A stretch of 64,000 bases of DNA. It comes from Candidatus Eiseniibacteriota bacterium (GTDB taxonomy: Bacteria > Eisenbacteria > RBG-16-71-46 > CAIMUX01). Location: contig CAIMUX010000130.1 in assembly GCA_903844735.1 (NCBI GenBank), positions 1 to 64,000 on the forward strand, given 5' to 3'. This document shows positions 1 to 64,000 of this stretch, in pieces; positions within the stretch are counted from its first letter, which is position 1, and every line of letters begins with the position of its first letter. Below the pieces are notes generated by a model. That model worked only from the letters and a program-made list of their open reading frames with translations, made no database searches and had not been told where the DNA came from. Both the position numbers and the translations under genes were made by a program.

Positions 1-259
1 CACGTTCAGTCCTCGATACGGCCTTGCAAGTTTTGTCGGAGGCCACGTTCAGTCCTTGATACGGCCTTGCAAGTTTTGTCGGAGGCCACGTTCAGTCCTT
101 GATACGGCCTTGCAAGTTTTGTCGGAGGCCACGTTCAGTCCTCGATACGGCCTTGCAAGTTTTGTCGGAGGCCACGTTCAGTCCTCGATACGGGCTGGTG
201 CGTTTGATCGGACGCCACGTTCAGTCCTCGACACGGGTGGTTGCGTCGGCGCGGACGGC
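1..259. repeat. 43-bp tandem repeat array, about six units
   Basis: Units begin at 1, 44, 87, 130, 173 and 216. The first four are nearly identical, differing by a single c/t. The fifth keeps the first half but diverges in the second, and the sixth is degenerate and about 44 bases long. The first copy starts at base 1, so the array probably continues to the left. The period is not a multiple of three, so the open frames across it cycle through all three phases of the unit and are not protein-coding. There are no variable spacers, so this is not CRISPR. Units degrade toward the right, as at the edge of a minisatellite. Confidence 0.9.
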
Positions 260-744
260 ATGTTCAAGGCCGGGTCATGGCGTCTACGTCACTGCCGACG
301 TCATTTTGGGGTTCGAGCAGGGCGTGTGCTTCGAGTCCTTCGTGGGTGCCGGTTCCTGGCCCTACCGCCGCGCCCATGGCGACCGTCCCGCTTTCCTCGC
401 CCTTCGGTCTCCGCGCCAACACCCTGCCCCTGGAGAGGAGCCGTGTTACGGGAACCGACGCTGGCTGGATGAGGACGGCTGCCGGGGTTGACGATGATCG
501 GCCGGGGATCTCCCCCAGGGGGACACTCCCGGGCGGAGCCGTCGTGTTCGTGTCCACCACAAGGGTCCAGGTTCGTGTTTGGTTCGGGGAGGCAAATCCT
601 CGGACCACGAACCGCAGCGACCCGAGTGATGAACGCAGACCCCAGTCCTATTCGCGGGTCATTATTCTGATGCCTTCGTGGCACACCTTCGGACACTTCG
701 GGCACGTTCGGCTCGGCTGACTTTCGGCACACAACGGGGTTAGG
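260..744. other. No gene seen; holds repeat copy A
   Basis: Open frames on both strands here overlap one another and match no family I recognise. The only recognisable content is the dispersed 99-bp repeat at 529-627. The rest is GC-rich filler up to the stop of the leftward ATPase gene. Confidence 0.5.
529..627 (-). repeat. Dispersed 99-bp repeat, copy A (inverted relative to copy B)
   Basis: The reverse complement of this segment matches 58310-58408 at 89 of 99 positions by eye, without gaps. A 28-base core also recurs at 57146-57173. All copies lie outside intact genes. The element could be translated as a short peptide with an NTNLDP core, but the surrounding frames differ between copies, so I treat it as a DNA repeat. 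Confidence 0.8.
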
Positions 745-1899
745 CTAGGAGGCTGGCACCAAGTCCCCGTCCCAGAGGCGCTCAAGGAAAAAGCGCCAAG
801 GAACGATCTCGATCCCGGACTCGAGCACCCGTGGTTCCTTCTCGAGGCACACCACGACGGCCCGCTTGACGCGGTGGCTCTCTCGGAGCGCGGTCAGCCC
901 ACCCAGGTCGCCTACATGAACCCGCCTCGCGCCCTTCACCTCGATCGCCACGACCATATCGCCCAGGATGAAGTCGACTTCGTGGCCGGCTGAGGTGCGC
1001 CAGAATCGGATGTCCAGCTCGGGCTGTCGATAGCGGCGATAGTTCATCAGCTCCATGAGAACCCAGTGTTCAAAGCTCTTCCCGAAGTCAGCGCTGCCGA
1101 TCTGTGGGCGACGGCGGGCAAGGTAGTTGGCGATGCCCACATCGAACAGGTAGAACTTCTCCGTCTGGATCATTCGCCGGTCCGGCGATCGGGCCCAGGG
1201 GGGAATTCGATGGGCCAGCATAGTGTCTTCGAGAATCTCGAAGTACGTGCGGACCACCTTCGCGCTTACGCCCGTCTCGCGGGCGACGTTGGTGTAGTTG
1301 AGCAGTTCGCTGGACGTCAATGCGGCGACGCGTAGGAACTCGGCGAACGCGGGCACGTTTTGCTGGCGCGCTTCGGTGGCGATCTCTTCCTTCAGGTAGT
1401 CGGCCACGTAGGCCCGCAAGTCACGATCCGGATCCGGCGACAGGAAGAGCGGCGGGAGCATCCCGGTCCACATGGAACGTTCCAGGTCGAATCCCTTCAC
1501 TTCGGTCGCGGACAGGGGCCCCAGCTCCAGACGCCAGGCTCGACCCGCGAGGAGGTTCGCGTGGCTCTGGCGGAGCTTCCGTGCACTCGAGCCGGTCAGG
1601 AGGAACGAGGCGTTCTTCCGCTCGATCAGCCAATGCACTTCGTCCAACAGGGCCGGGATCTTCTGCACTTCGTCGATGACGGTGAATTGACCGTTCCATC
1701 GCTCCCTCAGCAGAGCCGGCCTGGCCGCATAGTCAGCGAACGCGTCGGTCTCAAGGAGGTCGATGACGGTTTCCTGCCCGGTCAGGAAGTGGTGATGGAT
1801 CCAGTAGGTCTTGCCGACCCTTCGTGGTCCCCAGAGGAATGCCGAGCGACCGGGGGGAAGATTGGGCTCGAGGTGCCTTCGGATGATTTGCATGGTCAT
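745..1899 (-). CDS. AAA_14/DUF4143 family ATPase
   Basis: A 384-residue protein of the large AAA_14 + DUF4143 family, whose members are accessory-genome ATPases of mostly unknown target. Visible features are Walker A GPRRVGKT near residues 24-31, Walker B TVIDEVQK, and the sensor-like segment FLLTGSSARKL. A winged-helix-like middle follows. The C-terminal nuclease-like fold carries the PD-(D/E)xK pattern EVDFILGD...IEVKG. The length is normal for the family, and the ATG at 1899 directly precedes an amphipathic start typical of these proteins. It is a single gene with no partner. A decayed relative lies on the opposite strand at 2020-2271, and an intact one is at 20212. The biological role is unknown; defence or toxin-like functions are only proposed for the family. 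Confidence 0.85.
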   Translation of the reverse strand: MTMQIIRRHLEPNLPPGRSAFLWGPRRVGKTYWIHHHFLTGQETVIDLLETDAFADYAARPALLRERWNGQFTVIDEVQKIPALLDEVHWLIERKNASFLLTGSSARKLRQSHANLLAGRAWRLELGPLSATEVKGFDLERSMWTGMLPPLFLSPDPDRDLRAYVADYLKEEIATEARQQNVPAFAEFLRVAALTSSELLNYTNVARETGVSAKVVRTYFEILEDTMLAHRIPPWARSPDRRMIQTEKFYLFDVGIANYLARRRPQIGSADFGKSFEHWVLMELMNYRRYRQPELDIRFWRTSAGHEVDFILGDMVVAIEVKGARRVHVGDLGGLTALRESHRVKRAVVVCLEKEPRVLESGIEIVPWRFFLERLWDGDLVPAS

Positions 1900-2019
1900 G
1901 GCAGTTTATCCGGATAATCTGCCCGGTCAAGGCAAATGGTCCTCTATGGGAGAGAACCAAGTACGTCGGGGTTGGCTGTGGTGACTCACCAGTGGTGGGA
2001 GAAACCCGCCTTCAAGGGC

Positions 2020-2271
2020 AATCTGATCAAGCGCGTATCGAGCAAACCCAAAGGCCATCTCTCGGACTCGGGACTGGCCTGTCATCTCGCACAGCTCAAT
2101 TCGCCACGCGCGCTGGGCCGACACCCTCTTCTCGGCTCGCTATTCGAGACCGCGATGGCACACGAAACCCGCAAGCAGGCCGCTCGCCTGCCCGGGGGCG
2201 GAGCGTTTCATCACTGGCGATTGGCGGGCGGAGCCGAAGTGGACCTGCTGCTGGAGCGGGACGGGGTGCTC
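2020..2271 (+). pseudogene. DUF4143 ATPase C-terminal fragment
   Basis: One frame carries the signature of the DUF4143 C-terminal half: HLSDSGLACHLAQL, then HPLLGSLFETAMAHE, then a tryptophan-arginine strand and AGGAEVDLLLERDG, the nuclease-like core. The N-terminal ATPase half with Walker motifs is absent, and the frame runs into unrelated sequence after about residue 112. It therefore looks like a truncated gene rather than a working one. It lies opposite in orientation to the intact ATPase at 745-1899 and is not a simple duplication of it, since the sequences differ. It is the second of four DUF4143-type loci in the window. Confidence 0.75.
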
Positions 2272-2309
2272 TCTCCATCCACAGCCGGCCACTTCGCGCG
2301 ATGTGCCCG

Positions 2310-2927
2310 TCAGGGCCGGCGCGTTGAGCGCCGCAGGACCTCCGTCAGGAGCAACACCGCGTCGGCAGCGACGGGCGAGCGCCCGGTGCTGACGGTGCAG
2401 GGCCCCGCGACCGCGTTGAGCAGGATGAGCGGCAGGCGGTCGTCGATGCGCAGCGGCAAGCGAACGAACGGCAGCGTCGCGCTCACCGCAGCCTCGGCCA
2501 CCGAGGCCACGCGTGGCAGGTCCTCGGGCACGCCGACGAAGTGCGTGCCGTCCCAGCCGAGCACGGCCGCCACGCAACTCTCGAGGATCTCGCTCCCGTC
2601 GGCGGAGGTGAGCAACGTGGCCACGCCCGGGAGACGGACAGCGTCGTAGGCGCTAGGCGAACCCGACTTGGGGAACGCGCCTCGCTGCGCCGCGAACGGC
2701 GAGACCATCAGGCGGGCCGGCATGCCCTCGACGAGTTGCGAGCCTGTGCGCCGCTCGGCACGCAATTCGCCACCGGCCAGCGCGACACCGTAGATGCCCG
2801 GCGTGGCCTCGCGGGCGAAGCGGGCGAAGGCAGCCAATCCCGCCGGGCCTTCTGGCGCGAGCCGCTCGACGTGAAAATCGTAGAGCACGACGCCGGCGTC
2901 CGTCACCCGCAGCGTTGTATACTTCAA
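2310..2927 (-). CDS. pabC: Aminodeoxychorismate lyase-like class IV aminotransferase
   Basis: A 205-residue PLP-dependent fold-type IV enzyme, last gene of a pabA-pabB-pabC operon. It would release pyruvate from 4-amino-4-deoxychorismate to give p-aminobenzoate for folate. The segment PKSGSPSAYDAV aligns with the place where the family carries its PLP-binding lysine. ADGSEILESCVAAVLGWDG matches the conserved DG-x-x-x-E-x-x-x-x-N/V-F strand. It is shorter than the usual 260-290 residues, with a reduced N-terminus. Its start overlaps the pabB stop by four bases (ATGA), so translation is probably coupled. Substrate is inferred mainly from the operon; a branched-chain or D-amino-acid transaminase is less likely. 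Confidence 0.75.
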   Translation of the reverse strand: MKYTTLRVTDAGVVLYDFHVERLAPEGPAGLAAFARFAREATPGIYGVALAGGELRAERRTGSQLVEGMPARLMVSPFAAQRGAFPKSGSPSAYDAVRLPGVATLLTSADGSEILESCVAAVLGWDGTHFVGVPEDLPRVASVAEAAVSATLPFVRLPLRIDDRLPLILLNAVAGPCTVSTGRSPVAADAVLLLTEVLRRSTRRP

Positions 2928-3907
2928 AGCAGCGCTCCCAGCTTCACGTGCAATTCCGCGAGTTCGAGGCCGGGATCCGAGTCGTGGAGGATGCCGCCAC
3001 CGACGCCGTAGACCCAGCCCTTGGCGTCGCGAACGGCGGTGCGGATGAGCAGGCTCGCGGTCGTGCGCCCGCCCGCAGCGAAACCGAGGGCGCCACAGTA
3101 CGCGCCCCGCGGCGCGTGCTCGAGCCGGCTGATCATCTCCCGCGCTGCCCGCTTGGGCGCACCCGTGACGGAGCCGCCCGGGTGCAAGGCATCGAGCGCA
3201 TCGAGCGCGGTCACGTCGGGCAGCAATTCGCCTTCGACATCACTTACCGTCTGCGTCGCGTAAGGCAGGTGGATGAAGCGGCGCTCGTTGCGCACCACGA
3301 CGCTCCGTGGCCGACACAGAGGCGTGAGGTCGTGGCGCACCAGGTCCGTGATCATGGCCAGCTCGGCGCGGTCCTTCTCGCTCGCCGCGAGCGTTCCGGC
3401 GGCGTCCGGATGCGCGGTGCCCTTCATCGGCTCCGAGTGGATCCTCCCGCCCTCGATCTCGAAGAACAGTTCCGGGGAGGCCGAGACGAACTCCACCCCA
3501 CCGGGCAGACGGACCCACGCGGCGAAGCGCGGCAGACCGCGGCTCGCCATGCGGGCGAACAACGCGGCGCCCGACACCGGCGCGAGGCGCGCGCGCACCG
3601 TGAGACATACCTGGTAGACGTCGCCCGCGGCGATGGCCTCCCGGATCTCCTCCACGGCTTCGGCGTGTCCGGTCGCGTCGAGCCGCGGCTCGAGTGCAGC
3701 CGCAGGAGGCAACTCCAGCGCGTCTACGAAGCGGACCTCCCCGTCAAGGAGCAAGGCGTCGCGGCCGCGCGTCTCGTACGGGGTGAAGATGAGCCGCGGC
3801 GCGCGCGATGCCGGACGCAGGTCCGCGAGCAGCACGGCCCCGTCCCCGCCGAAGCCCGGCCCCAGGAAGGCGAATGCGGGCAGTGCTTCGAGGTCGGCGA
3901 GTTTCAC
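2924..3907 (-). CDS. pabB: Aminodeoxychorismate synthase component I
   Basis: A 327-residue chorismate-binding enzyme that aminates chorismate to 4-amino-4-deoxychorismate using ammonia from PabA. Family signatures are clear: [34 protein letters not shown], the metal and substrate segment [19 protein letters not shown], and the [11 protein letters not shown] loop. It lacks most of the N-terminal domain found in long PabB or TrpE proteins, as is common for stand-alone bacterial PabB of about 330-350 residues. It overlaps pabA upstream and pabC downstream by four bases each. The partner gene set argues for p-aminobenzoate rather than anthranilate synthesis. Confidence 0.92.
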
Positions 3908-4467
3908 GCGAGCCCTTGGAAGAAACTTACGATCATCCCGGCTCCGCTTGGCGTCGCGAACGAGTCCGGATGGAACTGCAGGCCGGCCAGAGGAAGTTCT
4001 TCATGCTCGACAGCCATGATGACACCGTCCTCGCTGGTCGCCACCACGCGGAGCGGAGCCGCAACATCGGCGAGCGCCAGCGAGTGGTAGCGCATCACGG
4101 TCTGGGGGCCGTCAAACGCGGCAAAGAGACGCGCGCCGGCGAACGTCGCCACCGAGCGCTTCCCGTGCCGCGGCGGCGTGCGCACAAGCCGCGCCCCGAA
4201 AGCCAGGCCGATGGCCTGGTGTCCGAGGCAGATGCCGAGCGTGGGAAGCCTTCGTGCCGCAGCCGCGCGGACCACGCCGACCAGACCGGTGCGCTCCGGG
4301 TCGGTCGGCCCCGGGCCGATGACGAGCACGTCCGCACCGGCAAGCCGGTCATGGCAGGCCGCGACCTCGCGGCCGGGAACGATGACGACCTCGTCCCGGG
4401 CGCACGGCAGCCGGTCGATCACGTTCCACGAGAAGGAATCCTCGTTCTCCAGGAAGAGCACGCGCAT
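3904..4467 (-). CDS. pabA: Aminodeoxychorismate synthase glutamine amidotransferase
   Basis: A class I glutamine amidotransferase of 187 residues that supplies ammonia to PabB. It opens with [18 protein letters not shown]. The nucleophile elbow [14 protein letters not shown] contains the catalytic Cys. The closing motif is QFHPDSF, where most relatives have H-P-E-S, so the third triad residue appears to be Asp instead of Glu. I start at ATG 4467, where family similarity begins. The frame stays open to 4929, but that upstream part carries an msrB scrap in the same frame and is not part of PabA. The gene overlaps pabB by four bases and is first in the operon. Confidence 0.88.
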
Positions 4468-4630
4468 GGGACCGGAGGAAAGCACAAGCCGAGGCCGCGC
4501 GACAGTCCACGTCGCGGCGACCCGGGTCGCGACCTCATCCGTGCCCTCGTCGTCCGGCACGACCCATCCCCCCGCCCACGCGCTGGCGCCCACGCACCCG
4601 ACCCCGCACAATCGCCGCGCGGCGCGCTCC

Positions 4631-4714
4631 CTGCGACTCGGCCTGGCCCAGCTCAACCCGACGGTCGGCGACCTCGATGGCAACTTCGAGCGGATCGTCG
4701 CCGCCATCGGGCGC
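4631..4714 (+). pseudogene. nadE N-terminal scrap
   Basis: The rightward frame encodes [19 protein letters not shown] followed by ERIVAAIGR. This is the characteristic start of glutamine-dependent NAD synthetase, the first strand of its nitrilase-type domain. Similarity stops abruptly after about 28 residues and no synthetase body follows. No ribosome-binding site is visible before it. It lies antisense to the region just upstream of pabA. I read it as the 5' end of a lost or rearranged gene; a contig join in a metagenomic assembly would look the same. Confidence 0.65.
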
Positions 4715-4854
4715 GGTGGAGTCACGTTCGGGCGGATAAGCAATTCGAATGCCCCGAAGCGCCCTTCGCCCCACTCCGAGGCGCCGGATGGGACTGTAGC
4801 CGACCTCCGGGAGCGAACGCAAGTCGCTTCACGGTCACTCGCCGTGCCCCCTGA

Positions 4855-5040
4855 GGGGGCCGGGCCGTCGTCGAACACGTGGCCGAGATGCGCGTCACAG
4901 CGGCGGCAAAGGACCTCGATCCGCTCCATCCCGTGGGAGTGGTCGGGACGGAAGACGACGTTCGGGCTGTCGACCGGGGCATAGAAGTTCGGCCGGCCGC
5001 AACCCGAGTCGAACTTGGTGTGGAAGGTGAAGACGCACCA
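4855..5040 (-). pseudogene. msrB (methionine-R-sulfoxide reductase) fragment
   Basis: The leftward frame reads [20 protein letters not shown], then [20 protein letters not shown] and [12 protein letters not shown]. This is the middle of MsrB with the second CxxC zinc pair. The upstream half is missing, and so is the downstream strand carrying the catalytic Cys. A perfect six-base-stem hairpin (4846-4860) lies at the downstream break. The frame then runs on without a stop into pabA, but the fusion has no catalytic Cys and is not sensible as a protein. With the nadE scrap next door it marks a rearrangement junction. Confidence 0.75.
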
Positions 5041-5190
5041 TCGGCGAGGACCGGATACGGTAGCGTCGATCTCCGGGGTGGCGTCCGGCCTTGCGGGCCT
5101 TGCCTCGGCCGTGCTTCCGGGCGACCAGCGTCCGGGACCAACGGAGCAGCGTGTCCGGGGTTACCACCGGTCCCTTTCTCCCGCCGCGAC

Positions 5191-7896
5191 TCACCACGGC
5201 GCCGAAAGCCTGTCCACAATATCCCGCCGCGCCAGCACCCGCGAACACAGCTCCCACCGGTCCCTGTCGGGATCGATGGTCTCCTGGTAGCGCATTTCAA
5301 AGGCGTTGCGCGCCTGGCCGCGGAGATGGACGTACTCATCCATCCTCTTCTCCAGATCCTCCACGTTCTCAATCCAGTCGTCTTCGATCGCATCGGGCAG
5401 CCCGCCGAAGATGTCGTAGCGGTCCTTCATTCGTCGGGAGATGACGGCGTAGACCTTCTCGTCCTGCGTGTCGTGATAGACGAGATTGAGCATGTCGACG
5501 CTTGGCCGAACCTGGCCGAAACGCTTGATGCGCCCGAGGCGCTGCTCGAGCCGGGCCGGATTCCAAGGCAGGTCGACGTTGATGAGCGTGCCGAGCGTCT
5601 GCAGGTTGAGGCCCTCGCAGGCGGCATCGGTAGCGACGAGCAAACGGATCTCGCGCTTCTTGACGGCCGCCTTGATGTTCTCGCGCTCGACGGACGCGAA
5701 GTCGCCGTCGCGGAAGATACCGCTCTTGCCCGCACCGGCGTAGATCGCTACGGGTTCGCCCGACAGCGCGGTTGCCAATTCGGCGGCGAGCGCATGGACG
5801 GTGTCGAAGTACTGGCTGAAGACGATGCAGCCGTGCGCGAGCCAGTTCTTACCATCGGTGTGATGCTCGGTGAGGAAGTAGCGGACGGCGGCGGTCTTCG
5901 GGTCGCGCGCTTCCGGGCGGGAGAGCTCCTCGACGATCGTGGTGAGGTGGCCCGCCTCCTCCCCGGTCAAGCCGTTCAGGGCCTCCTGGTCGAGGATTGG
6001 CTGCTCTTCGTCTTCGAGGACCTCTCGCCGCAACATCTTGGCCGCCGTCGCCCGCCCGGAGGCGCAGCTGGAGCAGATGCGCTGCAGCAGCAGGGGCTTC
6101 ATGAACCCCGCGGTCTTCGTCCGCCGCTGCAGCGCCGCCGTGAACGCCTCTGCCGCACGGTAAGCCAGATCGAAGGGATGGTTCGTGAGCAGACCGAGCC
6201 CCTCGAAGTCGACGCCGGGGTACGCATTGCCCAGAGCGTCCGGGTCGGGATGGATGACAACGCCGACGCGCTCCAGCAGCCCGGCGTCCTCCAGAGTCTT
6301 GCGACGCCGCAGCACGGTGTGGCGGACGATGGGGTTGTGCTCGCGCAGGAACCCCGGGACTAGCGCCTGGGCGATCGCCTGCTGCTCCAGGAACCCCAGC
6401 GAACCGAAGCCCCGGTCGGTGAAGAACGATTGATCCGGGAGTCCGAGCTGCAGGCGCAACGCTGCAAATAGTGCGTCCTCGCTCGACGGAGGGAGCGGAT
6501 TGCGCAGCCACTCCCACGCTTCGCGCTCGTCCTCGGGCGTCCCGGTGCCCTTGACGATGGGAAGCGCCTTTTCCCAATCCGCCCAGCGCCCGAAGAGCTC
6601 GCGCCCCAGCACGACATCGGCGCCCGCATTGAGGATGCGCAATAAGTCCCACAGCTCGTGCACTTCCGTCTGGATGGGGGTCGCCGTGGCGAGCAGCAGG
6701 TTCTTCGTACGCGGGCCGAGGCGCAGCATGAAGTCGAGCAGGTTGTTCGGCTCCACTTTCTTGCTGCCGAGGGCGCCACTCCGGCGAGCCTTGTGGGCCT
6801 CGTCCAACACCACCGTCCCGAACCTGCGGTCCAGCAAATACTGGCGCTCCTCGGAGTCATGGAAGATCAGCCCCGTGGAGACGATGGCGATCTGTGCGGG
6901 GCAGCGCGCGATATCCTCCGCGCCGCGGGTTCGAATCTCGTGACCGTGCGGGTCGAGCCACAACTTCTTGGTGGAGGACCACACGGCACTCGGGATGCCG
7001 AGCTTGTCCGCCAGCTCCACCTGCCACTGCAGCGTGAGCGTCGACGGGCAGAGGATCAGGACCGGACCGTCGCCCAGCAGCACCGAGATCATAGCACTCG
7101 CCGCCAGCGACAGCGTCTTGCCTACGCCCACCTCGTCCGCCAGCAGGAGGCGCGCCCGGCCATACGTCTCCCGGTGCTGCAGGAACATCGTGACGAACGA
7201 TCGCTGCCACGGCTGGAGCTGCTCGCCGCCCCGGTAGATCGGGCTCTCCGCGAGCGCCGCGGCCGACATCTCCCCGGGCTTCACGTCAGCGAAGCGGATC
7301 TCGACGCGCTCGGCGACGCGGCGGACCTCGTCGATGATCGCCTCGGGCAACGGATAGGCGTCCGCCCACAGCGCCGCGAACTCCTCCTCGACCCACGCGA
7401 CGCCCTCGGGCGACGAGTCCTCCCACAGGATCTCGTAGTTCTTCGCGAAGGCGCTCTTCGTCTCGTTGATCGAACCGAGAAAGCAGGTCTTCGAGCCGTC
7501 TGCGGCCTCGATCACCCCCGCTTTGCCGTGGATGAAGACGCGATCCTTGGGCACGATCCGAATCTCGACCCGCCCGCTCGTGAGCAGTTCGTGCAGCCTG
7601 CGATAGCGCTCCCGGTGCAGCAGCGCCTCGACCTCGGCCGGTGCCTCGTTCCAGCGTTCCTTGAGCGCCGACTCCCGGGCGTGCTTGGAGATGAGGACGT
7701 CCGCGGCGTCGAGTTCGCTGTTGCAGACCACCTGCACCTTTGGAATGCCCGCGATTTCCTCGCCGACGAGCTCGAAGATCGAGCTGCGGAAATAGCCGGC
7801 GATTCGCCGATACGAACGTGCGTCTTTCAGCTTCTGGTTGAGGAAGGCGTGGTCGAGCCGCTGGCGGCGGGAGGAGAAGCGGCGGAGCTCGGTCAT
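5191..7896 (-). CDS. PLD-nuclease-like / SNF2-family helicase, defence operon
   Basis: A 901-residue two-part protein, last gene of the defence operon. Residues 1-190 form a phospholipase-D-like domain with one HxK motif (HGKAG, 123-127) and the downstream FLGSINETKSAF segment, suggesting a nuclease or DNA-end-binding module. A superfamily 2 SNF2-type motor follows, with motif I ADEVGVGKT (254-262), DEAH box VLDEAHKARRSG, motif III-like LLATATPIQT, and the C-terminal LEQRLGRIKRFGQV. The region resembles helicases co-occurring with DUF1156 and DUF499 genes. Its ATG overlaps the stop of the DUF4062 gene by four bases. Predicted role: ATP-driven translocation on invading DNA coupled to cleavage. 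I infer this from domains and neighbours. Confidence 0.88.
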   Translation of the reverse strand: MTELRRFSSRRQRLDHAFLNQKLKDARSYRRIAGYFRSSIFELVGEEIAGIPKVQVVCNSELDAADVLISKHARESALKERWNEAPAEVEALLHRERYRRLHELLTSGRVEIRIVPKDRVFIHGKAGVIEAADGSKTCFLGSINETKSAFAKNYEILWEDSSPEGVAWVEEEFAALWADAYPLPEAIIDEVRRVAERVEIRFADVKPGEMSAAALAESPIYRGGEQLQPWQRSFVTMFLQHRETYGRARLLLADEVGVGKTLSLAASAMISVLLGDGPVLILCPSTLTLQWQVELADKLGIPSAVWSSTKKLWLDPHGHEIRTRGAEDIARCPAQIAIVSTGLIFHDSEERQYLLDRRFGTVVLDEAHKARRSGALGSKKVEPNNLLDFMLRLGPRTKNLLLATATPIQTEVHELWDLLRILNAGADVVLGRELFGRWADWEKALPIVKGTGTPEDEREAWEWLRNPLPPSSEDALFAALRLQLGLPDQSFFTDRGFGSLGFLEQQAIAQALVPGFLREHNPIVRHTVLRRRKTLEDAGLLERVGVVIHPDPDALGNAYPGVDFEGLGLLTNHPFDLAYRAAEAFTAALQRRTKTAGFMKPLLLQRICSSCASGRATAAKMLRREVLEDEEQPILDQEALNGLTGEEAGHLTTIVEELSRPEARDPKTAAVRYFLTEHHTDGKNWLAHGCIVFSQYFDTVHALAAELATALSGEPVAIYAGAGKSGIFRDGDFASVERENIKAAVKKREIRLLVATDAACEGLNLQTLGTLINVDLPWNPARLEQRLGRIKRFGQVRPSVDMLNLVYHDTQDEKVYAVISRRMKDRYDIFGGLPDAIEDDWIENVEDLEKRMDEYVHLRGQARNAFEMRYQETIDPDRDRWELCSRVLARRDIVDRLSAPW

Positions 7897-9473
7897 TGGG
7901 CCGCCCCGTCCCCATTCACGGCGCGGTAGCGCTGCAAGCGACTGCCCGGTTTGCCGGGAGTCGTGTAGGCCACCAATCCCTGCTGCATCAGGTCGCTCAG
8001 GGCACGGCGGAGCGCCCCGGAAATGCTCGTGTGCCCCAGCGCAGTTGCCAGCTCGGCCCGACTCAGCGGCCGCTCTCGAATGAGCGCCATAATCCGGTCA
8101 TGTACGCTCCCCGGCTCCCATTCCGATCGCCAACCCGGCCTCAGACGCCACCAGTCTGTCCGCGACTCCGACCCGGACTCTGGCCCCGACTCTGACCTCG
8201 ACTCTGACCTCGACTCTGACCCAGCCGGGCCATCGGCGATGTGGCCGTCTTCCCGGGCCGGTCTCGGCCGCAGCAACCTCTGGACGAAGGTGCCGCCCTG
8301 CTGCACGAAGTCCGGCTCCGGAAGCCCAACCGCCTTGAGGCGCGCGATCATGTCCAGTGTTCCGGTGCCGGCCTTCTCGATGTAGCGCACCAGGAACAGC
8401 GGCTCGGCAATCAGCGGATTGTGAGGGATCGAAGGATGCGGGGTGCGCAAGCGTTCCGGCGTAAGCGGCCGAGGCAGCTCGCCCGGATTCCAGACCTCCA
8501 GGCGGTCCGCGAAGAGCATCACCTGCACGCTGGCATTGCTCGTGTAGTCTCGATGCGCCACCGCATTCACGATGGCCTCGGTCACGGCCTCAGGGGGAAG
8601 CTCGTACGTCACCGGAGCCTGCGTCGACTCGGCCCGGGTCCCGACCGTCCGAGCGAGCTTCGACAAGGTGAAGTCAACCGCCTGATCGACCAGCTCGAAA
8701 ACAGTGCCCTTGTAGATCTGATACGAGGGAATCGGCTTCCGCACTTCGGTGCCGTGAAAGTGCATGCACTTGATCTCGGAGGTCGGTAGAAACCGCTGCG
8801 GGGCATCTCCGAACAGCAGGACCGCTGCGTGGGTCGGCTGCCCACGATCGAAGAGATTCATGTGCTGAAGTGCATCCTGGACACTCGTGTCCCCGGCGAG
8901 CGCGAACCCCCGCTCGCTCCGCGCCCGGGCCAGAAACCATCGGAGCTTGCTCGCGGACAGATCCGAAAGAGCTGCGTCCGGGCAGGCCGACGCATCGAAG
9001 GGGCGCGTCCGAACCGCCCCGGTCTGTTCGAGGTGCTCCACCAGGCTGGCGTAGAGCGCGGCGGAGAGGTCAGGGATGCTGCCGAAGCGCCGTCGAATCA
9101 GTTGCCCGCCCGCCTTGCCGACCAGCGCCGCCATCTTGGGGTGCCGAGCGTGATCGTCGCCCCCTTTGACGAAGATGAGCCTGGCCTTGCCCTGAGCGGT
9201 CGCGCGGTCAAACTCGTGCTCGGTCGGCGACACGCCCCCGGGATCTTCGAAGCCATAGTCGTTTCCGAACAGGCCCACGTAGACTCCACAGCGATCCACC
9301 TCGCTCAAGTAAACCTCGTCGGCTCGCCGATCAACCGCGGGCAGATCCTCGAACAGGAACACGGTGAAGAACCGCCGCAGCAGCGCGTCGCCCTCGACGA
9401 AGTCCCGGATCGCGCGCCGCTCCTCCGCGAGTTCCTTCTGCACGCTGCTGACAAAGATCGAGGTGGTGGGCAT
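7893..9473 (-). CDS. DUF4062 / GHKL ATPase / winged-helix protein, defence operon
   Basis: A 526-residue multidomain protein. Residues 4-95 match DUF4062 (IFVSSVQKELAEERRAI and GLFGNDYGFED), a TIR-like Rossmann fold often at the N-terminus of signalling or effector proteins. The middle resembles RecG-like ATP-binding proteins: LPPEAVTEAIVNAVAHRDY is the HATPase N-box, LEVWNPG the G1 box and IEKAGTGTLDMI the G2 box. The usual AlbA/Schlafen DNA-binding domain seen in that group is replaced by DUF4062. A low-complexity Ser/Glu/Arg linker precedes a C-terminal winged helix. An AGGAGG eight bases before ATG supports the start; the gap to the DUF1156 gene is 11 bases. Likely a sensor or regulator of the system, but this is inference. 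Confidence 0.82.
   Translation of the reverse strand: MPTTSIFVSSVQKELAEERRAIRDFVEGDALLRRFFTVFLFEDLPAVDRRADEVYLSEVDRCGVYVGLFGNDYGFEDPGGVSPTEHEFDRATAQGKARLIFVKGGDDHARHPKMAALVGKAGGQLIRRRFGSIPDLSAALYASLVEHLEQTGAVRTRPFDASACPDAALSDLSASKLRWFLARARSERGFALAGDTSVQDALQHMNLFDRGQPTHAAVLLFGDAPQRFLPTSEIKCMHFHGTEVRKPIPSYQIYKGTVFELVDQAVDFTLSKLARTVGTRAESTQAPVTYELPPEAVTEAIVNAVAHRDYTSNASVQVMLFADRLEVWNPGELPRPLTPERLRTPHPSIPHNPLIAEPLFLVRYIEKAGTGTLDMIARLKAVGLPEPDFVQQGGTFVQRLLRPRPAREDGHIADGPAGSESRSESRSESGPESGSESRTDWWRLRPGWRSEWEPGSVHDRIMALIRERPLSRAELATALGHTSISGALRRALSDLMQQGLVAYTTPGKPGSRLQRYRAVNGDGAAQ
8164..8223. repeat. 12-bp in-gene repeat, five units
   Basis: Five units of about GACTCTGACCTC lie inside the DUF4062/HATPase gene. 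On the coding strand they give a Ser-Glu-Ser-Arg/Gly linker between the ATPase and the winged helix. The period is four codons, so copy-number change would lengthen or shorten the linker without a frameshift. Confidence 0.85.
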
Positions 9474-9484
9474 GGAATGGCCTC

Positions 9485-12400
9485 CTAACCCAATCTCTGG
9501 TTCTTGACGAGTTCGCGCAGTACGCGGGCGGCGCCGGCCTCGTCGGGACGCAACGGGTCCAGCCGCTTCGCGAAATAGCCGGCCAGCTCCACCACCAGCT
9601 CGCGCTGCGTCATGTCACCGTAGTAGTTCGGCACGTTGAGCGTGAGGTGGGCCAGCACCTCGGCGCCGTCCACGTCCGCCTCCAGCTCCATCAGCGCGTA
9701 GAGCACGGCGCGCAGGACCGACTGGTGCAGCTCCGAGCCCTCGCCCATCTCGCCGCGCCCGAACTCCGTGGCGCTCTTGAGCCGCGCGTCGTTCGCCTTG
9801 TGGCTCGCGAGCAGAGGCTTGAAGTCGCGCACCTTGAACGCCTTGGCGAAGTTCTGGTAGTTGTCCAGCGTCTTGGCGCCGCGGGCCTCCATGTCGACCA
9901 TCTTCAGGTAGAAGCGCTCCGCACCCGAGAGCCGGTCCCAGTGGACCTTGGCGAGCCCTTGCGGCACCAGACACTGGTTGGCGGTGTCCACGGCGAAGGC
10001 GATGAGGCCATCGACAAATGTCGTCTCGCCTTTGACGCGCGGGCGGGTCGACTCCGAGGTCATGTCGCGGCCATCGATGATGGCATAGCGTGTCAGCACG
10101 CGCAGCGCGGCGGCGTAGCCCGCCATTTGGATGTCGGCGTCCTCGAAGACGTTTTCGTCGCGGTAGAGGCTCTTGGCCTGCTGGTTGAGGCCGGTGAGGG
10201 ACGCCACCTGGGCTTCGACCTCCTCCTGGATCTCCCAGGCGAGATCGTCGCGGGTGGTCTTCTTCGCGCCGTGCCGCTTGCGGAGCACGAGCAGCACCGT
10301 GCCCTTGACGTAGCTGCCCTCGCGCAGGGCGCTCTCGGTCTCGGTAACGACATACCAGGCGGCGGTGACCTGCAGGCCAGAAGCCCATACGATGTTCGCC
10401 ATGTCGGCCCAGATCGAGCCCGACTGGTGCGTGAACATGATGACCTGAATGCCGTTGTCGGGCATGCATTCGGTCATGCGCTTGTATGCGGCCACCATGC
10501 CACGGCGGAACTCCTCGTCCTCCCCCTTGATAGCAAGGGCGCGGCGGCTGTCCCAGATCCAGTCGGAGAACTCCGGCGGCTGGTTCTTGCGCAGCCAGGC
10601 GATGAAGAAGTCGAGGATCTCCTCGTACTTCACCGCGTCGCCGTATGGGGGGTCGGTTACATAGACATCGGCCTCTTGCACAACTCGATCTGCAGCACAG
10701 CAATCGACTTCGGTGTCCTGGCCCCCGGTCAGAGGATAGCTTCTCCAATTCGGAACAAGGAATGGATAGCTATTCACCAAGCCTCTGTGGGCGTAGGCAA
10801 ACTGCGTGTTGAGCGCTTGATTCTCGAACGTATTCGACGTGTTTCCCCCCGCGCCCTTGCTAGCGCTCCCATTCCAGCGCGAAAGGCGGCTGCATTGGTC
10901 CGCAAGCGAGAGAGCCAGGAACTTCGCGAATGCTCCTCCGTGCTGGTTTACGAGCCCCGTAGTCAACAGCTGTCGAGCATTGAACACATGATGCCAATGG
11001 GTCCAGCCTCGCGCTCTGATCAAGTCCTGGCCTTGGTAGCGCGGCGGTCCACCAACCTCGATCCGCATCTCCGGGATCCAGCCGTCCTTCTGCCACTCGC
11101 TGATGTGGTCGCCCATGTACTTCTCGACAATCGTCTCACGCACCAGGTCCTCCGGCACCACGGCGCGAAACTCGTACTCGTCACCCTTGCTAGTCTTCTT
11201 GGGACGCATCCACTGGATGCAATACAGGCGTTCCTGGAGCAGATCGTCCGGCCGCGGGACGAAGTCGTGTTTCTCCCACCTCCGAAGGCGGTTGCCGACT
11301 GAACCATCGGGGCACTGATAGTCGCCGCGGAGCGTCGAGATCTTGGTCTTGTAGGGGACGCCGTTCACCGCATGGATCAGGTAGGCCTCGTCGAACCGGC
11401 CATCGCGGCCGATCGTGCCGCGTTCGGCTTCCGCTAGCTCCTGATCGCTCACCCCTGTCCGGACATCGATGCCGTAGCACTTCCCGACCGGGTCCGGCAC
11501 CAGGACTGCGATCACGCGGTACCCTTTGCTGATGATCCGGCTGGGTAACATCGGCACCATCCACCCCGTTTGCGGGCAGCGCGCCTCAACGCAATAAAGA
11601 AACACCTTCGCGAGCCAGCCACAACCGTCGGTCTCGACGCCGAGCCGATCGATCTCCGCCTGCACCATCTCGACCAGAGCCTGCTGGTCGCGCGCGAGCT
11701 GCACGCGATGATTCTTGGAAGCCCCAACGATGCTGAACGCGCCCCAAGTGAGCATGCAGGCAACCGGGCTTAGGTCCGAAGCATGGACGTCGCATCCGAG
11801 TCGTGCGGCCTCGAAGGGAATCTGGCCCGAGCCGCAGAAAGTGTCCGCGACGCGCGGACGGTGGCCGAATCGCATGATCCCGAGCTGCTCCACAAGCTCG
11901 GGGAACGCCTGCGCGCTCGTGCCGAGGTGCGCGTTGACCGTGTCCCAGATGTGGTCGTGGACGGTGTCCATGACCTCCTCGGCCCGTCGCGCTTGGTCCA
12001 CGCGCTCCCGGTAGGACACGCGCGGGAGCATTTCCGCTTCGAGCCGGCGACGATCGCGCTCGGACACCTCCTCGCGCCAAGTGACCTTGACCTCCGCAAC
12101 ATCAGGATCGGACCAGTCCACCGGGGCCGACGCCGGGAGCGCGCCGTTGGGCGAGACGGTGAAGTAGTCGGCGATACGTCCGATCAGGAGCCTCTCAAGG
12201 ATCTCCTTCGGCCGGGGCCGCCGTTTCCAGCGCGCAACGAAGGACGCGGCGTCCATCCCCATGAGCATCTCGAAGACTTCCAGGTCCCGCGCCGGGTCGT
12301 CGGTGACCGGCAGCAGGCAACCGAGAACGCAGGCCTTGGCTAAGATCAGCGGTTTGCGACCCTTCCAGTAGCTGCCAAGGGCCGTAAGGGTCTTGCCGCT

Positions 12401-12511
12401 CCCCGCCATCTGCTCCTTGTACGCCTCCGCCGAAAGCTTCTGCACCGGCAACAGCCGCTCGATCAGCGCCGGCGCATCCTTCAAGGATAGCGGCACAACG
12501 GGCGTACTCAC
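9485..12511 (-). CDS. DUF1156 DNA amino-methyltransferase, defence operon
   Basis: A 1008-residue protein. It opens with the DUF1156-type N-terminus (residues 1-110, LIERLLPVQKLSAEAYKE). The SAM-binding motif VADTFCGSGQIPFEAARLG is at 221-239 and the catalytic DPPYGDAVKYEE at 620-631. The order FxGxG, long insert, DPPY, is that of alpha-type N6-adenine or N4-cytosine methyltransferases, with the about 380-residue insert in the position of a target-recognition region. The protein would mark host DNA, or modify invader DNA, for the defence system. ATG overlaps the DUF3780 stop by four bases. Homologues are named anti-phage-associated in public family naming, to my recollection. Methylated base and target site cannot be read from the sequence. 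Confidence 0.9.
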   Translation of the reverse strand: MSTPVVPLSLKDAPALIERLLPVQKLSAEAYKEQMAGSGKTLTALGSYWKGRKPLILAKACVLGCLLPVTDDPARDLEVFEMLMGMDAASFVARWKRRPRPKEILERLLIGRIADYFTVSPNGALPASAPVDWSDPDVAEVKVTWREEVSERDRRRLEAEMLPRVSYRERVDQARRAEEVMDTVHDHIWDTVNAHLGTSAQAFPELVEQLGIMRFGHRPRVADTFCGSGQIPFEAARLGCDVHASDLSPVACMLTWGAFSIVGASKNHRVQLARDQQALVEMVQAEIDRLGVETDGCGWLAKVFLYCVEARCPQTGWMVPMLPSRIISKGYRVIAVLVPDPVGKCYGIDVRTGVSDQELAEAERGTIGRDGRFDEAYLIHAVNGVPYKTKISTLRGDYQCPDGSVGNRLRRWEKHDFVPRPDDLLQERLYCIQWMRPKKTSKGDEYEFRAVVPEDLVRETIVEKYMGDHISEWQKDGWIPEMRIEVGGPPRYQGQDLIRARGWTHWHHVFNARQLLTTGLVNQHGGAFAKFLALSLADQCSRLSRWNGSASKGAGGNTSNTFENQALNTQFAYAHRGLVNSYPFLVPNWRSYPLTGGQDTEVDCCAADRVVQEADVYVTDPPYGDAVKYEEILDFFIAWLRKNQPPEFSDWIWDSRRALAIKGEDEEFRRGMVAAYKRMTECMPDNGIQVIMFTHQSGSIWADMANIVWASGLQVTAAWYVVTETESALREGSYVKGTVLLVLRKRHGAKKTTRDDLAWEIQEEVEAQVASLTGLNQQAKSLYRDENVFEDADIQMAGYAAALRVLTRYAIIDGRDMTSESTRPRVKGETTFVDGLIAFAVDTANQCLVPQGLAKVHWDRLSGAERFYLKMVDMEARGAKTLDNYQNFAKAFKVRDFKPLLASHKANDARLKSATEFGRGEMGEGSELHQSVLRAVLYALMELEADVDGAEVLAHLTLNVPNYYGDMTQRELVVELAGYFAKRLDPLRPDEAGAARVLRELVKNQRLG

Positions 12512-13083
12512 TCCGTCTCCTTGAAGAGCGGCAACCGGAACAGATCCTGCTCGACCGGCCGGCGACGACGCCGGCCAAGTGCCGGCTTCTCACCATCGGA
12601 AAGCGCAAAGAAGAGCGCCCGGCGCCAGCCTCGCTGCGCATCGTCCGGCAGGCCCGCCTCGGCCACGGTCATCGAGAAGAGCCACCAGCGTTCCTCGGGC
12701 CGCAGCGCCGCCCACTTGCTGCCGATCACGGGAAGCTGGTCATCCTTCGCTGTTTCCGCGGCCCAGGCCAGCACGCACAGCTCCTTGCCAAGAAGGCGTT
12801 CCACGAGGTTCGTGCCGGTATGCCAGCGGCCGGTCAGAACCTTGGCGGCCTTGAGCCGGTCGTTGAATTCCCGTCGCGCGATGTCGGCGATGCCCGACCA
12901 GACCCGGCGCTCCAGCACGACCCGCTCCTCGTCGCGCGGAACGCCGGCCTCGTGGCCGCGGTAGCCGTAGTCCTCGACCATCACGACCGACTCGTTTCGC
13001 GCCGCGGGAATCTCCACGCGGAAGACGTGCGAGCCGAACTTCTCCGGGGCCCCGAAATCGACCGTCGCGGGAGGATCGCTCAT
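12508..13083 (-). CDS. DUF3780 protein, defence operon
   Basis: A 191-residue protein matching the small DUF3780 family, which occurs almost only between DUF499 and DUF1156 genes. It opens with FGAPEKFGSHVFRVEIPA, then VVMVEDYGYR and RVWSGIADIARREFNDRL. A Trp-rich middle (PEERWWLFSMTVAE) is followed by a basic tail with five consecutive arginines at RRRRR. No catalytic motif is visible. It overlaps both neighbours by four bases, so the three genes are translationally coupled. The basic tail could contact DNA. Function is unknown; a structural or adaptor role in the complex is inferred from strict co-occurrence. Confidence 0.88.
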   Translation of the reverse strand: MSDPPATVDFGAPEKFGSHVFRVEIPAARNESVVMVEDYGYRGHEAGVPRDEERVVLERRVWSGIADIARREFNDRLKAAKVLTGRWHTGTNLVERLLGKELCVLAWAAETAKDDQLPVIGSKWAALRPEERWWLFSMTVAEAGLPDDAQRGWRRALFFALSDGEKPALGRRRRRPVEQDLFRLPLFKETE

Positions 13084-16000
13084 TGCTCCACGTCCCCCGG
13101 CTCCAGCTCGAGGCGGAGCTTCCCCGCGAAGTCCTTGAGATCGTGGCCCGAGGCGAAATGCGCCTTGCGGAAGGTCATGGTGACGGGCGTGTCGGGCGCG
13201 AACTTCTCCAACACCTTTTCGAGCAGCGCGGTGATGAACGGAGCATCGACGCGCACCTCGCCCACCATGATGTTCGCAATCTTGTTGCCCTGGCCGACCG
13301 TTAGCGTGACGTTCTCGAACTCGGCGGTCTTGTCGGCTGCCTGCTTCAGCCCTTCGAACGTCGTGCCGCGGGAGTCGAGCTTGCGGCCGGTGCGCGACAC
13401 GAGCCTCGCCGGCCTTACGTCGTCAATCTGCACGCCCTTCTTACCGCGGGCAGGGAATCGGAAGTCGGCCTTCGCTTCCAGCCCCTCGGCCGAGGCGAAG
13501 GCGCGCAGCACCACGTCGCCGTCGCCAATCTCGACCGGCCCGGCGTACGGCGTGCCTTCTCTCGGTTCGCTGCCGTCGAGCGTGAAGCGGATCTCGCCGC
13601 GCGGAGCGACAAGTAGCTCGACGTTGCGCTTGCCGCCCGTGTCGTTCAGGCGATTGCGCAGCATGAGTTGGTTCGCCCACGTGACCGGGTCGCCGGTCTC
13701 GTACTGACCGGACACATCGCACACAAGGAAGCCGACGCGCAGAGCGGTGGTGGTGTACGGGTTCTCCTTGAGCACAGCGCTCGATTCGGCCACCACCGCG
13801 TCCTCGGCGTAGTGGATGCGCGGCAATGGGTCGGCGTTCATGGGGTTCACCTTGAGGCGCACCCGGCCTTCGTCGCCCAGCTCGGGTTCGGCCACGATCT
13901 GCGCCGTCGTGCGCTTCTTCTTGGGCTTCTTCGTGATGTAGCCGTTGCCCAGATCCTCCCACAGCCCGCGATTGCAGGCGATGGTCTTCAGCATGTCGAG
14001 CCCGCGCGGCGGCAGCCAGGGCATGCCCGCCTGCTCGGCGTAGCGATCTGCGGCGTCGGACCAGCGGGTTTCGTCCTGGTTCTCGGGCCACAGCAGGTCC
14101 TGCGACTTGTCGCGGATGGCGTCGAACTCCTTCTCGACGTCGAGATAGAGCTTGAGCGGGTTTGAGGTGAGCGTCCTCTCGACCTGCTCCTCGCCGTTGA
14201 ATGGCTTGGTTGCGTCGCGAGTCATGTCGAGCGGCTTCGAGGCCAGCACCGGCACCTTGCCGGACCGGTGGATCGGGAAGAGCACCTTGTCGAACAGACT
14301 GAGGACGGTGGCGTTGAAGTCCTGCTCGTAGCCCTGCTGCTTGCGCTCCAGGTCCTCTCGCTGCGGGTGGCCATTCGGGATGCGCCCATCCGCCTTCTGC
14401 GCGGCGAAGAGCTGGCGTGCGGCCTTCTCGACACTGCCCATCGCCGTCTTGTCACCGGTCAGCACGCACAGATTGTTCTTCTGGCTCAAGCCGTCGAAGA
14501 ACTTCTGCACCTCTTCCGGCGGGATCTTCGAATCCGGGCTGACGATCAGCAACAGTCGCGCACGGCGAACGCGGTCCGCGACTTCCTCGAGCTTCGGCAG
14601 GGGCAGCACGTCCTCGTAGACGGTCCTGCGCATCGGCTTGAACATGTCGCGTAGGCGGTGGCGGATCAGGTCCTCGACCTGATTCTCCGGTGCGTCGTGG
14701 GCAAGGCTCTGCAGGAGCTTGGTCAGGTTCTCCTGGCGGTCGAAGTAGTAGCGACCCTCCGGCGTGTGGTGAAGATACCAGGCGGCCTTCTCCAGCTCCT
14801 CGAATGCGGCCAGGAACTCCGACGGCTCGCACAGCGGCGAGACGAGCGACTCGACCATCTCTTCCCTCGTCAGACCCTTCACGGCGTTCACGGCGGTAGA
14901 AAGGCTGGCGGTGAGTAGTAGCGCGCCGACCTGGGTCGCGGCTTCCTTGCCGGTCTGAAGATCGATCACCTGCGCGTGGGAGGACTGCTGGGCGTCCCAG
15001 AGATCCCTGGCGATCACGTCGCGCATACCCGAGATTTCGGTGAGCTTGTCGCGCACATCCGGGAGCGACAGGTCGAAGTGCTGCGGGCCGATCAGGAAGA
15101 CGTCGTTGGCGTTGCGTTCCCATACAGACTTGAGCAGGCGCGACACAAGCTCGATGAGCCCCCGTGTTTGCTTGAACTGCTCGTTTTCCTTGAAGAGCGC
15201 GACGACGTTCTTGAGCCGCGGATGGAATGGATAGGTGGCGACAATTTCGTCGGAGATGGCTTCCGCGCCGCGGTTGGCCGTCTTGGACTTGGCAGCTTCC
15301 TCCAGCTTGCGTCCGAAGATCTCCGCGATCGCCTCGATCTCGCTCCTATCCGGCAACGACTTGAAGAGGCGCTTGCGCAGGATGTCGTAGATCTCGTTCG
15401 CCGCGAGATCGACTGGCGTGATGTTGCGCTCTTGGCGGCCGAGCTCGGCGCGGGCGTCCTGCAGGGCTTTGTTGATGAGCCTGCCACCCGTCTCGTAGGC
15501 GGCGGCAAGGTCGGAGACGACGATGCAGACGTTCCGCTTCTTGCCCGTCGCAGTCAGCAGGTTGGCAAACGCCCGGGTCGCGATGTCCGCGACGGTGCCG
15601 TTGCCGACCTTCTGCGTATCGAGGTAGTGAAAGTAGGGCGGCATCTCGTCCAACAGAATCAGGACCGGCTGGTCGCCCTCGAAGAGCTTCAGCCAGTCCT
15701 TCTCATCCGGCGCCTTCGGCCCCCCCGTCCAGAAGCCACGGAACTGCTCTCCCTTGCCGAGCTGGTTGGCGATCTCGCCCCAGAAGAACTGGTCGGGGTT
15801 GTTGCGACCGTTGAAGGCCGCGATGGCGGCACTCTGAAACGCATCCGCATGCGCCAAACCGGCGCAGTACTTCGCCCGCAGCGACGGGTGCTTGGCGAGC
15901 AAACCGAAGCCCACGAGCAGGTGCGTCTTGCCGCCGCCCATCGCTTGCTTGAGATGGAAGACCGATTGGGACGAAGCACCCGCGAGCCGGGCGATGCCCT

Positions 16001-16163
16001 CAGCAATCAAATCCTTCATCCCCTGGGTGATATGGGTCCGGTCGAAGAAAGCGGACCCATCACCCTCGGTCGAGATCAGTTCATCGAGCTGTTCGATCTG
16101 GTCGCTGAGCTTGATCTCGAGTGCGTTGGGCTGCGGGTGGCAGGCATCGCGGACGGTCTTCAT
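13080..16163 (-). CDS. DUF499 ATPase, first gene of the defence operon
   Basis: A 1027-residue AAA-type ATPase. Walker A is KQAMGGGKTHLL (residues 72-83) and Walker B is LILLDEMPPYFHYL. The rest is a long helical DUF499 body with a C-terminal DNA-binding-like region of about 350 residues. I place the start at ATG 16163, ten bases after AGGAG. The open frame continues to 16352, but that part overlaps the gene behind it and shows no family similarity. DUF499 ATPases are thought to power or gate the DUF1156 methyltransferase system. The stop overlaps the DUF3780 ATG. A likely promoter lies upstream of 16163 or of the small genes at 16193-16644. Confidence 0.9.
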   Translation of the reverse strand: MKTVRDACHPQPNALEIKLSDQIEQLDELISTEGDGSAFFDRTHITQGMKDLIAEGIARLAGASSQSVFHLKQAMGGGKTHLLVGFGLLAKHPSLRAKYCAGLAHADAFQSAAIAAFNGRNNPDQFFWGEIANQLGKGEQFRGFWTGGPKAPDEKDWLKLFEGDQPVLILLDEMPPYFHYLDTQKVGNGTVADIATRAFANLLTATGKKRNVCIVVSDLAAAYETGGRLINKALQDARAELGRQERNITPVDLAANEIYDILRKRLFKSLPDRSEIEAIAEIFGRKLEEAAKSKTANRGAEAISDEIVATYPFHPRLKNVVALFKENEQFKQTRGLIELVSRLLKSVWERNANDVFLIGPQHFDLSLPDVRDKLTEISGMRDVIARDLWDAQQSSHAQVIDLQTGKEAATQVGALLLTASLSTAVNAVKGLTREEMVESLVSPLCEPSEFLAAFEELEKAAWYLHHTPEGRYYFDRQENLTKLLQSLAHDAPENQVEDLIRHRLRDMFKPMRRTVYEDVLPLPKLEEVADRVRRARLLLIVSPDSKIPPEEVQKFFDGLSQKNNLCVLTGDKTAMGSVEKAARQLFAAQKADGRIPNGHPQREDLERKQQGYEQDFNATVLSLFDKVLFPIHRSGKVPVLASKPLDMTRDATKPFNGEEQVERTLTSNPLKLYLDVEKEFDAIRDKSQDLLWPENQDETRWSDAADRYAEQAGMPWLPPRGLDMLKTIACNRGLWEDLGNGYITKKPKKKRTTAQIVAEPELGDEGRVRLKVNPMNADPLPRIHYAEDAVVAESSAVLKENPYTTTALRVGFLVCDVSGQYETGDPVTWANQLMLRNRLNDTGGKRNVELLVAPRGEIRFTLDGSEPREGTPYAGPVEIGDGDVVLRAFASAEGLEAKADFRFPARGKKGVQIDDVRPARLVSRTGRKLDSRGTTFEGLKQAADKTAEFENVTLTVGQGNKIANIMVGEVRVDAPFITALLEKVLEKFAPDTPVTMTFRKAHFASGHDLKDFAGKLRLELEPGDVEQ

Positions 16164-16192
16164 CTGGTTGGGTCTCCTTGCGTCGTCTCGGT

Positions 16193-16486
16193 CTAACGGT
16201 GAGGCGCGGCGATCATGCGCCGAGTGGCCTCCAGCCATGATCCCGAGGTCGGGACATGCGGCAAGAGATAGGCCAAGAACCGTCTCCGATTTTCGCTGGT
16301 CCGTAGTCTTTCGAGATCGACATTCCCGATCTCCCGGACGACGAGTTCCCACGGAATCGTCAGCATATCGGGAAACGATGCATACTCAAGCAGTCGTCGC
16401 AGCTTGAACGGATCGGAGAGGTTTTCGGTCCCGTCCCAGAAGTACCGGCGGTCGATCAGGATCGACGTAGCGCTTGCCGGCGGCAT
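16193..16486 (-). CDS. Small uncharacterised protein, loosely DUF6922-like
   Basis: The conserved-looking part begins at SILIDRRYFWDGTENL and runs through LRRLLEYASFPDM to LAYLLPHVPTSG. The aromatic-WD start and the leucine-rich helix recall DUF6922-type proteins, which accompany AbiEii nucleotidyltransferases in other genomes; the match is weak and by eye. I use ATG 16486; the open frame goes further back but overlaps the AbiEii fragment. It lies 29 bases before the DUF499 start and may share its transcript. It may equally be a C-terminal remnant of the broken gene upstream. Confidence 0.5.
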   Translation of the reverse strand: MPPASATSILIDRRYFWDGTENLSDPFKLRRLLEYASFPDMLTIPWELVVREIGNVDLERLRTSENRRRFLAYLLPHVPTSGSWLEATRRMIAAPHR

Positions 16487-16644
16487 GGTCGAGCATCTCG
16501 TTGATGATAGTAGTAGCGCGAAAGACACGTGCCGCCAGTCAAGTAGAACCGGTCGGTCGCCATCCGCGCCAGCACCTTGTCCTGCAAGGGATAGAGGCTC
16601 TGCTCGTAGAAGGAGCGTTCCTCGTCGGTTGCCGTTCTCAGCAC
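16456..16644 (-). pseudogene. AbiEii-type nucleotidyltransferase, N-terminal fragment
   Basis: A GTG at 16644 stands six bases after a strong AAGGAGG. The product includes FYEQSLYPLQDKVLARM and DRFYLTGGTCLSRYYYHQR. This is the start of the AbiEii/AbiGii nucleotidyltransferase toxin family, ending exactly where the catalytic S-D-D-L-D-F motif should follow. Instead the frame turns to Arg/Ser-rich sequence and stops after 62 residues. The toxin must be inactive because the metal-binding Asp residues are missing. The good ribosome-binding site shows it was once a real gene. It precedes the defence operon on the same strand, so the operon may now depend on its old promoter. Confidence 0.7.
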
Positions 16645-16875
16645 CGGACCCTCCTTCGGCTCTGCTCAGCCTCCCGGACGGGGGACGATACAGCTTTCCG
16701 GGGGGAATTTCTACCGCCTCCTCGGACATGGCCGTTCCGCTTGAGGCGCTCCCGCTGAAATGCGAGGATCTTGCGAACGGGAGGTCTGCCGGCCGCAGAC
16801 AGTCGAGGCGTGCACGCGAGACCACAATCGCTTCCGCGCGAGGGCAAACGTCTGACCGAAGAAGGGAGGATCTCG
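16645..16875. other. Divergent intergenic region
   Basis: This stretch separates the leftward defence island from the rightward HEPN/MNT pair and must contain promoters for both. I see the ribosome-binding sites at each end, but no convincing -35/-10 pair or operator. Open frames crossing it on both strands show no family similarity. Confidence 0.4.
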
Positions 16876-17307
16876 GTGAACCTCAACACGGAGCATCTGG
16901 TCCGGTGCATCGAAACCCTCGATGGTTCCCTCGATCGACTGCATCGGGCTGAGACCGGAACACTTGACTACGAGATCTTCCGCAACGCCGTGATCAAGGG
17001 GTTCGAATTGACCCTGGAGACTACCGGTAAACTTCTGCGCCGGGCCCTCAAGGCCTACACCGGAAGACCACGGGAGATCGATCAGCTCACGTTCCGGGAG
17101 ATCCTGCGACACGCGGCCAAGCACGAGCTACTGAGCCCGGAGGCCGTTGAGCGCTGGTTCACCTACCGGGAGAACCGCAACACCACGGCCCACGACTATG
17201 GTGAAGCGTTTGCCGAGGAGACGCTCGTCCTGCTGCCGGAATTCCTTCTCGATGCCCGCGCCCTCGAGGCGGTTCTGAGGGCGAGGCTTGGTCATGCCGG
17301 GCCTTAA
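16876..17307 (+). CDS. HEPN-domain protein (HI0074 family) of a HEPN/MNT pair
   Basis: A 143-residue helical protein of the nucleotidyltransferase substrate-binding family. The HEPN signature R-x(4)-H is visible at RNTTAH, followed by DYGEAF. The segment ALKAYTGRPREIDQLTFREI is typical. I choose GTG 16876 because GGGAGGA lies five bases before it; the open frame extends to 16771 without similarity. In characterised HEPN/MNT systems the HEPN member is an RNase toxin and the MNT partner AMPylates and silences it. The 3' end overlaps the MNT start by 14 bases, so the two are co-translated. Confidence 0.9.
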   Translation: MNLNTEHLVRCIETLDGSLDRLHRAETGTLDYEIFRNAVIKGFELTLETTGKLLRRALKAYTGRPREIDQLTFREILRHAAKHELLSPEAVERWFTYRENRNTTAHDYGEAFAEETLVLLPEFLLDARALEAVLRARLGHAGP

Positions 17308-17671
17308 CCTCCCAGCCCCGTTCCTGGAGATCACGCGGCGCTTGCTCTCCATGCACGTACCCGGTGCCGAGGTGTGGGCCTATGGCAGCCGAGTGAGAGG
17401 CGACAACCACCCCGGGAGCGACCTGGATCTCGTCCTGCGCCATCCGCCGGACCATTCCGTTCCCCAGGCGAAGTTGGCCATCCTCCGGGATGCCTTTGTC
17501 GAGAGCGAGCTCCCGATCCTGGTCGATGTGATCGATTGGGCACGCATCCCGGAGAGTTTCCGCAAAGAGATCGAGCGGGAGCATGTCGTGGTTCAGCCTG
17601 GAAGACAGCCGGAGCCTGCCGGAGGTTCGACGAGCCAGCCCCGGATCCGTCACTCGGAAGGTGGCCGATAG
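17294..17671 (+). CDS. MNT nucleotidyltransferase (antitoxin of HEPN/MNT pair)
   Basis: A 125-residue minimal nucleotidyltransferase. The active-site motif AYGSRVRGDNHPGSDLDLVL has the GS...DxD arrangement, and LPILVDVIDWARI gives the third acidic residue. It would transfer AMP to the HEPN partner's HEPN motif. ATG 17294 lies inside the end of the HEPN gene. After the normal family end near HVVVQ, about 20 extra Pro/Gly/Ser residues follow, suggesting the original 3' end was replaced. Positions 17494-17600 are repeated at 21542-21648, where the family-like tail LVRRKEPSS is retained. Confidence 0.88.
   Translation: MPGLNLPAPFLEITRRLLSMHVPGAEVWAYGSRVRGDNHPGSDLDLVLRHPPDHSVPQAKLAILRDAFVESELPILVDVIDWARIPESFRKEIEREHVVVQPGRQPEPAGGSTSQPRIRHSEGGR
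17494..17600 (+). repeat. 107-bp direct repeat, copy 1 (within MNT gene)
   Basis: This part of the MNT coding sequence matches 21542-21648 with about six mismatches in 107 bases and the same orientation. The repeats enclose the sensor kinase and the DUF4143 ATPase, about 3.9 kb. Confidence 0.9.
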
Positions 17672-17673
17672 GT

Positions 17674-17733
17674 CTATCGCCCCCCGAGGTGGAGAACCCA
17701 GCCCCCGGCCATCCGCGGGCGATCATCGTCGGG
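17674..17733 (+). repeat. About 60-bp direct repeat before the sensor kinase
   Basis: Starting three bases after the MNT stop, this segment resembles 20010-20066, just after the kinase stop. The best-conserved part is CATCCGCGGGCGATCAT followed by a near-identical GTCGGG, 23 of 24 bases. The surrounding noncoding interval 17672-18031 shows nothing else I can name except the AGGG-type ribosome-binding site before the kinase. The repeats flank the kinase gene only. Confidence 0.65.
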
Positions 17734-18031
17734 CCTACCCACCCCACATGGCCGCGAGTGGCCGGCCCGCCGCGGCCGCGACCGCCTTTACGCTCACGGT
17801 TCCCGGGATCGACTCCGGATGCGGTGGGGTTCGCGTGTCCTGGGGATGACGATGAACTTCTCAAGAACAGCCCCGCCGCCGCCGAGGACAAGCAGGAGGG
17901 ATCCGGCTGCGCCTCGTGCCTCGCCCGTTCGGATCCCGGGTGGTTCTAACGTCCGGTCACGCCGCGAAACGTGTGCCCGGGGCGGGCTGCCGTCCCGACT
18001 CCGTCCGCTGCACTAGGTGGTGAGGGCATCG

Positions 18032-19981
18032 ATGCCAGAGAAGCGGTTGGGCCGACAGGGCATACTGTTCCGCCTGATGATCGCCTTCTCCGCCGTCGTC
18101 GTGGCCGCCGCCACAGCCTTCACCCTCCTGATGGTTCGCCAGCGGTCCCAGTATCACGTGGCCTACGCGGACGCCAAGCTGCTGACCGCGGCCGAGTTCA
18201 TGCGGCAACTCCTGGGGCCCGGATACCACGACCGGATCACGGACGGGACCTCGGTGCCGCCGGAGCAGTTCCACACCCTGGTAGAGAGGAATGACGATCT
18301 CTGCCGCAGCCTCGGTCTGCAGTACTTGTGGAGCGTGCTGCTCGTGGATGGCCGCCTGGTCTTCACCTCCGCCACTCACTCCGACCTGACGAACCCAGAC
18401 TCGCGGTGCGCGGCGTTCTTCGAGGAGCATCGCGACCCCCAGGCCTTCGCGGCAGCGATGCCGCCGGCATCCGCCCCCTCGTTCTCCACCTTCCGCAACC
18501 AGTGGGGCGAGGGCAGGATGGTCCTAGTACCCGGGCAGGATGCGCAAGGGCGCACCTACATCCTCGGTGCCAGCCTGCAACTGGCCGAACTCAGCGCCAC
18601 GCGGCGCCGGACCGTCCTGGCCGCCGCCGCCGTCGGTCTCGGGATTATCGGCGGGGCTCTTCTGCTGGCGCTGGCGATGGCCCGCTCATTCACGGCTCCC
18701 ATCGCCCGGCTCACCCGGATCGCCGATCGGATGGCAACCGGAGACCTCGAGGTCGTCCTGCCGTCCGCCGGCGCCAGGGAGCTCCGCTCGCTCTCCGGTT
18801 CGCTGGACCGGATGCGGCAGGACCTGCGAGGGCAGATCGCGGCCTTGCGCGAAAGCGAGGGAAAACTCAGTGCGCTGTTCTCTTCGATGACCGAAATGGT
18901 GGCCCTGCACGAACTGATCCTCGACGAACGCGGGCAGCCGGTGAACTACCGGATCACCGACTGCAATCGGGCGTTTACCGAGATCACGGGGATCCGGCGG
19001 GAGGCCGCGGTCGGCCGGCTCGCGACGGAAGTCTACGGGACGGACAAGCCACCCTACCTGGAGGAATTCAGCCGGGTGGCCGTGACGGGAGAACCGTATC
19101 TCTTGGAAACGTACTTCCCCTCGTTGGAGAAGCACCTCTCCATCTCCGTGGTGTCTCCCGGGACGAACAGGTTCGCCACGGTCACCACCGATGTCACAGC
19201 AGTCAAGCGGGCGGAGCAACTCCTCTGCGCCCAAAACCGGGAGCTGGAGCAGATCCTCTACGGCGCGTCGCACGACCTGCGGTCGCCCCTGGTCAACGTC
19301 GATGGCTACGGCCGGGAGCTGGAGCGTTCGCTGGGCGTGGTCGCCGATGCGCTCGAATCCTGCCCCGCTTCGCCGGAAACGGTCGCAGCCGCGGTACAAG
19401 CCGCACTGCCGGAGATGACCGACGCCCTGCGGTTCATCCGCAGCAGCACCAAGCAGATGGGATCGCTGATCAACGGCCTGCTCCGGCTCTCGCGAACCGG
19501 CCGGGCGCCGTTCGAGATCTGCCCGCTGGACATGAATCAGTTGGCTGCGGGGGTCGTGGCGTCGTTCGACTTCCAAGCCCGGAAAGCCGGTGCCGAGACT
19601 CGCCTCGGTGACCTCCCACCCTGCAAGGGGGATGAGGTCCAGGTGAGCCAGGTCCTCGCGAACTTAGTTAGCAACGCGCTGAAGTTCCTCGATCCGCGAC
19701 GGCCGGGAGTGATCACCGTGAGCGGCGTCCAGGAAAACGGCCTCTCGGTCTACTGCGTGGAAGACAACGGCATCGGCGTGGCTCCGGAACACCAGGAAAA
19801 GATCTTCGAGCTCTTCTACCGACTGGAGCCGTCGAGGTGCGAAGGGGAAGGCCTGGGGCTGACCATGGTCCGGCAGGTCCTCGATCGGATGAACGGCGAG
19901 ATCAAGGTCTACTCGAAGGCCGGCGAGGGCAGCCGGTTCGAGGTCACCCTGCCGGCCGCGCAGGTGAGGCGCGCGGCCTGA
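18032..19981 (+). CDS. Membrane sensor histidine kinase (HAMP-PAS-HisKA-HATPase)
   Basis: A 649-residue kinase. It has a first membrane segment near residues 10-32, then a periplasmic sensing region of about 160 residues. A second membrane segment follows (AAAAVGLGIIGGALLLALAM), then HAMP (SFTAPIARLTRIADRMATGD) and a PAS-like domain. The H-box is GASHDLRSPLVNVDGYG with the phospho-accepting His. The ATP-binding domain has N-box NLVSNALKFL, G1 EDNGIGVAP and G2 GEGLGLTMVRQVL. ATG 18032 has GGTGAGGG five bases upstream. No response regulator is adjacent. The insert after the H-box (about 35 residues) is longer than usual, resembling phytochrome-type kinases. It is flanked by short direct repeats. 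Confidence 0.9.
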   Translation: MPEKRLGRQGILFRLMIAFSAVVVAAATAFTLLMVRQRSQYHVAYADAKLLTAAEFMRQLLGPGYHDRITDGTSVPPEQFHTLVERNDDLCRSLGLQYLWSVLLVDGRLVFTSATHSDLTNPDSRCAAFFEEHRDPQAFAAAMPPASAPSFSTFRNQWGEGRMVLVPGQDAQGRTYILGASLQLAELSATRRRTVLAAAAVGLGIIGGALLLALAMARSFTAPIARLTRIADRMATGDLEVVLPSAGARELRSLSGSLDRMRQDLRGQIAALRESEGKLSALFSSMTEMVALHELILDERGQPVNYRITDCNRAFTEITGIRREAAVGRLATEVYGTDKPPYLEEFSRVAVTGEPYLLETYFPSLEKHLSISVVSPGTNRFATVTTDVTAVKRAEQLLCAQNRELEQILYGASHDLRSPLVNVDGYGRELERSLGVVADALESCPASPETVAAAVQAALPEMTDALRFIRSSTKQMGSLINGLLRLSRTGRAPFEICPLDMNQLAAGVVASFDFQARKAGAETRLGDLPPCKGDEVQVSQVLANLVSNALKFLDPRRPGVITVSGVQENGLSVYCVEDNGIGVAPEHQEKIFELFYRLEPSRCEGEGLGLTMVRQVLDRMNGEIKVYSKAGEGSRFEVTLPAAQVRRAA

Positions 19982-20009
19982 CGGGACGTCCACGGGCCGG
20001 TAAGAAAGC

Positions 20010-20066
20010 CTATCGTCTTCCGAGGGTGAAGTACCCACCGAGCATCCGCGGGCGATCATGGTCGGG
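20010..20066 (+). repeat. About 60-bp direct repeat after the sensor kinase
   Basis: Partner of 17674-17733, same orientation, with the conserved core near 20043-20066. It lies 29 bases beyond the kinase stop. Confidence 0.65.
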
Positions 20067-20119
20067 CGGCGGCGGGGCATCCAGCCCTCCGTCATCGAAT
20101 GGCGCGATGACCGGCACAT

Positions 20120-20164
20120 CAGCACAATATACGCCCGAATGATGGGCTTAAAATCCACAATCAC
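20120..20164 (+). repeat. 45-bp dispersed motif, copy 1
   Basis: Matches 42866-42910 at 39 of 45 bases without gaps; the central CGAATGATGGGCTT is identical. It lies 47 bases before a DUF4143 ATPase start. Read leftward it would encode VIVDFKPIIRAYIVL, against VVVDSKPIIRTDIVL in the other copy, but no gene extends from either. Confidence 0.75.
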
Positions 20165-20211
20165 GGCGCATCCTCTTGACAATCTCCGAGAGTTCCGGCC
20201 AGAATGCCACC

Positions 20212-21537
20212 ATGAAGCGGGATATCTACACCGAGTTACTGCGTTGGAAGGCCTCTTCCCATCGTAAGCCCTTGGTGCTCAGAGGGGCTCGCCAGACCGG
20301 TAAGACGTTCATTTTAAAGGAGTTTGGCGATGCGGAGTACGAGTCCGTGCACTACTTCAACTTCGAGAGGCAGGCCGAGCTCGACGGCTTCTTCACCCGC
20401 GACCTGAACCCACAGCGCATCCTGCGGGATCTGTCGCTGTACCAGAAGCGGGAGATCAGACCGGAAAAAGACCTGGTGATCTTCGATGAGATTCAGGCAT
20501 CGAACCACGCGTTGACCTCCATGAAGTACTTCCAGGAGGAGGCCGGCTCCATCCACCTCGCCGCTGCAGGGTCCCTGCTGGGCGTCCGGATGTCCTCTCC
20601 CGGGTCTTTCCCTGTGGGAAAGGTGGACTTCCTGGATCTCCACCCGATGACGGTGCCTGAGTTCCTCGACGCCGTCGGAGAATCGCGGTATAGGCAGCTA
20701 CTGGAAGAGAAGACGACTCTTACCCCCCTTCCCGAGGCGTTCCACAACGATCTGCTCGATCTGCTGAGGAGATACTACTTCGTCGGGGGCATGCCGGAAG
20801 CTGTACAAGTCTACTGCGACAGCGGCGATTTGGGAGGAGTGCGCCAGGTACAGCGCAACATCCTCGACGCCTACACACTCGATTTCGCGAAACACGCCCC
20901 AGCCTACGACATTCCCAGGCTATCGCAGATCTGGCAATCCATCCCCAGCCACTTGGCGCGCGAAAACAAGAAGTTCATCTTTTCCGCGGTACACCCGAGC
21001 GCCCGCGCGCGGAACTACGAGGACGCCCTTTCCTGGCTGGAGAACGCCGGACTCGTCCACCGCGCCTACTGCGTGGAGATCCCGCGACATCCGCTCAAGG
21101 CTTGCGTGGATCAGGGAAGCTTCAAGGTCTATGCGCTCGATGTGGGTCTGCTGGGAGCTCTGGCCGAGACCCCCATCGGCATTATGATACCGGGCGATCC
21201 ACTCTTCTGTGGGTATCAGGGCGCCTTTGTGGAGAGTTTTGTCGCGCAGCAGATTCGTGCGACGCTCGGCCTGCCGCTCTACTACTGGCGCAGCGCCGGG
21301 AAGAAGGCCGAGCTGGACTTCTTGCTTCAGACGGGCACAGACATCCTCCCGCTGGAAGTCAAGGCGGGGGTAAATCCCAAGAGCAAGAGCCTGCGATCGT
21401 ATGATGAGCAGTTCTCGCCGCCCCTGTTGGTGCGGACCACCCTGCTCAACTTGCGGCACGACGGACGCATTCTGAACGTGCCGCTCTATGCAGCGTTCCG
21501 GCTGCCTGAATTCGCGGCCCGCGCGATTTCGAGGTAG
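20212..21537 (+). CDS. AAA_14/DUF4143 family ATPase
   Basis: A 441-residue ATPase of the same broad family as the gene at 745 but a distinct subgroup. It has Walker A RGARQTGKTFIL near residues 25-36, Walker B DLVIFDEIQAS, and AAAGSLLGV. The DUF4143 C-terminus contains the PD-(D/E)xK-like YYWRSAGKKAELDFLLQ...PLEVKAG. ATG 20212 begins the family motif MKRDIYTELLRWK. An in-frame ATG-like start at 20176 exists but adds unrelated residues. It stands alone between the sensor kinase and the MNT-tail remnant, inside the 107-bp direct repeats. Function unknown. Confidence 0.87.
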   Translation: MKRDIYTELLRWKASSHRKPLVLRGARQTGKTFILKEFGDAEYESVHYFNFERQAELDGFFTRDLNPQRILRDLSLYQKREIRPEKDLVIFDEIQASNHALTSMKYFQEEAGSIHLAAAGSLLGVRMSSPGSFPVGKVDFLDLHPMTVPEFLDAVGESRYRQLLEEKTTLTPLPEAFHNDLLDLLRRYYFVGGMPEAVQVYCDSGDLGGVRQVQRNILDAYTLDFAKHAPAYDIPRLSQIWQSIPSHLARENKKFIFSAVHPSARARNYEDALSWLENAGLVHRAYCVEIPRHPLKACVDQGSFKVYALDVGLLGALAETPIGIMIPGDPLFCGYQGAFVESFVAQQIRATLGLPLYYWRSAGKKAELDFLLQTGTDILPLEVKAGVNPKSKSLRSYDEQFSPPLLVRTTLLNLRHDGRILNVPLYAAFRLPEFAARAISR

Positions 21538-21541
21538 GCTG

Positions 21542-21648
21542 CTTTGTCGAGAGCGGGCTCCCGATCCTGGTCGATCTGATCGATTGGGCACGCATCCCGG
21601 GGAGTTTCCGCAAAGAGATCGAGCGGGCGCACGTCGTGGTTCAGCTTG
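21542..21648 (+). pseudogene. MNT nucleotidyltransferase tail, second copy
   Basis: About 94 percent identical to 17494-17600. The frame gives FVESGLPILVDLIDWARIPG and ends HVVVQLVRRKEPSS, a normal family tail, with its stop overlapping the ATG of the efflux adaptor. The catalytic N-terminal half is absent. This copy looks more ancestral at its 3' end than copy 1, whose tail is replaced. The pair suggests that one HEPN/MNT locus was split by insertion, or duplicated and partly deleted. Confidence 0.85.
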
Positions 21649-21670
21649 TACGCAGGAAGGAACCCAGCTC

Positions 21671-22771
21671 ATGAAGAAGATCTTCACCATCATCGCCGCC
21701 GTTCTGGCATTATCGCTCTTCGTCGGAACCGGGTATTTCCTGTGGGCCAAGTCCCGGAAGCCGAAGACCCGGTTCCAGACCGAAGCGCCGAAGGTGGCCA
21801 CCATCATCAAGAAGGCGGTGGCCACCGGGTCGGTGGTGCCACGGCGCGAGGTGGAGATCAAGTCCCGCGTCTCCGGCATCATCGAGGAGATCGGGGTCGA
21901 GCCGGGGCACAACGTTCGCGAGGGCGACCTGATCGCGCGCATTCGCCTGGTCCCCGACATGGTGGAGTTGAACAACGCCCGCAATCGTTTGACTCGGGCC
22001 GAGATCAACCACCAGAGTGCGCAACGGGACTATGACCGCAACCAGGTACTGCGCACGGACGGACTGGTCTCCGAATCCGTCGCCCAGCAGTTCGAATCGA
22101 CCTTGGCCAACGCGAAGGCGGAACTGGACGCGGCGAGGGACAACCTCGACCTCATCCAGAAGGGCGTGTCGAGGGAGGCCGGAGCCACCTCGAACACGCT
22201 CGTCCGCTCCACCATCGCGGGCATGATCCTCGAAGTGCCGGTCGAGGTCGGCAACTCCGTGATCGAATCCAACACGTTCAACGCCGGCTCAACCCTGGCC
22301 ACCGTCGCCGACATGGACGACATGATCTTCCGCGGAAGAGTGGACGAGTCGGAGGTCGGCAAGCTGAAGCCCGGGATGACCCTGCTGCTCACGATCGGTG
22401 CGATCGAAGAACACCGGATCGAGGCCTCGCTCGAGTACATCGCGCCGAAGGGGGCCGAGCAGGACGGCGCCATCCAGTTCCAGATTCGGGCCGCGTTGAA
22501 GCCCCAATCCGGCGTCCTGATCCGGGCGAACTACAGCGCCAACGCGGACATCGTGCTGGATCGCCGGGATAGCGTGCTGGCAATCAACGAAAGCCTGCTG
22601 CAGTTCGAAGGCGACAAGAGGTTCGTTGAGGTTGAGGTCGCGCCCCAGAAGTTCGAGCGCAGGGAGATCCAGACCGGGCTTTCTGACGGGATTCAGATCG
22701 AAGTGTTGTCCGGCCTGACGGCGACGGACAAGGTGAAGAGCGAGGCGGTGGGGAAGAAGGTGAGCGACTGA
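21671..22771 (+). CDS. Periplasmic adaptor subunit of an efflux system (HlyD/RND-MFP family)
   Basis: A 366-residue adaptor. It has an N-terminal membrane anchor (KKIFTIIAAVLALSLFVGTG), a barrel-sandwich half-motif (RREVEIKSRVSGIIEEIGV with GHNVREGDLIARI), a long alpha-hairpin of about 80 residues, the second half-motif (VRSTIAGMILEVPVEVG), and a beta-barrel with membrane-proximal domain. ATG 21671 has AGGAAGGA upstream, and its ATG overlaps the stop of the MNT remnant. Adaptors of this kind link an inner-membrane ABC or RND pump to an outer-membrane channel, but neither partner gene follows; the next gene points the other way. It may serve a pump encoded elsewhere. Confidence 0.87.
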   Translation: MKKIFTIIAAVLALSLFVGTGYFLWAKSRKPKTRFQTEAPKVATIIKKAVATGSVVPRREVEIKSRVSGIIEEIGVEPGHNVREGDLIARIRLVPDMVELNNARNRLTRAEINHQSAQRDYDRNQVLRTDGLVSESVAQQFESTLANAKAELDAARDNLDLIQKGVSREAGATSNTLVRSTIAGMILEVPVEVGNSVIESNTFNAGSTLATVADMDDMIFRGRVDESEVGKLKPGMTLLLTIGAIEEHRIEASLEYIAPKGAEQDGAIQFQIRAALKPQSGVLIRANYSANADIVLDRRDSVLAINESLLQFEGDKRFVEVEVAPQKFERREIQTGLSDGIQIEVLSGLTATDKVKSEAVGKKVSD

Positions 22772-22835
22772 TCTCGAAGCGTGGAGAATTCAAGTCGTCA
22801 TTTCCGCATACGCCGTCCCGGATTTCCCGAGCTTA

Positions 22836-23765
22836 TCAGGCAGCCTTTCGCGATCCGCCGTCCGCGTCCCCCGGCGGCAGCCACTTGTCCAGCGCTTCCG
22901 CCAGCGCCTGCGGCGTCACCGGCTTGGACAGATAGTCGTCCATGCCGGCCTCCATGCAACGCTCTCGGTCGCCCTTCATCGCGTGGGCGGTCATCGCTAT
23001 GATGGGAATCCGGCGGTTCTGGACTGCGGATCGGGAATCGCGGATGTGGCGGGTGGCCTCCAGTCCATCCATCTCGGGCATCTGCACATCCATCAGCGCC
23101 AGGCCGTAGGGCAAGGCTTCGAGGGCCTTGATGGCTTCCGCGCCGTTGGCCACCGCGTCCGCCTCCAGGCCCAGTGTCTTTAGGATGCCCCGGGCCACCA
23201 TCTGGTTGGTGATGTTGTCCTCGGCCAGCAGGATGCGCGCCGTGCGGCCGGCGAGCATCTTCAGCCTCTCGTGGGCTGCTTCGTGTGTGGCGATCGGCTG
23301 CTGTGTCCACTCCGCCCGATTCCACGTCGTCAGCACCAAGGAGAGAGCTGCCTTCAGTTCCAGGTGGCGGATCGGCTTGGTCGCGTACGCCACGGAACCG
23401 ATCGCCTTGAAGCGCCGAGCGCCGCCCTGGGCACCCAGTCGCACCGTGAACCAGAACTCCGAGCCATTGCCCTCTTCGCTCTTCACGCCGATTTCACCGC
23501 CCATCAGTCCGACAAGTTCTCTCGATATGGCCAGGCCCAGCCCTGTGCCGCCGTAGTGTCGTGTGGTCGAGGCATCCACGCCCGCTTTGATGTAGAGGGA
23601 GGCGAGCACGGTGCACAACAGCCTGGCCCCCAGCAAGCCCAAGGCCCCCCACAGATGGCGCGGCGCCGCGCCCCGGCGTAGATCGGTCAGGCGCGCGCGA
23701 AGGGACAAGGCTCCCGTGTGCAAACGTGCGGGAATCGCGTCGGTGTCAGGCTTGGCCTGGATCAT
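22836..23765 (-). pseudogene. Hybrid histidine kinase, C-terminal remnant with receiver domain
   Basis: From about 23582 leftward the frame shows the end of a kinase ATPase domain (RHYGGTGLGLAISRELVGL, then GSEFWFTVRL). A degenerate receiver follows (AYATKPIRHLELKAALS), and then a complete receiver domain: acidic pair LAEDN, phosphorylated Asp in ALMDVQMPEMDG, MTAHAM, and the Lys in YLSKPV. The front of the kinase, including N-box and H-box, is missing; the first 61 residues are unrelated. A BarA-like hybrid kinase is the likely ancestor. The receiver could still fold, so a short working protein is possible but I favour a pseudogene. Confidence 0.7.
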
Positions 23766-23819
23766 GTCTCACATCCCCAGTCCCCAAGTACGTGCGCAGG
23801 AAGGCGGCTCCAGGGTCAT

Positions 23820-23872
23820 TCACCTGGCAAACGGCAATCCGACCGTCAGGATGAACCGGGAGCCGCGCGGCC
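23820..23872 (-). pseudogene. Histidine kinase C-terminal scrap
   Basis: A leftward frame ends with GSRFILTVGLPFAR and a stop, the usual last strand of a GHKL kinase domain. Nothing upstream in frame continues the family. It lies just behind the hybrid-kinase remnant and is not part of it. Confidence 0.4.
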
Positions 23873-24202
23873 CGTGTTCAGTCTTTCGGCGGTTCGGGTC
23901 CTCCGGTCCGCCATTAGCTTGCTCGGCTCCCCGGGCAAAGCGTGCCGGCGGGCGCAGCGTTTCCGATCGGTGCGCAGCGACTTCATCTCGCATTCGTCGC
24001 TCAGGAGCCCTGGGCGACTGGAATGGACGTCTGCCGGGCGGGTCCGGTTTCTGATCTCGGCGCTGAATCGGTTGGCTCGCAACGAGTTAGGCGGCATGGA
24101 CCGATCCTGTCTGCCCGGGCGGCCGATCCGGCAAACCGTGCCCGGTCCAGTGCCGAACCTCGAAATATCCGACCCGCCACGCACCACGCCCCAAGGAATC
24201 GC
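23873..24202. other. No gene seen
   Basis: About 330 bases with no supported gene. Overlapping open frames on both strands lack similarity and ribosome-binding sites. A run of nine C residues lies at its right edge. Confidence 0.45.
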
Positions 24203-24233
24203 TTGATCCCCCCCCCGGCCGATCCGATAGACT
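24203..24233 (+). promoter_or_regulatory. Possible promoter of tRNA-Trp
   Basis: TTGATC and TAGACT are separated by 19 bases that include a C-run. The -10-like box ends 24 bases before the tRNA 5' end. Spacing is long, so support is weak. Confidence 0.35.
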
Positions 24234-24257
24234 AGGCATGGTCCCTCGGGGCCGAGT

Positions 24258-24330
<73 letters not shown>

Positions 24331-24362
24331 ATTTCGTGTCGTGGTCCAGTAGCTAGGCACCC

Positions 24363-24389
24363 AGACGGGCCCCATCGCGGGGTCCGTCT
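24363..24389 (+). terminator. Rho-independent terminator after tRNA-Trp
   Basis: An 11-base-pair stem (AGACGGGCCCC / GGGGTCCGTCT, one G-U) with a five-base loop, followed by TCTTTC. It lies 32 bases after the tRNA. Confidence 0.75.
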
Positions 24390-24495
24390 TCTTTCACGGG
24401 GCAAGCGCAACCAAGCAGACGCGATCGAATCCCGCGGTCCGCCTCGGGGCCAACTGCTTGCGTCGCTCGCCATCGACGGCTAGGATGCTCGGGCA

Positions 24496-25719
24496 ATGCC
24501 TTCCACCCCGATCAAACTCCCCCGCATAGCGGCCATGATCCTGGCCGGCGGCCGGGTGGGCGAGCTTTCCGTGCTCACCCTGCGGCGGCCCAAGTCGGCC
24601 TTACCCTTCGGCGGCCACTTCCGGGTCATCGACTTCGCCTTGAGCAATCTCATGCGCGCGGGCATCAACAATGTCGGCATCCTCTCGCAGTACCGGCCCG
24701 GCTCGCTCATCGATCACGTCGGGATCGGCGAGGGGTGGGACTTCATCGGGCTCGACCGCGGAGCCAAGATCCTGCCGCCGTTTCGCGGCGCCGAGGCGTC
24801 CGACTGGTACAAGGGGAATGCCGACGCGGTCTACCAGAACCTGAACTACATCCGCGACCAGCGCGCCGAGGTGGTGCTCATCCTCTCGGGCGACCACATC
24901 TACCGGATGGACTATCGGGAGCTGGTCCGCACCCACCTCGAGCGCGGGGCCGACATGACCATCGCCGTGAAACGCATGGGACACCATGAGCGTTTCGGCT
25001 ATGCCACCCTCGACAGCTCGGGACGGGTGCTCGCGTACGAGGAGAAACCGACGCTTCCGCGCTCCGATCTGGCGAGCCTCACGATCTACGCGATCAACAC
25101 CGGCCCTTTGGTGCAGGTGCTGGAGGGCCTGGCTGGAAACCCGCAGGTGGAGTTCGGCCAGGATGTCATTCCGCGGATGCTGGCCGGCTATCGCGTCCAG
25201 GGGTTCGTCTTCGACGGCTACTGGGCCTACACGCGTACGGTGAACGCCTACTACCAGGCGCACCAAGATCTGTTGGCCCGCCGCATCGACTTAGACGAAT
25301 GGGGCGTTCGCACCAATCTGCAGGAAGGCGGCGTGGCCGAACAACCCCCGGCGCGGGTCACCGGCTCTTCGGAGGTGCGCAATTCGTTCCTGAGCGCCGG
25401 CTGCGAAATCGAGGGGACCGTGACCGGCAGCGTTCTCTCTCCCGGCGTGCGGGTGGAGAAGGGGGCAAGCGTCATCAACTCGCTGCTTTTCCACCGTTGC
25501 GTCGTTCAGAAGGGCGCGTCGGTGTGCCTCACGATCGCCGACAAAGGGGTCTCCATCGGAACCAACGCTCGCGTCGGCCCCTCACCCGGGGAAGCGGCCG
25601 ATCCCGTCGCGGCACTGGCCCGCTTCCCCATCACGCTCCTCGGCAAGGAGTGCCGGGTGGCGCCGGGGGCGCACGTCGAGCCCGGCAGCGAAATTCACCC
25701 GGAAGCGATCCGGACCTGA
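24496..25719 (+). CDS. GlgC-type sugar nucleotidyltransferase, atypical P-loop (first paralogue)
   Basis: A 407-residue member of the glucose-1-phosphate adenylyltransferase family, with an N-terminal nucleotidyltransferase domain and a C-terminal left-handed beta-helix. Conserved parts are PKSALPFGGHFRVIDFALSN, SGDHIYRMDY with the metal-binding Asp, and YEEKPTLP with the sugar-phosphate Lys. The nucleotide-binding loop reads AGGRVGELSVLT instead of the usual GGxGTRL...LT, losing the Thr-Arg pair. This resembles non-catalytic or regulatory paralogues such as GlgD. It lies 25 bases before a canonical glgC and is co-transcribed with it. Role: likely ADP-glucose synthesis or its regulation for glycogen. 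Confidence 0.85.
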   Translation: MPSTPIKLPRIAAMILAGGRVGELSVLTLRRPKSALPFGGHFRVIDFALSNLMRAGINNVGILSQYRPGSLIDHVGIGEGWDFIGLDRGAKILPPFRGAEASDWYKGNADAVYQNLNYIRDQRAEVVLILSGDHIYRMDYRELVRTHLERGADMTIAVKRMGHHERFGYATLDSSGRVLAYEEKPTLPRSDLASLTIYAINTGPLVQVLEGLAGNPQVEFGQDVIPRMLAGYRVQGFVFDGYWAYTRTVNAYYQAHQDLLARRIDLDEWGVRTNLQEGGVAEQPPARVTGSSEVRNSFLSAGCEIEGTVTGSVLSPGVRVEKGASVINSLLFHRCVVQKGASVCLTIADKGVSIGTNARVGPSPGEAADPVAALARFPITLLGKECRVAPGAHVEPGSEIHPEAIRT

Positions 25720-25744
25720 GATCCCAGGCAGGGAAAGGCGAGCC

Positions 25745-27094
25745 ATGCACAGCGAGCCACACTTTCGCACCACGCTGAACTCCGCCTTCGACCCCGACCG
25801 CCGCTCGCTCGACACGCGGCGCAGCTTGGCGATGATTCTCGCCGGAGGCGTGGGTACCCGACTCAACGTCCTCGTCCGCCATCGCGCCAAGCCGGCCGTC
25901 CCTTTTGGCGGCATCTACCGGCTCATCGACTTCCCGCTCAGCAACATCATGAACTCCGGGATGGAGCGGGTCGGCATCCTGACGCAGTACCTCCCCTACT
26001 CGCTCACCGACCACATCGGCAGCGGTCATTCCTGGGGGCTGGTGGGGCGCCTGCGTGAGGTGCGCATCCTGCCGCCGCACCAGGGAACGCGCGGCAGCGA
26101 TTGGTACCGCGGCACCGCCGACGCCATCTATCGCAACCTCTCCTACATCCACCGCCACGATCCCGAGCTGGTACTCATCCTCTCCGGCGACCATATCTAC
26201 CACATGGACTATACCCGGATGATCGACCTTCACCTGCGCAGCGGAGCCGACGCGACCATTGCCGTTCGCCGCGTTCCACTGGAGGAGGCGCACCTCTTCG
26301 GCCTCGTCCATGTCGACCCCTCTGGAAGGATCACCGGCTTCGAGGAAAAGCCCGCGCACCCCACCTCCAACTTGATCTCGATGGGAATCTACTGCTTCAC
26401 CACCACCACGCTGATCCGGCGGCTGGAGCAGATGAAAGAGGAACACTGTGACGACTTCGGCCACCATGTCTTTCCCGACATGCTGCGCCGAGGCGACCGG
26501 CTCTTCGCCTGTCCCGAAGAGGGATACTGGCAGGATGTCGGAACCATCAAGTCGTACTTCGACTCGCACATGGACATGCTCGACCCCGAGCACCCGCTCG
26601 ACTTACGAAAGTGGCGGGTGCGCTCCAACATGGACGAATCCCGCGTCGGCGACCGTCCTCCGGCTTGGGTCGGACCGCACGCCGCGGTGCGTCGGTCGGT
26701 CATTTCGCGGGGCTGCCGCATCGAGGGGACCGTGGAGGATTCCGTTCTTTCGCCGGGCGTGGTGGTGGAACCGGGGGCGGTGGTTCGCCGATCGATCGTC
26801 ATGCACGACAGCCGCATCGAGGCCGGCGCGCACCTCGACACCGTGATCATGGACAAAGATTGTACGGTCGGCCGTGAAACGATGCTCGGCGGCATCGGCG
26901 CGGAGTGCGTGAATCAGCTCTATCCGAAACACCTCGACACCGGGATCACGCTCCTCGGGAAAGGGGCGCATATCCCACGCAACTCGCGCCTCGGCCGCAA
27001 TGTCGTGGTCTTCCCCCACGCCGACCTCGCGGGCGGCGGCCCCATCGAGGTAGAGAGTGGCGAGACGGTCGGCCAGCCGGACGGGAGCGCGTAG
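25745..27094 (+). CDS. glgC: Glucose-1-phosphate adenylyltransferase
   Basis: A 449-residue enzyme making ADP-glucose from ATP and glucose-1-phosphate, the committed step of glycogen synthesis. The catalytic loop LAGGVGTRLNVL is canonical, followed by RAKPAVPFGGIYRLIDFPLS. SGDHIYHMDY and FEEKPAHP are intact, and YWQDVGTIKSYFDSH is a GlgC hallmark. The C-terminal beta-helix has repeated hexapeptide-like turns. ATG 25745 has GGGAAAGG upstream. It follows the atypical paralogue and is closed by a strong hairpin at 27131. No glgA or glgB is in the window. Confidence 0.93.
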   Translation: MHSEPHFRTTLNSAFDPDRRSLDTRRSLAMILAGGVGTRLNVLVRHRAKPAVPFGGIYRLIDFPLSNIMNSGMERVGILTQYLPYSLTDHIGSGHSWGLVGRLREVRILPPHQGTRGSDWYRGTADAIYRNLSYIHRHDPELVLILSGDHIYHMDYTRMIDLHLRSGADATIAVRRVPLEEAHLFGLVHVDPSGRITGFEEKPAHPTSNLISMGIYCFTTTTLIRRLEQMKEEHCDDFGHHVFPDMLRRGDRLFACPEEGYWQDVGTIKSYFDSHMDMLDPEHPLDLRKWRVRSNMDESRVGDRPPAWVGPHAAVRRSVISRGCRIEGTVEDSVLSPGVVVEPGAVVRRSIVMHDSRIEAGAHLDTVIMDKDCTVGRETMLGGIGAECVNQLYPKHLDTGITLLGKGAHIPRNSRLGRNVVVFPHADLAGGGPIEVESGETVGQPDGSA

Positions 27095-27130
27095 CCTCGA
27101 GACTCCTTGGCCTGAATCGTTACCCAATGC

Positions 27131-27162
27131 AGAAGCCCGCGGGAGCGATCCCGCGGGCTTCT
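27131..27162. terminator. Bidirectional terminator between glgC and the secreted-protein gene
   Basis: A perfect 14-base-pair inverted repeat (AGAAGCCCGCGGGA) with a four-base loop. It stands between two convergent genes, 37 bases after glgC and 41 bases beyond the stop of the leftward gene. There is no long T-run on either side. Confidence 0.85.
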
Positions 27163-27203
27163 GATCAATCAGCCAGTCGAAGCTGACCTATCGCGAGCGA
27201 GGA

Positions 27204-28169
27204 CTAGCGATAGAGCGACTTGACCTGGCCCCAGCTCTTGACCTCGGTCGGAACCGGCATCGGGCAGATCTGGACGTTGCATACGGCACCTGAGGTCCAG
27301 GTGTACGTGCAGTCGACCGCAGGCGTGATCGTGCAGGCACCCGTCATGAGATTGCAGCAAGCACCGGTCACGGCCGGCGGCGTGCAAAGCTCAGCACACA
27401 CTTCGAGGGCGAACTTCGACGCGCCCGGCGAACCAAGCTCCGTCGGAGTGTAAGGATTTCCGTCCGGCATGCCGCAGGAATCGGGCCAAGCGGTGTAGGA
27501 CTCAGCCGTCTCCGCATTCGCCATCGCGCAAGCTGCAAACCGAACCGGGTTGATCATGGCCCAAGTAGCCGGATTGTGGATCGCGACGACGAGGTCATAG
27601 ATTTTCGGGTCGATAGACGGATCGTAGGCACAGTTCTCGGTGATGATGGTGTTCATCGGCAGGTTGTAGACCAGTGCCGGCGGAACCTGATAGGGGACCT
27701 CAACCGGCTGGCTGTGGAACAGCTCCATGTTGTCGAAGGTGAAAGGCAGATCGGCGTCGAGTTTGTAGAGCATCACATCAACGATGAAGGGGCCGTCAGC
27801 CGGGTTGTAGGGAAGAATGACCGTTCCGGCGGGAAGAACGCTGTCGGTGGCGACGTAACGACGGACTCCCCACGCGACGCTCTTGATGCTGATCGGATCC
27901 ACAATGCCGTTGTCCCAGTACGGGGAGAACTTGCGAAGCTCGTAGCCTTCGATGACGTAGCTATAGAGCGTGTTGCCGCAGGTAAAGACGCCGCCGGTCG
28001 TGCTGAGCGTGACAGGCTGGGTCGCCGACTGCGAAAAGCGAATCGGGGCGGTACAGGCGTCGAGATCCGTCCGGGGACCGAAGCTCACGTCGTTGTCGAG
28101 GATCAACTCGGCACTTGCCACTGAACTGATCAGCAGCAAACCCATTGCCACCAGTAGAAGAGACTTCAT
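27204..28169 (-). CDS. Secreted protein with Cys-rich GACC-type tail
   Basis: A 321-residue exported protein. The signal peptide MKSLLLVAMGLLLISSVASA ends in a clear signal-peptidase I site before ELILDND. The body is beta-rich without a family I can name. Near the C-terminus VTGACCNLMTGACTI and CTYTWTSGAVCNVQIC form a Cys-rich motif of the G-A-C-C...C...C type that recurs in secreted proteins of planctomycete and Eisenbacteria-like genomes. The end reads VKSWGQVKSLYR, similar to short C-terminal sorting-like tails. ATG 28169 has AAGGAGG nine bases upstream; the longer open frame to 28556 is leader RNA. Likely a cell-surface or extracellular structural protein. Confidence 0.75.
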   Translation of the reverse strand: MKSLLLVAMGLLLISSVASAELILDNDVSFGPRTDLDACTAPIRFSQSATQPVTLSTTGGVFTCGNTLYSYVIEGYELRKFSPYWDNGIVDPISIKSVAWGVRRYVATDSVLPAGTVILPYNPADGPFIVDVMLYKLDADLPFTFDNMELFHSQPVEVPYQVPPALVYNLPMNTIITENCAYDPSIDPKIYDLVVAIHNPATWAMINPVRFAACAMANAETAESYTAWPDSCGMPDGNPYTPTELGSPGASKFALEVCAELCTPPAVTGACCNLMTGACTITPAVDCTYTWTSGAVCNVQICPMPVPTEVKSWGQVKSLYR

Positions 28170-28198
28170 GTGACCAACCTCCTTGAGGCTACGGACCC

Positions 28199-28246
28199 GA
28201 GCGGGACATGATGCCCCTGCTCCAACCGGAAGACTATTTGTCTTCC
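28199..28246 (-). promoter_or_regulatory. Structured mRNA leader of the secreted-protein gene
   Basis: On the transcribed strand two hairpins follow each other: GGAAGAC/GTCTTCC with a five-base loop (28228-28246), then a ten-pair stem from GAGC and GGGGCA with one bulge (28199-28222). They sit 15 bases before the ribosome-binding site. No known riboswitch core was recognised. They could modulate stability or translation. Confidence 0.5.
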
Positions 28247-28317
28247 CCGGGCGAAAGATCCAGCGTATCCAAGCGGAACGGGGAGCTGCCCGCACATCAT
28301 CCCCTCCACATGTACCT

Positions 28318-28346
28318 AGTATGACGCATCCGATGCGGGATGTCCA
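28318..28346 (-). promoter_or_regulatory. Sigma70-type promoter with internal palindrome
   Basis: Leftward, TGGACA and CATACT are separated by exactly 17 bases. The spacer contains the palindrome GCATCCGATGC (28326-28336), a possible operator. The region is the most A/T-rich stretch nearby. Transcription would start near 28310, giving a leader of about 140 bases before the secreted-protein gene. Confidence 0.6.
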
Positions 28347-28650
28347 GAAAAAAAGGATGCTGGAAAGAAAAAAGTGAAAGCCGGGCGTCTGGTTGTTGTG
28401 GTGGCTGGTCTTGGAGCGCAAGGTCGATGCCGGGCAGTCCCGAGGCAAGTTCCTGCGGGATAGCTCTGCTGCAGGGGCTCTTCTGCGGGATCGCTTTCCT
28501 GCCAGGCGGTTGCGAGCGGAGTCGCGTTCCTCTGGAAGCGCTGTCTCGGGGGACATGCTATGCTCACCGCCGCCCCGGGCAGAACCTGGGATCCACGAGG
28601 CCCCAGGCCGGCAGCGCGCAGTAACTTCATTGTGTGGAGTGGGTTATCCG

Positions 28651-31509
28651 ATGCAGCGCATCCTCGGACGGTCTACGGCGCGTGTGGCCAGTGCGCTATG
28701 CGTCGCCAGGGCGCAACGCTTGGCTAGGCCGCTGTGCGTGGTCATGGTGCTATGCCTGGCGTTGGGGCTCCTGGCGTTGGGCGCCGGGGGGCGTATCCAT
28801 CACATCCGCGGGATTTCCACCATACAGCTCGGGACCGTGCCCTTCACCGGGGCGACGGGGCCGTCGCGAGGCGCCGCGGGGGCGGCGGAACCGTCGCAAG
28901 GCATCGCCGAGGCGGCCCACAACGAGATTCTGTCTCGCGGGAGCATGGACGGCTACCCGTGGATCGTGCATGCGCAGAGGCTGCACGCGGATGGCGGCTG
29001 GCGGGTGCGACGAACCGACATCGACAACTATCCGGCTGGTCGCGAGGTGCATTGGAGCTCGGGCCTGACTTGGTGGCTTATGCTTCTCGGCCGCATCGGC
29101 GGGGGCGGGTCGGCACCGGGATCGGGTCCGGCGATCGAACGGGCGGCTCTCTATGCCTGCCCGCTGCTGCACGTTATCGTTATCCTCCTCCTCACGTTCA
29201 TCGTCTATCGGCGCTTCGGCGGGGCGACCGCGTGCGCGGTGGCTCTGGCCCTGGCGACGGTTCCGCGCTTCGTCGAGTTCTTTCAGGCCGGGTACCTGGA
29301 TCACCACGGTCTGGCGGCGGTGGCCGGACTGTCCAGCGTCCTCTTCGCGGCCGCTGCAGGAGCGGGCTGGGTGTGCCGCGGCTCAACCGAAGCGGGGTCG
29401 CCGGCAGACTCCGTGCGCCATGGCTTGGGCGAAGCGGTGCCGGGGGCGGACCCGGCGGGCCGTCGCGGAACGGCGCACGGGGTTTTGGACGAAGGCGCGG
29501 CGACTCGTTGGATCATCGCCTCCGCCCTGGCCGGTTCCGCCGGTCTGTGGGTGAGCGCGGCGTCACAGGTTCCGGTCCTGGTCGGCATCGGCCTTGGGGC
29601 GCTGGCGGCAGCATGGCGCCGGCCCGGCACGGCCCCCGATCTATCGCTCCGCTATCTTCCGCGACTGTGGCGCATGTGGGGATGGGCCGGAGCGGGCGGG
29701 AGCCTCTTCTTCTACTTGTTGGAGTACTTCCCGCATTCGATGGGAATGCGGCTCGAGGTGAACCACCCGCTCTACGCCCTCGCCTGGGCGGGGGCGGGGG
29801 AGCTTCTCTTTCGGGTCTGCCGGAGGCTTCGCGGCGGGCGCCTCATCGAGGGTCCGGCGGACACGGCGGCGATTCCCCTGGCCGCCATCGCCGTGGCGGT
29901 GCTGCCCGCTCTGATCCTGATCACACCGGGCCGCTTTTTCTGGGTGTCCGATCCCCTGGTCTGGACCCTGCACCGCGATATCTCGGAGTTTCGGAGCCTG
30001 TTCCGCCACGTGCATGACTACGGCATCCGCCACAGCCTGAGCACGATCAGTATTCTGCCGCTCCTGGCGATTCCGGCGGGCCTGGCGCTGGGACGGACGC
30101 GTCTGGATGCGTACCGAAAGGGAATGCTGGCAGTGACGTTGTGCCCCGCTCTCGTTCTCGGCGTGCTGGCGACCGCCCAGGTGCGCTGGCTCGGCAACGC
30201 AGAAGCGCTGTGGATCGCCGTGCTCGCGGTCATCACAGCGCTGGTGTCCGAATCCACGCTGCGCCTGCCGACGTGGGGCGTCCGGGCCGCCGTACTGTTT
30301 GTCGCCGGCGTCTTCCTGCAGTTCCCGCTCTCCGCCGTTCGCTCTGCGGTGACGGACCTGCGGCCGCCGCTCGAACTGGGCTTAGAGGACCGCATGCAGC
30401 TTGTGATGCGCGACGTCGCTCAGAAGCTTCGCAGCCGGGCCCCGGACCGGCCACTCGTCGTCTTAGCCGGCCCCACCGCGACGACGGCAATGATCTACTT
30501 CGGCGGGCTTCACGGCCTCGGAACCCTGTACTGGGAAAACCGCGACGGGTTGAAGGCCGCGGCCTCGATCTATGGGGCCCCCAGCCTGGAGGTGGCTTAC
30601 GAACGAGTCATGGAGCACGGAATCACCCACCTGGTCTTCTTCACCTGGGACGATTTCGGAGACACATACGCGCGGCTGCACCGCGACCTCCCCGTCGGCC
30701 AGAGCACGCGGGACGTCTTCTCTATACACACAGCGTCTCCCCTGACGCTTCCGATCTGGGCGCAGGTGCTCGACTACCGGATCCCGCCGGATCTAGGGAT
30801 GACGGGTCAGGATGTCCTGATCCTGGAAGTGCGGCCGGAACAGACGGAGGATGAGCATTTCCTCGGCATGGGCGCGTACTGCGTCGACCAGGGGGATCTG
30901 GCGAACGCGGTGGCGTGCTATCGGCGATCCCTGGCGTTGCGGCCCGACCAGCCCGCGGCCCTGATCGGAATGGCGAAGGCACTCGCCCGCCTCGGCCGAG
31001 CCGGTGAGGCCACCCCGTACCTGGATCGAGTGGCGGCGGTGGTGCCGGACTCCAGCAGAGTCGAGGCGGCGAGCGAGATCAGCTCCATCGGCCAGAAGGC
31101 TTCCGCGACGGACCCCCGGACCGCGGTCGCGCTCTATCGGCGGGCCCTGGCCCTCGACCCGCACTGCCGGGCCGCTCGGAACAACCTTGCATGGGTCCTT
31201 GCGACATCGGCGGACGCCGAGCTTCGCAACGGTAGGGAAGCTGTCGTGTTGGCGGCAGGGGTGGTTCTAGGTGACGGTGGCGACGACCCATTGTCCTTGG
31301 ACACGCTGGCGGCGGCGTATGCACGGTCCGGCCGCTGGAACGACGCCGTCGCCACCGCGTCCAGAGCTGTTCGTTTGGCCGAAGAAAAGGGAACGAAGGG
31401 AGTGGAAGGGATCCGCGCGCGCCTGGATCGGTATCGGGCTGGGCAAGCGTACGAGCAGCGGGAGGCGCAATCGGCTGAGCAACCCACGGGGCGGCTGCTC
31501 GGGCCGTAG
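28651..31509 (+). CDS. Large STT3-like membrane protein with C-terminal TPR repeats
   Basis: A 952-residue protein. Multiple membrane segments fill residues 25-590. The first periplasmic loop contains TDIDNYPAGREVHWSSGL, and a later one GYLDHHGLAAV, the DHH motif seen in STT3/oligosaccharyltransferase-like bacterial proteins of the GT-C fold. A soluble periplasmic part follows, then at least three TPR units from about residue 735 (LGMGAYCVDQGDLANAVACY and YRRALALDPHCRAARNNLAW). I use ATG 28651; the open frame runs back to 28393 without similarity. Role: probably transfer of a lipid-linked sugar to an extracytoplasmic acceptor. It ends seven bases from the opposing gene's stop. Confidence 0.75.
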   Translation: MQRILGRSTARVASALCVARAQRLARPLCVVMVLCLALGLLALGAGGRIHHIRGISTIQLGTVPFTGATGPSRGAAGAAEPSQGIAEAAHNEILSRGSMDGYPWIVHAQRLHADGGWRVRRTDIDNYPAGREVHWSSGLTWWLMLLGRIGGGGSAPGSGPAIERAALYACPLLHVIVILLLTFIVYRRFGGATACAVALALATVPRFVEFFQAGYLDHHGLAAVAGLSSVLFAAAAGAGWVCRGSTEAGSPADSVRHGLGEAVPGADPAGRRGTAHGVLDEGAATRWIIASALAGSAGLWVSAASQVPVLVGIGLGALAAAWRRPGTAPDLSLRYLPRLWRMWGWAGAGGSLFFYLLEYFPHSMGMRLEVNHPLYALAWAGAGELLFRVCRRLRGGRLIEGPADTAAIPLAAIAVAVLPALILITPGRFFWVSDPLVWTLHRDISEFRSLFRHVHDYGIRHSLSTISILPLLAIPAGLALGRTRLDAYRKGMLAVTLCPALVLGVLATAQVRWLGNAEALWIAVLAVITALVSESTLRLPTWGVRAAVLFVAGVFLQFPLSAVRSAVTDLRPPLELGLEDRMQLVMRDVAQKLRSRAPDRPLVVLAGPTATTAMIYFGGLHGLGTLYWENRDGLKAAASIYGAPSLEVAYERVMEHGITHLVFFTWDDFGDTYARLHRDLPVGQSTRDVFSIHTASPLTLPIWAQVLDYRIPPDLGMTGQDVLILEVRPEQTEDEHFLGMGAYCVDQGDLANAVACYRRSLALRPDQPAALIGMAKALARLGRAGEATPYLDRVAAVVPDSSRVEAASEISSIGQKASATDPRTAVALYRRALALDPHCRAARNNLAWVLATSADAELRNGREAVVLAAGVVLGDGGDDPLSLDTLAAAYARSGRWNDAVATASRAVRLAEEKGTKGVEGIRARLDRYRAGQAYEQREAQSAEQPTGRLLGP

Positions 31510-31515
31510 GCGGCG

Positions 31516-34215
31516 CTATCGCACCGTGATCCGCCCCACGACAGGTCCGTCGAGACTGTCGTCATCGCGCAGCAGATCGCGCAGTGAGAAGTTCGAGGCC
31601 GGCGTTTCCTCCACCAGCGACAGGGTCACCTCGTACGCACCGGGTGCCGCTGTCGGCGGTATGACGATCAGGAACCGGTCGGGCGCCGGCTCATCAAGCG
31701 GCAGGCGGGCCGGGTTGCGCTCCCAGTCGAAGGGCGGACGGGCCACGCGGAATCGATAGAGGCGACGATCAAGTCGCTGGGCCAGGAGACGCGCCGGCTT
31801 GCTCCACGCGGCGCGCGCGAACCACCGCGACGGGACTGCCGTACTCGCCCGCACATGCGCGAGGAGGGGCAAATCGGTGGCGACGACACCGGTGCGTACC
31901 CATGCCAGCGAGATTCTGATCAGGTCACCACGCGCCACGGGACGGGCGGGCAAAGCCACGTTGACGGCGGAGATCGAACCAAAGACAAAGGGACCGGCAC
32001 TCACCACGACGGTTCCGTTCACGCTGTCGGCCCGCGCTGGGCTGTCTTCGCTGTCGGCCCGCGCTGGGCTGTCTTCGCCATCGGCACGCACTGGACTATC
32101 TGCGCCGTCGGCACGCACTGTGCCCGTCGTCGCTGCGGGCGCAGGACGCTCCGGTGTGGTCGAGCGGGGACGTTCGCCGCCCTTCGACGGCAGGGCAAGG
32201 TCCGGGCCCCGCTTCGGCCGTACCCCGGCCACGATGCCATCCGGGCCGCGGTAGAGCACGGAAAACGTCTCCGGGGCACCCTCGATGTGCCGTCGCGCCC
32301 GTTCCATACTGGGGTGCTCGATCCGGGCGCCGAAGTCCACGACCGGCATCGACAAGCCGCTGTTCACGAAGACGAGATCGACATCGTAGGCCGCAAGCAG
32401 CGAATCGATCCGCGCCGAGTCCACGGTTCCGAGTAGCATCTCGCGTTGATCATCGAGTCGCTCCCGCCAGCGCCGGTCGATCGGCGGACCGTGTTGGTTG
32501 AGCGTGGTCACGAATTGTGCCCCGGTGAGGCCGCCCAGAGCGTAGCTGGTGAACGGATCGGCCAGGACCACGGGAGGGTGAGAGGGCGAGGCGTCCACGA
32601 TGCCGCGGATGAACGCAAGGGCGCCGGAAGCCGGCTGAAGCATCTCCTCGCCGCGCGCGTCGAGTACCGCCCAGTGGAACTGCCCGGGCAGGAGAACGAC
32701 GGCCCGCCCCACGGTGAAGAGCACGAGCCCGGCGGTGACTCCGGCCACGGCCAGGCGCAGGGCCGGCCGTCGATCGTGCCACAACCGCCGCATGGCCTCC
32801 TCCAAGGCCGGCACGAGCACCGCCCCGACAGGCAGCAGCTCGAGGAGACGAGTCACCAGGTAGCCGAAAACGCCGTAGAGCGGCGTGAAGAGCGGCGTCC
32901 CGACGCACGCCCACGGTCCCACGGTGAAGAGAACCAACGCGAGACGGCGGCCGCAGGGGACGGCTTGTGCTGCGAGCGGCAGGACGAGAAGTGCCAGGAG
33001 CCCCGCGAATCCGACCTGCCCGAGGACGGTGAGCGGTGACGCGAGGAGCCACCCGCCGCCGAGATAGAGAAGCCCCTGCGGGTGCGTGTGCAGCGTGCTG
33101 ACGACCCGACCCTGCGTGAACAGGCGGAAGACGAGCGGTACTACCATGCCGGCCGCGGCGGCGGCGACGACCACGCCCACGCGACGCAGAAGGACGATCC
33201 GATTGGCCGTTCCACGTCGGCCGCCGGAGATGTTCGAGCGATCGAGAAGCACCGCAGCGCCCAGGAACCCCAGGCCCGCCAGCAGGAGCAGTGACGCGAC
33301 AAGATGAATGAGCGCCCCGGCAAACGCCAGCATCCCGATCGCCGCGAGCTGCACCCATCGCTCGCGATCGGGAGGCGAGGCTAGGCCGGGATCCCTAGAC
33401 GGCCCGGAATCCGGGTTGCGGCGCAGCAAGTAGTCGATCGCCACCGCCAGGGCGAGGAACGAGAGCGGGTAGGCTACATGGTTCGGGTAGCCGGTTCGCA
33501 GCAGCCACAGGAACCCACAGCCCGACCCGACGAGAACCCAGGCGAGGAGAGCCAGATCCCCACGCCGCCCGGAGCCGATGAACGCCCGCAGGAACCGCGA
33601 CACAGCGAAGAGCACCCCGGGGGCGAAAACCGCTGGAAGCACCCGCCACAGGTTGAGCGGATCGACCCTGGCCAGCCGACAGACGAAGGCATGTAGCGGG
33701 TGAAGAAAGCCATTGCGCGGATCCCAGCCGATCCCATCGCCACCGCGATAGAAGATGTCCGTCGGCAGAATGGCATCGCCGAGGAGGCTGCGTCGGATGG
33801 CGGCCAGGTGGCTGAAGGTATCGGAGCCGATTCCGAGCGGACCGCCCGCGGCGAGGAGAACCGGTACCATCGCGCCGATCAGTCCCCACTCGAACGGCCG
33901 GACGGCATCACGAACGCCCTCCGGACAGTCACCCTTCCTCCGACGCCGCCCCTTCCCTTCGAGCACCGCCGGGCCCAGCACCGCCGCCAGCACCGCTAGC
34001 GCGACCATGTAGGCCGCGCCCGAGAGATCGAGCCCGACAAGTCGGGCAAGAAAGAGCCCGCCCATGAGCACCGCAAGGGAGCATGGCATCGCCCAGGCGA
34101 GGATCGGCCCGCCGGCGCCGCGGGCGAGACGCCTGGCCAGCGGCAGGCCCGTGCCGTAGTACAGCAAGATCGACGCGGCCAGGGCCCGAAGATCGGCAAG
34201 GCCGAGTGGGTTCAA
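31516..34215 (-). CDS. Large multi-spanning membrane protein, possible GT-C glycosyltransferase
   Basis: An 899-residue protein with about 12 membrane segments in the first 560 residues and a periplasmic C-terminal part ending in beta-rich sequence. The first loops contain DIFYRGGDGIGWDPRNGF, reminiscent of GT-C enzymes, but no family can be assigned. I choose TTG 34215 because GGGAGG lies five bases upstream; the frame stays open to 34500, but that part is a simple repeat and unlikely to be protein. A Gly/Ser/Ala/Asp-rich repeat linker (32023-32118) joins the membrane and C-terminal parts. It probably acts in the same envelope-glycan pathway as its convergent neighbour. Confidence 0.65.
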   Translation of the reverse strand: MNPLGLADLRALAASILLYYGTGLPLARRLARGAGGPILAWAMPCSLAVLMGGLFLARLVGLDLSGAAYMVALAVLAAVLGPAVLEGKGRRRRKGDCPEGVRDAVRPFEWGLIGAMVPVLLAAGGPLGIGSDTFSHLAAIRRSLLGDAILPTDIFYRGGDGIGWDPRNGFLHPLHAFVCRLARVDPLNLWRVLPAVFAPGVLFAVSRFLRAFIGSGRRGDLALLAWVLVGSGCGFLWLLRTGYPNHVAYPLSFLALAVAIDYLLRRNPDSGPSRDPGLASPPDRERWVQLAAIGMLAFAGALIHLVASLLLLAGLGFLGAAVLLDRSNISGGRRGTANRIVLLRRVGVVVAAAAAGMVVPLVFRLFTQGRVVSTLHTHPQGLLYLGGGWLLASPLTVLGQVGFAGLLALLVLPLAAQAVPCGRRLALVLFTVGPWACVGTPLFTPLYGVFGYLVTRLLELLPVGAVLVPALEEAMRRLWHDRRPALRLAVAGVTAGLVLFTVGRAVVLLPGQFHWAVLDARGEEMLQPASGALAFIRGIVDASPSHPPVVLADPFTSYALGGLTGAQFVTTLNQHGPPIDRRWRERLDDQREMLLGTVDSARIDSLLAAYDVDLVFVNSGLSMPVVDFGARIEHPSMERARRHIEGAPETFSVLYRGPDGIVAGVRPKRGPDLALPSKGGERPRSTTPERPAPAATTGTVRADGADSPVRADGEDSPARADSEDSPARADSVNGTVVVSAGPFVFGSISAVNVALPARPVARGDLIRISLAWVRTGVVATDLPLLAHVRASTAVPSRWFARAAWSKPARLLAQRLDRRLYRFRVARPPFDWERNPARLPLDEPAPDRFLIVIPPTAAPGAYEVTLSLVEETPASNFSLRDLLRDDDSLDGPVVGRITVR
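32023..32118. repeat. 27-bp in-gene repeat, about 3.5 units
   Basis: Nine-codon units encode variants of ARADSEDSP within the large membrane protein. The period is a whole number of codons, so unit gain or loss keeps the frame. Confidence 0.85.
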
Positions 34216-34357
34216 TGCATCCTCCCGCGACTCCGCCCCGGAGGGGCCGCACGAACGCGTGCGCAGCCACCGGGTCGCATAGGCAGCGCAAGTATGCCCG
34301 CGGGAATGGTGAATGCAACGGACGACTGAGGTTCGGAGTGGGGAAGGAATGCGACTG

Positions 34358-34406
34358 GCTTCGGGCTTCAAGCTTCGGGCTTCGGGCTTCGGGCTTCGGG
34401 CTTTGC
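34358..34406. repeat. 7-bp simple repeat, seven units
   Basis: Seven copies of about GCTTCGG, of which five are perfect. It lies between the start of the leftward membrane protein and the rightward radical SAM gene, in or near their promoter region. A 7-bp period is frame-shifting, so it is not coding. Confidence 0.9.
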
Positions 34407-34486
34407 TCTCGGTCCCAGACGGCGGGTAGAATGCCGGGCTCAGAGGCGGCCGCATCGGACGCCTGGCAGACGCGGAGAAAGAACGA

Positions 34487-36574
34487 ATGCCGCACCGCAA
34501 TCGTCCGGACCGGGAGCGGTCGGCACCCCCACGGGGGGAGCCGGATCATCGCCCGCCCGAACACGCGCAGGGCGCCGAGGAACGGTTCGCCGGCTCCGGT
34601 ACTCGTTTGAGCCCAAGAGCAGCTCCGAACTTCCACGATCGGCAGCCCCACCCCAATCTCCCCGCGTTCCTTCCGCTGACCCCGGCCGAGGTCCATGCCC
34701 GCGGCTGGGATGAGGTCGACGTCGTCTTTGTCACCGGCGACGCCTATGTCGATCACCCCAGCTTCGCCAATGCGCTGCTCGGACGGGTGCTGGAGGACGC
34801 CGGCTATCGCGTCGCGATCCTGGCCCAACCCGACTGGCGCTCGTGCGAGCCGTGGCGCGTCTTCGGCCGCCCGCGCCTCTTCTTCGGCATCAGCGCGGGC
34901 AACATGGACTCGATGATCAATCACTACACGGCCAACCGGAAGGTGCGCAACGACGACGCCTACAGCCCCGGAGGCGAAATCGGCCGTCGCCCGGACCGCG
35001 CCACCCTTGCCTACTGCCAGCGCGCGAGAGAGGCGTTCCCCGGTGTGCCGGTGATCGCCGGAGGCGTCGAAGCCAGCTTGCGCCGTCTCGCCCACTACGA
35101 CTACTGGAGCGACAAGGTCCGCCGCTCCATCCTCCTCGATAGCAAAGCAGACCTGCTCGTCTTCGGCATGGGCGAGAAGCCGATCCTGGAAATCGCCCGT
35201 CGGCTAGCCGCCGGAGAGTCCGTGCGGACGCTGCGCGACATGCGGGGGATTGCCTATCGTCTCGGCGCCAGCGAAGCGGCGCCGGCGGGCAACGACACCG
35301 TGACGTTGCCGACCTACGAGGACGCCGCATCCGACCCGGTCGCCTTCTGTCGGTTGACGCGGCTGGCCCACCAAGAGACGAACCCGTACAACGCGCGACG
35401 GCTCACGCAACGGCACGGCAACGAGGTGGTTGTGGTCAACCCACCCGGCCTGCCGCTCACCCCTTTGGAGATCGACCGCGTCTACGGCCTCCCCTACATC
35501 CGGCGGCCCCACCCATCTTACGGCCGGACAAAGATCCCCGCGTTCGAGGTGGTGCGCACCTCGGTACAGATCATGAGGGGCTGTTTTGGCGGCTGCACCT
35601 TCTGCTCCATCACCGCCCACGAAGGACGGATCGTGCAGAGCCGCAGCCCCGAGTCGGTTCTCGGGGAAATCCGGAAGATGGCGGCGGAACCGGGGTTCTC
35701 CGGCGTGATCAGCGACATCGGCGGACCCACGGCGAACATGTACCGGATGCGCTGCGCGAAGCCCGACGTGGAGGCGACGTGTCGTCGCTTGAGCTGTGTT
35801 CACCCGACGATCTGCAAGCTCCTCGACACCGACCACACTGCGATTCTCGGCCTGATGCGTTCGGTACGCCGCATGAGCGGGGTCAAACAGGTCTTCGTCG
35901 CTTCCGGCATCCGCATGGATCTAGCCCGGCTCTCGCCCCAGTACATTCGCGAACTGGCCGCGCACCACACCGGCGGGCTGCTCAAAATTGCCCCGGAGCA
36001 CACCGACCCGGAGGTGCTGCGGCTCATGAAGAAGCCCGGCAGCCGGGACTTTCTGGAGTTCGCCCGGCTCTTCCACGCGGCCTCGAAGGAGGCGGGAAAG
36101 ACGCAGCACCTCGTGCCCTACTACATCTCCGGCCATCCGGGCAGCGATCTGAACGCCATGATCGACCTGGCTGTGTTTCTCAAGCGCAACGGCTACCGAC
36201 CAGACCAGGTGCAGGACTTCATCCCCAGCCCTTTCGACATCGCCGCGGCCATGTACCACACCGGCCTCGATCCGTTCACCCTGCAGCCGGTGCCGGTGGC
36301 CAAAGGGCTGCATGACCGGCGGCTACAGCGGGCACTTCTCCGGTTCTTCAAGCCTGAAAACTGGTTCGATGTCCACAAAGCCCTGATCGAGGCGGGAAGG
36401 GCCGATCTCATCGGTGGGGGCTGCGACTGCCTCATCGCCGCGAAGCCGCCCCTGGAGGCGATGATCCAACGGCGGGAACGCACCCCGTCCCAACGCGCCA
36501 CGTCGGCTGGACCGGGTTATCGTCCACATCGCAAGAGCGCATCGAGACGCCCCCGGGGCGGGGCAGCCGGTTAG
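34487..36574 (+). CDS. YgiQ-family radical SAM protein
   Basis: A 695-residue enzyme of the YgiQ/UPF0313 family. The N-terminal half ([16 protein letters not shown], then [17 protein letters not shown]) is family-specific and B12-domain-like. The iron-sulfur motif [18 protein letters not shown] has Cys 366, 370 and 373 in the CxxxCxxC spacing. The family tail includes [20 protein letters not shown]. Length is normal. The start is uncertain because the first 55 residues show no similarity; ATG 34487 is the first available, and similarity begins near FLPLTPAEV. Biochemical function of the family is not established. Confidence 0.9.
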
Positions 36575-36619
36575 TCCGGGATTTGCAAATCTCGGCGGCT
36601 GCCTCTATCGTTGCTCTCC

Positions 36620-37780
36620 ATGCGTCCGCGCCTCCTTTTCATTCACCTCCACCCTTCGTCCTTCGTGCGGGACGACCTGGAGATCCTTGCCCGTCGCTAC
36701 GACATCCGGATCTTTCACTTCGTCGGGGGCGCCTCAGGAAACCCGTTCCTACGGGGCGTTTCGTTGGCACGCTCCGCGATAGCGCAGGCTCTCTGGCTCT
36801 GCCGGGAGCTGCCCCGGGCCGGAATCGTCTATGGATGGTTTGCCGACTATCACCTGGTGCTTCCGATGCTGCTGGCGCAGCTCTGGCGCCGACCGAGCGT
36901 AGTGGTTCTGGGTGGTTTCGATGCAAACTGTCTCCCTGAGCTTGGTTACGGTGTCTTTCACAGCCGTTGGCGTGCCCCGCTGGCGCGCTTGGTTGTCCGC
37001 CGGGCAACTTTTCTCCTGGCAGTAACCCCGGAGCTAATGCAGGGCGAGAGCCGCTATGCCACGTGGCCGGATGTGCGCCGCAATGGAATCCTGGCTCACG
37101 TACCCGGCCTCGACACACCGCACGAGATCCTCGCCACCGGTTTCGACCCCGGAGCTTGGCCGGCGGGGCCGGATGAAAGGCCACGCTCGGTCTGCACCGT
37201 CGCCGGGATCAAGAGCGAGCGCACGTTCCTGGTCAAAGGACTCGACATCTTCTTCGAGGTGGCCCGCCTGCTCCCCGAGACCCCGTTCCTCGTCGTCGGG
37301 ATAAGTGAGAGGCAGAGAGAGCGTGTACAGCGGCGGCACCCGCCTCCGGAAAATGTCCGTTTCCAGGACGCGTTGCCTCGATCGGCGCTGGTCGAGATCT
37401 ATGGACAGACATCCGTCTATCTTCAGTTGTCCCGCACGGAGGGGGGGCTTCCCATGGTCCTGGGTGAAGCCATGCTGTGCGGATGCATTCCCGTGGCAAG
37501 CGACGCGGGGGGGATGCCCGGCACGGTCGGCGACGCCGGTTTCCTGGTGGAGGCTCCCGATCCCCCGGCGATCGCCGAGGTGGTGCGCCGCGCCTTGGAC
37601 ATGGGCGCAGACCCGCAACGGGGTCCCCGGGCACGGGCGCGAGCGCGCGAACGCATCGCTGAGCTATTCCACCGGGAAACGCGGGCATCACGTCTCCTGG
37701 CGATCCTGGAGCGATTGGAGCGAAGGAAGGAACCTACATCGCCCAACCAGGTCTACCCAGACGAAGAGTCGTCGCGGTAA
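36620..37780 (+). CDS. Glycosyltransferase, GT4-like
   Basis: A 386-residue cytoplasmic sugar transferase with two Rossmann halves. The C-terminal half contains GIKSERTFLVKGLDIFFEV, a VKG-x-D nucleotide-sugar loop, and the E-x7-E motif region RTEGGLPMVLGEAMLCGCIP. ATG 36620 begins the hydrophobic first strand MRPRLLFIHL. It belongs to an envelope-glycan cluster with two methyltransferases and a flippase downstream. Its 3' end overlaps that of the leftward AbiEii gene by 28 bases. Donor and acceptor cannot be told. Confidence 0.85.
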   Translation: MRPRLLFIHLHPSSFVRDDLEILARRYDIRIFHFVGGASGNPFLRGVSLARSAIAQALWLCRELPRAGIVYGWFADYHLVLPMLLAQLWRRPSVVVLGGFDANCLPELGYGVFHSRWRAPLARLVVRRATFLLAVTPELMQGESRYATWPDVRRNGILAHVPGLDTPHEILATGFDPGAWPAGPDERPRSVCTVAGIKSERTFLVKGLDIFFEVARLLPETPFLVVGISERQRERVQRRHPPPENVRFQDALPRSALVEIYGQTSVYLQLSRTEGGLPMVLGEAMLCGCIPVASDAGGMPGTVGDAGFLVEAPDPPAIAEVVRRALDMGADPQRGPRARARARERIAELFHRETRASRLLAILERLERRKEPTSPNQVYPDEESSR

Positions 37781-38568
37781 GGGGCGATCAACGGCCAAGC
37801 GCCGCGGACCGAGCCAAAGTGCCGGCACAGATCCCGAAACCTGCTTCCGGTGGGCTCCGGGGTCACCGGGACTCCCTCGGGCGTGAGATAGAGACAGCCC
37901 AGGTCCGCTTCGGGTAGCGACTCGATCAACCCTTGCGCCTGCTCCACGGCCGTCAGCCACTGCCGCTTGAGTTCGGCCACACCCAGCGGTTCGCGCAAAT
38001 GCAATCGATCGAGATGATCCTGCGAGTACCTGACGTGTCGTCCCGCATGATCCAGCAGAAACGCGGGTGAGTAACCGGGGTCCTTGCCGCATGCTGACCA
38101 AGCTAGTGCGCCGACCGATAGGTACGTTCGGTGAAGGTGGAGGATGTCGACGAAATCCCGAACCTCCTCGCGACCGACCAGTGCCAGGATCTTGTTCACG
38201 GCCGCATCAGCATCGTGAAGACGATACCCACAGAAGTCGTCCGCCTGCACGGGAAAGAAACGGAAGGCGGAGTCCTGGGCCCACTCCAGCTTGAGCTTCT
38301 CTCCACCAACCGACACCACGGCCCTGTAGAACGCCGGTGTCCGCAGAAGCCACTCGAAATCGATGTCGGCGGTGAGCAGCGTCTTGGCGTCGGCTTCAGC
38401 ACACAGAGCCACGCTGTCGGCGACGTCGTGGAAGAAGTCGAGATCCTGCGAAAAACGAGGGCTATCGTCCGAACGATGCAGGACGGTGGCACCTGCCAGA
38501 TAGCTTTCCGGGCTACGGCCGGCCGCCAGGATCCTGAGCATGCGCGCCTGTAGGTCGGTTAGCGGCAT
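37753..38568 (-). CDS. AbiEii/AbiGii-type nucleotidyltransferase (toxin)
   Basis: A 271-residue nucleotidyltransferase. The active-site motif SQDLDFFHDV supplies the D-x-D metal ligands, preceded by LAGATVLHR, which matches the family GGTAL helix. EKLKLEWAQD supplies the later acidic residue, and RDFVDILHLHR is the typical helical motif. I start at ATG 38568; the frame is open to 38682 but would overlap the small upstream gene entirely. AbiEii-type proteins block growth by modifying tRNA ends in studied cases. The small gene at 38559-38765 overlaps its start and is the probable partner. Confidence 0.85.
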   Translation of the reverse strand: MPLTDLQARMLRILAAGRSPESYLAGATVLHRSDDSPRFSQDLDFFHDVADSVALCAEADAKTLLTADIDFEWLLRTPAFYRAVVSVGGEKLKLEWAQDSAFRFFPVQADDFCGYRLHDADAAVNKILALVGREEVRDFVDILHLHRTYLSVGALAWSACGKDPGYSPAFLLDHAGRHVRYSQDHLDRLHLREPLGVAELKRQWLTAVEQAQGLIESLPEADLGCLYLTPEGVPVTPEPTGSRFRDLCRHFGSVRGAWPLIAPYRDDSSSG

Positions 38569-38765
38569 AACTTCGCGGCCAGCAGGAACCCTCGCCGCCC
38601 TCCGTTTTGTCGAAGGCCGCGAACGATCTCGTCCAGATCCGCCGGCTTGAGCTCGATATCCTCGCGCAGATACCAGAAACACTGAGCGTGGAAGTCGTGC
38701 AAGACCTTCCTCGCGAGCTCCAGCTTCTCCGGCAGGGAGAGCGTGTTGTCGTCTGTTTGATTCAT
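38559..38765 (-). CDS. Small putative antitoxin partner of the AbiEii-type toxin
   Basis: A 68-residue, helix-rich, charged protein (MNQTDDNTLSLPEKLELAR, then FWYLREDIELKPADLDEIV). It matches small genes commonly found directly before AbiEii-type nucleotidyltransferases. ATG 38765 is preferred to the longer frame. Its stop overlaps the toxin ATG by ten bases, implying coupled translation. No DNA-binding motif is obvious, so the mode of antitoxin action is open. Confidence 0.7.
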   Translation of the reverse strand: MNQTDDNTLSLPEKLELARKVLHDFHAQCFWYLREDIELKPADLDEIVRGLRQNGGRRGFLLAAKLCR

Positions 38766-38850
38766 GTCTGAACCGGCGGAAGAACCGTACCGCACTACGC
38801 GGTTGCGGTCAACGGCCTGGCACGCCGAATCGGCCTGGCCGACCCCGCCG

Positions 38851-39447
38851 TCAGCGCAGCTTGAGCTCGTGCACCTGCAGTTTGATGCGCCCCACCGTCA
38901 GGCGCAGGAACGGCCGCAGCCCGGTGAAGTAGAAGCTCCATTCCCGCCGAACCCCCACCTCGCGGTAGCGCACCGGCTCGTACCCCGCCTGCTCAAGGAG
39001 AAACCGGAAGCGCCGACGGTCGATCTCGTGCCAGTGGAAGTCCGACCAAAAAACCCGGGGGCGCAACGGATAGGTGACGAAGACCCGCGTCCGCGGATCG
39101 CAGTGTTCGCGCAGCCGCGTGAGGAAGAGGAGCGGGTTCATCATGTGCTCGATGACCTCAAAGGCAAAGACGGCGCCGAAGCCCCCAGGCGGTGTCGGTC
39201 CCAGCGGCCGCCAGTCGCTGTAGTCGAAGTCGCCGTCGGTGTTCACGATCTCCACCCGGAAATGCTCTCCCAACTCGCGGCTGAATCCGTTGGCGGGACC
39301 GATGTCGAGGACGGGTCCCGAAAGGGTCTCGCCGATGAAGGCGACGGTGTGCCGCAGGCGCCTGGTTTCGACCGCACCGCCATAGGTCGGCTCGGCCTTG
39401 GGATTGAGGCCCGTGGCGCCGGCGGGACCGGTGAAAGGACCGCTCAC
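38851..39447 (-). CDS. Class I SAM-dependent methyltransferase
   Basis: A 198-residue Rossmann-fold methyltransferase. SAM-binding motif I is VLDIGPANGFSRELG, motif II is EIVNTDGDFD, and AFEVIEHMMNPLLFL is the methyltransferase-11-like EVIEH motif. I use GTG 39447 because it overlaps the stop of the upstream methyltransferase in a GTGA arrangement. The C-terminal amphipathic segment FYFTGLRPFLRLTVGRI may associate with the membrane. Context suggests it acts on sugars or lipids of an envelope glycan. Substrate not predictable. Confidence 0.8.
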   Translation of the reverse strand: MSGPFTGPAGATGLNPKAEPTYGGAVETRRLRHTVAFIGETLSGPVLDIGPANGFSRELGEHFRVEIVNTDGDFDYSDWRPLGPTPPGGFGAVFAFEVIEHMMNPLLFLTRLREHCDPRTRVFVTYPLRPRVFWSDFHWHEIDRRRFRFLLEQAGYEPVRYREVGVRREWSFYFTGLRPFLRLTVGRIKLQVHELKLR

Positions 39448-40145
39448 TTGAACTCCCTCTCGTAGATGAAGAAGTCGGCCAGCGAGCCCGAGCCGTCCTC
39501 TTCGCGATAGGGGTAGCGGTTCGGGATCCGGCGCCGAAGCGTCCAGCCGGGAATGTTGGCCGCCACCCAAGCCGTGAATGCGCGGTGGCGGACATGCGGC
39601 ACCGGCTCTTCTCGTTCGAAATCGCTGGAGAAAATCACGACCAGCCGCCTCGCCGCGCCGAAGAGATCGCGCAGGTGGCGGGCGAAGACGTCATCCTCCA
39701 CAAGGTGGTAGAGGACATCGAGGCTGAGCGCCAGTTCGGCCTGCGCGCTCCCGGACAGATCCCGCGGAAACTGGGGCGTGTAGAGGCAGAACCGCTTCGT
39801 CGCATCGCCGGCAAAGCGGACCCGGCAGCGGTCGAGAACCGTGGACGAAACATCGAGACCGAGGTACGCGGGGCAGTCGAAGAGCGCAAGCTGAGCACCG
39901 TCACCGCAGCCGAACTCGATGATGCTCTGAATCCCGTGCTCATGAATCAAGCCGCGCAGGACCTCGGCCTTGAACGCTGCCAGCTCGCCGTAGGAGCCCA
40001 CACCCGAGGACCCACCCGCTCGGTACCGCCGCTCCCAGTAGGCCCGCGAGCCGTGGAAGGTGAGGCGTTGCTTCCAGCGGCCTAGCAGCACCGAGACGGC
40101 CCTCATGAACGGCAGCGGGCGCCTGCCTGTCGGTTTAGTCTCCAT
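39444..40145 (-). CDS. Class I SAM-dependent methyltransferase
   Basis: A 233-residue methyltransferase with motif I IIEFGCGDGAQLALF, motif II AYLGLDVSSTVLDRC and motif IV LALSLDVLYHLVEDDVF. The N-terminal SRAYWERRYRAGGSSGVGSYGE is typical of glycan-cluster methyltransferases, often near flippases. It is first in a two-gene operon with the methyltransferase downstream. It is divergent from the flippase gene, with 127 bases between. Confidence 0.83.
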   Translation of the reverse strand: METKPTGRRPLPFMRAVSVLLGRWKQRLTFHGSRAYWERRYRAGGSSGVGSYGELAAFKAEVLRGLIHEHGIQSIIEFGCGDGAQLALFDCPAYLGLDVSSTVLDRCRVRFAGDATKRFCLYTPQFPRDLSGSAQAELALSLDVLYHLVEDDVFARHLRDLFGAARRLVVIFSSDFEREEPVPHVRHRAFTAWVAANIPGWTLRRRIPNRYPYREEDGSGSLADFFIYEREFK

Positions 40146-40272
40146 GGCCGCGGATTCTGCGGTCTCGATGGCAGTCCTGTCCAGCTCCCGGTACCGCCGT
40201 GAGATTCGGCGCAGATGCCCCCCACTTCGAATCTCAGTACCGCCCGGGGGAAGTCGGGCCTAGACTCACGCC

Positions 40273-41742
40273 ATGCGCCACCCGCTTCGCAGCATCGCCG
40301 TCCAAGGGGCCTGGTACGCCGCGGGGAGCGCCCTCGTCAAGGTGAGCGGGCTCATCCTGCTCCCGGTCCTGACCAACACGCGTTTTCTCTCGGTGGCCGA
40401 CTATGGCTTCTGGGGCGTGCTCGAGGTCTCGGCGCAGATTGCCGTGGCCACGCTGGGCCTCGCGCTCTCCGTGGGGTTGGTGCGGTTCTACAACGAGCCG
40501 TGGGGCGGCGACCGGGCGCTCGCCGCCACCTGGTGGATGACGGCGGGAATCGCGGGCCTCATCGCGGTGGTGGGGGGCGTGGCGGTGGCCCGCTTCGCGC
40601 CGGTGGCGCTGCGCCCGGTGTATGCGTGGCTCCTCGTTCACACCGCGGGCGAGCTGCTCCTCGCGGTGCCGCTGGCCTACCTGCGGGCGCGGGAGCGGGC
40701 CCTCGTCCACACGCTGGTGCAGGGACTGAAACTGGCCCTTCTGGTGTCGATCGCGCTGGTCCTCATGGTGCGCCACGCGCAGGGGCTCGCGGGCCTGACC
40801 CGGGCGCTAGGCATCTCGACCGGGGCGACCCTGGTGATCGCGGTGCTGTGGTCCAAGCACCCGGCGTTCTTCGGCCGTGCCCTCTGCGGAGGGCCGCTCT
40901 TCGACCGCACCCTGGCGGTACGGCTCCTCAAGTTTTCGGTGCCGCTAGTGCTGGGGGGCCTTGGCTCGATGGTGCTGAATGCGGGGGACCGGTACGTCCT
41001 CGCCGGACTGCGCCCCCCGGAAGATCTCGCCTACTACAGCCTGGCCAGCCGCTTCGGCGGCGTGGTGAACATGTTGGCGGTGCAGCCGCTCAATCTCGCC
41101 TGGATGCCGCTGCTTTTCCGGCTGCGAGAGGACCAGCGGCCCGGCGTGCTGCGGCTCTTGGTGCCCTACCTCGCCATCGCCCTTTGTGCCGCGGTGATTG
41201 TGATCTCGATCTTCGCAGCGCCGGTGCTGCACATCATGAGCTCGGACCCGGTCTACGCGGAGCGAGCCGTGCCGCTCATCCCCTGGGTCGGTTTCGGGTT
41301 CGCCGCCTTCGGCCTGGCCGTGGTGACCACCGGCGTGCTGGCGCTCTTTCACCGCACCCGCATTGTATCTCTCTGCATCCTCCTCGTCGCGGCACTCAAC
41401 ATTGCGCTGAACTTCGCCCTGGTGCCGCGCTTCGGGCCGGCCGGTTCGGCGGTGGCGACCCTGGTTTCGTACCTCGCCCTCGACATCGCGCACTTCCGGC
41501 TCATCGCGTCTCTGGTGCCGAACCGCTACCCATGGGGACGAATCTTCGGCGTGGCGGCCGTGTCGGCGGCGGCGGCGTTCGCGGGGGCGCTGCGGCCCTA
41601 CACGGGGGGCGTGACTGACTGGTGCTTCCGGGGCGGTCTGTTGGCGGCCTGGGCCGCCGCGCTGCTCGTGACGCGCTGGTTCACGATCGGGGAGATGCGC
41701 GAAATCGTGAGGGTCATGCGGGGGCCGATGTCAAGACCGTGA
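40273..41742 (+). CDS. Wzx-type polysaccharide flippase
   Basis: A 489-residue integral membrane protein with about 14 hydrophobic segments. The N-terminus GAWYAAGSALVKVSGLILLP and the LGGLGSMVLNAGDRYVLAGL segment are typical of the MOP-superfamily polysaccharide exporters that flip lipid-linked oligosaccharides. FSVPLVLGGLGSM is the central inverted-repeat hinge. ATG 40273 lies shortly after a purine-poor leader, so the ribosome-binding site is weak. Together with the glycosyltransferase and methyltransferases it suggests O-antigen or exopolysaccharide assembly. Confidence 0.9.
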   Translation: MRHPLRSIAVQGAWYAAGSALVKVSGLILLPVLTNTRFLSVADYGFWGVLEVSAQIAVATLGLALSVGLVRFYNEPWGGDRALAATWWMTAGIAGLIAVVGGVAVARFAPVALRPVYAWLLVHTAGELLLAVPLAYLRARERALVHTLVQGLKLALLVSIALVLMVRHAQGLAGLTRALGISTGATLVIAVLWSKHPAFFGRALCGGPLFDRTLAVRLLKFSVPLVLGGLGSMVLNAGDRYVLAGLRPPEDLAYYSLASRFGGVVNMLAVQPLNLAWMPLLFRLREDQRPGVLRLLVPYLAIALCAAVIVISIFAAPVLHIMSSDPVYAERAVPLIPWVGFGFAAFGLAVVTTGVLALFHRTRIVSLCILLVAALNIALNFALVPRFGPAGSAVATLVSYLALDIAHFRLIASLVPNRYPWGRIFGVAAVSAAAAFAGALRPYTGGVTDWCFRGGLLAAWAAALLVTRWFTIGEMREIVRVMRGPMSRP

Positions 41743-41855
41743 GTTGTGCATCGGCCGAGCCGACGGCTGCATGTGCTTGCCGGGCCCTGACCGGGTTGAT
41801 CGGAGCTCCGCGCCGGCGAGGCCCGCAGACCACCTATTCACCTCTGGGACCGAGC

Positions 41856-42062
41856 TCACGCTTGGCCCGTCCTTCCTTCTGACGCTCTGCCTCGTGGATA
41901 CGACGCCTCCGCGCGAACCTGACCAGACGGACTGTCAAGAGTGAAGGCGGCTCCGCCCCAGACCCGGACATCGATTCCCAGGTGCCGCTTGTACCAGGCC
42001 TGCGGTGATGGAGCGTCTTTGGCTTTGAAGAAGATGCCGCCGATGCCAGTGACTCGTTTCAT
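41856..42062 (-). pseudogene. VOC (glyoxalase-like) gene, truncated
   Basis: ATG 42062 is preceded by GGAGG. The first 40 residues (MKRVTGIGGIFFKAKDAP, then WYKRHLGIDVRVWGGAAF) match the start of VOC-family dioxygenase-like proteins. The rest of the normal 120-140 residue fold is absent and replaced by unrelated sequence. Only one beta-alpha-beta unit remains, so the metal site cannot form. Confidence 0.75.
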
Positions 42063-42259
42063 GTGACCTCCGATGCGCGGTGGTGGTGAGAGGAATGCTT
42101 CTTCTGCGGCCAACGCATCGCTAAGTTGCGGGGACGGCCTGGCGCGGCCCTGGCCACCTCGCGGTTCAGGACGAGAACAACCTTCGTCAGCCAGGGCCGT
42201 GACAGGACGGCACCGGCAACTTCAGCGAATTGTTGAACAGAACCGACACCAGCGTCCGG
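42063..42259. other. No gene seen between VOC remnant and DUF2283 gene
   Basis: No supported frame. This and the short stretch 41743-41855 contain fragments that I cannot assign. Confidence 0.4.
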
Positions 42260-42529
42260 TCAGGCAGCAAGAAGCGGAGCCAGATCGGCACGCTTGATCG
42301 TGGCGAGGCCGAGTTTGCGCAGCACGCGGTTCATGGCCGCCAAAGAGACCGCCTCTGGAGCCGTGATCTCTATCCCGATCGGGCGTCCGCTCCGGCTCAG
42401 GTCAACGATCAAGCCGGATTCGTAGCGGACCGTCTTGTAGCTGCGTTGTCCGGGACGGCGTGGAAGGTAGAAGTAGGCGGCGATCGCCCGACCGAACCGA
42501 AACGTGACTTCTAGATAGGCTTGGCTCAT
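42260..42529 (-). CDS. DUF2283 protein (toxin-antitoxin-like partner)
   Basis: An 89-residue protein. VTFRFGRAIAAYFYLP with the later SGLIVDLSRSGRPIGIEI is the DUF2283 core, with a C-terminal helix appended. DUF2283 genes usually pair with DUF4258 genes, as here, and are thought to be the antitoxin side. ATG 42529 is used; the longer frame overlaps the partner. The gap between the genes is seven bases. Confidence 0.85.
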   Translation of the reverse strand: MSQAYLEVTFRFGRAIAAYFYLPRRPGQRSYKTVRYESGLIVDLSRSGRPIGIEITAPEAVSLAAMNRVLRKLGLATIKRADLAPLLAA

Positions 42530-42536
42530 AGGACCC

Positions 42537-42737
42537 TCATTGTACCGGATACGCAGTGATGACCACAAGAAGCTCGGTGGCCGGATTGGGCTCCACGATG
42601 ATCTCCCAATGCCTGCGGTGATAACGCGTTGCGATGATCCACCGGTAAGGAACGACGTCCACCCGAATCGCCACAACGCGGTCAAGCATCCGACGAAGGT
42701 CCAGTTCGGTGAACTGCCGATCCTCCAATCGCTTCAT
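42537..42737 (-). CDS. DUF4258-like protein, start uncertain
   Basis: At least 66 residues: MKRLEDRQFTELDLRRML, then ATRYHRRHWEIIVEPNPATE and VVITAYPVQ, typical of DUF4258, a BECR-like RNase-toxin-related fold. In-frame codons before the ATG continue the family as DWWAWELELSPHL, so the true protein is longer, but no ATG, GTG or TTG is available before an upstream stop. A CTG at 42803, just after AGGAGG, or a damaged 5' end would explain this. It is the probable toxin of the pair. Confidence 0.7.
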   Translation of the reverse strand: MKRLEDRQFTELDLRRMLDRVVAIRVDVVPYRWIIATRYHRRHWEIIVEPNPATELLVVITAYPVQ

Positions 42738-42865
42738 GAGGTGGGGGCTGAGCTCCAGCTCCCATGCCCACCAGTCAGGTCGTTCCCTTGGAGTCAGGTC
42801 CAGTCCTCCTGCCCTTCGGAAGGGCGCAACCTGTCGGCCTGCTTAGGGGCGTTACTCCTGTTCAA

Positions 42866-42910
42866 CAGCACAATATCCGTCCGAATGATGGGCTTGGAGT
42901 CCACAACCAC
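42866..42910 (+). repeat. 45-bp dispersed motif, copy 2
   Basis: Matches 20120-20164 at 39 of 45 bases. It sits about 130 bases before the DUF4258 gene, in a stretch (42738-43006) that otherwise holds nothing recognised. Confidence 0.75.
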
Positions 42911-43006
42911 TCCGTGGACTCGCGCCCCGGGCCCGCCCTCAGCCCATCGGCTCAACCAGCTCCTCACGAAACGGAAAGAGGCTGAAGATCCCGCCGGTGA
43001 AATCTC

Positions 43007-44098
43007 CTAGAACAAACCCCGAATCTTGTCCCAAACCCCAAAGTGAATGATGTCCTTGGCGATCACTCCCGCCATGAGCAGGAACAGGAGTACCATCCCG
43101 ACCTGTTGAATGACGATCTTGACCTTGTCCCCGAGCTTCCGCCGCGCGACGCCCTCGACCACTACGATGACGAGGTGCCCGCCGTCGAGGGCCGGAATCG
43201 GCAGCAGATTCAGTAGCCCGATGCTGAGACTGAGCATACCGATGAGATTCAGCAGGTAGAGAACCCCGGCATCGGCCGCCTGCTTCGAAGCGTTGGCGAT
43301 GGCGATAGGGCCGCCGAGCTCCTTCATGGAAAAGCCGGAGACGGCCTTCCAGAGGCTCTTCAGCACCAGCGCACCGCCTCCGATCGTCATCTCCCAACCG
43401 GCCTTGAGCGCGCCGCCGGGTCCCACCTTCTCAAACTTGTAATACGGACCCATGGCAATACCAATCCTGCCGACCTGCTTGACCTGGCCGTCCACCTTCG
43501 ACTCCTCGCTCTTCGGCACAACCGTCGCCTCCATCTCGGCGCCGGCGCGGGTCCACCGCACCACCAGCGATTGGTCGGGGTTCTTCTGGATGATCCCGAC
43601 AAGCTGCTCCCAGGTCTCGACCGGCGTGCCGTCGATCGAAACGATCCGGTCCGCGGCGCGTAACCCCGCCTGTTCGGCGGGCGATCCCGCCGTCACTTCG
43701 TTCACCACCGGTAGGGCGGCGATGGGAATTCCCTGCACCCCGGCCAGAAAGGAAAAAATCACGAAGGCTAAGACGAAGTTCATAAGTACGCCGGCGGTGA
43801 TGACCAGCGTCTTCTCCCAGGTCTTCTTCGACATGAATTCATGGGGAGCGCCCGTGAGTTTCTCCTCCCCGCCCAGGCTCTCGTCGATCATGCCGGACAT
43901 CTTGACGTAGCCGCCGAGAGGAATGGCGGAAATGCAGTAGTCGGTGTCACCGTACTTGCGTCCGTAGACGCGCGGCGGATACCCGATGGAGAAGCGCTCC
44001 ACCCGGATGCCGACCGCTTTGGCCGCCAGGAAGTGGCCCAGCTCGTGAATGAAGACGATGATCCCGATCGTTACGAGAAAATAGAGCAGGGTGATCAT
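43007..44098 (-). CDS. rseP: RIP-type site-2 zinc protease
   Basis: A 363-residue inner-membrane protease with active-site HELGH at residues 18-22 in the first membrane segment. The second motif is in PIPALDGGHLVIV near the C-terminus, giving the third zinc ligand. One PDZ domain is clear (GLRAADRIVSIDGTPVETWE), where E. coli RseP has two. PLGGYVKMSGM is a family hallmark. It would release membrane-bound anti-sigma factors or clear signal peptides. The vWA protein with an ECF sigma factor at 48141 is a conceivable client, but this is speculative. It has no dxr or bamA neighbour. Confidence 0.92.
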   Translation of the reverse strand: MITLLYFLVTIGIIVFIHELGHFLAAKAVGIRVERFSIGYPPRVYGRKYGDTDYCISAIPLGGYVKMSGMIDESLGGEEKLTGAPHEFMSKKTWEKTLVITAGVLMNFVLAFVIFSFLAGVQGIPIAALPVVNEVTAGSPAEQAGLRAADRIVSIDGTPVETWEQLVGIIQKNPDQSLVVRWTRAGAEMEATVVPKSEESKVDGQVKQVGRIGIAMGPYYKFEKVGPGGALKAGWEMTIGGGALVLKSLWKAVSGFSMKELGGPIAIANASKQAADAGVLYLLNLIGMLSLSIGLLNLLPIPALDGGHLVIVVVEGVARRKLGDKVKIVIQQVGMVLLFLLMAGVIAKDIIHFGVWDKIRGLF

Positions 44099-44161
44099 CC
44101 GGGCCTCCCAGCGGGGGCGCGCGTCCGTGGCCTTGCAGCCACGACCGACGCCCGCGCTGCA

Positions 44162-44866
44162 TCAGTCGTTCCGGCGCAGCACTCCCGCGCGCAGAAGGAA
44201 ATACAAGAGTTGCAGGACCGCCGCAGCCGCAGCCGCCACATACGTCATAGCCGCCGCAGTCAGCACCTTTTTTACACCCTCCAGCTCAACCGCGCTCACG
44301 AATCCCTGGTTCGCCAGAACGGCCACAGCCCGCCGCGACGCGTCGAACTCCACCGGCAGCGTGATGAGCTGAAAGACTACCGCCAGCGAGAACATCGCGA
44401 TCCCCGCAAGAACGACCTTCATCCCCAAGGCCGGCATCATCGTCATGATGATGAACCCGATCATGAGGAGAGGCCAGGCCAGGTTCGAGCCGACGCTGGT
44501 GATCGGCACCAAGGCCGACCGCCACTGGAGCGGAAGATATCCCCGAGCATGCTGCAGAGCGTGTCCAGCCTCGTGCGCCGCCACGCCCACGCTGGAGATC
44601 GATCGTCCGTCGAAAACCTCAGGCGAGAGACGCAGGACCCGGCTTCGCGGATCATAGTGGTCACTGAGGAAGCCGCCTACCCGCTCCACCCGCACGCCGA
44701 GACCCGCGTTTTGCACGACGCGCTGGGCCACCTCCGCCCCGGTCAGGCCTCCGCTCGTGGTTACTTTCGAGTACTTGCCGAAGGCACGCTTGACCCAGAT
44801 CTGGGCCACGATGGACAGAACCAGCGCCGGTCCCACAATCAGGAAGTAGAGCGGATCGAAGAACAT
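44162..44866 (-). CDS. YugP-type membrane zinc metallopeptidase
   Basis: A 234-residue protein of the DUF/peptidase family known as YugP-like. The zinc motif AAHEAGHALQHARGY is at residues 97-110 as HExxH. Membrane segments lie at the N-terminus, the middle (GLKVVLAGIAMFSLAVVF-like, by position 150-175) and the C-terminus. Length is normal. It lies 63 bases before rseP on the same strand, so both may be co-transcribed; both are membrane proteases. Substrate unknown. Confidence 0.85.
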   Translation of the reverse strand: MFFDPLYFLIVGPALVLSIVAQIWVKRAFGKYSKVTTSGGLTGAEVAQRVVQNAGLGVRVERVGGFLSDHYDPRSRVLRLSPEVFDGRSISSVGVAAHEAGHALQHARGYLPLQWRSALVPITSVGSNLAWPLLMIGFIIMTMMPALGMKVVLAGIAMFSLAVVFQLITLPVEFDASRRAVAVLANQGFVSAVELEGVKKVLTAAAMTYVAAAAAAVLQLLYFLLRAGVLRRND

Positions 44867-44898
44867 GTTCCGAACCTCCTCCTATAGCATCGGCACCC

Positions 44899-44979
44899 GC
44901 GGCGCCGATCATTGCCGGGCAATGTGCGGCACCCATCTTCGCCGGACGGCGTACGGCGCCGATCATCGCCGGGTCATGT
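44899..44979. repeat. 27-bp tandem repeat, three units
   Basis: Three imperfect 27-base units start at 44899, 44926 and 44953; units 1 and 3 are most alike and contain GGCGCCGATCAT. They lie between two leftward genes, in the probable promoter region of the metallopeptidase. They could be protein- or RNA-binding sites. Confidence 0.8.
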
Positions 44980-45002
44980 ACGGGAATCGCCCTCCCGGGT
45001 TC

Positions 45003-47297
45003 CTAACGTCGTAGATGCCGCAACTGCTGCATCAGATCGGCAGCCTGCGGGTCGTCCGGCCGCTGTTGGAAGACGATGTCGAGTTGCTGCTGCGCCTCGT
45101 CCAGCCACAGTGTGGACACAGGCTGCCCGCGATCCGTCGATCGGCGAGCCATTTCCAGGCGGACCCAGACTAGCGACAGCCGTGTTTCCTGGCGTGGATC
45201 GGGCCGGGCCAGGATCGCCCGGAATGTATCGGCGGCCTCATCGAGCCGCCCTACTTGGGTCAGGGCAACTCCGATCTGCTGCCGGTAGTCCCCGATGGCC
45301 GGATCCATCTCCATCGCTTTGCGGAGCCCGGCGATCCCCTGCTCCCAGTGTTCAGACCGCAATGCCGCTAGGCCATAGTGCTCCCAGGAGATCGACTCCC
45401 GCGGTCGAAGATCCACGAGCTTCTGAAACCAGCCCCACGCGTCTTCGAATCGCTCCCGCTTCATCCCCACCTGGCCGAGCATCTCCATCGCCATGGAATT
45501 CTTCGGGTCGAGCTGGTTGGCGACCAGGTACTGCTGCTCCGCTGCGTCGTAGTTCTCGCGAGCAAAGTAGATCGACCCGAGGAGAATCCGGATCCGCGCA
45601 TGGGATGGATTGGTGGCCACCGCTTTCTCGTAGAGAGGCTGCGCTCGATCGAGATCGCCCGCCTTGCGGTAGTACTTCCCCACCTCCTCGTAGGCATACC
45701 CGCGCTGGAAATCAGGGAAATCGGCGGCGATGTCCGCGAATCGGGAGATGGAGTATTCCTCCCAGTGCAAGAGAACCACCCACGGCGTCGCCACGAGGAG
45801 CGAGACGGCGAGGGCGAAGGAAACGACCGGATGCGGCCGGTCGAGGAGGACCATCGAGGCACCGGCGTCTCCCACGCGACTTCCCTCCCGACCTCCCTCC
45901 CGATCCCGCTCGCGACCCCTCCCGCGACCGCGAGAAGCCCGCCCTGCAGGCACGAGACACGCCGCGTCGTCCGCTCCGTCCGGTCTGTTTCCGGGAAGGA
46001 GCATGGCGGCCAGCAGGATCAGGCCCGCCGAGTGCGCCGCCAGGAGATCCCAATCCCTCGCTCCGCCCAGCTTCCGATCGACCGCCACGGAAATGAACGC
46101 CACAGAGACGATCTGCACCAGCAGAAAAAGGTAGCGCGGCTCGCGCGCGCAAGAGCGCAGCCGCCGCCAGGCCGCCAGCACCACCAGGAGGCAGACCGGT
46201 GCAGTAATCAGCGCCAGGTTGAACAGATCCTTCCAGTGATAGGCGGTGAAGAGTCCACGCCCCTGCGCGAGTGGGATCCAGATGCTCTGCGCGTTCTTCC
46301 CATCGAGAAACTCGTGCCGAAACCAGGAGGCGTCGTATCCCTCTGCGATGTGGAGCACAACGGCCACGAGGAAGAGCAGGGCCGGGGGACCCAAGGCCTC
46401 GATAACCCGCAAGCCCCGCGACCGTACGGGGGCGCGCCAAGCCAGCACGAGCAGGGCCGGTGCGGTAAAGAGCGCCGTCAGATGGAAGGCCAGGCCCAGC
46501 CCGAAGAATGTGGCGGCAAGCCAGAGCGGAGCCCGCTTTTCCAGCACCAGGAGACCACAGAGTAAGAACGCGGTCAGGAACAGAAAGAGGAATGAGTAAC
46601 TCTCGACGTACCCGAAGAAGAGCGCTGCCGGGCCCGCGAAGAAGAGAAGCCCGACCCCCGTCGCTTTCCGCCATGGACTCCACGAAAGCCGCCCCGCCAG
46701 TCGCAGCCAAGTCGCCACCGCCAACATCCCCGCCAGAATGGCGCTGCCACGGTAGAGATCGAAGGAGGAAAAGCGCGCCCCACCCTGGCCGAGCCGTTGG
46801 TAGATCTGGAAATGGAGCAGGTAGTCAAGGCTGTCGAAGGCACGGAACTGGACCCCGCGATCCACCAACTCTCCAACCAGATAGCCATCCCCCATGAAGA
46901 ACGATCGCTCCCGCAGCAGAAGGAAGAGCCCACCCGCGATGGCCGAAAGCGCCCACGGCACCCAACGACGCTCGAAGAGGAACCGCGGAATCGCGCCGGC
47001 CAGTCGGTCGCAGACCGCACGCTGGGCGGCGGGCAGTAGCAGTGTGCCGAGGAGGAGCGCGGCGGCGAGCCAGACTCCAAAAACCCAGCCCGGCAGGTAG
47101 GCTAGGTGATTGAACCCCCATGCGTACGGGCCCGGCAGGAATCGGCCCGCTGCGAGGAACACCAACGGCAGGGTCAGGAGAATGGGCAGCATGGCAGGAC
47201 CCCGGCGAGATGGGGCCAAAGGGGGACCGAGCTCAGCCGGAACTGCCGGGGTTGGCGATCGCTGTGTCGTTTCCTGGTTTGCCGGATCCGCCATCAA
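45003..47297 (-). CDS. Large membrane protein with C-terminal TPR repeats
   Basis: A 764-residue protein. About 11 membrane segments lie between residues 35 and 500, with an Arg/Glu/Gly-rich cytoplasmic loop near 455 (RGRGRGRERDREGGR). The C-terminal third (from EEVGKYYRKAGDLDRAQPLY) has at least five TPR units. The first periplasmic loop, RSFFMGDGYLVGELVDRG, recalls GT-C glycosyltransferases but lacks a decisive motif. ATG 47297 is used; the first membrane segment starts near residue 36, so a start at a later ATG is possible. It resembles the proteins at 28651 and 31516 in architecture. Confidence 0.7.
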   Translation of the reverse strand: MMADPANQETTQRSPTPAVPAELGPPLAPSRRGPAMLPILLTLPLVFLAAGRFLPGPYAWGFNHLAYLPGWVFGVWLAAALLLGTLLLPAAQRAVCDRLAGAIPRFLFERRWVPWALSAIAGGLFLLLRERSFFMGDGYLVGELVDRGVQFRAFDSLDYLLHFQIYQRLGQGGARFSSFDLYRGSAILAGMLAVATWLRLAGRLSWSPWRKATGVGLLFFAGPAALFFGYVESYSFLFLFLTAFLLCGLLVLEKRAPLWLAATFFGLGLAFHLTALFTAPALLVLAWRAPVRSRGLRVIEALGPPALLFLVAVVLHIAEGYDASWFRHEFLDGKNAQSIWIPLAQGRGLFTAYHWKDLFNLALITAPVCLLVVLAAWRRLRSCAREPRYLFLLVQIVSVAFISVAVDRKLGGARDWDLLAAHSAGLILLAAMLLPGNRPDGADDAACLVPAGRASRGRGRGRERDREGGREGSRVGDAGASMVLLDRPHPVVSFALAVSLLVATPWVVLLHWEEYSISRFADIAADFPDFQRGYAYEEVGKYYRKAGDLDRAQPLYEKAVATNPSHARIRILLGSIYFARENYDAAEQQYLVANQLDPKNSMAMEMLGQVGMKRERFEDAWGWFQKLVDLRPRESISWEHYGLAALRSEHWEQGIAGLRKAMEMDPAIGDYRQQIGVALTQVGRLDEAADTFRAILARPDPRQETRLSLVWVRLEMARRSTDRGQPVSTLWLDEAQQQLDIVFQQRPDDPQAADLMQQLRHLRR

Positions 47298-47541
47298 CGT
47301 GCCGTTCTCCTCCCCGGTCTCAGGGCCGCTCAGCGCGGCCCGGCGAACGGCGGTGAGCGTACCACAACTCGCGGCGGGGCGATCGCCTGCGCCTCGTGGC
47401 CCCTCGCCCGCTCAACAATGGAGGCGTATCTTCAAGCCGTGGAGCGCCGCTTCCCTTGGGGCCGACCCCTCCACCCGGGTGTAAGCAAATCTCCCCCTGT
47501 TCCCGTCCTTGACTGCGTACCGGGGAGTGAGGGTAGCCGCC

Positions 47542-48144
47542 ATGCAAGACCTCCAGATCGACAGGACGTTAGCGCGAGAGGCAGCGCAGGGCAGCGAAGA
47601 ATCCTGGAAGCGGATCTTTGAGGCCAGTTGCGATCGCCTCTTCTCCCTTCTCTGCTTCCAGACCGGCGATCGTGATGAAGCGCGCGATCTTCTGCAGGAG
47701 ACCTACCTGCAGGCGTTTCGCGGACTGCGGGGGTATCGCGGCGAGGCTCCACTGGAGTCGTGGCTGCGGGCCATCGCGCTGCGCAAGGCGATCGACTGGA
47801 AGCGGGGAATCCTGCGGCGGATGAAGCGGACGGTGTCGCTCCGCGATGTCGCCATCAACGCGGAATCGGCGATGCGGGTCGCGCCGGTGGAGAGGCCTCG
47901 CAGCTCGGAGTCCGAGCGTGCGGTGCTCCACCGGGCCCTGAACCGGCTCTCCGAGCGGCAGCGCGCCGCGTTGCTCCTGCGCGAATGGGAAGAACAGAGC
48001 TTCCGCGAGATCGCCGCCATCCTCGGCTGCAACGAGAGCACCGCCCGGGTTCACCACACGCGAGCGCGGCAGAGGATGCAGGGATTCCTGAGCGCCGACA
48101 CGACTCCTTTCGGCCTGCGAGGCGAGGAAGGGCAGCAGTCATGA
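47542..48144 (+). CDS. ECF-type RNA polymerase sigma factor
   Basis: A 200-residue sigma factor. Region 2 is visible as DRDEARDLLQETYLQAFRGL with ESWLRAIALRKAIDWKR. Region 4 helix-turn-helix is LSERQRAALLLREWEEQSF followed by REIAAILGCNESTARVHHTR. Region 3 is missing, as in all ECF factors. ATG 47542 fits; the open frame starts 11 codons earlier without similarity. Its stop overlaps the ATG of the membrane protein by four bases, the classic sigma/anti-sigma arrangement. No autoregulated promoter motif was recognised upstream. Confidence 0.93.
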   Translation: MQDLQIDRTLAREAAQGSEESWKRIFEASCDRLFSLLCFQTGDRDEARDLLQETYLQAFRGLRGYRGEAPLESWLRAIALRKAIDWKRGILRRMKRTVSLRDVAINAESAMRVAPVERPRSSESERAVLHRALNRLSERQRAALLLREWEEQSFREIAAILGCNESTARVHHTRARQRMQGFLSADTTPFGLRGEEGQQS

Positions 48145-51100
48145 AAAACCTGTTTACGCGTCACCAGGAGGCACTCACCGCCTCCGAGAAGGACGAGCTC
48201 TGGTCCGAGATGCAGCGAGAGCTGTCGCGCGATTCCCGGGGCTGGAAGGCCCGGGCGGCGGCCACCGGACGGACAGTGCGCTCGGCGCTCTCGGGCTCTC
48301 CATCTCGATTCTTGCCGATGCCGTGGCCCGCGGTGGCTGCGGTCGGGCTGGTCGCGGTCGTCACGATTGCGCTGATCGTGGGCCACCCATGGGACTGGAT
48401 GCGTCCTGCGGTGCCGGGCACCGATTCGACGAAGAATGCAGTTCCGGCGACCGTTCCCACACAAGATCCAGAGCCGGCGGCAGGGCTGACGCAGAATCGA
48501 GAGCGGTCGACCAGTCCAGCGCGGAGCTTGGTGCCGACGGCCGATTCCACGCAGAATCGAGCGCTGCCGGCCGGCCCTACGCCAGCTCGGGCGCCGTACA
48601 TCCGGTCCGCGCCGAAAATCTTTCCTCCGTCCCTGGCCACCCAGGTGCCCCAAGTCGGGACTGACGGCAGTCCGGGCCGGAGCAAACCAGGGTCCGCGGC
48701 GGCAGGGGGTCGCAGCCACATGGCTGCCGTCACTCCAACGGAACAGGCTCCCTCGCCGACCGCGGGTCGGAGCCGGATCGGGCTGCCGCGCCCCGATTCG
48801 GCTTCGGCTCCGCCGGGCTCCGAGCCGCTCGCCGACGCGACCGGCGGCAGACCGGCCGCCACGACCGATGCGGGATCGACCGCCGATCAGGCTTCGAGAA
48901 GGCCTGACACCCCCCGCGTCACGGTAGAGCGGCTTCCCTTGGTTGGCGATCGCCCGACGGTCGTGCACACCGGTGGTGTCGCGGGCACGATCCGCGGCCG
49001 GGTGACCGACAAGCAAGATCGGCCTTTGGCGTATGTGAATATCGTCGTCGTGGGAACCGGCTGGGGAGCATTCAGCAAGGACGATGGTTCGTATGCGATC
49101 CTGAACGTCCTTCCGGGAACCTACTCCGTTCTGACATCCAGGATAGGGTACGGCGGCCAATCGGTTGACAGCGTCGTCATCGTGGCGGGCGGGACGGCCA
49201 CGGTCAACTTCGCGCTCGAGGTGAAACCGACGACCGACCTGTGTGAGGTCGAAATCGTGGCCCCCCGTGAGCGGATGAAGCTGAAGAGCTCGCGGACAAA
49301 TCGCCTCGATCCCCCTTCGGGCAGCCAAGGCCTGCCCGTGAGCGACATCACGGATTTGGTCGGTCTGCAAGCCGGCGTTGTCAAGGGCTCCACGGTATTG
49401 CACATCCGCGGTGGCCGTTCGGGCGAGGGTCGGCTTCTGGTCGACGGTGTACCGGTCACGAATCATCAGGTTGAGCTTCAGGTCAAAGGGGAGCCGACCG
49501 GCGTTCCGCAGGCGGGGAGCGGAGGACATGGAGCGCCGAGCGGGAGTCTCGGAACTGCGGTACGCGGCGGGGGCCCCGGTCCTTCGGCTCCCAGCGCCGG
49601 CTTCGGCGCCCCGGCACCCGACGGCACACCCCGCGTCCCGACGACCGGGGGCACCACGCTGCCGAACGACGAGGTCTACGACTCGATGTTCTTCGAGCAC
49701 TACGGCGTGAACCCGTTCATCGCTACCGACGAAGACCCGCTCTCGACCTTCGCGGTCGATGTCGACGCCGCCTCCTACACGGTAATGCGCCGCTACGTCG
49801 ACGGGGGACACCTGCCGGATAAGGATGCGGTGCGCATCGAGGAGTTCGTGAACTACTTCAAGCAGGATTATCCGCAGTTCAACGACACCGACTTTCGGAT
49901 CATGATCGACGGCGCCCCATCCCCGTTCGGCAAGGGCTATCAACTGCTGCGCGTCGGGATCAAGGCGCGCGACATCGCGGCGGCGGACCGCCGGCCGGCG
50001 AACCTGGTCTTCGTCATCGATGTCTCAGGGTCGATGGACCGTGAGGACAGGTTGGAGCTGGTCAAGCGCTCGCTGCGGGTGCTGGTCGACCGCCTGACTC
50101 CGCGGGATCGGGTCGGTATCGTGGTCTATGGGAACGTGGCGCACACAATCCTCGAGCCGATCTCGCTGGGACTCGACAGCAGGGACAATGCCCGGCCCGA
50201 CGGCTTCGCGGAGCGGCGGACTTGGAAGGCCCCACCGCGGGAAGATGAGGCTCCGGGCGCCGCGCGCGAACGAATCCTGGCCGCCATCGAGAGCCTGCAC
50301 CCGGAGGGCGCCACCAACGCCGAGGCCGGGCTCCTCCTCGGGTACGAAATGGCGCGTGGAATCTTCCGGGACGGCTTCATCAACCGCATCATCCTCTGCT
50401 CAGACGGCGTGGCCAACATCGGCCAGACCGGCCCCGAGTCGATCCTCGAACGGGTGCGCGGCGAGGCCTCCCGCGGCATCCAGATCACGACCATCGGCTT
50501 CGGCATGGGCAACTACAACGACGTGCTGATGGAGCAGCTCGCCGACCGGGGAGACGGCAACTACTATTACGTGGACGAGATCGGCGAGGCCAACCGTGTG
50601 CTTGCGGAGAACCTCACCGGCACGCTGCAGACCGTGGCGCGCGACGCGAAGATCCAAGTCGAGTTCGACCCGTGCTGTGTGCAACGGTACCGTCTCATCG
50701 GTTTTGAGAACCGCGACGTGGCCGATCGGGATTTCCGCAACGACAAGGTCGACGCGGGAGAGATCGGCGCGGGGCACGAGGTCACGGCCCTGTACGAGGT
50801 CAAGCTCGTGGAAGGGAAGGACCGCGGACGGATTGTCACGGTGCGCTTCCGCTACCTTCCGCCGGATCGGAAATCGGAGTTCGAGCCGAAGGCCCGTGAA
50901 ATGGAGCAGACCTTCGATTCCTCCGAGCTGCAGCGCTCCTTCTACGATGCTCCGGCGCGCTTCCGGCTCGATGCCGCGGTGGCGGAGTTCGCGGAGGTCC
51001 TGCGGCACAGCTTCTGGGCCAAGGAGAGCCGCGTCGCGGATGTTCTGCCGGTGGCTCGCTCGGCCGCGCAGGATCTTCCGGATGACGGCGCGGTGCGTGA

Positions 51101-51182
51101 GTTCGTGAGGTTGGTCGAGAGCGCGGTCGGTCTTGCCGAGACGCTGAGCCCGGAAGAACAGCGAAGGATCCAGGGCCGTTAG
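48141..51182 (+). CDS. Membrane-anchored vWA protein with regulatory N-terminus, partner of ECF sigma
   Basis: A 1013-residue protein. Residues 1-58 are a charged, helical, anti-sigma-like cytoplasmic domain. One membrane segment spans 62-82. A disordered Pro/Thr/Ala linker (90-260) is followed by a carboxypeptidase-regulatory-like domain (281-362, GTIRGRVTDKQDRPLAYVNI). Next is a TonB-plug-like stretch (VSDITDLVGLQAGVVKG, then LHIRGGRSGEGRLLVDGVPV). The vWA domain has a complete MIDAS DVSGSM (627-632), and the C-terminal DUF3520-like region follows. The YfbK-like vWA half is a known family; the combination with a plug segment and an anti-sigma-like front is unusual. It probably senses an extracytoplasmic ligand and controls the sigma factor. 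Confidence 0.85.
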   Translation: MKNLFTRHQEALTASEKDELWSEMQRELSRDSRGWKARAAATGRTVRSALSGSPSRFLPMPWPAVAAVGLVAVVTIALIVGHPWDWMRPAVPGTDSTKNAVPATVPTQDPEPAAGLTQNRERSTSPARSLVPTADSTQNRALPAGPTPARAPYIRSAPKIFPPSLATQVPQVGTDGSPGRSKPGSAAAGGRSHMAAVTPTEQAPSPTAGRSRIGLPRPDSASAPPGSEPLADATGGRPAATTDAGSTADQASRRPDTPRVTVERLPLVGDRPTVVHTGGVAGTIRGRVTDKQDRPLAYVNIVVVGTGWGAFSKDDGSYAILNVLPGTYSVLTSRIGYGGQSVDSVVIVAGGTATVNFALEVKPTTDLCEVEIVAPRERMKLKSSRTNRLDPPSGSQGLPVSDITDLVGLQAGVVKGSTVLHIRGGRSGEGRLLVDGVPVTNHQVELQVKGEPTGVPQAGSGGHGAPSGSLGTAVRGGGPGPSAPSAGFGAPAPDGTPRVPTTGGTTLPNDEVYDSMFFEHYGVNPFIATDEDPLSTFAVDVDAASYTVMRRYVDGGHLPDKDAVRIEEFVNYFKQDYPQFNDTDFRIMIDGAPSPFGKGYQLLRVGIKARDIAAADRRPANLVFVIDVSGSMDREDRLELVKRSLRVLVDRLTPRDRVGIVVYGNVAHTILEPISLGLDSRDNARPDGFAERRTWKAPPREDEAPGAARERILAAIESLHPEGATNAEAGLLLGYEMARGIFRDGFINRIILCSDGVANIGQTGPESILERVRGEASRGIQITTIGFGMGNYNDVLMEQLADRGDGNYYYVDEIGEANRVLAENLTGTLQTVARDAKIQVEFDPCCVQRYRLIGFENRDVADRDFRNDKVDAGEIGAGHEVTALYEVKLVEGKDRGRIVTVRFRYLPPDRKSEFEPKAREMEQTFDSSELQRSFYDAPARFRLDAAVAEFAEVLRHSFWAKESRVADVLPVARSAAQDLPDDGAVREFVRLVESAVGLAETLSPEEQRRIQGR

Positions 51183-51193
51183 AACGCTATCGG

Positions 51194-51243
51194 GAGCCCG
51201 TCCGGGTGGGGAGCGAGATGCCGTTCACCACCCGGGCGGGCTC
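51194..51243 (+). terminator. Rho-independent terminator after the vWA gene
   Basis: A 16-base arm (51194-51209) pairs with 51228-51243 with a single G-U; the loop is 18 bases. It starts 12 bases after the stop. No T-run follows, so it may act as an mRNA-end stabiliser. Confidence 0.75.
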
Positions 51244-51953
51244 ATGGTCTCCCAGCGGGACGACGGGATGTTGGCTCTGAGCGTAAATGGGTCTTCGTGC
51301 CACTGGCCCGGCCGGCTACTCATGCGTGCGTGCACCATGATGATTCCGTCACGACGACCCCGGTTGGGCTGCTCCCGTGGTCGTCGAAGACGTGAATGCA
51401 TTGCTGGCTAGCAGGTTACGCGACCGAGAGCCGAATCACCAGATGGAGGATCGACGGCTCAGGACTTACGGTCGATGTCTGATTGCACCGGGTTCTCCCC
51501 GAAGCGCGCCTTCCACAGGCGCGGGGTGAGCAGCGCGACGTCCTTGGCCGGTGGTTGGGTTCGGGCCCACTGGAGTAGGATTCCACGGGAGTATCGCCCG
51601 AACGCCGCGAGCCGGCCGACCGCCCTCCTCGCGTCCGATGACCTCGTGGCGGCTGGCATCTTGTTCTCTAGGCACCGTCGGGATCGCCGTCAGAAAGAAA
51701 CTTCGGACTAGGGAAACAGACAAGCGACCACCGGTTGGGCCACAGTCAGGTTCGCCTCGGCAATCCCCAGAGGGACTCACCACCGGCACGCTCAGCCCAG
51801 TCCCGGCGCGTGGCCCCCCGGCGATGTACTTCCATCCGGCAACCGTGTTGCTACTGCCGAACAAGACGGCATGTCGAACGGCGCCAAGCGGAACGGGGGG
51901 GCTTCCCGCGCCTGCTGACAGTGCTGTTCGACGTACGTTAGGGGGTGTTCGAG
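51244..51953. other. 710 bases without a supported gene
   Basis: Open frames of 66-133 residues exist on the minus strand (51459-51864) but lack a ribosome-binding site and match nothing I know. An eight-base-pair stem (CGACGACC / GGTCGTCG) is at 51352-51386. The stretch must contain the promoter for the Phd-type gene at 51954, but no clear boxes are seen. Confidence 0.5.
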
Positions 51954-52178
51954 ATGGCCGAAATCCCGAAAGTCCTTCCTGTCACCGGCCTTCGTCAGGA
52001 TGCCGCCGCGGTCCTGCGTCGTGTCCGCGGGCTCAAGCAGCCACTCATCATCACGCAGCGAGGCCGTGCGGCGGCCGTGCGGCTCAGCGTGGACGCCTAC
52101 GAATGGGGTAAGCGGGAGCGCCAGATCCAGCTTCTTCTCGCCCGGAGCGAACAGGAAATTGCCGCTGGCAAGGGGTAC
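51954..52178 (+). CDS. Phd/YefM-type antitoxin domain, no stop codon of its own
   Basis: Residues 1-75 read PVTGLRQDAAAVLRRVRGLK and PLIITQRGRAAAVRLSVDAY, the prevent-host-death family fold that binds DNA and neutralises RelE/Doc-type toxins. ATG 51954 has AGGGGG eight bases upstream. The family tail stops at AAGKGY, where other members continue for about 10 residues to a stop; here the frame runs on through 30 unrelated residues into the membrane protein. No toxin gene follows. It is either an orphan antitoxin truncated at its end or the front of a real fusion. Confidence 0.75.
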
Positions 52179-52268
52179 GGCCCGCTCGCCGCGCAACCTG
52201 CACCTGGGCCTTGCCGTACGGGATCCACGGTCCTTTCGGGGGAGGGCCCCACCCAGGAGGACGCAGCC

Positions 52269-54503
52269 TTGAGCCGCCGAAACCCACTCATTCTCGGCCT
52301 TCTCTCCGTCTCGATCATCTCCTTGGAACTGAGCTGGACCCGCATCTTCTCCGCCGAGTTCTTCTACACCTTCGCGTTTCTCATTCTCTCGCTGGCCATT
52401 CTCGGGCTCGGCCTTGGGGCTCTCGCGCTTCGCCTGTTTTCCGGCCTGGACAGGGACGAGTCGCTGCCGTGGCTTCTTTCGTTGACAGGAGCGGCCGTGC
52501 TGGCCGGCCCTCCCTTGGTCTTCCGGTTGGGCCTCGACTTCGCCCAGACCTTCCATTCCGCGGCGATGGTGGCGAAGCTCCTGCTGGCGATCGCCCTCCT
52601 CAGTTCTGCGTATCTTTTCGGCGGATGCGCCTTGGCACTCCTCCTGCGCCGGAACCACCGGGATATCCCGCGCCTCTACATGGCCGACCTTGTCGGAGGT
52701 GGCCTCGGCGTCCTGTTGGTCATCCCGTCGATGAACCTCCTCGGCACCCCCGCGGCCGCCTTCGGCTGCGCCCTGCCGGTCCTGCTCGCGGCCTTCCTCG
52801 TGGCGGGTCGCCGGCTGAGGATTCTCCCCGCCATCCTGGCGATCGGCATGCTGTTCCTCGGACAGCACGGCGCTGATCTCCTGGAGCTCAAGCGGGAGGA
52901 GCCGGCGCCGGTGATCTACCGGCACTGGGATGCGGTGGCCAAGATGAAGATCCTGGACCGGGGGGAGGGGCTCCGCGGCCTCAACATCGACAACGCCGCC
53001 AACTCCCCCGTCTTCCAGTTCGACGGCAACTGGGACCGGCCCGACTCCCTGCGGTTTCAGTTCAACATCGACGTGACGAACCTCGTCCACCGGTTCGATG
53101 CCTGTACCTTCCTCTCGCTTGGTGCCGGCGGCGGCGGGGACGTACTGCAGGCACTTCAGGCGGGCGCAGCGAAGGTCCATGCCGTCGAGGTCGTGCCGCA
53201 GGCCAACTGGCTGCTGACCAAGGGGCCGCTCGCCGCGTACACCGGGCAGATCTACGCCGACCCGCGGGTCATTGTGGCGACCGAGGATGCCCGGGCCTAT
53301 GTCCGCCGCCACCCGCAAACGTTCGACGTCATCTACTCGCTCAGCTCCAACACGTTTGCGGCCCTGGCCTCCGGCGCTTTCGCCATGGCGGAGAACTACC
53401 TCTTCACCACCGAGGCGTTCGAGGACTACTGGAACGCGCTGACTCCGCACGGCTTCCTCTCGATGGAACATCAGTTCTACATGCCTCGGCTGGTGAGCGA
53501 GGTCCGCGACGCCCTGCGCCACTTGGGCGTGCCGAACCCCGAACAGCATTTCGCGATCTACAAGCTCCCCTCCCTTCGCCGTCACATCCTGCTTCTTTCC
53601 AAGGATCCTTTGACCGACGAGATCCGGGAGAACGCCTACGGCGCCGAGGCGTTCCACAGCGAGGAGTACCTCCAGCTCCTTTACCCGCCCACGCCGGGAA
53701 AAGACGCAGGCCTGATCGCCCGGATCGTCGCGAACGGCTGGCGCGCCGAACAGGACTCCGCGGCGATCAACCTCTCGCCGGCCACCGACAGCCGTCCCTA
53801 CGTCGCCCAGCTCGGCCTCTGGAAGAACCTCCGCCTCACCGGGCTCGACAAGATCACCCCGTACGAATTCAACGGCTTCCCCTTGGCCCGGCTTCTTGCG
53901 GTCGTGATCCTTCTCGTGGGACTTCTTTTCGTGGTGCCGCTGACTCTCCTGCCCTATCTGAGAAGCGACGAACGGCTGCGCCCGGTCCCGTGGCTCTACT
54001 TCTTCACGATCGGGATGGCTTTCATGATGGTCGAGGTAATCCTGATCCAGAAGTACACGCTCTTCGTCGGGCCGTCGGTCTACGGCCTCGCCACCATCCT
54101 CTTCACGTTGCTGTTCTGTTCCGGACTGGGAAGCCGCGCCTCCCGCTCGGTGGATGACCGCGTGCCGTTCGTCGCCATCGCCGGCTGGCTGCTCCTGGAC
54201 ATCTTCGTCTTTCCGCGTCTGCTGACCATCCTGGGCGGGCTGACCCTCCCGCCGAGGATGGTCATCGTCGCCCTGTTGGTGGCGCCCCTGGGCTTCGCCA
54301 TGGGAATGCCTTTCCCCAAGGCCGGACTCCGCGTGGGGCCGCTGATCGACTGGGGCCTCGCGGTCACCGGGACCGCATCGGTCCTGGGATCAGCCACGAT
54401 CCTCCTCGTGGCGTTCTCGTTCGGATTCGGATTCGCACTGGCGGTGCCGGCTCTGTTGTACCTGGTCGCTCTCGGAATGCTGCGCCGAAAGAGCGCCTGG
54501 TAG
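52269..54503 (+). CDS. Spermidine-synthase-like membrane protein
   Basis: A 744-residue protein. Six or seven membrane segments lie in the front (LLSVSIISLELSWTRIFSAE), then a soluble SAM-binding spermidine-synthase-type domain (FLSLGAGGGGDVLQALQAG, VHAVEVVPQANW), then five C-terminal membrane segments. This layout matches the large bacterial family of membrane-embedded spermidine-synthase-like proteins, whose function is mostly unknown. I favour TTG 52269 because AGGAGG lies eight bases before it. The same frame is open back to 51945, giving an 852-residue fusion with the Phd domain. Confidence 0.85.
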   Translation: MSRRNPLILGLLSVSIISLELSWTRIFSAEFFYTFAFLILSLAILGLGLGALALRLFSGLDRDESLPWLLSLTGAAVLAGPPLVFRLGLDFAQTFHSAAMVAKLLLAIALLSSAYLFGGCALALLLRRNHRDIPRLYMADLVGGGLGVLLVIPSMNLLGTPAAAFGCALPVLLAAFLVAGRRLRILPAILAIGMLFLGQHGADLLELKREEPAPVIYRHWDAVAKMKILDRGEGLRGLNIDNAANSPVFQFDGNWDRPDSLRFQFNIDVTNLVHRFDACTFLSLGAGGGGDVLQALQAGAAKVHAVEVVPQANWLLTKGPLAAYTGQIYADPRVIVATEDARAYVRRHPQTFDVIYSLSSNTFAALASGAFAMAENYLFTTEAFEDYWNALTPHGFLSMEHQFYMPRLVSEVRDALRHLGVPNPEQHFAIYKLPSLRRHILLLSKDPLTDEIRENAYGAEAFHSEEYLQLLYPPTPGKDAGLIARIVANGWRAEQDSAAINLSPATDSRPYVAQLGLWKNLRLTGLDKITPYEFNGFPLARLLAVVILLVGLLFVVPLTLLPYLRSDERLRPVPWLYFFTIGMAFMMVEVILIQKYTLFVGPSVYGLATILFTLLFCSGLGSRASRSVDDRVPFVAIAGWLLLDIFVFPRLLTILGGLTLPPRMVIVALLVAPLGFAMGMPFPKAGLRVGPLIDWGLAVTGTASVLGSATILLVAFSFGFGFALAVPALLYLVALGMLRRKSAW

Positions 54504-54663
54504 AGAGCGTTTCCTCACGATGCGATCACGTTGGGCCGCAAAGCGATAACCCCGAGCCCACGAAACCGGCCCGCCCATTCCTCGGCATGCGGTATACTGG
54601 CTGGGCTGCCGACTCGATCCGCGCGTCCGCCGGGGAGAGGCCGTGCCACCGTAGGAATCGCCC

Positions 54664-54933
54664 ATGCAGAGCACCCGTCCCCAATATTTCCGCTTTCGGT
54701 ACATCGACCGCGAGGTACGCCGCGGTCGCTATCCGAACTGTCCCCAACTGGGAGAGACACTGGGCGTTTCCACCCGGACGATCCCGTCGGCGCGGCGCCG
54801 ACTGCGCGAGCCGTTGGAGCGGATCCGCGAGCGATACGAGCCACCCCCGCCGAGTACTATGCGGTCCCGCAGAAAGGGGCAGGGGACCGGCCGCGTCCTC
54901 AAGCCTCCATCCCCTGCGAGGATGCCGGTCTGA
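54664..54933 (+). pseudogene. HTH regulator N-terminal fragment (WYL-type)
   Basis: An 89-residue frame begins with RFRYIDREVRRGRYPNCPQL and GETLGVSTRTI, a winged-helix start typical of WYL-domain regulators (D-R-x-L-R-R-G-R-Y-P). After RTI the expected QRDIDFMRD helix is replaced by Arg/Pro-rich sequence, so a frameshift or deletion has removed the rest. It might still be a small DNA-binding protein. It lies 84 bases before efp. Confidence 0.55.
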
Positions 54934-55016
54934 CCGGTCACGCACCGACCCAATCATCGACGGCAACCGGTTCGCCCGCAGGGGACTGCGGAGAGGATCA
55001 CGCAGGGGAGAATTCC

Positions 55017-55574
55017 ATGATTCCAGCAACGCAAATCAAGGTAGGCCAGGTGATCATTTTCAACGGCGGGCCGTGTCGCGTGGTGAAGACGCTGCACCTC
55101 ACGCCGGGCAACTGGCGCGGCATGGTCCAGATGAAGCTCGCCAACCTCAAGACCGGCACCGGCTACGAGAATCGCTTCCGCTCGGAAGACAAAGTCGACC
55201 TCGCCGAGCTCGACAGCCACACGCTGAAGTATCTCTACCACACCGCGGAGGAGTACCACTTCATGAGCACAGAGACGTACGAGATGATGATGCTCACGAA
55301 GGATGAGTTAGGCGACACGGCAAACTACCTCATCGAGGATTCGGAAGTGACCGCCCTCTACTACGAGGGGCGCCCGGTCTCCATCGAGGTACCGAACTTC
55401 GTCATCCTCACGGTCACAGAGACCGATCCGACCCTGCGCGCGGCCACGGTCAGTTCCTCCCCCAAGCCGGCCACCCTGGAGACGGGGTTGCAGGTGCGGG
55501 TGCCGCAGTTCATCAACAATGGCGATAGGGTGAAGATCGACACGCGGGATGGGACGTTCGTCGAGCGGGCCTGA
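55017..55574 (+). CDS. efp: Elongation factor P
   Basis: A 185-residue EF-P with the three beta-barrel domains. KVGQVIIFNGGPCRVVKTLH opens domain I. The family C-terminal signature is TLETGLQVRVPQFINNGD followed by RVKIDTRDG. It stimulates peptide bond formation at proline runs. The domain I loop, normally P-G-K-G with the modified Lys (or Arg), reads TPGNWRG, putting Asn32 at the tip, with Trp33 and Arg34 beyond it. ATG 55017 has GGGGAG eight bases before it. There are no modification genes (epmA, epmB or earP) nearby. A perfect hairpin at 55631 closes the gene. Confidence 0.95.
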   Translation: MIPATQIKVGQVIIFNGGPCRVVKTLHLTPGNWRGMVQMKLANLKTGTGYENRFRSEDKVDLAELDSHTLKYLYHTAEEYHFMSTETYEMMMLTKDELGDTANYLIEDSEVTALYYEGRPVSIEVPNFVILTVTETDPTLRAATVSSSPKPATLETGLQVRVPQFINNGDRVKIDTRDGTFVERA

Positions 55575-55630
55575 GTCGCATCGCTGGCGAGGGGAAACAG
55601 CAGGAGGCCCGGAGCGACGCCGTCGTCACA

Positions 55631-55655
55631 CCGGGTCTCTTCATGTGAGACCCGG
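55631..55655. terminator. Hairpin between efp and the leftward gene
   Basis: A perfect nine-base-pair stem CCGGGTCTC/GAGACCCGG with a seven-base loop stands between convergent stops at 55574 and 55674. Likely serves both genes. Confidence 0.75.
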
Positions 55656-55673
55656 CCGCACCCTGCCATTCCG

Positions 55674-56135
55674 CTATTCTTTTTCCTCGGCCTTCGGCTT
55701 CTTGAACAGGCCGTTGATCGCGCCGGGCTTGGGCTTGAACGTCGAAAACTCCTGCTCCAGCTTCGCGACCCGTTCCTTTCGCCGGAGATCGGCCTCACCG
55801 CCACGGAACATCCGCTCCATCTCCTTCTTCTTCTCTTGGAGCTGGGAGTGAAACTCCTCGAGTTCGCCCTGGATGGAGGGGCCAGACCCTCCCCGCGGAA
55901 GGGCTTCCAGAGGTGCCGGATCTCCGGGATCGAGGCGCATCTCGAACGGCCCTTCCAGCGCTTTCAGGATGCCGCGCTTGCGCAGCTCATGAACAAGGAT
56001 GTTGACCTTCTCGGGAACGAACTGGATGAACGCCGCGACCTCGGCGGGGGTGGGGCTGCGCCCCTCGCGGTGAGCGAGAACCCTGACCGCCGCCACCAGG
56101 AGGTGGCTCTCTTCGTAGCTGGGGATGAATTCCAT
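55674..56135 (-). CDS. Small winged-helix protein with coiled-coil tail
   Basis: A 153-residue protein. Residues 5-70 look like a winged helix (LLVAAVRVLAHREGRSPTPA, then FIQFVPEKVNILVHELRKRG). A Gly/Pro hinge is followed by a coiled coil from about 95 to 135 (FHSQLQEKKKEMERMFRG) and a Lys-rich end. No family name is known to me, but the composition and balanced codon use indicate a real gene. Possible DNA-binding or structural role. It shares a hairpin with efp. Confidence 0.7.
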   Translation of the reverse strand: MEFIPSYEESHLLVAAVRVLAHREGRSPTPAEVAAFIQFVPEKVNILVHELRKRGILKALEGPFEMRLDPGDPAPLEALPRGGSGPSIQGELEEFHSQLQEKKKEMERMFRGGEADLRRKERVAKLEQEFSTFKPKPGAINGLFKKPKAEEKE

Positions 56136-56314
56136 ACCGGTAGGATAGCAGGAGGTCTTCGGAAGCTAGCCCGACTTTGACAACTAGCCCCCGTTTGCTG
56201 AAGCGGCTCCATCTAGTTGTCCGTCCCGAAAACCCGAAGACCAATTGCAGCATTGGGTTGAGCCGGTCACTGGCGCCTCAGGCTCTTGCTGCGGGTGGCC
56301 GCCCGGCCGCCGCG

Positions 56315-56401
56315 GTGCTGGTCTTCGTCCAGCCCGAGACGGTCATCGCTTGGCGACGGCGGAAGTTCCGGGAGCACTGGACTAACCTGAGCAGCCGCGG
56401 C
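56315..56401 (+). pseudogene. Transposase/integrase scrap
   Basis: The frame reads VLVFVQPETVIAWRRRKF and REHWTNLSSRG, the segment just before the DDE catalytic core in IS481/IS3-like transposases. Nothing of the catalytic core follows, and no terminal inverted repeats were found. An old IS remnant. Confidence 0.6.
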
Positions 56402-56891
56402 CTCGAGCTCGACGCAGTTGCCGCCGATCTCGTGCGCTCCCCGGTGAATCTTCGCCCTCACTTCGCCCCGATCTTGCCTCAGGCGTCCCGAAGATACCAT
56501 CCCGGCTGTGTGGGATCACAGACCCAAACGACCGAACTCCCGCACTTCATTGAACAGTCCAATTCGGTTACCTGAAGTCCACTTCTGAGCCCCGGACTAT
56601 CCAGATCCCCATTGACCCCGGCAACGCTTCCAACCCCGAAGCACCCCTCAGCCGCTCAGTTCACTGCTCGGGACTTCACCGTTGACTACGCCCTCCTGTG
56701 GCCTGGCTATGTAGCGAGAAGCCGCCGCTAGCCGTTGCGCATGGATCTTCTGGGCAGATTTCTCGGCTGGCCACCCTATCACCAGGGCGTGATTCATGTT
56801 CTCCGACACGGGGTCCGGCTTGGCGTCGAGTCCGTACGTTCTGATGATCTCGACGCCCAGGATCGCCCGGCCGTATAGCGTACCCGAAGGC
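56402..56891. other. No gene seen
   Basis: About 490 bases lying between two gene fragments, with no supported frame. The codon pattern and lower GC around 56570-56650 differ from nearby genes, consistent with decayed accessory DNA. Confidence 0.45.
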
Positions 56892-57143
56892 GACTGCCCG
56901 CGCCTGATCGACGAGTGGCAACTCGTGCCCGCGGTGTGGAATCACATCCGCCGACGGGTGGACGATCACCCAGACCAGACTGGACGTTTCATCCTGACCG
57001 GGTCGGCGGTACCCGCTGACGATGCAACCCGCCACAGCGGCAGTCTGCGCTTCACCCGCTTGCGCATGCGGCCGATGTCGCTTTCAGAAACCGGCCACTC
57101 CACGGGCCAGGTTTCGCTCGCCTCACTCTTCGACGGCGGTGAG
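56892..57143 (+). pseudogene. DUF4143 ATPase internal fragment
   Basis: The frame encodes PRLIDEWQLVPAVWNHIRRR, then GRFILTGSAVPADDATRHSG and RLRMRPMSLSETGHSTG, the middle of a DUF4143 ATPase (Walker B region and sensor). Walker A is missing upstream, and the C-terminal half is missing downstream. The break at 57143 coincides within three bases with the start of repeat copy C. It is the fourth DUF4143-type locus in the window. Confidence 0.8.
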
Positions 57144-57145
57144 CC

Positions 57146-57173
57146 ACACGAACCTGCACCCATCCGGTGAACA
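57146..57173 (+). repeat. Partial copy C of the 99-bp dispersed repeat
   Basis: A 28-base core matches copy B with two mismatches. It begins at the truncation point of the DUF4143 fragment. Confidence 0.65.
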
Positions 57174-57245
57174 GCCACCAAGCCCCCCTCGCGCTATCGT
57201 CCTTGAGTGGACCGCACTCAGTCACGCGGGGCCGGCCCGCTCTGA

Positions 57246-57960
<715 letters not shown>

Positions 57961-58309
57961 GTCTGTGGCCGGGCGCCCGCCCCGCGTCCGGTCCCGAGCG
58001 CACCCGGGCCTACCCGAACCCCGGCTATGCAACATCACAGGTGCAGCGAGTCGAGACCGCTCCGAGTTCGAGAACCGTCTGGAGTGGCACCCCATTGCAG
58101 ACGGGTGCGTCCACCACTTCGAAACAGAGAATCGAGAAGGAGAGAGTTTCGCCGTCTGGGACGCCGAATGGGGCATACAACCCCGATCACCGTTCTCTGC
58201 CGTCCCGAACAAGAGAGTCCGCCCGCGCACGGGACCATCGCAACTCTCTGCGCCAACGGCGGATAGAGTGCGACCCCGTCAGCTCACACCAACGGGACCT
58301 GCGTCAACC
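57961..58309. other. No gene seen between brnA and repeat copy B
   Basis: Open frames here lack family similarity and ribosome-binding sites. The stretch looks like decayed DNA. Confidence 0.45.
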
Positions 58310-58408
58310 ACTCGGGCCGCTGCAGTTCGTGGTCCGAAGACTTGCCTCCCCGCGCCGAACACGAACCTGGACCCTTCCGGTGAACACGAACACGACGGCT
58401 CCGCCCGG
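58310..58408 (+). repeat. Dispersed 99-bp repeat, copy B
   Basis: Pairs with 529-627 in inverted orientation (89 of 99 identical). It lies in a noncoding stretch after brnA, and the remainder to 58511 is C-rich with no gene. Confidence 0.8.
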
Positions 58409-58511
58409 TCGGTCGGCCCCCCCCCTCTTGGCTTTCGTCCCCACCAAGAGGAGAGCGCCGACGCTCCATCGACACGCGGAAGATCAGCAGGTCCGGACCG
58501 ACTTCCAACCC

Positions 58512-61205
58512 CTACTCCGCCCCCCCCACCCCCACCCTGACAAACCGCTCCGGCACGATGTACTTCCGCGCCACCACCGAAGCCTGCTCCCCGGTCACCG
58601 CCCGAATCCTGTCGGGAAATGTCCGGTACCCCTCCAGACCCATCCCGCTCAGCTCGTACCAGACAAGGGCGGAAGCCAGGCCGCCGCTCGTCTGAACTTC
58701 GAGCGTGTAGGCGGAAAGAATCTTCTCCTTGGCCGCAGCCAGCTCCGTTTCCGGAATCGGCTCGGCGGCGAAGCGAGCCAGATCCGCGTCGACCTCACTC
58801 GCGATCTCCCGGTACACCCCCGGGGAGACTCCCATCTCGTTCTGGATCGATCCTTGCCCCAGGCGGTGGGTCATGTAGAACCAGGAGCGGTACGCCACTC
58901 CCTTTTCGTAGACGTACTTGAAGAAGAACCGGTCTTGCAGGGCCCTCACGGCCACCCGCAGGGGCACATAGTCGGGATCGCGCACCGAGACCGCAAGCCA
59001 GCCGGTGTTGTAGGCGGTCTGTTCCTGTTTCCGCACGATCAGCGTGTCTAAGGGAGAGAAACGGACCGGCTCCTGTGGGGACACAATCGAGATCGGACTC
59101 CCGGCGGGCAGGCTCCCCAGCCATCGCTCGGCCCAGGACCGGATCGCACCCGGATCGACCGCGCCGGCCACCGCGACAACCACGTTCGCGCCGACCATGT
59201 TCGCCTTGTAGCACTCATTGATATCGTTCCGGGTGACTCCCCGGATCGACGTCTCCGTCCCTTCCACCGGCCGACCATAGGGTGAGTGCCTGTACAACGC
59301 TTGATAGAACGCCTCGTTGGTGTTCGCAAAGGGGCGATCGGGCAGACTGCGGATGGAGGAGAGGACATCCTCACGGAGTTTCTCGATCTCCTCGACCGGG
59401 AAGGTGGGCCAGGTAAGAACCTCGGCCAGGAGATCGAGCGCTTCAGCCTGGTTCTCCACCGGCGCCTCCAGCCGGACGGCGATGTAGTCGTGGTCCCCGC
59501 CGGCATGGAGGGTCGCGCCGAGGGCGTCCAAACGGTCGGCGATCTCGACCTGGGTCTTACCCGCAGCGCCTCGATCCAAGAGGCTCGCCATGAAATCGGC
59601 CAGGCCCCACTTCCCCGCCGGCTCGGCCCACTGCCCCCCTCGCACCTGGACGACGACGCCCAACATGCCGGAAGCGGGCCGAGGTTGCACGACCACCGTG
59701 AGCCCGTTCTTCAACTGAAAACGGACCGGCGCGGGAAGGACGGAGACGACCGGCGCCCCACCCGTACCTCCCCACCGTTTCCCCCACTCCGCGGTGAATC
59801 CGCCCGGATCGAAGGGCGCCGCGCTGTCCGGGCTGACCAAGGAGAGATTCGCCCGATCGGGCCGAAGATACGTCTGGACGACCCGCGTGACATCCTCCGG
59901 CTTCACCGATCGGATCAGCGCCGAGTAGCGGTCCACATCCTGCGGCGATCCGTAGATGGCGGCCGAACCAAGCGCCTCCGCCCGGCCGAAGAAGGTCTCG
60001 AGCGAGCGTTCCCTGGCCGCGAGCAGAGCGTCGCGGGCGCGGCCCAGTTCATTCTCGGTGGGCGGCCGATCTCGAAGGTCGGTGATTTCCCGGCAGGTTG
60101 TCCGCAGGGCGTCTTCCAGACGGCCGGGTTCGATTTCCAGCGAGAAGGCCCAGAATCCCGGATCGACCCGCCGGTCCACCCAGTCGGAGACGGAGATGGC
60201 CTGATTCGATCTGATCTTGAGCGCCTCCCAAAGCCGCGAGGACTTGCCGGAGGCCAGGAGCGCGGCCGCCAGATCACAGGCCGGTAGATCGGCATGGGCC
60301 GCGGAAGGTAGCGGGAAGGCGAGGAGGGCCTTGGTGTTCGAGGTCTGCATCCTCTTCTCGGCGAAGCGAAACTCCGCCTGTGTCGGCTCCATCACTCCCC
60401 TCTCGAAGCAGGCCGGGCCCGCGGGCCGCGTACCCCAGGTCTCCGCGACCAGGCCCGCCACGGTGTCGGCCTCGAAATCCCCCACGATAGAGAGCACCAT
60501 CTGGTTGGGCGCGTAGCGCTCCCGGTAGAAAGTGCGGAACGTATGCAGATCGGCCTTTTCGATCGCCTCGCGCGTACCCAAGGGGCTGGTCCGGTAGGGA
60601 TGCGAGCGATAGATGAGCTTGAGTAGCCCGCGATAGACCTGGTCGTCGGGCCGGTCGTCGTCTTGGTTGTACTCCTCCAGAACCACCTGCCGCTCAGCCG
60701 CGATCTTCTCCTCGTTGACCACCAGATCCAGCCAGTCGTCGGTCGCGCGCCGGAAGGCCTCGGCAAAGTTCTGCGCGGGCGCGGTGAAACCATAGTTCGT
60801 ATAATCGTCAGATGTATAGCCTCCGCTCTCCTCGCCCAGCTCCTGCATCTTCCGCCGGAATTCCAGCGGCGCCATTTCCTTGGAGCCACCCCGGTAAATG
60901 AGGTGCTCGTAGTAGTGGGAGAGGCCCGAGATCTCCGGTGTCTCCGTCCGGCTGCCGCCGTTGACGCAGAGCGAGACGGCGATCAGAGGCTGGGTGTGGT
61001 TCTCTTCCAGGATGAGCGTGAGCCCGTTGGGCAGCTTCTGCACGAGGAGGCCTTCGCGGGCCAGAGCCGGGAGAGCGAGGAGGCCCAGCAAGAGGACCGC
61101 AGCCGGGAGCGAATGGCGCCAACGCCTGGGCGGATAGGACACTGGACTCTTCACCGGGTACCTCCGAAGCAAGGGGCCGACATTCCGGGGCCAAGTGTCG
61201 ATCAT
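58512..61205 (-). CDS. M16-family zinc protease, two-domain, exported
   Basis: An 897-residue protease when started at ATG 61205. A signal peptide follows (RWRHSLPAAVLLLGLLALPA). The first half has the inverted zinc motif HYYEH (residues 97-101 from this start) and the third ligand Glu in RQVVLEEY about 77 residues later, so it is catalytic. The second half repeats the fold (LADFMASLLDRGAAGKTQVE) without the motif, as in bacterial PqqL/YmxG-like proteins. Length and the mixed R/Y pair near ERFVRVGVGG at the end are normal. The start is uncertain: an earlier ATG at 61235 is also possible, and no good ribosome-binding site precedes either. Confidence 0.9.
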   Translation of the reverse strand: MIDTWPRNVGPLLRRYPVKSPVSYPPRRWRHSLPAAVLLLGLLALPALAREGLLVQKLPNGLTLILEENHTQPLIAVSLCVNGGSRTETPEISGLSHYYEHLIYRGGSKEMAPLEFRRKMQELGEESGGYTSDDYTNYGFTAPAQNFAEAFRRATDDWLDLVVNEEKIAAERQVVLEEYNQDDDRPDDQVYRGLLKLIYRSHPYRTSPLGTREAIEKADLHTFRTFYRERYAPNQMVLSIVGDFEADTVAGLVAETWGTRPAGPACFERGVMEPTQAEFRFAEKRMQTSNTKALLAFPLPSAAHADLPACDLAAALLASGKSSRLWEALKIRSNQAISVSDWVDRRVDPGFWAFSLEIEPGRLEDALRTTCREITDLRDRPPTENELGRARDALLAARERSLETFFGRAEALGSAAIYGSPQDVDRYSALIRSVKPEDVTRVVQTYLRPDRANLSLVSPDSAAPFDPGGFTAEWGKRWGGTGGAPVVSVLPAPVRFQLKNGLTVVVQPRPASGMLGVVVQVRGGQWAEPAGKWGLADFMASLLDRGAAGKTQVEIADRLDALGATLHAGGDHDYIAVRLEAPVENQAEALDLLAEVLTWPTFPVEEIEKLREDVLSSIRSLPDRPFANTNEAFYQALYRHSPYGRPVEGTETSIRGVTRNDINECYKANMVGANVVVAVAGAVDPGAIRSWAERWLGSLPAGSPISIVSPQEPVRFSPLDTLIVRKQEQTAYNTGWLAVSVRDPDYVPLRVAVRALQDRFFFKYVYEKGVAYRSWFYMTHRLGQGSIQNEMGVSPGVYREIASEVDADLARFAAEPIPETELAAAKEKILSAYTLEVQTSGGLASALVWYELSGMGLEGYRTFPDRIRAVTGEQASVVARKYIVPERFVRVGVGGAE

Positions 61206-61412
61206 CGCAGCATTCTGAAGATCATGGGAAGCCATCAGTATTCGTCCGCGCCTCGCGCCCCGGCATAGAGTCTGGTGCCTTCCTCGAAGAGGCCGAGCAC
61301 CCGCTGGGGTCGATGATTGGTCGTGGACGAGGAGCGCGGACTGCCCAACCCCAGCAGGCGAGACAGGTTAGCGCAGAAGCCGGGCCGCGCCAGTCGGTCG
61401 TGGATGCAAGGC

Positions 61413-61472
61413 GCGCGCAGCCCCGGCGACGCAGGCGTACGTTTCGTACGTCGAGGAGACGCGGCTGCGCGC
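61413..61472. repeat. Imperfect palindrome, intergenic hairpin element
   Basis: A ten-base stem GCGCGCAGCC/GGCTGCGCGC (61413-61422 with 61463-61472) encloses an internal loop and then CGTACG-TTT-CGTACG (61436-61450). The whole could fold as a long hairpin. Sequence style matches conserved intergenic palindromes of several bacterial groups, to my recollection. It lies in the roughly 400-base gene-free stretch 61236-61643, where I see nothing else. Confidence 0.7.
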
Positions 61473-61643
61473 AACGAAGCAGACGCGGCCGAATCGCGCG
61501 GCCCCGGCGGGCGAAAGGGGTTGCCTGGGGGCCCCGCATAGGTCATGATTGGAGACTGTGAGCCTGATCCGCCCCCGGCCGCTCGTGGCCCGGGCCGTTT
61601 CGGCACAGCCTGAACCTGGAATACGCCGAAAAGGAGGACCCCG

Positions 61644-61871
61644 ATGGGTCGTGAGAAGCGGGCCGCCCAGAGTCGGGCCCAGGATCTGACGGAAAAGACC
61701 GGACGAAGCGGCGACGGGATGGTCGGATCCTCCGCGGCGGCCTCCATCCAGGCGGCCCTTCAGGACCAACCGACGACGAGCACACGGAAGGCGATCGTGC
61801 AGATCATCCTTCTGTACTTGGTGCCGATCCTGGTCGTCATCGTCATCGGCAAGGTGTTCTTGAAGCTGTAG
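61644..61871 (+). CDS. Small single-pass membrane protein
   Basis: A 75-residue protein with a soluble charged front (MGREKRAAQSRAQDL) and one C-terminal membrane segment (QIILLYLVPILVVIVIGKVF). AAGGAGG lies about eight bases before ATG 61644, so it is probably translated. No family is recognised. Its downstream neighbour is on the other strand, so it is monocistronic. Confidence 0.65.
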   Translation: MGREKRAAQSRAQDLTEKTGRSGDGMVGSSAAASIQAALQDQPTTSTRKAIVQIILLYLVPILVVIVIGKVFLKL

Positions 61872-61953
61872 CCACCCTCAAGACCCCCAGCCCACCCCCT
61901 AAGCCCAACCCCTGAGCCCAGCCCCCAAGCCGTCCCATCCGGGGGCCGAGGGA

Positions 61954-64000
61954 CTACGGCAGCCGGGTGAGGTCGTGCCCGACCTGGACGAAGAGGAACG
62001 AACCCCGCCCCTTCTCGAAGGCCCCGCCCACCGTAACCGGCCCGATGGGCGTCCGCTGGAGCAGCCCCGCCTCGAGCCCGCGCTCCGCCCGCGCCGTCAG
62101 GATGTCTCGGATTCGCGACCGCCGCACCACCGCCGAAACGCGTCCCCACGTAAACAGGTTCGGAGCCAACCGCACTGAGGGGACCACCCAGGCCTTCCCT
62201 GTGAATCGGGCATAGAGTCCTGGCTCGAACCGCCCCGTCGTGGCGCGCGTCAGGTCTGCCCGGTGCCACAAGCGGAACGGCCGGTCGGCGGCGGCGTTCA
62301 CGTCGTCACGGTCGAGCCCCGCGGCCTCCACGCCCGAAAAAAACGAGAGCCGTCCGACCGGCACGCACTCTGCCAGCAGGCCGGAGAACGACGCCGGTGG
62401 CTGGTGCCGCAGATCCCGAAGCTGCATCTGGTAGTGCGCAACAACACGGTGCCCACGGGTGGGGAGCTCCCGCTCCTCGGTATCATCCGAAAGGAAAGTG
62501 GTGTAGAGCCACGATCCTCGGGCGTCCCAGTCGCCATCCATCACGCGGTTCCCCCCCCCGTCGCCCCCTTCCGCACGGTTCTCCCCCTGGTCACGAACGA
62601 AGCGATAGCCGGCGATGAGAAGTTGATCGTTCCCCGCCGACAGGGCCGTGCTCAACTGCACCATGCGCTGGATGTGACGGAAGTCGCCGTGATTGACCTG
62701 CTCGTACCGGAGCCGTTCGGAGCGCAGCAGCAGGTCGAGCCCCACCGGCACGCCTCGCAGGTGGCTCGAGCGGATCCCCGCCTCGGCCCCGTCGCGGTAG
62801 TTGCCCACGAAGAGCGAGCCATGAAACGTCTCGCCCAAGCGCAGCAGGTTGTCGCGCAGGAACTCAATGTCGATGTTGGCCCCACGCTGATTGTCATAGA
62901 GGAGGCCCAGCGAGACGTAGGCAGGCGCGCGTTCCTCAAGGTCGAGGCTGATGCCGACGCGCCCGCTGTCGACGAGATTGACAGTGGGCCAGACAGCCTC
63001 GTAGTGGCCGGTACCGTAGAGTCTCCGAACCCCGCGCCCGAGGAGGTCAACGGAGAACGGATCCCCCGGCCCCAGGTGAAGTTCCCGTTTCGGCACCCAC
63101 GTGTAGGAGCTGGACCGTCCCTCCAACCGCACCCAGGCGACGCGGAGAGCACCCAGGCGACGCTGCACCTCGGCGATCCCGGGCCGTCGCTCGCGCACCG
63201 GAAGAGTGCCCGGCGGAAACCACGATCGGATCCGCGGCAGAGCGGCCCGCGCCGCCGTCCGCCCCGCCTGAATGAATGTCTCCACCCGATCCCAGTCCAT
63301 GAAACCGGCGCGACCGACATCGGGCTCAATCCAGGTGTCCCAGCCAGTGACGGTGGTGGAGTCAACGCGTTGCGAGAGGACTCGAAGGAGGTCGCGAGCC
63401 ACGAGCGAGGCGTCCGTACCGATCTCGCGGTCATCCCAGGTCCCGACGCAATTGACGGCGATCACGCGATCCACCCCCATGTCACGGGCGAGCCGCACCG
63501 GAAGGTTGTTGACCGGACCTGGATCGATGAAGAGCCGATCCGGATTCCGCGACGGGATCGGCGGGAACGCCACCGGCACCGCCATGCTGGAGCGGATCGC
63601 ACGGGCCAAGTCGCCGCGACGCAGCGTCACCACCTCCCCGCTCTTCAGGTCGAGCGCCTGGGTGCGAAATGGCAGCGGTAGGGAGTCGAAATCGGAACGG
63701 GCGAAGAGGTTCGCGGGCGTGGCGTGCTCCACCAGCATCCGGTTCACATTGACGTCGCTCACCAGCGCGCGCGGCAATCGGTATTCCCAGCCGCTGAAGT
63801 AGAGACCAAAGGCGCGGGGCCGGGTGATCCACTTCTGGAAGGCGTCGAGGTTCTCCCAGGCGCCGGGTGAACGAAAGAGGTTCGGGTCACGGGCGATATC
63901 GGCGAGGCCGTCGGCGTCGAACCCCGCAGCGTAGATGCCACCCACCACGGCCCCCATCGAGGAGCCGACGATGGCATCGATCGGAATTCCTTCTTCCTCG
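61954..64000 (-). CDS. Patatin-like phospholipase fused to outer-membrane barrel, partial
   Basis: The gene runs past the right edge of the window, so its first part is missing. The visible frame opens with PIDAIVGSSMGAVVGGIYAA, where GSSMG is the patatin GxSxG nucleophile elbow. The catalytic Asp lies in LFIDPGPVNNLPV, written DPG where DGG is usual. After the lipase domain comes a POTRA-like segment (VQRRLGALRVAWVRLEGR) and a C-terminal barrel (about 380 residues, many alternating strands, ending FLFVQVGHDLTRLP). The layout resembles PlpD-type V autotransporter lipases. It would be exported and anchored in the outer membrane. Confidence 0.87.
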   Translation of the reverse strand, partial: EEEGIPIDAIVGSSMGAVVGGIYAAGFDADGLADIARDPNLFRSPGAWENLDAFQKWITRPRAFGLYFSGWEYRLPRALVSDVNVNRMLVEHATPANLFARSDFDSLPLPFRTQALDLKSGEVVTLRRGDLARAIRSSMAVPVAFPPIPSRNPDRLFIDPGPVNNLPVRLARDMGVDRVIAVNCVGTWDDREIGTDASLVARDLLRVLSQRVDSTTVTGWDTWIEPDVGRAGFMDWDRVETFIQAGRTAARAALPRIRSWFPPGTLPVRERRPGIAEVQRRLGALRVAWVRLEGRSSSYTWVPKRELHLGPGDPFSVDLLGRGVRRLYGTGHYEAVWPTVNLVDSGRVGISLDLEERAPAYVSLGLLYDNQRGANIDIEFLRDNLLRLGETFHGSLFVGNYRDGAEAGIRSSHLRGVPVGLDLLLRSERLRYEQVNHGDFRHIQRMVQLSTALSAGNDQLLIAGYRFVRDQGENRAEGGDGGGNRVMDGDWDARGSWLYTTFLSDDTEERELPTRGHRVVAHYQMQLRDLRHQPPASFSGLLAECVPVGRLSFFSGVEAAGLDRDDVNAAADRPFRLWHRADLTRATTGRFEPGLYARFTGKAWVVPSVRLAPNLFTWGRVSAVVRRSRIRDILTARAERGLEAGLLQRTPIGPVTVGGAFEKGRGSFLFVQVGHDLTRLP

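Follow-up and report, generated by a model that had tools for sequence, protein, structure and literature searches.

A single plus-strand open reading frame at 51945–54503 of the 64,000-nucleotide stretch of DNA analysed here (the window) runs, according to the ORF list, without an internal stop through a truncated Phd/YefM antitoxin and on into a membrane protein with a spermidine-synthase-like central domain. It is very probable, in our view, that the upstream part is the remnant of a toxin–antitoxin operon that came into frame by chance with a separate, conserved membrane gene. The frame comprises 852 aa when read from the GTG at 51945 and 849 aa from the ATG at 51954. Residues 1–75 (51954–52178, +; assigned by profiles and homology) correspond to the DNA-binding/dimerisation domain of the antitoxin, followed by a 30-codon in-frame linker (52179–52268, +) without counterpart in the antitoxins compared and by the 744 aa membrane protein with a TTG start (52269–54503, +; residues 106–849 of the frame). 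By eye, the antitoxin is preceded by the Shine-Dalgarno-like sequence AGGGGG (51940–51945, +; 8 nt before ATG 51954) and the membrane protein by the Shine-Dalgarno sequence AGGAGG (52255–52260, +; 8 nt before TTG 52269). An earlier note on this DNA had described an antitoxin with a good ribosome-binding site but no stop, a frame open for 30 residues into the membrane protein, and a separate AGGAGG and TTG for the latter, and these coordinates agree with all of it: antitoxin homology ends at nucleotide 52178 and the frame stays open to 54503. Since there is no stop between the two parts, translation from 51954 must yield a fusion protein. Single-sequence structure prediction of the fusion gave a mean pLDDT of 39.8, too low to be of use.

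The identification of the upstream part as a Phd-type antitoxin was confirmed by two profiles, both above their cut-offs. PF02604 (PhdYeFM_antitox) matched residues 6–73 of the antitoxin part alone with 37.1 bits (37.2 in a six-frame search) and the whole joined protein with 32.2 bits, against a cut-off of 29.8; TIGR01552 scored 28.1 bits with the antitoxin part alone and 23.7 with the whole protein (cut-off 20.8). The domain is free of stops and frameshifts and shares 57–61% identity with three aligned stand-alone antitoxins; judged by its sequence, it is real. A search of solved structures with the antitoxin returned none at E 0.01, close antitoxins had no match in plasmids at E 1e-5, and a contig scan with the antitoxin part alone, based on exact peptide patterns, confirmed no relative. 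Among the four genomes searched in the phylum of G052, G052 itself was the sole match.

Outside the window's genome, the seven antitoxins found to be closest (L011/L118, L012, L013, L122, L123, L124 and L125) all extend past the equivalent of residue 75 by a C-terminal tail of 16–18 residues, and each is directly followed, in the same direction, by a toxin ORF matching PF05016 ParE_toxin with 48–69 bits (cut-off 23). In the window, homology to these antitoxins stops at residue 75, and the toxin-binding tail is missing. The window copy shares with the YefM/Phd antitoxins (PF02604) of ParE/RelE-type operons the Phd/YefM domain and, ahead of the start, an operator-like pair of GTAC boxes at 12-bp spacing, but differs from them in having no toxin-binding tail, stop codon or adjoining toxin gene.

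The absence of a toxin, as the earlier note had stated it, held in every search of the locus. None of the 10 ORFs over or around the locus belonged to a toxin family in Pfam, tblastn with three cognate-type toxins gave no match there (best anywhere in the window, E 0.019), and inspection by eye of the linker, in all three forward frames, revealed no toxin remnant. The locus is thus without the adjacent toxin gene of a type II toxin–antitoxin module. Two toxin relatives (34–35% identity) are encoded on other contigs of the window's genome, one of which, on C22, adjoins another Phd gene of that genome. Toxin-less (orphan) antitoxins are abundant in Klebsiella, where 2253 were counted in 105 of 233 groups, and degraded pairs are one proposed source of them (PMC7192599, in excerpt). 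The window antitoxin resembles these in being an antitoxin gene without a partner toxin; unlike the orphans described in that excerpt, it is itself truncated and in frame with an unrelated gene. A literature search for solitary or orphan antitoxins serving as regulators after toxin loss found no paper.

A different toxin–antitoxin-like arrangement lies further along the window at 57339–57957 (+), where a BrnT toxin gene (PF04365, 95.6 bits; no NCBIfam match) is followed by an overlapping small ORF. The latter (57670–57957) occupies the position of a BrnA antitoxin and has no match in Pfam or NCBIfam. Near this locus, an AAA_14 ATPase fragment (56796–57167, +; 28.7 bits against a cut-off of 27, profile positions 66–127 of 129) is apparently a broken gene.

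We assessed the conservation of the window antitoxin at the columns of the alignment that are invariant in the other seven. It deviates at 4 of 29 such columns, three of the four changes having BLOSUM62 values ≤0, while each of the others deviates at 0 or 1 of 25–26 columns (pooled, 3 of 178; p 0.008 by Fisher's test, with rows that are not independent). Its mean identity is also slightly lower, 0.56 vs. 0.58–0.61 for the seven. The window antitoxin therefore looks to be under relaxed constraint. Given the non-independent rows and the slightly greater overall divergence of the window copy, this counts as moderate evidence.

Upstream of the antitoxin, a YefM-like operator candidate, GTGC-N8-GTAC, is located at 51921–51936 (+), 17 nt before ATG 51954; its boxes are 12 bp apart centre to centre, and it has one mismatch to GTAC-N8-GTAC. 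Taking the best box pair per locus in the 14–20 nt range, we found a GTAC-like pair with 8 bases between the boxes 15–18 nt before the start at all eight antitoxin loci compared, with 0–2 mismatches. Such a site (≤1 mismatch) lies 15–20 nt upstream of 0.13% of window positions, a figure for a pattern chosen after the relatives had been seen. The published YefM operator has TGTACA cores 12 bp apart centre to centre (PMC7730913 and PMC4803016, both in excerpt), and because the pair in the window agrees with it, the membrane gene probably still has some of the former operon's promoter region upstream of it. With an uninterrupted Phd domain that passes the Pfam cut-off, a good ribosome-binding site and an operator-like pair, the antitoxin part may still be made and bind DNA. 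Three of the compared loci (L012, L124 and L125) show an apparent third GTAC-like box beside the ribosome-binding site, giving three boxes at 12-bp steps.

The downstream part has a start of its own in its relatives. A contig scan with the whole fused protein yielded 116 stretches encoding a relative, and the best 80 of these 116 correspond to 79 loci. The start-site sample consisted of the 34 relatives with at least 45% identity among the best 80, from which L056, L064 and L069 were dropped because their N-terminus was missing, leaving 31. In all 31, a start codon is found between −4 and +3 codons relative to the site aligned with TTG 52269, and in 28 of them an ATG, GTG or TTG falls exactly at that site. 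An in-frame stop lies no more than 44 codons upstream of the start in 29 of the 31, so that an antitoxin domain cannot be joined in frame in those relatives. The exceptions, L047 and L068, have frames open upstream for 223 and 150 codons, respectively, and neither long frame matched the close-antitoxin HMM. Inspection by eye showed G/A-rich sequence ahead of the start in many relatives and, in G046, a further relative from the window's own class (54–57% identity), an ATG (MKTTQ...) at the corresponding position. The first columns are gap-free in the alignment of the window protein and 16 relatives trimmed to those starts. From this agreement we infer that the membrane protein is mainly made from TTG 52269.

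The membrane protein belongs to this family by full-length alignment, conserved start and invariant motifs, with 52–61% identity to the 16 aligned relatives. Relatives come from sequence records labelled Zixiibacteriota, Krumholzibacteriota, Neomarinimicrobiota, Calditrichaeota and others. Where the 16 relatives are all identical (146 columns), the window protein shows 4 deviations; the same test gives 0–12 of 142–154 for the relatives. By this measure the window protein appears normally conserved, with no sign of decay. A simple hydropathy threshold placed hydrophobic segments between residues 131 and 295 and between 637 and 845, on either side of the spermidine-synthase-like domain, and no strongly hydrophobic segment in residues 1–105 (maximum 0.56).

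The likeness to spermidine synthase proposed in the earlier note is weak, with matches that stay below the cut-offs of both libraries (Pfam, 17.4 vs. 22.9 bits; NCBIfam, best 23.0 vs. 260). A 17-sequence profile of the window protein and its 16 relatives matched 3o4f with E 1.8e-05 over profile columns 222–357. The protein thus has in common with the spermidine synthase SpeE (3o4f, 1inl) a profile match over part of the domain, but it differs from SpeE in its sub-cut-off Pfam and NCBIfam scores and in a YSxSSN motif that is invariant in the alignment of the window protein and the 16 relatives. This motif occupies what we take to be the position of the catalytic Asp-bearing motif of SpeE. As YSxSSN replaces the Asp motif, the membrane protein is probably not an aminopropyltransferase. 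A literature search for transmembrane, fused spermidine synthase-like (aminopropyltransferase) proteins found no paper.

We searched for the joined arrangement in relatives with several queries. Two close-antitoxin HMMs were used, one including the window antitoxin and one built from the seven others; run in six frames over the 79 loci (from the best 80 of 116), with up to 3 kb on each side, they detected no antitoxin. The seven-antitoxin HMM scored the window antitoxin at 97.5 bits but recovered only three of the eight other Phd loci of the window's genome at E ≤10, two of them weakly. Because it performs poorly on distant Phd proteins, we also ran PF02604 against 32 genomes, those of the 34 relatives apart from L064 and L069. 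This gave 38 matches at E ≤0.001 in 16 of the 32 genomes, in open frames of 54–314 residues, and none in any of the 32 lay in a frame long enough for the ~744-residue protein. Of 385 genomes searched more broadly with the antitoxin part for close antitoxins, 31 yielded a match; among the candidates scored (at most 12 per genome), long frames were limited to the window's own (853) and one of 874 residues in G125. This second candidate, L143, was rejected as a fusion, since by eye its 22-bit antitoxin match falls inside a long helicase-like ORF and looks like chance.

Among the 79 loci from the best 80 of 116, a match to the fused query began before residue 90 at eight (L041, L047, L050, L068, L070, L093, L098 and L103). 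Each of the five with at least 45% identity (L041, L047, L050, L068 and L070) has a start codon exactly at the site aligned with TTG 52269, and the additional match crosses an in-frame stop in L041 and L070. Among the genomes covered here, one carries the arrangement. The earlier note had proposed to look for the same fusion in relatives, and would have taken separate genes there together with protein starts only at 52269 as a refutation; the computational comparison came down on the side of separate genes: the fusion was found neither in the 32 relatives' genomes nor at the 79 loci, and all 31 starts lie near that position with no antitoxin joined to them. Among the membrane proteins with a spermidine-synthase-like domain that were examined, the window copy is the only one with an antitoxin frame joined upstream.

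An open linker of 30 codons is unremarkable, as such stretches are common in this DNA: when 9130 stretches of 90 bases were sampled from the window's plus strand, 5776 (63%) had no in-frame stop. From this count we estimate that, with one frame in three suitable, about a fifth of random junctions would join both genes. GC content by codon position is 0.80/0.73/0.70 in the linker, unlike the 0.77/0.47/0.73 in the antitoxin and 0.66/0.44/0.87 in the membrane protein, the linker values coming from 30 codons. We found no repeat at the junction at 52178; the region 51150–52500 holds one direct pair, of 12 nt and within the membrane gene, and four inverted pairs.

The neighbouring genes were also examined. 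Directly downstream, at 54531–55571 (+), lies an ORF for elongation factor P with all three domains; it has about 165 residues ahead of the first EF-P domain, so its true start is probably further in. Upstream, a large ORF at 47760–51179 (+) carries CarboxypepD_reg, vWF_A/VWA and YfbK_C domains, and its listed start overlaps a sigma-factor-like ORF in another frame (47509–48144; labelled by eye). The window's EF-P, vWA and peptidase genes had no match in the 79 loci (best 80 of 116), and the flanks are therefore no help in placing the event. Two other proteins of class members, at L013:1249–1875 and L017:150–968, have similar C-terminal tails (ASWGHIKSRYN and TASWGRLKSIYR), perhaps a sorting signal of the lineage.

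Several other explanations of the joined frame were weighed. Two fragments wrongly joined near 52178 would produce it as an assembly artefact, and the genome is indeed a draft of 142 contigs (completeness 95.77%, contamination 4.99%) in which AT skew shifts across the junction, though a hydrophobic coding stretch starts there. Even GC content across the junction (0.64–0.69), the lack of a junction repeat among the pairs found in 51150–52500 and the single occurrence in the assembly of the 501 bases around it make such an error very unlikely. The earlier note had also considered a regulator tethered to the membrane. In such a functional fusion, the downstream protein would hold the Phd DNA-binding domain at the membrane as a membrane-bound regulator in the manner of ToxR/CadC-type proteins. 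The one open frame, the Phd domain above cut-off and the retained candidate operator would suit this idea, and with no strongly hydrophobic segment in residues 1–105 the Phd domain could stay in the cytoplasm. The comparison with relatives does not support it: the fusion was found in none of the 32 genomes searched, and members of the membrane family have their start where 52269 lies in the window. Together with the excess of changes at conserved antitoxin positions and a linker that is not coding-like, though only 30 codons long, this leaves a functional fusion highly improbable.

Capture of the promoter is an unlikely reading too, yet clearly less so than either of these. Here the joining of the polypeptides would be irrelevant, but the membrane gene would have come under the antitoxin promoter and its autorepression, the repressor being either the truncated antitoxin or the fusion. 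The two genes are on the same strand with neither a gene nor a stop between them, and the operator-like GTGC-N8-GTAC keeps the 12-bp spacing of YefM (PMC7730913 and PMC4803016, in excerpt). Against this, the operator pattern is itself commoner than expected in the window (14 sites, where shuffles average 5.7), a search of 51100–52400 for sigma-70-like promoters came up empty, which is a weak test for an uncharacterised lineage, the constraint on the antitoxin is relaxed, and the 90-base linker may hold a promoter. A captured autorepression circuit, in which the truncated antitoxin, as the N-terminus of the membrane protein or on the same message, would repress its own promoter from the membrane, is a long shot.

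The chance joining of a remnant to a conserved gene accounts best for these observations. The two genes at the locus would have arisen separately: upstream, what remains of a YefM/ParE-type operon, and downstream, a conserved membrane gene. A deletion would have removed the toxin-binding tail of the antitoxin, its stop codon and the toxin, leaving behind the operator-like pair and the DNA-binding domain as a truncated orphan antitoxin that ends by chance in the frame of the membrane gene. The earlier note had suggested two genes accidentally joined by loss of a stop; the accidental joining is supported, but the tail and toxin are lost as well. With the tail, 16–18 residues in the seven close antitoxins, and the toxin gene also gone, a point mutation of the stop codon is a less likely cause than the deletion or replacement of a larger piece. 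The membrane protein would be translated from TTG 52269 on its own AGGAGG, while the remnant upstream of it may also be expressed, which would give some 849-residue product as a by-product. We infer that the antitoxin is decaying, and we see no indication in the sequences of selection for the 849-residue product. The remnant may still weakly repress its own promoter or lend that promoter to the membrane gene.

The locus is one more toxin-less antitoxin, with the twist that it is truncated and in frame with an unrelated gene. It calls for caution in annotation, as gene callers that take the longest frame would report a protein of ~850 residues, which could seed a false "antitoxin–membrane fusion" family. 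It is also a clear example of a toxin–antitoxin operon after the loss of its toxin, with an operator-like pair and the DNA-binding domain still there. Were promoter capture true, such leftovers could rewire neighbouring genes.
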